Program-made: the position numbers and the translations under genes | The notes under the pieces: model-generated | The model's input: only the letters and a program-made list of their open reading frames with translations | Told to the model about the DNA's origin: nothing | Database searches by the model: none | In this document: positions 1 through 7,673 of the stretch, in pieces | Position numbering within the stretch: position 1 is the stretch's first letter | How the letters are laid out: every line of letters starts with the position of its first letter | DNA from: an uncultured Clostridium sp. | Lineage (GTDB): Bacteria; Bacillota_A; Clostridia; Lachnospirales; Lachnospiraceae | NCBI GenBank assembly: GCA_947174825.1 | Contig: CAMWKN010000058.1 | Span: forward strand, 1 to 7,673 | Length of the DNA: 7,673 nucleotides | Direction of reading: 5' to 3'

Positions 1-1
1 A

Positions 2-133
2 TGCTACACCATTGCTAAACCGTATAAAAAAATAGAAGGAGTAAAGGCGGAGATAAGGGTTTTTGGTGGTATTGAATACTATCAAGAGCCTTCTCTTTTT
101 CTTGTTCAAGAAAGTTTTAAAATGGGTATTTAA
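2..133 (+). CDS. 3' end of an unidentified upstream gene (partial)
   Basis: A frame open from the window edge runs 43 codons to a TAA at 131-133. It reads as ordinary protein, with alternating charged and hydrophobic residues including IEGVKAEIRVFGG and YYQEPSLFLVQES, and ends in SFKMGI. I do not recognise the family. The true start lies outside the window. The ATG at position 1 is in another frame and meets a stop after five codons, so it is not the start of this gene. The next gene has its own promoter about 80 bp downstream, so this gene is probably a separate transcription unit. No clear hairpin terminator is visible after its stop. The open frame is short enough that chance cannot be excluded. 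Confidence 0.5.
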   Translation, partial: CYTIAKPYKKIEGVKAEIRVFGGIEYYQEPSLFLVQESFKMGI

Positions 134-196
134 ATATGTTCAATTTTCAGTATATCTTATGGTTATGGGTATTATACAATTTTGGTATTTGAATAC
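69..196. repeat. GTATT-type palindromes upstream of the first promoter
   Basis: Four small AT-rich dyads share the core GTATT/AATAC or a shortened form: GTATT-G-AATAC (69-79), TATTTAAATA (127-136), GTAT-T-ATAC (169-177) and GTATT-TG-AATAC (185-196). The last ends 13 bp before the -35 box. A further GTATT occurs at 229-233, between the promoter boxes. They could be operator sites for a repressor, but AT-rich DNA produces such motifs often and no regulator is encoded in the window. Confidence 0.25.
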
Positions 197-209
197 TAAA
201 ATTTAATAC

Positions 210-238
210 TTGACAAATAGATTAGAATGTATTAAGAT
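210..238 (+). promoter_or_regulatory. Sigma-A promoter for the degenerate methylase/specificity gene
   Basis: A perfect -35 box TTGACA (210-215) is followed by a 17-bp spacer and the -10 box TAAGAT (233-238), one mismatch from TATAAT. Transcription would begin near 245, giving a leader of about 35 nt before the preferred start codon. This is the best promoter match in the window. It would drive the gene at 280-1887, and possibly the downstream operon by read-through, since no terminator is evident between them. Confidence 0.72.
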
Positions 239-256
239 TACTATAGGTCTAAAAGT

Positions 257-274
257 GGAGTGCAATAGTGGAGG
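257..274 (+). promoter_or_regulatory. Two ribosome binding sites giving alternative starts
   Basis: The stretch AGTGGAG occurs twice, at 254-260 and 267-273. The first gives GGAG (257-260), 7 nt before a GTG at 268. The second gives a stronger GGAGG (270-274), 5 nt before ATG 280 and 8 nt before ATG 283. The second site is the better Shine-Dalgarno match and is paired with ATG codons, so I prefer the start at 280 or 283. The GTG at 268 remains possible and would add four residues. Confidence 0.5.
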
Positions 275-279
275 CGGAT

Positions 280-1887
280 ATGATGGGAAAAACTATGTAT
301 AATGAATTTTATGATGAGATGAATGTCATGAGAGGTATTGTCAAAAAAGATCAGATAATACAGGGACTCTTATTAATAAATCAAGTTCGTCGGGCGATAG
401 AAAAAGGCCATGTAGCTGAGACGGCGGAAGAACTTTATGCGCTTCTTTTAATGGTTGCGGATGAGGAGGGGGTACCTAATCCTTTTGATGATAGTGCTCA
501 GTTTTATAAAATTTTTTCTAGCGTAACGGGGCGGATACCTTGGGAACATGTTTTGATATTGGATTTTCAAAATTCCAGATATCCGATTCTTCCAGAAGTT
601 TTAATTAGAAAGTTAGCATCTCGGATTACGTTTGAGACAGAAACAGTTTTGATAGCTGAGGCGGAAAAATTCGTTCCATCTTTGCAGTGGATTGTGGACG
701 AACATATTAATTCTGAATTTGTGCTTACTAGTCAGGATGCTAAATATATTAGAGCGCTTGAAAATGTGTTTGAGGAGTATGATAACGTTAAAGTTGTGCA
801 GACGAATATCTATGAATATGAATTTGTCAATCAGCGTTTCGATGTGATACTTGCTTCACCGTTTTTTGGTGGAAGGACTCTTGTAGAAGATAGAACTTTT
901 ATTTGTCGTGAATACGATATGGTTGCCTTGGAGAATCTTTCTTATCACTTAAATAGTGGAGGTGAGATGGTAATAATTCTTCCTGGAAGAATTACTTTTG
1001 CTACTGGAAAAATAGCAGATTTAAGAAATTTTGTGCAGAGTAATTACACTATTAATGAACTTGCAGAATTACCAGAAGGGGTATTGGAATACACAGGTAT
1101 TAAGACATATTTGCTTGATATAGAGAATACCAGACCAGGAGATGACGATGTGATTATCCGGAGATATTCTGCTGGTGAACGTAAATCAAAACGAGCTGCA
1201 GTTACAGAACTTAACATTAAAGATGATACCTTTGTAATGCTAAGTGAGTTAGAACAACAAGGAGATTGGAATGTTGACCGCATATTTGCACAGCAGGATG
1301 ATGAATACTTAAACTATCAGAATTCAAGTGTTCGCAAGGATTTTCTTGGAAATGTGGCACAGGTGTTTAGAGGTAAGTCTGTCTCAAAAAAAGTTGAGAA
1401 TGGCGCTATAGGTGTTCTGAATATATCAAATATTGGAGAATATGAGATTGATTACGAAAATTTAGATACTATTGATGAAGATGAACGTAAAGTGGCTAAT
1501 TATATCTTACAAGAGGGTGATGTGCTTCTTCCGGGAAGAGGCACATCCATAAGAACTTCCGTATTTCATACACAGAACTTTCCTTGCATAGCGCACTCTA
1601 ATGTAATTGTAATAAGACCAGACGAGAAAAAATTGAGTAGTGTATACTTGAAACTATTTTTGGACAGCCCGCTTGGGAATAAGCTGATAAGTAGTGCACA
1701 ACAAGGGACGACAATAATGAATATCAGTTATAAAGATTTAACGTGTCTTGAAATTCCTATTCCACCAATTGCGGAACAGAAGAAGGTTGCTGAAGAGTAT
1801 ATAAAAGAATTAAATATATATATGGATATAGTATCAGAAGCTGAAAAACGTTGGAAGAATGTTCTTGGTAAGTTGCAAAGTTTTTGA
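280..1887 (+). CDS. Degenerate N6-methyltransferase fused to one HsdS-like recognition domain
   Basis: About 535 residues. The first part (to about residue 345) resembles the N6-adenine DNA methylase fold of HsdM and type IIG enzymes: a helical N-terminus, a Rossmann-like core, then the FDVILA strand that normally leads into the NPPF/Y catalytic motif IV. Here that motif reads SPFF (S193-F196), so the key Asn is Ser and the second Pro is Phe. Where motif I (DPxCGxGG) should lie, VLIAEAEKFVPSL (about 123-135) has no glycine loop. SAM binding and catalysis are therefore probably lost. From about 351 to 490 the sequence resembles an HsdS target recognition domain (FRGKSVSKK, EGDVLLPGRG, NISYKDL), closing with IPIPPIAEQKKVAEEY and a C-terminal helix like the HsdS conserved region. 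I infer a DNA-binding accessory or decoy subunit of the adjacent type I system. It could instead be a divergent methylase family with an unusual catalytic motif. Start choice: see the ribosome binding sites at 257-274. Confidence 0.8.
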   Translation: MMGKTMYNEFYDEMNVMRGIVKKDQIIQGLLLINQVRRAIEKGHVAETAEELYALLLMVADEEGVPNPFDDSAQFYKIFSSVTGRIPWEHVLILDFQNSRYPILPEVLIRKLASRITFETETVLIAEAEKFVPSLQWIVDEHINSEFVLTSQDAKYIRALENVFEEYDNVKVVQTNIYEYEFVNQRFDVILASPFFGGRTLVEDRTFICREYDMVALENLSYHLNSGGEMVIILPGRITFATGKIADLRNFVQSNYTINELAELPEGVLEYTGIKTYLLDIENTRPGDDDVIIRRYSAGERKSKRAAVTELNIKDDTFVMLSELEQQGDWNVDRIFAQQDDEYLNYQNSSVRKDFLGNVAQVFRGKSVSKKVENGAIGVLNISNIGEYEIDYENLDTIDEDERKVANYILQEGDVLLPGRGTSIRTSVFHTQNFPCIAHSNVIVIRPDEKKLSSVYLKLFLDSPLGNKLISSAQQGTTIMNISYKDLTCLEIPIPPIAEQKKVAEEYIKELNIYMDIVSEAEKRWKNVLGKLQSF

Positions 1888-1911
1888 GTAAATAAGTTTT
1901 ATTAGTATAAG
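1884..1911 (+). promoter_or_regulatory. Candidate promoter for the fusion-hsdM operon
   Basis: TTGAGT (1884-1889), overlapping the stop codon of the upstream gene, is followed by a 16-bp spacer and TATAAG (1906-1911). A perfect TATAAT lies immediately after (1912-1917), but its spacing from the -35 box would be 22 bp. The leader would be roughly 80 nt. Weaker than the promoter at 210-238. The 114-bp gap from 1888 to 2001 shows no convincing terminator hairpin, so the operon may be fed by both promoters. Confidence 0.4.
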
Positions 1912-2001
1912 TATAATATATTTCAGATATAAAAATGTACCAGAAAATAAATTATTTCATATAAGATGCAATGTATGTCTTTATAGGAAAGGAGTTACAG
2001 C

Positions 2002-4419
2002 ATGCTAGGAGCGATCATTGGGGATGTTGTCGGGTCTCGTTTTGAATGGAATAATTACAGAGCTAAGGATTTCGAATTTCTTACATATAAATGTTTCCCA
2101 ACTGACGATACTGTAATGACATTGGCGTTGGCCCAGGCAATATTAGTAAGTAAACCAGACTACAGTGATCTTTCGCAGAAAGCGATTGAATGTATGCAGA
2201 GGGTAGGACGTAATTATCCTGACTGCGGCTATGGTGGAGGATTTTATCATTGGATGTTCTCTGACAAACCTGAACCATATAACAGTTTTGGAAATGGTGC
2301 GGCTATGAGGGTAAGTGCTGCAGGTTTTGCAGCGAAAAGTCTTGAAGAAGCCAAGATACTTTCTAAGAAGGTTACGGAAGTAACACATAACCATCCAGAG
2401 GGAATCAAAGGAGCAGAAGCTACAGCGGTTGCAATCTACATGGCTAAGACTGGAAGTAGTATGTTGAAGATCAGAGATTACATCAATAATAATTACTACA
2501 AGATAGACTTTACGCTAGATGAGATCAGGGATGTATACCAGTTTAATGAAACCTGTCAGGAAACAGTTCCGCAAGCGTTGGAAGCATTTTTTGAGTCAAC
2601 CGGTTTTGAAGATGCGGTTCGTAATGCTATCTCGATTGGAGGAGACAGCGATACACTTGCAGCTATTTGTGGTGGCATAGCTGAAGCATATTACGGTATT
2701 CCATCAGATATTAGAAAGCATGCACTAACTTTTCTTGATGAGCGCTTGATGCAAATATTGATTATGTTTGAGAACAAATATCCTCCGGTTATGGAGAAGA
2801 AAATCGGAGATGTGAGTGTACCTATCAGTCGCAAAGTAACACGCAAAGTCAAAGGCGGAAATCGTGAAGATATCATTGAAGATGCTACAAAAGCTGCGGA
2901 TGATGATGCTACAGAATCTGAGAATACTGCAGAGGAAACAACCAGCCAACAATTGTTTAATCACTTGTTTGAAGCTTGTAATATTTTAAGGGGGCCGATA
3001 AATCAGGATGAGTTTAAAAGCTATGTAACACCAATTCTCTTTTTTAAGCGTATCTCTGATGTCTATGATGAAGAATTTGAAGAGGCTATGGAATTTTCTG
3101 GCGGAGATATAGAATATGCAGAGGCAGAGGATATGCATTCTTTTGTTATCCCAGAAGGGTGTCATTGGAATGACGTTCACGAAGTGAGTGGAAATGTTGG
3201 GAAGGCAATCGTCAAAGCTATGACCGGCATCGAAAAAGCTAATCCTGATACATTGTCTGGCGTGTTTAGTAGTTTTGATGATGCGACGTGGACTGATAAA
3301 AATAAACTGACTGATGAGAGGTTAAAGAACCTGATAGAGCATATGTCACTGATTAGGGTTGGTAACAAGAACTATTCTGCAGATATTATGGGCGACAGCT
3401 ATGAATTCCTGATAAAGAAATTTGCGGATATGTCCAAGAAGAATGCTGGTGAGTTCTACACACCACGTCCAATTGTTAAGTTGATGGTTAAATTACTTGA
3501 TCCTCAGCCGGGGGAAACTGTTTATGATCCAGCTTGTGGAACCGGCGGTATGTTAATTGAGGCTATTCGCCATATGAAAAATGACCGTCTTGCATATGGT
3601 AGGATTTTTGGTCAGGAGAATAATCTGTCCACATCTGCAATTGCCAGAATGAACCTTTATCTTCATGGTGCTAAGGATGTGCAGATTAAGCAGGGTGATA
3701 CCTTGCGGAATCCACTATTTTTGGATAAAGGGAAACTGAAAGCATTTGATTGTGTGCTTGCTAATCCTCCATTTGGTATGGAAAAATGGGGGGCACAGCA
3801 GTTTGAATCTGATATGTATGGAAGAAATATCTGGGGGTGTCCTAGTGATTCAAGTGCAGATTATGCATGGCTTCAACACATGGCGGAGTCTATGAATCCA
3901 AAAACCGGACGTTGTGCTGTGGTTCTTCCGCAGGGAGTGCTGTTCCATTCGGGTAAGGAGGGAACGATCCGCAAGCAATTAATTGAGTCTGATAAACTTG
4001 AAGCTGTTATTACTTTGGCAAGTGGTGTGTTTTACAGTACTGGGGTATCAGCTTGTATTTTATTTCTGAGGAACAAGAAGCAACATAATCATAAAGGAAG
4101 AATCTGTTTAATTGATGGATCAGAAATTTATACACCAAAGCGTGCACAGAATGTATTGGAACCAAAAGATGTTGATACATTATATAAACTCTACACTGAC
4201 TATACAGATGTAATTGATAAATGCAAGATAGTAACAATAGCAGATGTTGAAGCTGGTGGCTATGAACTCAGTGTTAATAAATATATTGAGAGGAAAAAGC
4301 AAGAAACGGTATCCCCAGCAGTTGTGCGAATGAGATACTACGCAGCACTGCAGGCGGTTCGCGAAGCTGAGGACAAGATGAACAGACTGTTGATTGAAGG
4401 AGGATATGTGAATGAGTAA
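2002..4419 (+). CDS. ADP-ribosylglycohydrolase-HsdM fusion protein
   Basis: 805 residues. Residues 1-264 form a complete ADP-ribosylglycohydrolase (DraG/ARH fold, binuclear Mg2+ hydrolase removing ADP-ribose from modified targets): GAIIGDVVGSRFEW (3-16), TDDT (34-37), FGNGAAMRV (96-104), HNHPEG (129-134), GGDSDT (213-218). T34, D35, D36, D215, D217 and T218 match the usual metal ligands, so the domain should be active. Residues 265-313 are a basic-then-acidic linker. Residues 314-805 are a full-length HsdM, the methylating subunit of type I restriction-modification: N-terminal helices (LFFKRISDVYDEE), GEFYTPRP (483-490), SAM motif I DPACGTGGM (509-517), catalytic NPPF (588-591). The start ATG has AAGGAG at 1989-1994, 7 nt upstream. 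No stop or frameshift lies in the linker, and the only nearby internal ATG (2791) has no ribosome binding site, so one polypeptide is expected. It overlaps the next gene by 8 nt. The substrate of the hydrolase domain is unknown: protein, DNA and free metabolites are all possible. Confidence 0.93.
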   Translation: MLGAIIGDVVGSRFEWNNYRAKDFEFLTYKCFPTDDTVMTLALAQAILVSKPDYSDLSQKAIECMQRVGRNYPDCGYGGGFYHWMFSDKPEPYNSFGNGAAMRVSAAGFAAKSLEEAKILSKKVTEVTHNHPEGIKGAEATAVAIYMAKTGSSMLKIRDYINNNYYKIDFTLDEIRDVYQFNETCQETVPQALEAFFESTGFEDAVRNAISIGGDSDTLAAICGGIAEAYYGIPSDIRKHALTFLDERLMQILIMFENKYPPVMEKKIGDVSVPISRKVTRKVKGGNREDIIEDATKAADDDATESENTAEETTSQQLFNHLFEACNILRGPINQDEFKSYVTPILFFKRISDVYDEEFEEAMEFSGGDIEYAEAEDMHSFVIPEGCHWNDVHEVSGNVGKAIVKAMTGIEKANPDTLSGVFSSFDDATWTDKNKLTDERLKNLIEHMSLIRVGNKNYSADIMGDSYEFLIKKFADMSKKNAGEFYTPRPIVKLMVKLLDPQPGETVYDPACGTGGMLIEAIRHMKNDRLAYGRIFGQENNLSTSAIARMNLYLHGAKDVQIKQGDTLRNPLFLDKGKLKAFDCVLANPPFGMEKWGAQQFESDMYGRNIWGCPSDSSADYAWLQHMAESMNPKTGRCAVVLPQGVLFHSGKEGTIRKQLIESDKLEAVITLASGVFYSTGVSACILFLRNKKQHNHKGRICLIDGSEIYTPKRAQNVLEPKDVDTLYKLYTDYTDVIDKCKIVTIADVEAGGYELSVNKYIERKKQETVSPAVVRMRYYAALQAVREAEDKMNRLLIEGGYVNE
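4396..4403 (+). promoter_or_regulatory. Ribosome binding site inside the fusion gene, for the second hsdM
   Basis: GAAGGAGG sits within the last codons of the fusion gene, 8 nt before the ATG at 4412. That ATG lies in the 8-nt overlap ATGAGTAA, which holds the start of one gene and the stop of the other. This geometry favours termination-reinitiation coupling, which would keep the two HsdM products near equal amounts. It also fixes the start of the second hsdM. Confidence 0.75.
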
Positions 4420-5893
4420 GAAGATTACCCAGGATGAGCTTGAATCTTATCTTTGGGGTTCGGCAGTTCTTTTAAGAAATCATATAGATGCCGGAGCTTA
4501 CAAGCAATATATTTTCCCGCTTCTGTTCTTCAAACGTCTGAATGACGTTTATGAGGAGGAGACAGAAAAAGCTGTAAAAGAAAATGGTCCGGAGGCAGCT
4601 ACATGGGAAGAAACGCATAATTTCTCCGTTCCGGATGGTGCGCATTGGGATGATGTGAGAAATGTTTCAGAGAATGTAGGAAAAGCGATACAGAAGGCTT
4701 TTCGTGTTATTGAAAAATCAAATAATGAAAAATTACAAGGGATTTTTGGTGATGGTACATGGACAAATAAAAATCGGCTCCCAGACAGATTGTTAAAAGA
4801 TCTTTTGGAGCATTTTAGCAGTAAAACATTATCGATTGAGAACTGCCCGGAGGATGAGTTGGGACAGGGGTATGAATATCTCATCAAACAATTTGCGGAT
4901 GATAGTGGACACACTGCACAGGAGTTCTATACCAATCGTACGGTTGTCCATTTGATGACTGAAATGTTGAAGCCGGAATCCGGAGAGTCTATTTATGATC
5001 CTACCTGTGGAAGTGCAGGCATGCTAATTTCGTCCATTTCACATCTGAAGAACAACGGAAAAGAATGGAGAAACGTATCACTATATGGTCAGGAGATAAA
5101 TGCCCTGACATCTGCAATCGCCAGAATGAATTTGTTTCTTCATGGTATAGAGGATTTTAGGATTGCCAATGGGGATACACTTGCAGCGCCAGCATATATA
5201 GAACATGGAAAATTACAGCAATTTGACGTAGTAGTAGCCAATCCGCCTTACTCCATAAACCAATGGAACCGAAATGCTTTTTCCGCAGATAAGTATGGCC
5301 GAAACTTCTTGGGAGTTCCTCCACAGGGGCGCGCAGATTATGCTTTTTTGCAGCACATTTTGAAAAGTATGAAACAGAATACTGGCAGGTGTGCAATTCT
5401 TTTCCCGCATGGAGTTCTTTTTAGAAATGAAGAGAAGGACATGAGAGAAAAACTAGTGCGTTCAGATTTGCTGGAATGTGTAATCGGTTTAGGCCCTAAT
5501 TTGTTTTATAACTCACCGATGGAAGCCTGTATTGTTATTTGCAGATCGAAGAAGCCAGAGAACCATAAAGGTCATATACTTTTTATCAATGCTGTAAATG
5601 AGGTTACAAGAAAAAATGCTCAGAGCTATTTGGAGTTGCAGCACATTGATAAAATTGCGAAAGCATATGAGGAATTTAAAACAGATAATGATATCGCGAA
5701 GAAGGTATCTATTCGCGATATCGAGAAAAATGATTTTTCGTTGAGTATTCCGTTATATGTTAAAGATCCGTCTGCAATCACTTTTGAATTGGTAATGACA
5801 GTGCAGGATAGTTATGACGTATGGCTTAGGAGATCTCGGCGTTTAAGAGCATATTATGAAGAACTTGAAAATTTACTTAAGAGGGAGGAATAA
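4412..5893 (+). CDS. hsdM: Type I restriction-modification methyltransferase subunit HsdM (second copy)
   Basis: 493 residues, a complete HsdM that with HsdS methylates adenine in the recognition sequence using SAM. Visible: helical N-terminal domain (LFFKRLNDVYEEE), QEFYTNRTVVHLM before motif I, motif I DPTCGSAGM (196-204), YGQEIN acidic region, catalytic NPPY (277-280), and a helical C-terminus ending LLKREE that would contact HsdS. It is a paralogue of the HsdM half of the preceding fusion: the two are nearly the same length and share blocks such as LTSAIARMNL/STSAIARMNL and the YGRN...ADYA..LQH region, but are clearly divergent, so this is not a recent duplication. Both keep their catalytic motifs. 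Motif I has SAG in place of the commoner GxGG, a variant I regard as active. hsdS starts 2 nt after its stop. It contains an 11-bp inverted repeat near its 3' end. Confidence 0.95.
   Translation: MSKKITQDELESYLWGSAVLLRNHIDAGAYKQYIFPLLFFKRLNDVYEEETEKAVKENGPEAATWEETHNFSVPDGAHWDDVRNVSENVGKAIQKAFRVIEKSNNEKLQGIFGDGTWTNKNRLPDRLLKDLLEHFSSKTLSIENCPEDELGQGYEYLIKQFADDSGHTAQEFYTNRTVVHLMTEMLKPESGESIYDPTCGSAGMLISSISHLKNNGKEWRNVSLYGQEINALTSAIARMNLFLHGIEDFRIANGDTLAAPAYIEHGKLQQFDVVVANPPYSINQWNRNAFSADKYGRNFLGVPPQGRADYAFLQHILKSMKQNTGRCAILFPHGVLFRNEEKDMREKLVRSDLLECVIGLGPNLFYNSPMEACIVICRSKKPENHKGHILFINAVNEVTRKNAQSYLELQHIDKIAKAYEEFKTDNDIAKKVSIRDIEKNDFSLSIPLYVKDPSAITFELVMTVQDSYDVWLRRSRRLRAYYEELENLLKREE
5690..5722 (+). 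repeat. Perfect 11-bp inverted repeat inside hsdM
   Basis: GATATCGCGAA at 5690-5700 and its exact reverse complement TTCGCGATATC at 5712-5722 are separated by 11 nt. In mRNA this forms an 11-bp stem with an 11-nt loop, about 170 nt before the hsdM stop. It encodes part of a charged segment (DIAKKVSIRDIE) without breaking the frame. No T-run follows, so it is not a classical terminator. Function unknown. Confidence 0.6.
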
Positions 5894-5895
5894 TA

Positions 5896-7041
5896 ATGCC
5901 TAAGTATAAATTTTCAGATATTGCTATCAACAGTACCAAAAAGAAGAAGCCTGTGGAGGAGGACAAGTATACATACATTGGACTAGAACATCTTGATTCG
6001 GGTACATTAACAGTTTCCAGGTGGGGTGCGGAGGTCGCACCGATAGGTGAAAAACTCATCATGAAAAAGGGTGATGTATTATTTGGTAAGCGTCGTGCAT
6101 ATCAGAAAAAAGTGGGGATTGCACCATTTGACGGGATCTTCTCGGCGCATGGAATGGTTCTCAGACCAAAGGAAAAAGTAATTACAAAGGAGTATTTTCC
6201 GTTGTTTATTAGCTCAGACTATTTCCTTGATAAAGCCATACAAATATCAGTAGGTTCGCTATCGCCAACAATTAACTGGAGAGATCTAAAAAATTTGGAG
6301 TTTGAGCTACCTTCTATTGAAGAACAGCAACGCGTAGCACCTGTAATATGGGCAGTGATTGATACGAAGAATGCGTATAATAAACTGCTTCAGGAAACAG
6401 ATGAATTGATCAAATCGCAATTTATTGAGATGTTTGGCGAAGAGGAAGTTGGCGAATGTAAATGGCCAGTCGCATTAATGGAAGATGTTTTTTCAATCAC
6501 ATCTAGTCGTCGTATTTTGAAATCTGAATGGAAAACAGAAGGTAGTATTCCATTCATTAGAGTAAGAGATATGGTGCAGCTTGCTAATGGAGAACCGCTT
6601 ACAAACGAATTCTTTGTTTCTGAAGAATTTTATAATAGCAGACCTGAGGATGAAATTGTGAAAGCAGGCTATATTATAGTTTCAGCAACCAGCACTATCG
6701 GCAAAACCTACATTATAAAGCCGGGCGAACGATTCTATTTTAAGGATGCGGATGTTCTGCTGTTTAGAAAGAAGAAAAATATTAATGAGATATTCTTTAC
6801 GTACGGTCTTACGATGCCTACGGTATGGAAACAAATAGAAGGTGGATTGGGAGCTACAACAGTTGCGCATTTCCTTATTTCAAAGGCAAGCAAATTGAAA
6901 CAACCGTTACCACCGACTGAGCTACAGGAAGAGTTTGCAAGACTTCTAGAACAGACCGATAAATCAAAATTTGAATTGAAGCAGGCCATCGAAGGTGTAG
7001 AGAACCTCATCAGATCTTTGGTACATCAAGAACTAAAATAA
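5896..7041 (+). CDS. hsdS: Type I restriction-modification specificity subunit HsdS
   Basis: 381 residues with the two-half architecture of HsdS, which reads the bipartite DNA target and holds two HsdM copies. The first recognition domain spans about 1-138. It is followed by the central conserved helix (PSIEEQQRVAPVIW, then LLQETDELIKSQFIEMFG, 139-181). The second recognition domain spans about 190-335, followed by the C-terminal helix (PLPPTELQEEFARLLEQTDKS, about 337-381). The two recognition domains are unlike each other, so the target should be asymmetric and bipartite; its sequence cannot be predicted here. The start ATG is 7 nt after GGAGG (5884-5888), 2 nt past the hsdM stop, so translation is likely coupled. 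The ending RSLVHQELK is a normal HsdS terminus, yet the same frame stays open for 35 codons after the stop (see 7042-7149). No inverted second hsdS copy is present in the window, so inversion-type phase variation is not supported. Confidence 0.93.
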   Translation: MPKYKFSDIAINSTKKKKPVEEDKYTYIGLEHLDSGTLTVSRWGAEVAPIGEKLIMKKGDVLFGKRRAYQKKVGIAPFDGIFSAHGMVLRPKEKVITKEYFPLFISSDYFLDKAIQISVGSLSPTINWRDLKNLEFELPSIEEQQRVAPVIWAVIDTKNAYNKLLQETDELIKSQFIEMFGEEEVGECKWPVALMEDVFSITSSRRILKSEWKTEGSIPFIRVRDMVQLANGEPLTNEFFVSEEFYNSRPEDEIVKAGYIIVSATSTIGKTYIIKPGERFYFKDADVLLFRKKKNINEIFFTYGLTMPTVWKQIEGGLGATTVAHFLISKASKLKQPLPPTELQEEFARLLEQTDKSKFELKQAIEGVENLIRSLVHQELK

Positions 7042-7149
7042 TTCCAATTTGTTGTTGAGAATAATAGGAAGATTAATGAATTAGCTCAGGGCAGTTATAA
7101 ACGCAATTGTAATATCGCATTATGCGAGGAAGGAGGAAATCATGTTTAA
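7042..7149 (+). pseudogene. Post-stop coding remnant, probably the tail of an older hsdS-type gene
   Basis: Directly after the hsdS TAA (7039-7041) the same frame continues for 35 sense codons to a TAA at 7147-7149. It has no ATG, GTG or TTG of its own. The first part contains VENNRKINELA, which resembles the coiled-coil segment common near the end of HsdS proteins (typically xENNxKINxxLEQ). Its stop overlaps the hsdR start as ATGTTTAA, the same 8-nt start-stop geometry seen between the two hsdM modules. I infer that an earlier gene, translationally coupled to hsdR, once ended here and was later truncated or replaced. Alternatively, this is only a 100-nt leader that happens to be open. Confidence 0.4.
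7131..7136 (+). promoter_or_regulatory. Ribosome binding site for hsdR
   Basis: AGGAGG within GAGGAAGGAGGAAAT, 5 nt before the ATG at 7142. It is a full-strength Shine-Dalgarno and fixes the hsdR start. No convincing promoter is visible in the 100-nt gap after hsdS, so hsdR probably shares the operon transcript. Confidence 0.75.
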
Positions 7150-7673
7150 TGAAGACAACACAACTGAGCAGATGATTATTACAACGCTTAGTAAAAATGG
7201 TTGGGAATATATCTCGCCGGAAGAACTTGAACGTGAAGAAAGCGATGTCATGGTTGAGTCCATGGTACGTGATGCACTAATTCGCCTTAATCCGGAAATC
7301 GCGACGGACGAATCCAGAGCGGATGAAATCATTTACAAATTAAGAACACTTTTTTTATCAACCAATACACAGAACCTTGTTACTCAGAACGAGGCATTTA
7401 AACAGATGGTTTTTGAGAAGAATTCTTATCCTTACGCAGAGGATGGTAAACAGGTATCTATTGATTTTTTTGGAACTGAAATTAATGGTAAGTTGGATAA
7501 GAATCAATATGTTGTGACAAATCAATGGGTTTATCCGAAGAAGGATGGCGGCAAACGTCTGGATATTGTATTGCTTGTGAATGGATTTCCATTTGTAATA
7601 GGGGTATTAAAGACACCCGTTCGTGCGGCAATTACTTGGTTAGATGGTGCTCAGGACATTAACAAGTATGAAC
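7142..7673 (+). CDS. hsdR: Type I restriction endonuclease subunit HsdR, N-terminal part (partial)
   Basis: 177 codons are present and the gene runs off the window; the family is usually around 1000 residues with nuclease, helicase/translocase and C-terminal helical domains. Only the N-terminal PD-(D/E)XK nuclease domain (HSDR_N) is seen. It includes TQNLVTQNEAFKQM, VVTNQWVYP and the core strand pair LDIVLLVNGFPF...LKTPVRAAITWLDGA. The catalytic Asp is D141 and the Lys is K157. The position expected to hold Glu, two before the Lys and fourteen after the Asp, is V155 (codon GTA, 7604-7606). EcoR124I has D151, E165 and K167 with identical spacing. The usual sequence here reads GELKTP or GEVKTP. 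DNA cleavage is therefore probably lost or weakened, while any downstream translocase could still work. A sequencing error at one base would also explain it. Confidence 0.92.
   Translation, partial: MFNEDNTTEQMIITTLSKNGWEYISPEELEREESDVMVESMVRDALIRLNPEIATDESRADEIIYKLRTLFLSTNTQNLVTQNEAFKQMVFEKNSYPYAEDGKQVSIDFFGTEINGKLDKNQYVVTNQWVYPKKDGGKRLDIVLLVNGFPFVIGVLKTPVRAAITWLDGAQDINKYE

Follow-up and report, generated by a model that had tools for sequence, protein, structure and literature searches.

An apparently exchangeable ADP-ribosylhydrolase module at the N-terminus of the M1 methyltransferase subunit of PacII-like type I restriction-modification systems

Analysis of a 7,673-nucleotide stretch of DNA (the window) from an uncultured Clostridium sp. 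of the Lachnospiraceae (assembly GCA_947174825.1, contig CAMWKN010000058.1) revealed a gene in which an ADP-ribosylhydrolase (ARH) domain is joined to an HsdM methyltransferase (MTase) subunit of a type I restriction-modification (RM) system. The parts are known, and their combination is uncharacterised, under selection and situated within the m6A/m4C kind of type I systems. Judging from sequence comparisons, the ARH module is a dispensable, exchangeable accessory at the N-terminus of the M1 subunit. The initial annotation of this DNA had not recognised the combination as a characterised type I system, and the open-licence literature, covered mostly at the level of listings, likewise yielded no description of an ARH-HsdM fusion. 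The features of the window are as follows.

268..1887, + strand: P1, upstream gene, 539 aa; MTase-like domain without NPPF/NPPY, then a Methylase_S domain
1985..1994, + strand: RBS-like stretch aggaaaggag ahead of the fusion-gene ATG, read from the sequence
2002..4419, + strand: ARH-HsdM1 fusion gene, 805 codons (direct frame reading, Pfam, homologue matches)
2002..2787, + strand: ADP-ribosylhydrolase (ARH/DraG) domain, residues 1 to about 262
2044..2046, + strand: E15, matching the N-terminal Glu of ARH3 in alignment; E in 252/255 rows, fused and free-standing
2101..2112, + strand: TDDT, first metal site, residues 34-37 (sequence, alignment)
2638..2655, + strand: GGDSDT, second metal site, residues 213-218 (sequence, alignment)
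2788..2937, + strand: linker, residues 263-312; beta hairpin (263-276) and helix (288-305) in the AlphaFold2 model
2938..4416, + strand: HsdM1 (NPPF type) body, residues 313-805 (Pfam; top match among solved structures 7vru chain A, E 7.5e-136)
3445..3456, + strand: AGEF motif of M1, residues 482-485, kept in 134/135 fused rows
3526..3552, + strand: DPACGTGGM SAM-binding motif, residues 509-517 (sequence)
3763..3774, + strand: NPPF catalytic motif of M1, residues 588-591 (sequence, alignment)
4412..5893, + strand: HsdM2 (NPPY type); top match among solved structures 7vru chain B, E 2.8e-173
5896..7041, + strand: HsdS with two Methylase_S stretches (Pfam; top match among solved structures 7vru chain C, E 1.4e-42, over residues 4-271)
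7142..7673, + strand: HsdR, first 177 codons (Pfam HSDR_N), running off the window

The fusion gene starts with ATG and is free of internal stops, and Pfam assigns its residues 1-233 to ADP_ribosyl_GH (PF03747; 113.9 bits, cut-off 26.2), 320-448 to HsdM_N (84.3 bits, cut-off 24.5) and 459-768 to N6_Mtase (315 bits, cut-off 20.4). The reading frame and the Pfam matches bear out the single uninterrupted gene for an ARH and a complete HsdM proposed in the initial annotation, and each of the four motifs that it had named (TDDT, GGDSDT, DPACGTGGM and NPPF) was located in the protein. The ligands of a binuclear metal site (T34, D35, D36, D215, D217 and T218) are all present in the ARH domain, and E15 is, on the strength of the alignment with ARH3, presumably the catalytic or gating glutamate.

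By gene content and motifs, the operon is a two-methylase, PacII-like type I RM system (M1 of NPPF type, M2 of NPPY type, S and R), and the fusion gene is predicted to encode the m6A-type (M1) MTase subunit of such an m6A/m4C system, a kind that methylates A on one DNA strand and C on the other. The fusion gene and HsdM2 share 8 bases at their junction, HsdS starts 2 bases past the HsdM2 stop codon and HsdR begins downstream and could be read up to the window edge, so the genes form a tight operon. The second hsdM placed beside the fusion by the initial annotation is indeed present; however, it is no duplicate but a differing, NPPY-type M2 as in m6A/m4C systems. Like PacII (M1M2S; PDB 7vru/7vs4), the window system combines an AGEF/NPPF M subunit with a distinct NPPY one, an S subunit with two target domains and HsdR, and chains A, B and C of 7vru are the best solved matches of M1, M2 and S, respectively. 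M2 shows AQEF where PMC9613975 gives AAEF. In contrast to the fusion, the PacII M1 chain amounts to 499 aa, is matched from residue 8 on and lacks an ARH, and the window operon differs from PacII also by the extra P1 gene. P1 matches N6_Mtase at residues 170-319 (23.5 bits, cut-off 20.4) and Methylase_S at 359-509, and in an alignment of 12 sequences it shows SPFF or xVPxFGG-like letters at the place expected for NPPF/Y; it is probably a catalytically dead accessory. Relatives of P1 are present in 11 of 20 tabulated fused loci and also in the unfused loci L015, L017, L018 and L019. In PMC9613975, the N-terminal and catalytic parts of PacII M1 and M2 are described to meet and to shift toward bound DNA, and M1 residue D25 to sit in the M1-M2 interface. 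By alignment offset, the tether of the fusion enters roughly twenty residues ahead of the D25 equivalent; the ARH domain should therefore sit near the clamp, and a DNA substrate thus stays conceivable.

When the whole protein was used as query, which favours fused proteins, both Pfam domains were found in one chain in 120/120 of the matches listed (out of 6356). With M1 only as query, 113 of the 120 matches listed carry an ARH and 7 do not, and two of these seven (P0245 and P0251) begin within linker-like sequence. Named genomes supplied 36 loci: the fusion is present in 16, M1 stands without an ARH in 17, L026 is truncated at a contig end, and L033 and L034 have a free-standing ARH only; tblastn searches (E 1e-5) of the fetched flanks of the 17 ARH-less M1 loci detected no ARH. 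The database search for the two-domain architecture that the initial annotation proposed thus showed wide recurrence, and its caveat, that close relatives might carry separate genes and the fusion be confined to a single assembly, does not apply. The recurrence goes well beyond what chance would produce, and an assembly artefact or chimaera is excluded by recurrence among homologues, loci and 135 fused alignment rows. Separate, adjacent ARH and M1 genes were seen in no relative, an ARH beside M1 being either fused or absent; the sole ARH adjoining M2 is that of L077, where most of M1 has apparently been lost. Some fused proteins are named 'type I restriction enzyme M protein' or 'N-6 DNA methylase' in their sources.

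The hosts of fused loci are gut and other bacteria and include Lachnospiraceae, Oscillospiraceae, Domibacillus (Bacillaceae) and the spirochaete Sphaerochaeta, many of the genomes being metagenome bins. The fusion occurs in 4/397 genomes sampled from the family of L001's genome, in 1/394 from the order of L007's genome, in 1/247 from the phylum of L005's genome and in 2/398 from the phylum of L016's genome (one of the two, G1056, ending in an ambiguous stretch), frequencies that are biased as rates since the centre genome of each sample was already a known carrier. Long frames with weaker ARH matches also occur in the L001-family sample (for example G016, G174:C28 and G254). Of 72,556 plasmid records, 3489 gave a match, none of them over 80% of the query. 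ARH relatives were found in 8 of 50,697 phage records (the best 65% identical), none shown to be fused and the two inspected being stand-alone; as phages carry such relatives, the domain is no host-only defence tool. Contigs from viral collections contributed four loci, namely three whole fusions (L037 repeating the pattern of L002) and one cut M1 without ARH.

To judge by its sequence, the ARH domain has intact active-site residues and is under purifying selection. Seven metal and catalytic positions are unaltered in 128/135 fused rows, and besides L004 six rows are altered at E15, D217 or a metal site. Values of dN/dS were below 0.1 in all three pairs for which they could be computed, and pN/pS of the linker exceeded that of both domains in 15/15 pairs. 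The fused ARH is predicted to be catalytically active. Among solved structures, ARH3 and DraG-type enzymes come closest; ARH3 (serine/PAR type) is nearest both by sequence and by Z score (27), with DraG (25) and ARH1 (23), of the arginine type, close behind, and the structural matches include two entries for ART toxin/immunity pairs, 6dre and 8za7. The domain is acidic, with a pI of 4.9 and a net charge of about -11. In contrast to the ARH/DraG hydrolases ARH3, DraG, Tri1 and Lmo0067, the window ARH lies within an MTase chain and is not accompanied by a visible paired transferase.

The ARH module is, as far as the phylogenies indicate, optional for the RM system: fused rows are scattered over the M1 tree, and fused and free-standing ARHs intermingle on the ARH tree. 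An M1 tree of 49 rows (32 with the fusion, 17 without) implies 8 changes of the fused state, 6 of them forced by well-supported branches, and a single branch sets all fused rows apart in 0% of 200 bootstrap trees; the count of changes leaves out L026, whose contig starts inside M1, as well as L077, and P0245 and P0251, which start in the linker. L011, with one stop inside M1, was left out of alignment A1. An ARH tree of 64 rows (30 fused, 34 free-standing) requires 14 changes, 6 of them forced, although its bootstrap had not converged; the count is still 14 without P0147, P0211, P0196 and L077, and here, too, a single branch separates fused from free-standing ARHs in 0% of 200 bootstrap trees. 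In loci L113 and L114, the ARH is 83% identical to that of the window and M1 only 69-70%, and such pairing of a window-like ARH with a distant M1 implies that the modules recombine. A single ancient fusion followed by purely vertical descent is disfavoured by the bootstrap results and by the L113/L114 pairing. The free-standing rows P0147 and P0211 terminate within linker-like sequence and may be fission products.

Two loci illustrate how the module may be lost. In L015, M1 is 92% identical to that of the window and directly follows P1, a linker remnant stands at its start (ITESENTAEGTTSQQLF vs ATESENTAEETTSQQLF) and the ARH is missing, apparently by deletion in place, although this genome is a metagenome bin and could be mis-assembled. 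L004 retains the fused chain and has lost metal ligands. The pN/pS of its ARH against the window is 0.27, compared to 0.12-0.15 in the window's four other comparisons, although the intact pair L006-L002 reaches 0.23 as well; the L004 M1 against the window gives 0.14. At the sequence level, the L004 ARH is decayed. Because of the apparent deletion in L015, the decay in L004 and the six further altered rows, we conclude that many systems do without the ARH.

The initial annotation had seen no ADP-ribosyltransferase in the window, and none was found there; neither DarT nor its macrodomain partner DarG is present. The flanks, which it had suggested inspecting, comprise, at 19 fused loci, 168 ORFs of 100 aa or longer outside the RM genes; no ART family was found in 40 ORFs scanned singly (39 of these neighbours and one ARH-NADAR protein). 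A batch scan covered 110 ORFs, 17 of them shared with the 40, and the families listed from it are the 25 commonest of 129, so that a rare transferase could hide among the remaining families or among unscanned neighbours. No Nudix regulator, phosphatase or chaperone was recognised among the ORFs scanned singly, and no toxin locus among the scanned neighbours. An HD domain, not placed by locus, occurred in 2/110 batch-scanned ORFs, a WYL regulator in three of the 19 fused loci (L007, L013 and L039), and some neighbours match models of the defence systems ZacA-C, AbiJ, DpdF and mads (25 families listed of 31, E 1e-10). In L039, from a viral-collection contig, a microbial PARG domain and the WYL regulator lie upstream of the fusion. 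Genome-wide counts show no clear coupling that would indicate a stable DarT, NADAR or PARG partner: DarT was found in 0/18 fused vs 2/14 unfused genomes, many of which are metagenome bins and perhaps incomplete, NADAR in 5/18 vs 3/14 and PARG_cat_microb in 5/18 vs 1/14. By contig numbers, and with G1440 left out, a NADAR shares the fusion's contig in G007 only, where an ARH-NADAR fusion protein lies about 14 kb from the ARH-HsdM fusion. KptA was likewise rejected as a partner, being present at one place only, seen twice (L045 and L107), among 126 loci; 13 free-standing ARH relatives occur in varied contexts, one of them adjoining KptA/Tpt1.

A known link between ADP-ribosylation and type I RM is DarTG, which a review (PMC8883491) describes as a frequent insertion in the type I operons of cyanobacteria and pathogenic E. 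coli. The unfused M1M2S systems L029 and L036 end with two DarT-family genes and a macrodomain-type gene. As with the fusion, DarTG physically ties enzymes of ADP-ribosylation to type I RM. However, DarTG consists of a transferase and a macrodomain eraser encoded by separate genes, whereas the eraser in the window has an unrelated fold, is fused and lacks a visible transferase.

We tentatively favour, with slightly less than even confidence, that the ARH docked on M1 serves as an exchangeable eraser for local de-ADP-ribosylation against marks imposed by invaders. The tether would place the eraser on the M1-M2-S(-R) machine, where it would strip ADP-ribose attached by a phage or other invader to the restriction complex or to surrounding molecules; methylation and restriction might thereby outlast the attack, a counter-counter-defence. 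Here we infer activity, substrate, the link to phages and the benefit of docking on M1 alike. ADP-ribosyltransferases of phage T4 modify host proteins, and the ModB marks are arginine-linked and were removed by ARH1, not by ARH3 (PMC10468400); since the window ARH is nearest to ARH3, though also close to the arginine enzymes, it may not act on such marks. In the literature consulted, no phage is reported to ADP-ribosylate a type I enzyme. Section 3.8 of PMC9503650 predicts that hosts use erasers lacking a coupled writer as a defence against viral ADP-ribosylation. The fused loci may resemble the ARG-centred systems predicted there in having an eraser with no coupled writer seen among the neighbours scanned, WYL regulators in three loci and some neighbours matching defence models, but that section names REase-fold effectors and helicases for those systems and not an HsdM fusion.

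The initial annotation had suggested action on DNA, and an ARH that removes base- or phosphate-linked ADP-ribose near the recognition site, so that DarT-type marks cannot block methylation or restriction, would fit the DNA-ward movement of the PacII subunits, the frequent residence of DarTG in type I operons and the DarT-family and macrodomain-type genes of L029 and L036. We nevertheless consider this unlikely. DarT was missing from all 18 fusion genomes, the domain is acidic, its nearest structures are of ARH3/DraG type, an ARH3-like bacterial enzyme left guanosine-linked ADP-ribose on RNA in one published panel (PMC11833690), and the erasers of thymidine and guanosine marks named in the literature consulted are macrodomains and NADARs; action on DNA finds no clear support. 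That the module instead guards the cell against ADP-ribosyltransferase toxins secreted by rivals, or travels without effect on a mobile RM operon, would agree with the toxin/immunity matches 6dre and 8za7 and with frequent loss and exchange; the low dN/dS argues against a neutral passenger, no toxin locus was recognised among the scanned neighbours, and we consider this pair of explanations improbable as well.

The tether is of near-constant length, with positions 260 and 316 separated by exactly 56 residues in 124/135 fused rows, which suggests that position matters, although close kinship of the rows could also explain it. This constancy speaks against the ARH being a hydrolase of small molecules (O-acetyl-ADP-ribose, ADP-ribose phosphates or immune signals) that is fused for dosage or co-expression only, which we regard as unlikely even though one characterised family member acts on O-acetyl-ADP-ribose, as PMC9503650 states, and the free-standing relatives occur in varied contexts, one beside KptA/Tpt1. 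By analogy with DraT/DraG control of nitrogenase, a host enzyme might ADP-ribosylate the RM complex to toggle restriction, with the built-in ARH resetting it; a conserved transferase was not seen in the loci and the ARH is lost while the RM system persists, and we give such a gate little credence.

An extended form of the favoured reading, local erasure of invader-imposed marks by an ARH docked on M1, is possible and held more tentatively: the docked ARH would be a built-in repair arm erasing phage-added ADP-ribose from the restriction machine, free and docked forms would be swapped as phages change, and ADP-ribosylation would be a front on which m6A/m4C type I systems are challenged again and again, answered in some lineages by a docked ARH and in others by DarT-DarG within the operon. 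If true, a major restriction class would come with an antidote dedicated to ADP-ribosylation by phages, something that PMC9503650 predicts for hosts and that its authors describe as hardly understood. This could help to explain erasers that lack writers, and the natural docked, deleted and decayed versions of the module make the reading directly testable.

The gene upstream of the ARH-M1 fusion, in which an ADP-ribosylhydrolase (ARH) domain is joined to the NPPF methylase HsdM1 (M1), is the following:

Window 268-1887, + strand, P1 (539 aa): methyltransferase-like domain without NPPF/Y and a half specificity domain, combined in one gene

Relatives of P1 precede M1 in 11 of the 20 tabulated fused loci and also occur ahead of some unfused M1 loci, in which M1 is devoid of ARH.

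In the two-methylase (M1M2S) systems of other genomes or contigs (L-numbers), genes are also encountered between M1 and M2. At L029, a 292-aa gene without Pfam match occupies this gap (L029:11464-12339), a similar gene is located there in L036 and a different one in L027, and therefore the M1-M2 gap is a further insertion slot.

L029 (Vibrio sp.) and L036 (Shewanella colwelliana) are both unfused M1M2S systems with closely similar M1. Directly after HsdR, both carry two genes of the DarT family and a macrodomain (DarG-like) gene (L029:18026-20322 and L036:18033-20362), the macrodomain having been identified by scan only in L029 of this pair. Among 150 Vibrionaceae genomes, an M1 of the L029/L036 type was present in 4 and DarT in 18, showing that the coupling of this M1 to DarT is occasional.

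Other ADP-ribose enzymes were found near ARH-M1 systems. An ARH-NADAR fusion protein (L112:7462-10026) is encoded about 14 kb from the ARH-M1 system of L009 on the same contig, and on a 114-kb IMG/VR contig genes for a WYL regulator, a microbial PARG domain protein and a YhcG nuclease (L039:722-8897) lie upstream of the ARH-M1 operon.

ARH domains related to that of the window also exist outside intact fusions. A free-standing ARH (62% identical; L107:3703-4374) adjoins the RNA 2'-phosphotransferase KptA/Tpt1, an ART-fold enzyme. Another long ARH protein of 632 aa (L100:436-2331; ARH 63% identical) has an unrecognised C-terminal half. At L077:77-2268, a short M1-like tail separates ARH from an intact M2, most of M1 apparently having been deleted. 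Free-standing relatives (46-49% identical) reside in phages of Porphyromonas and Bacteroides (L124:6001-6783 and L126:5001-5774), with capsid and portal genes nearby.

Finally, a phage-type integrase adjoins duplicated or partial S genes at L002:15632-17851 and L009:15057-16966, and in L007, L008, L013 and L014 ORFs comparable in size and position are candidate counterparts. The combination of integrase and duplicated or partial S genes in L002 and L009 suggests that target specificity is shuffled at these sites.
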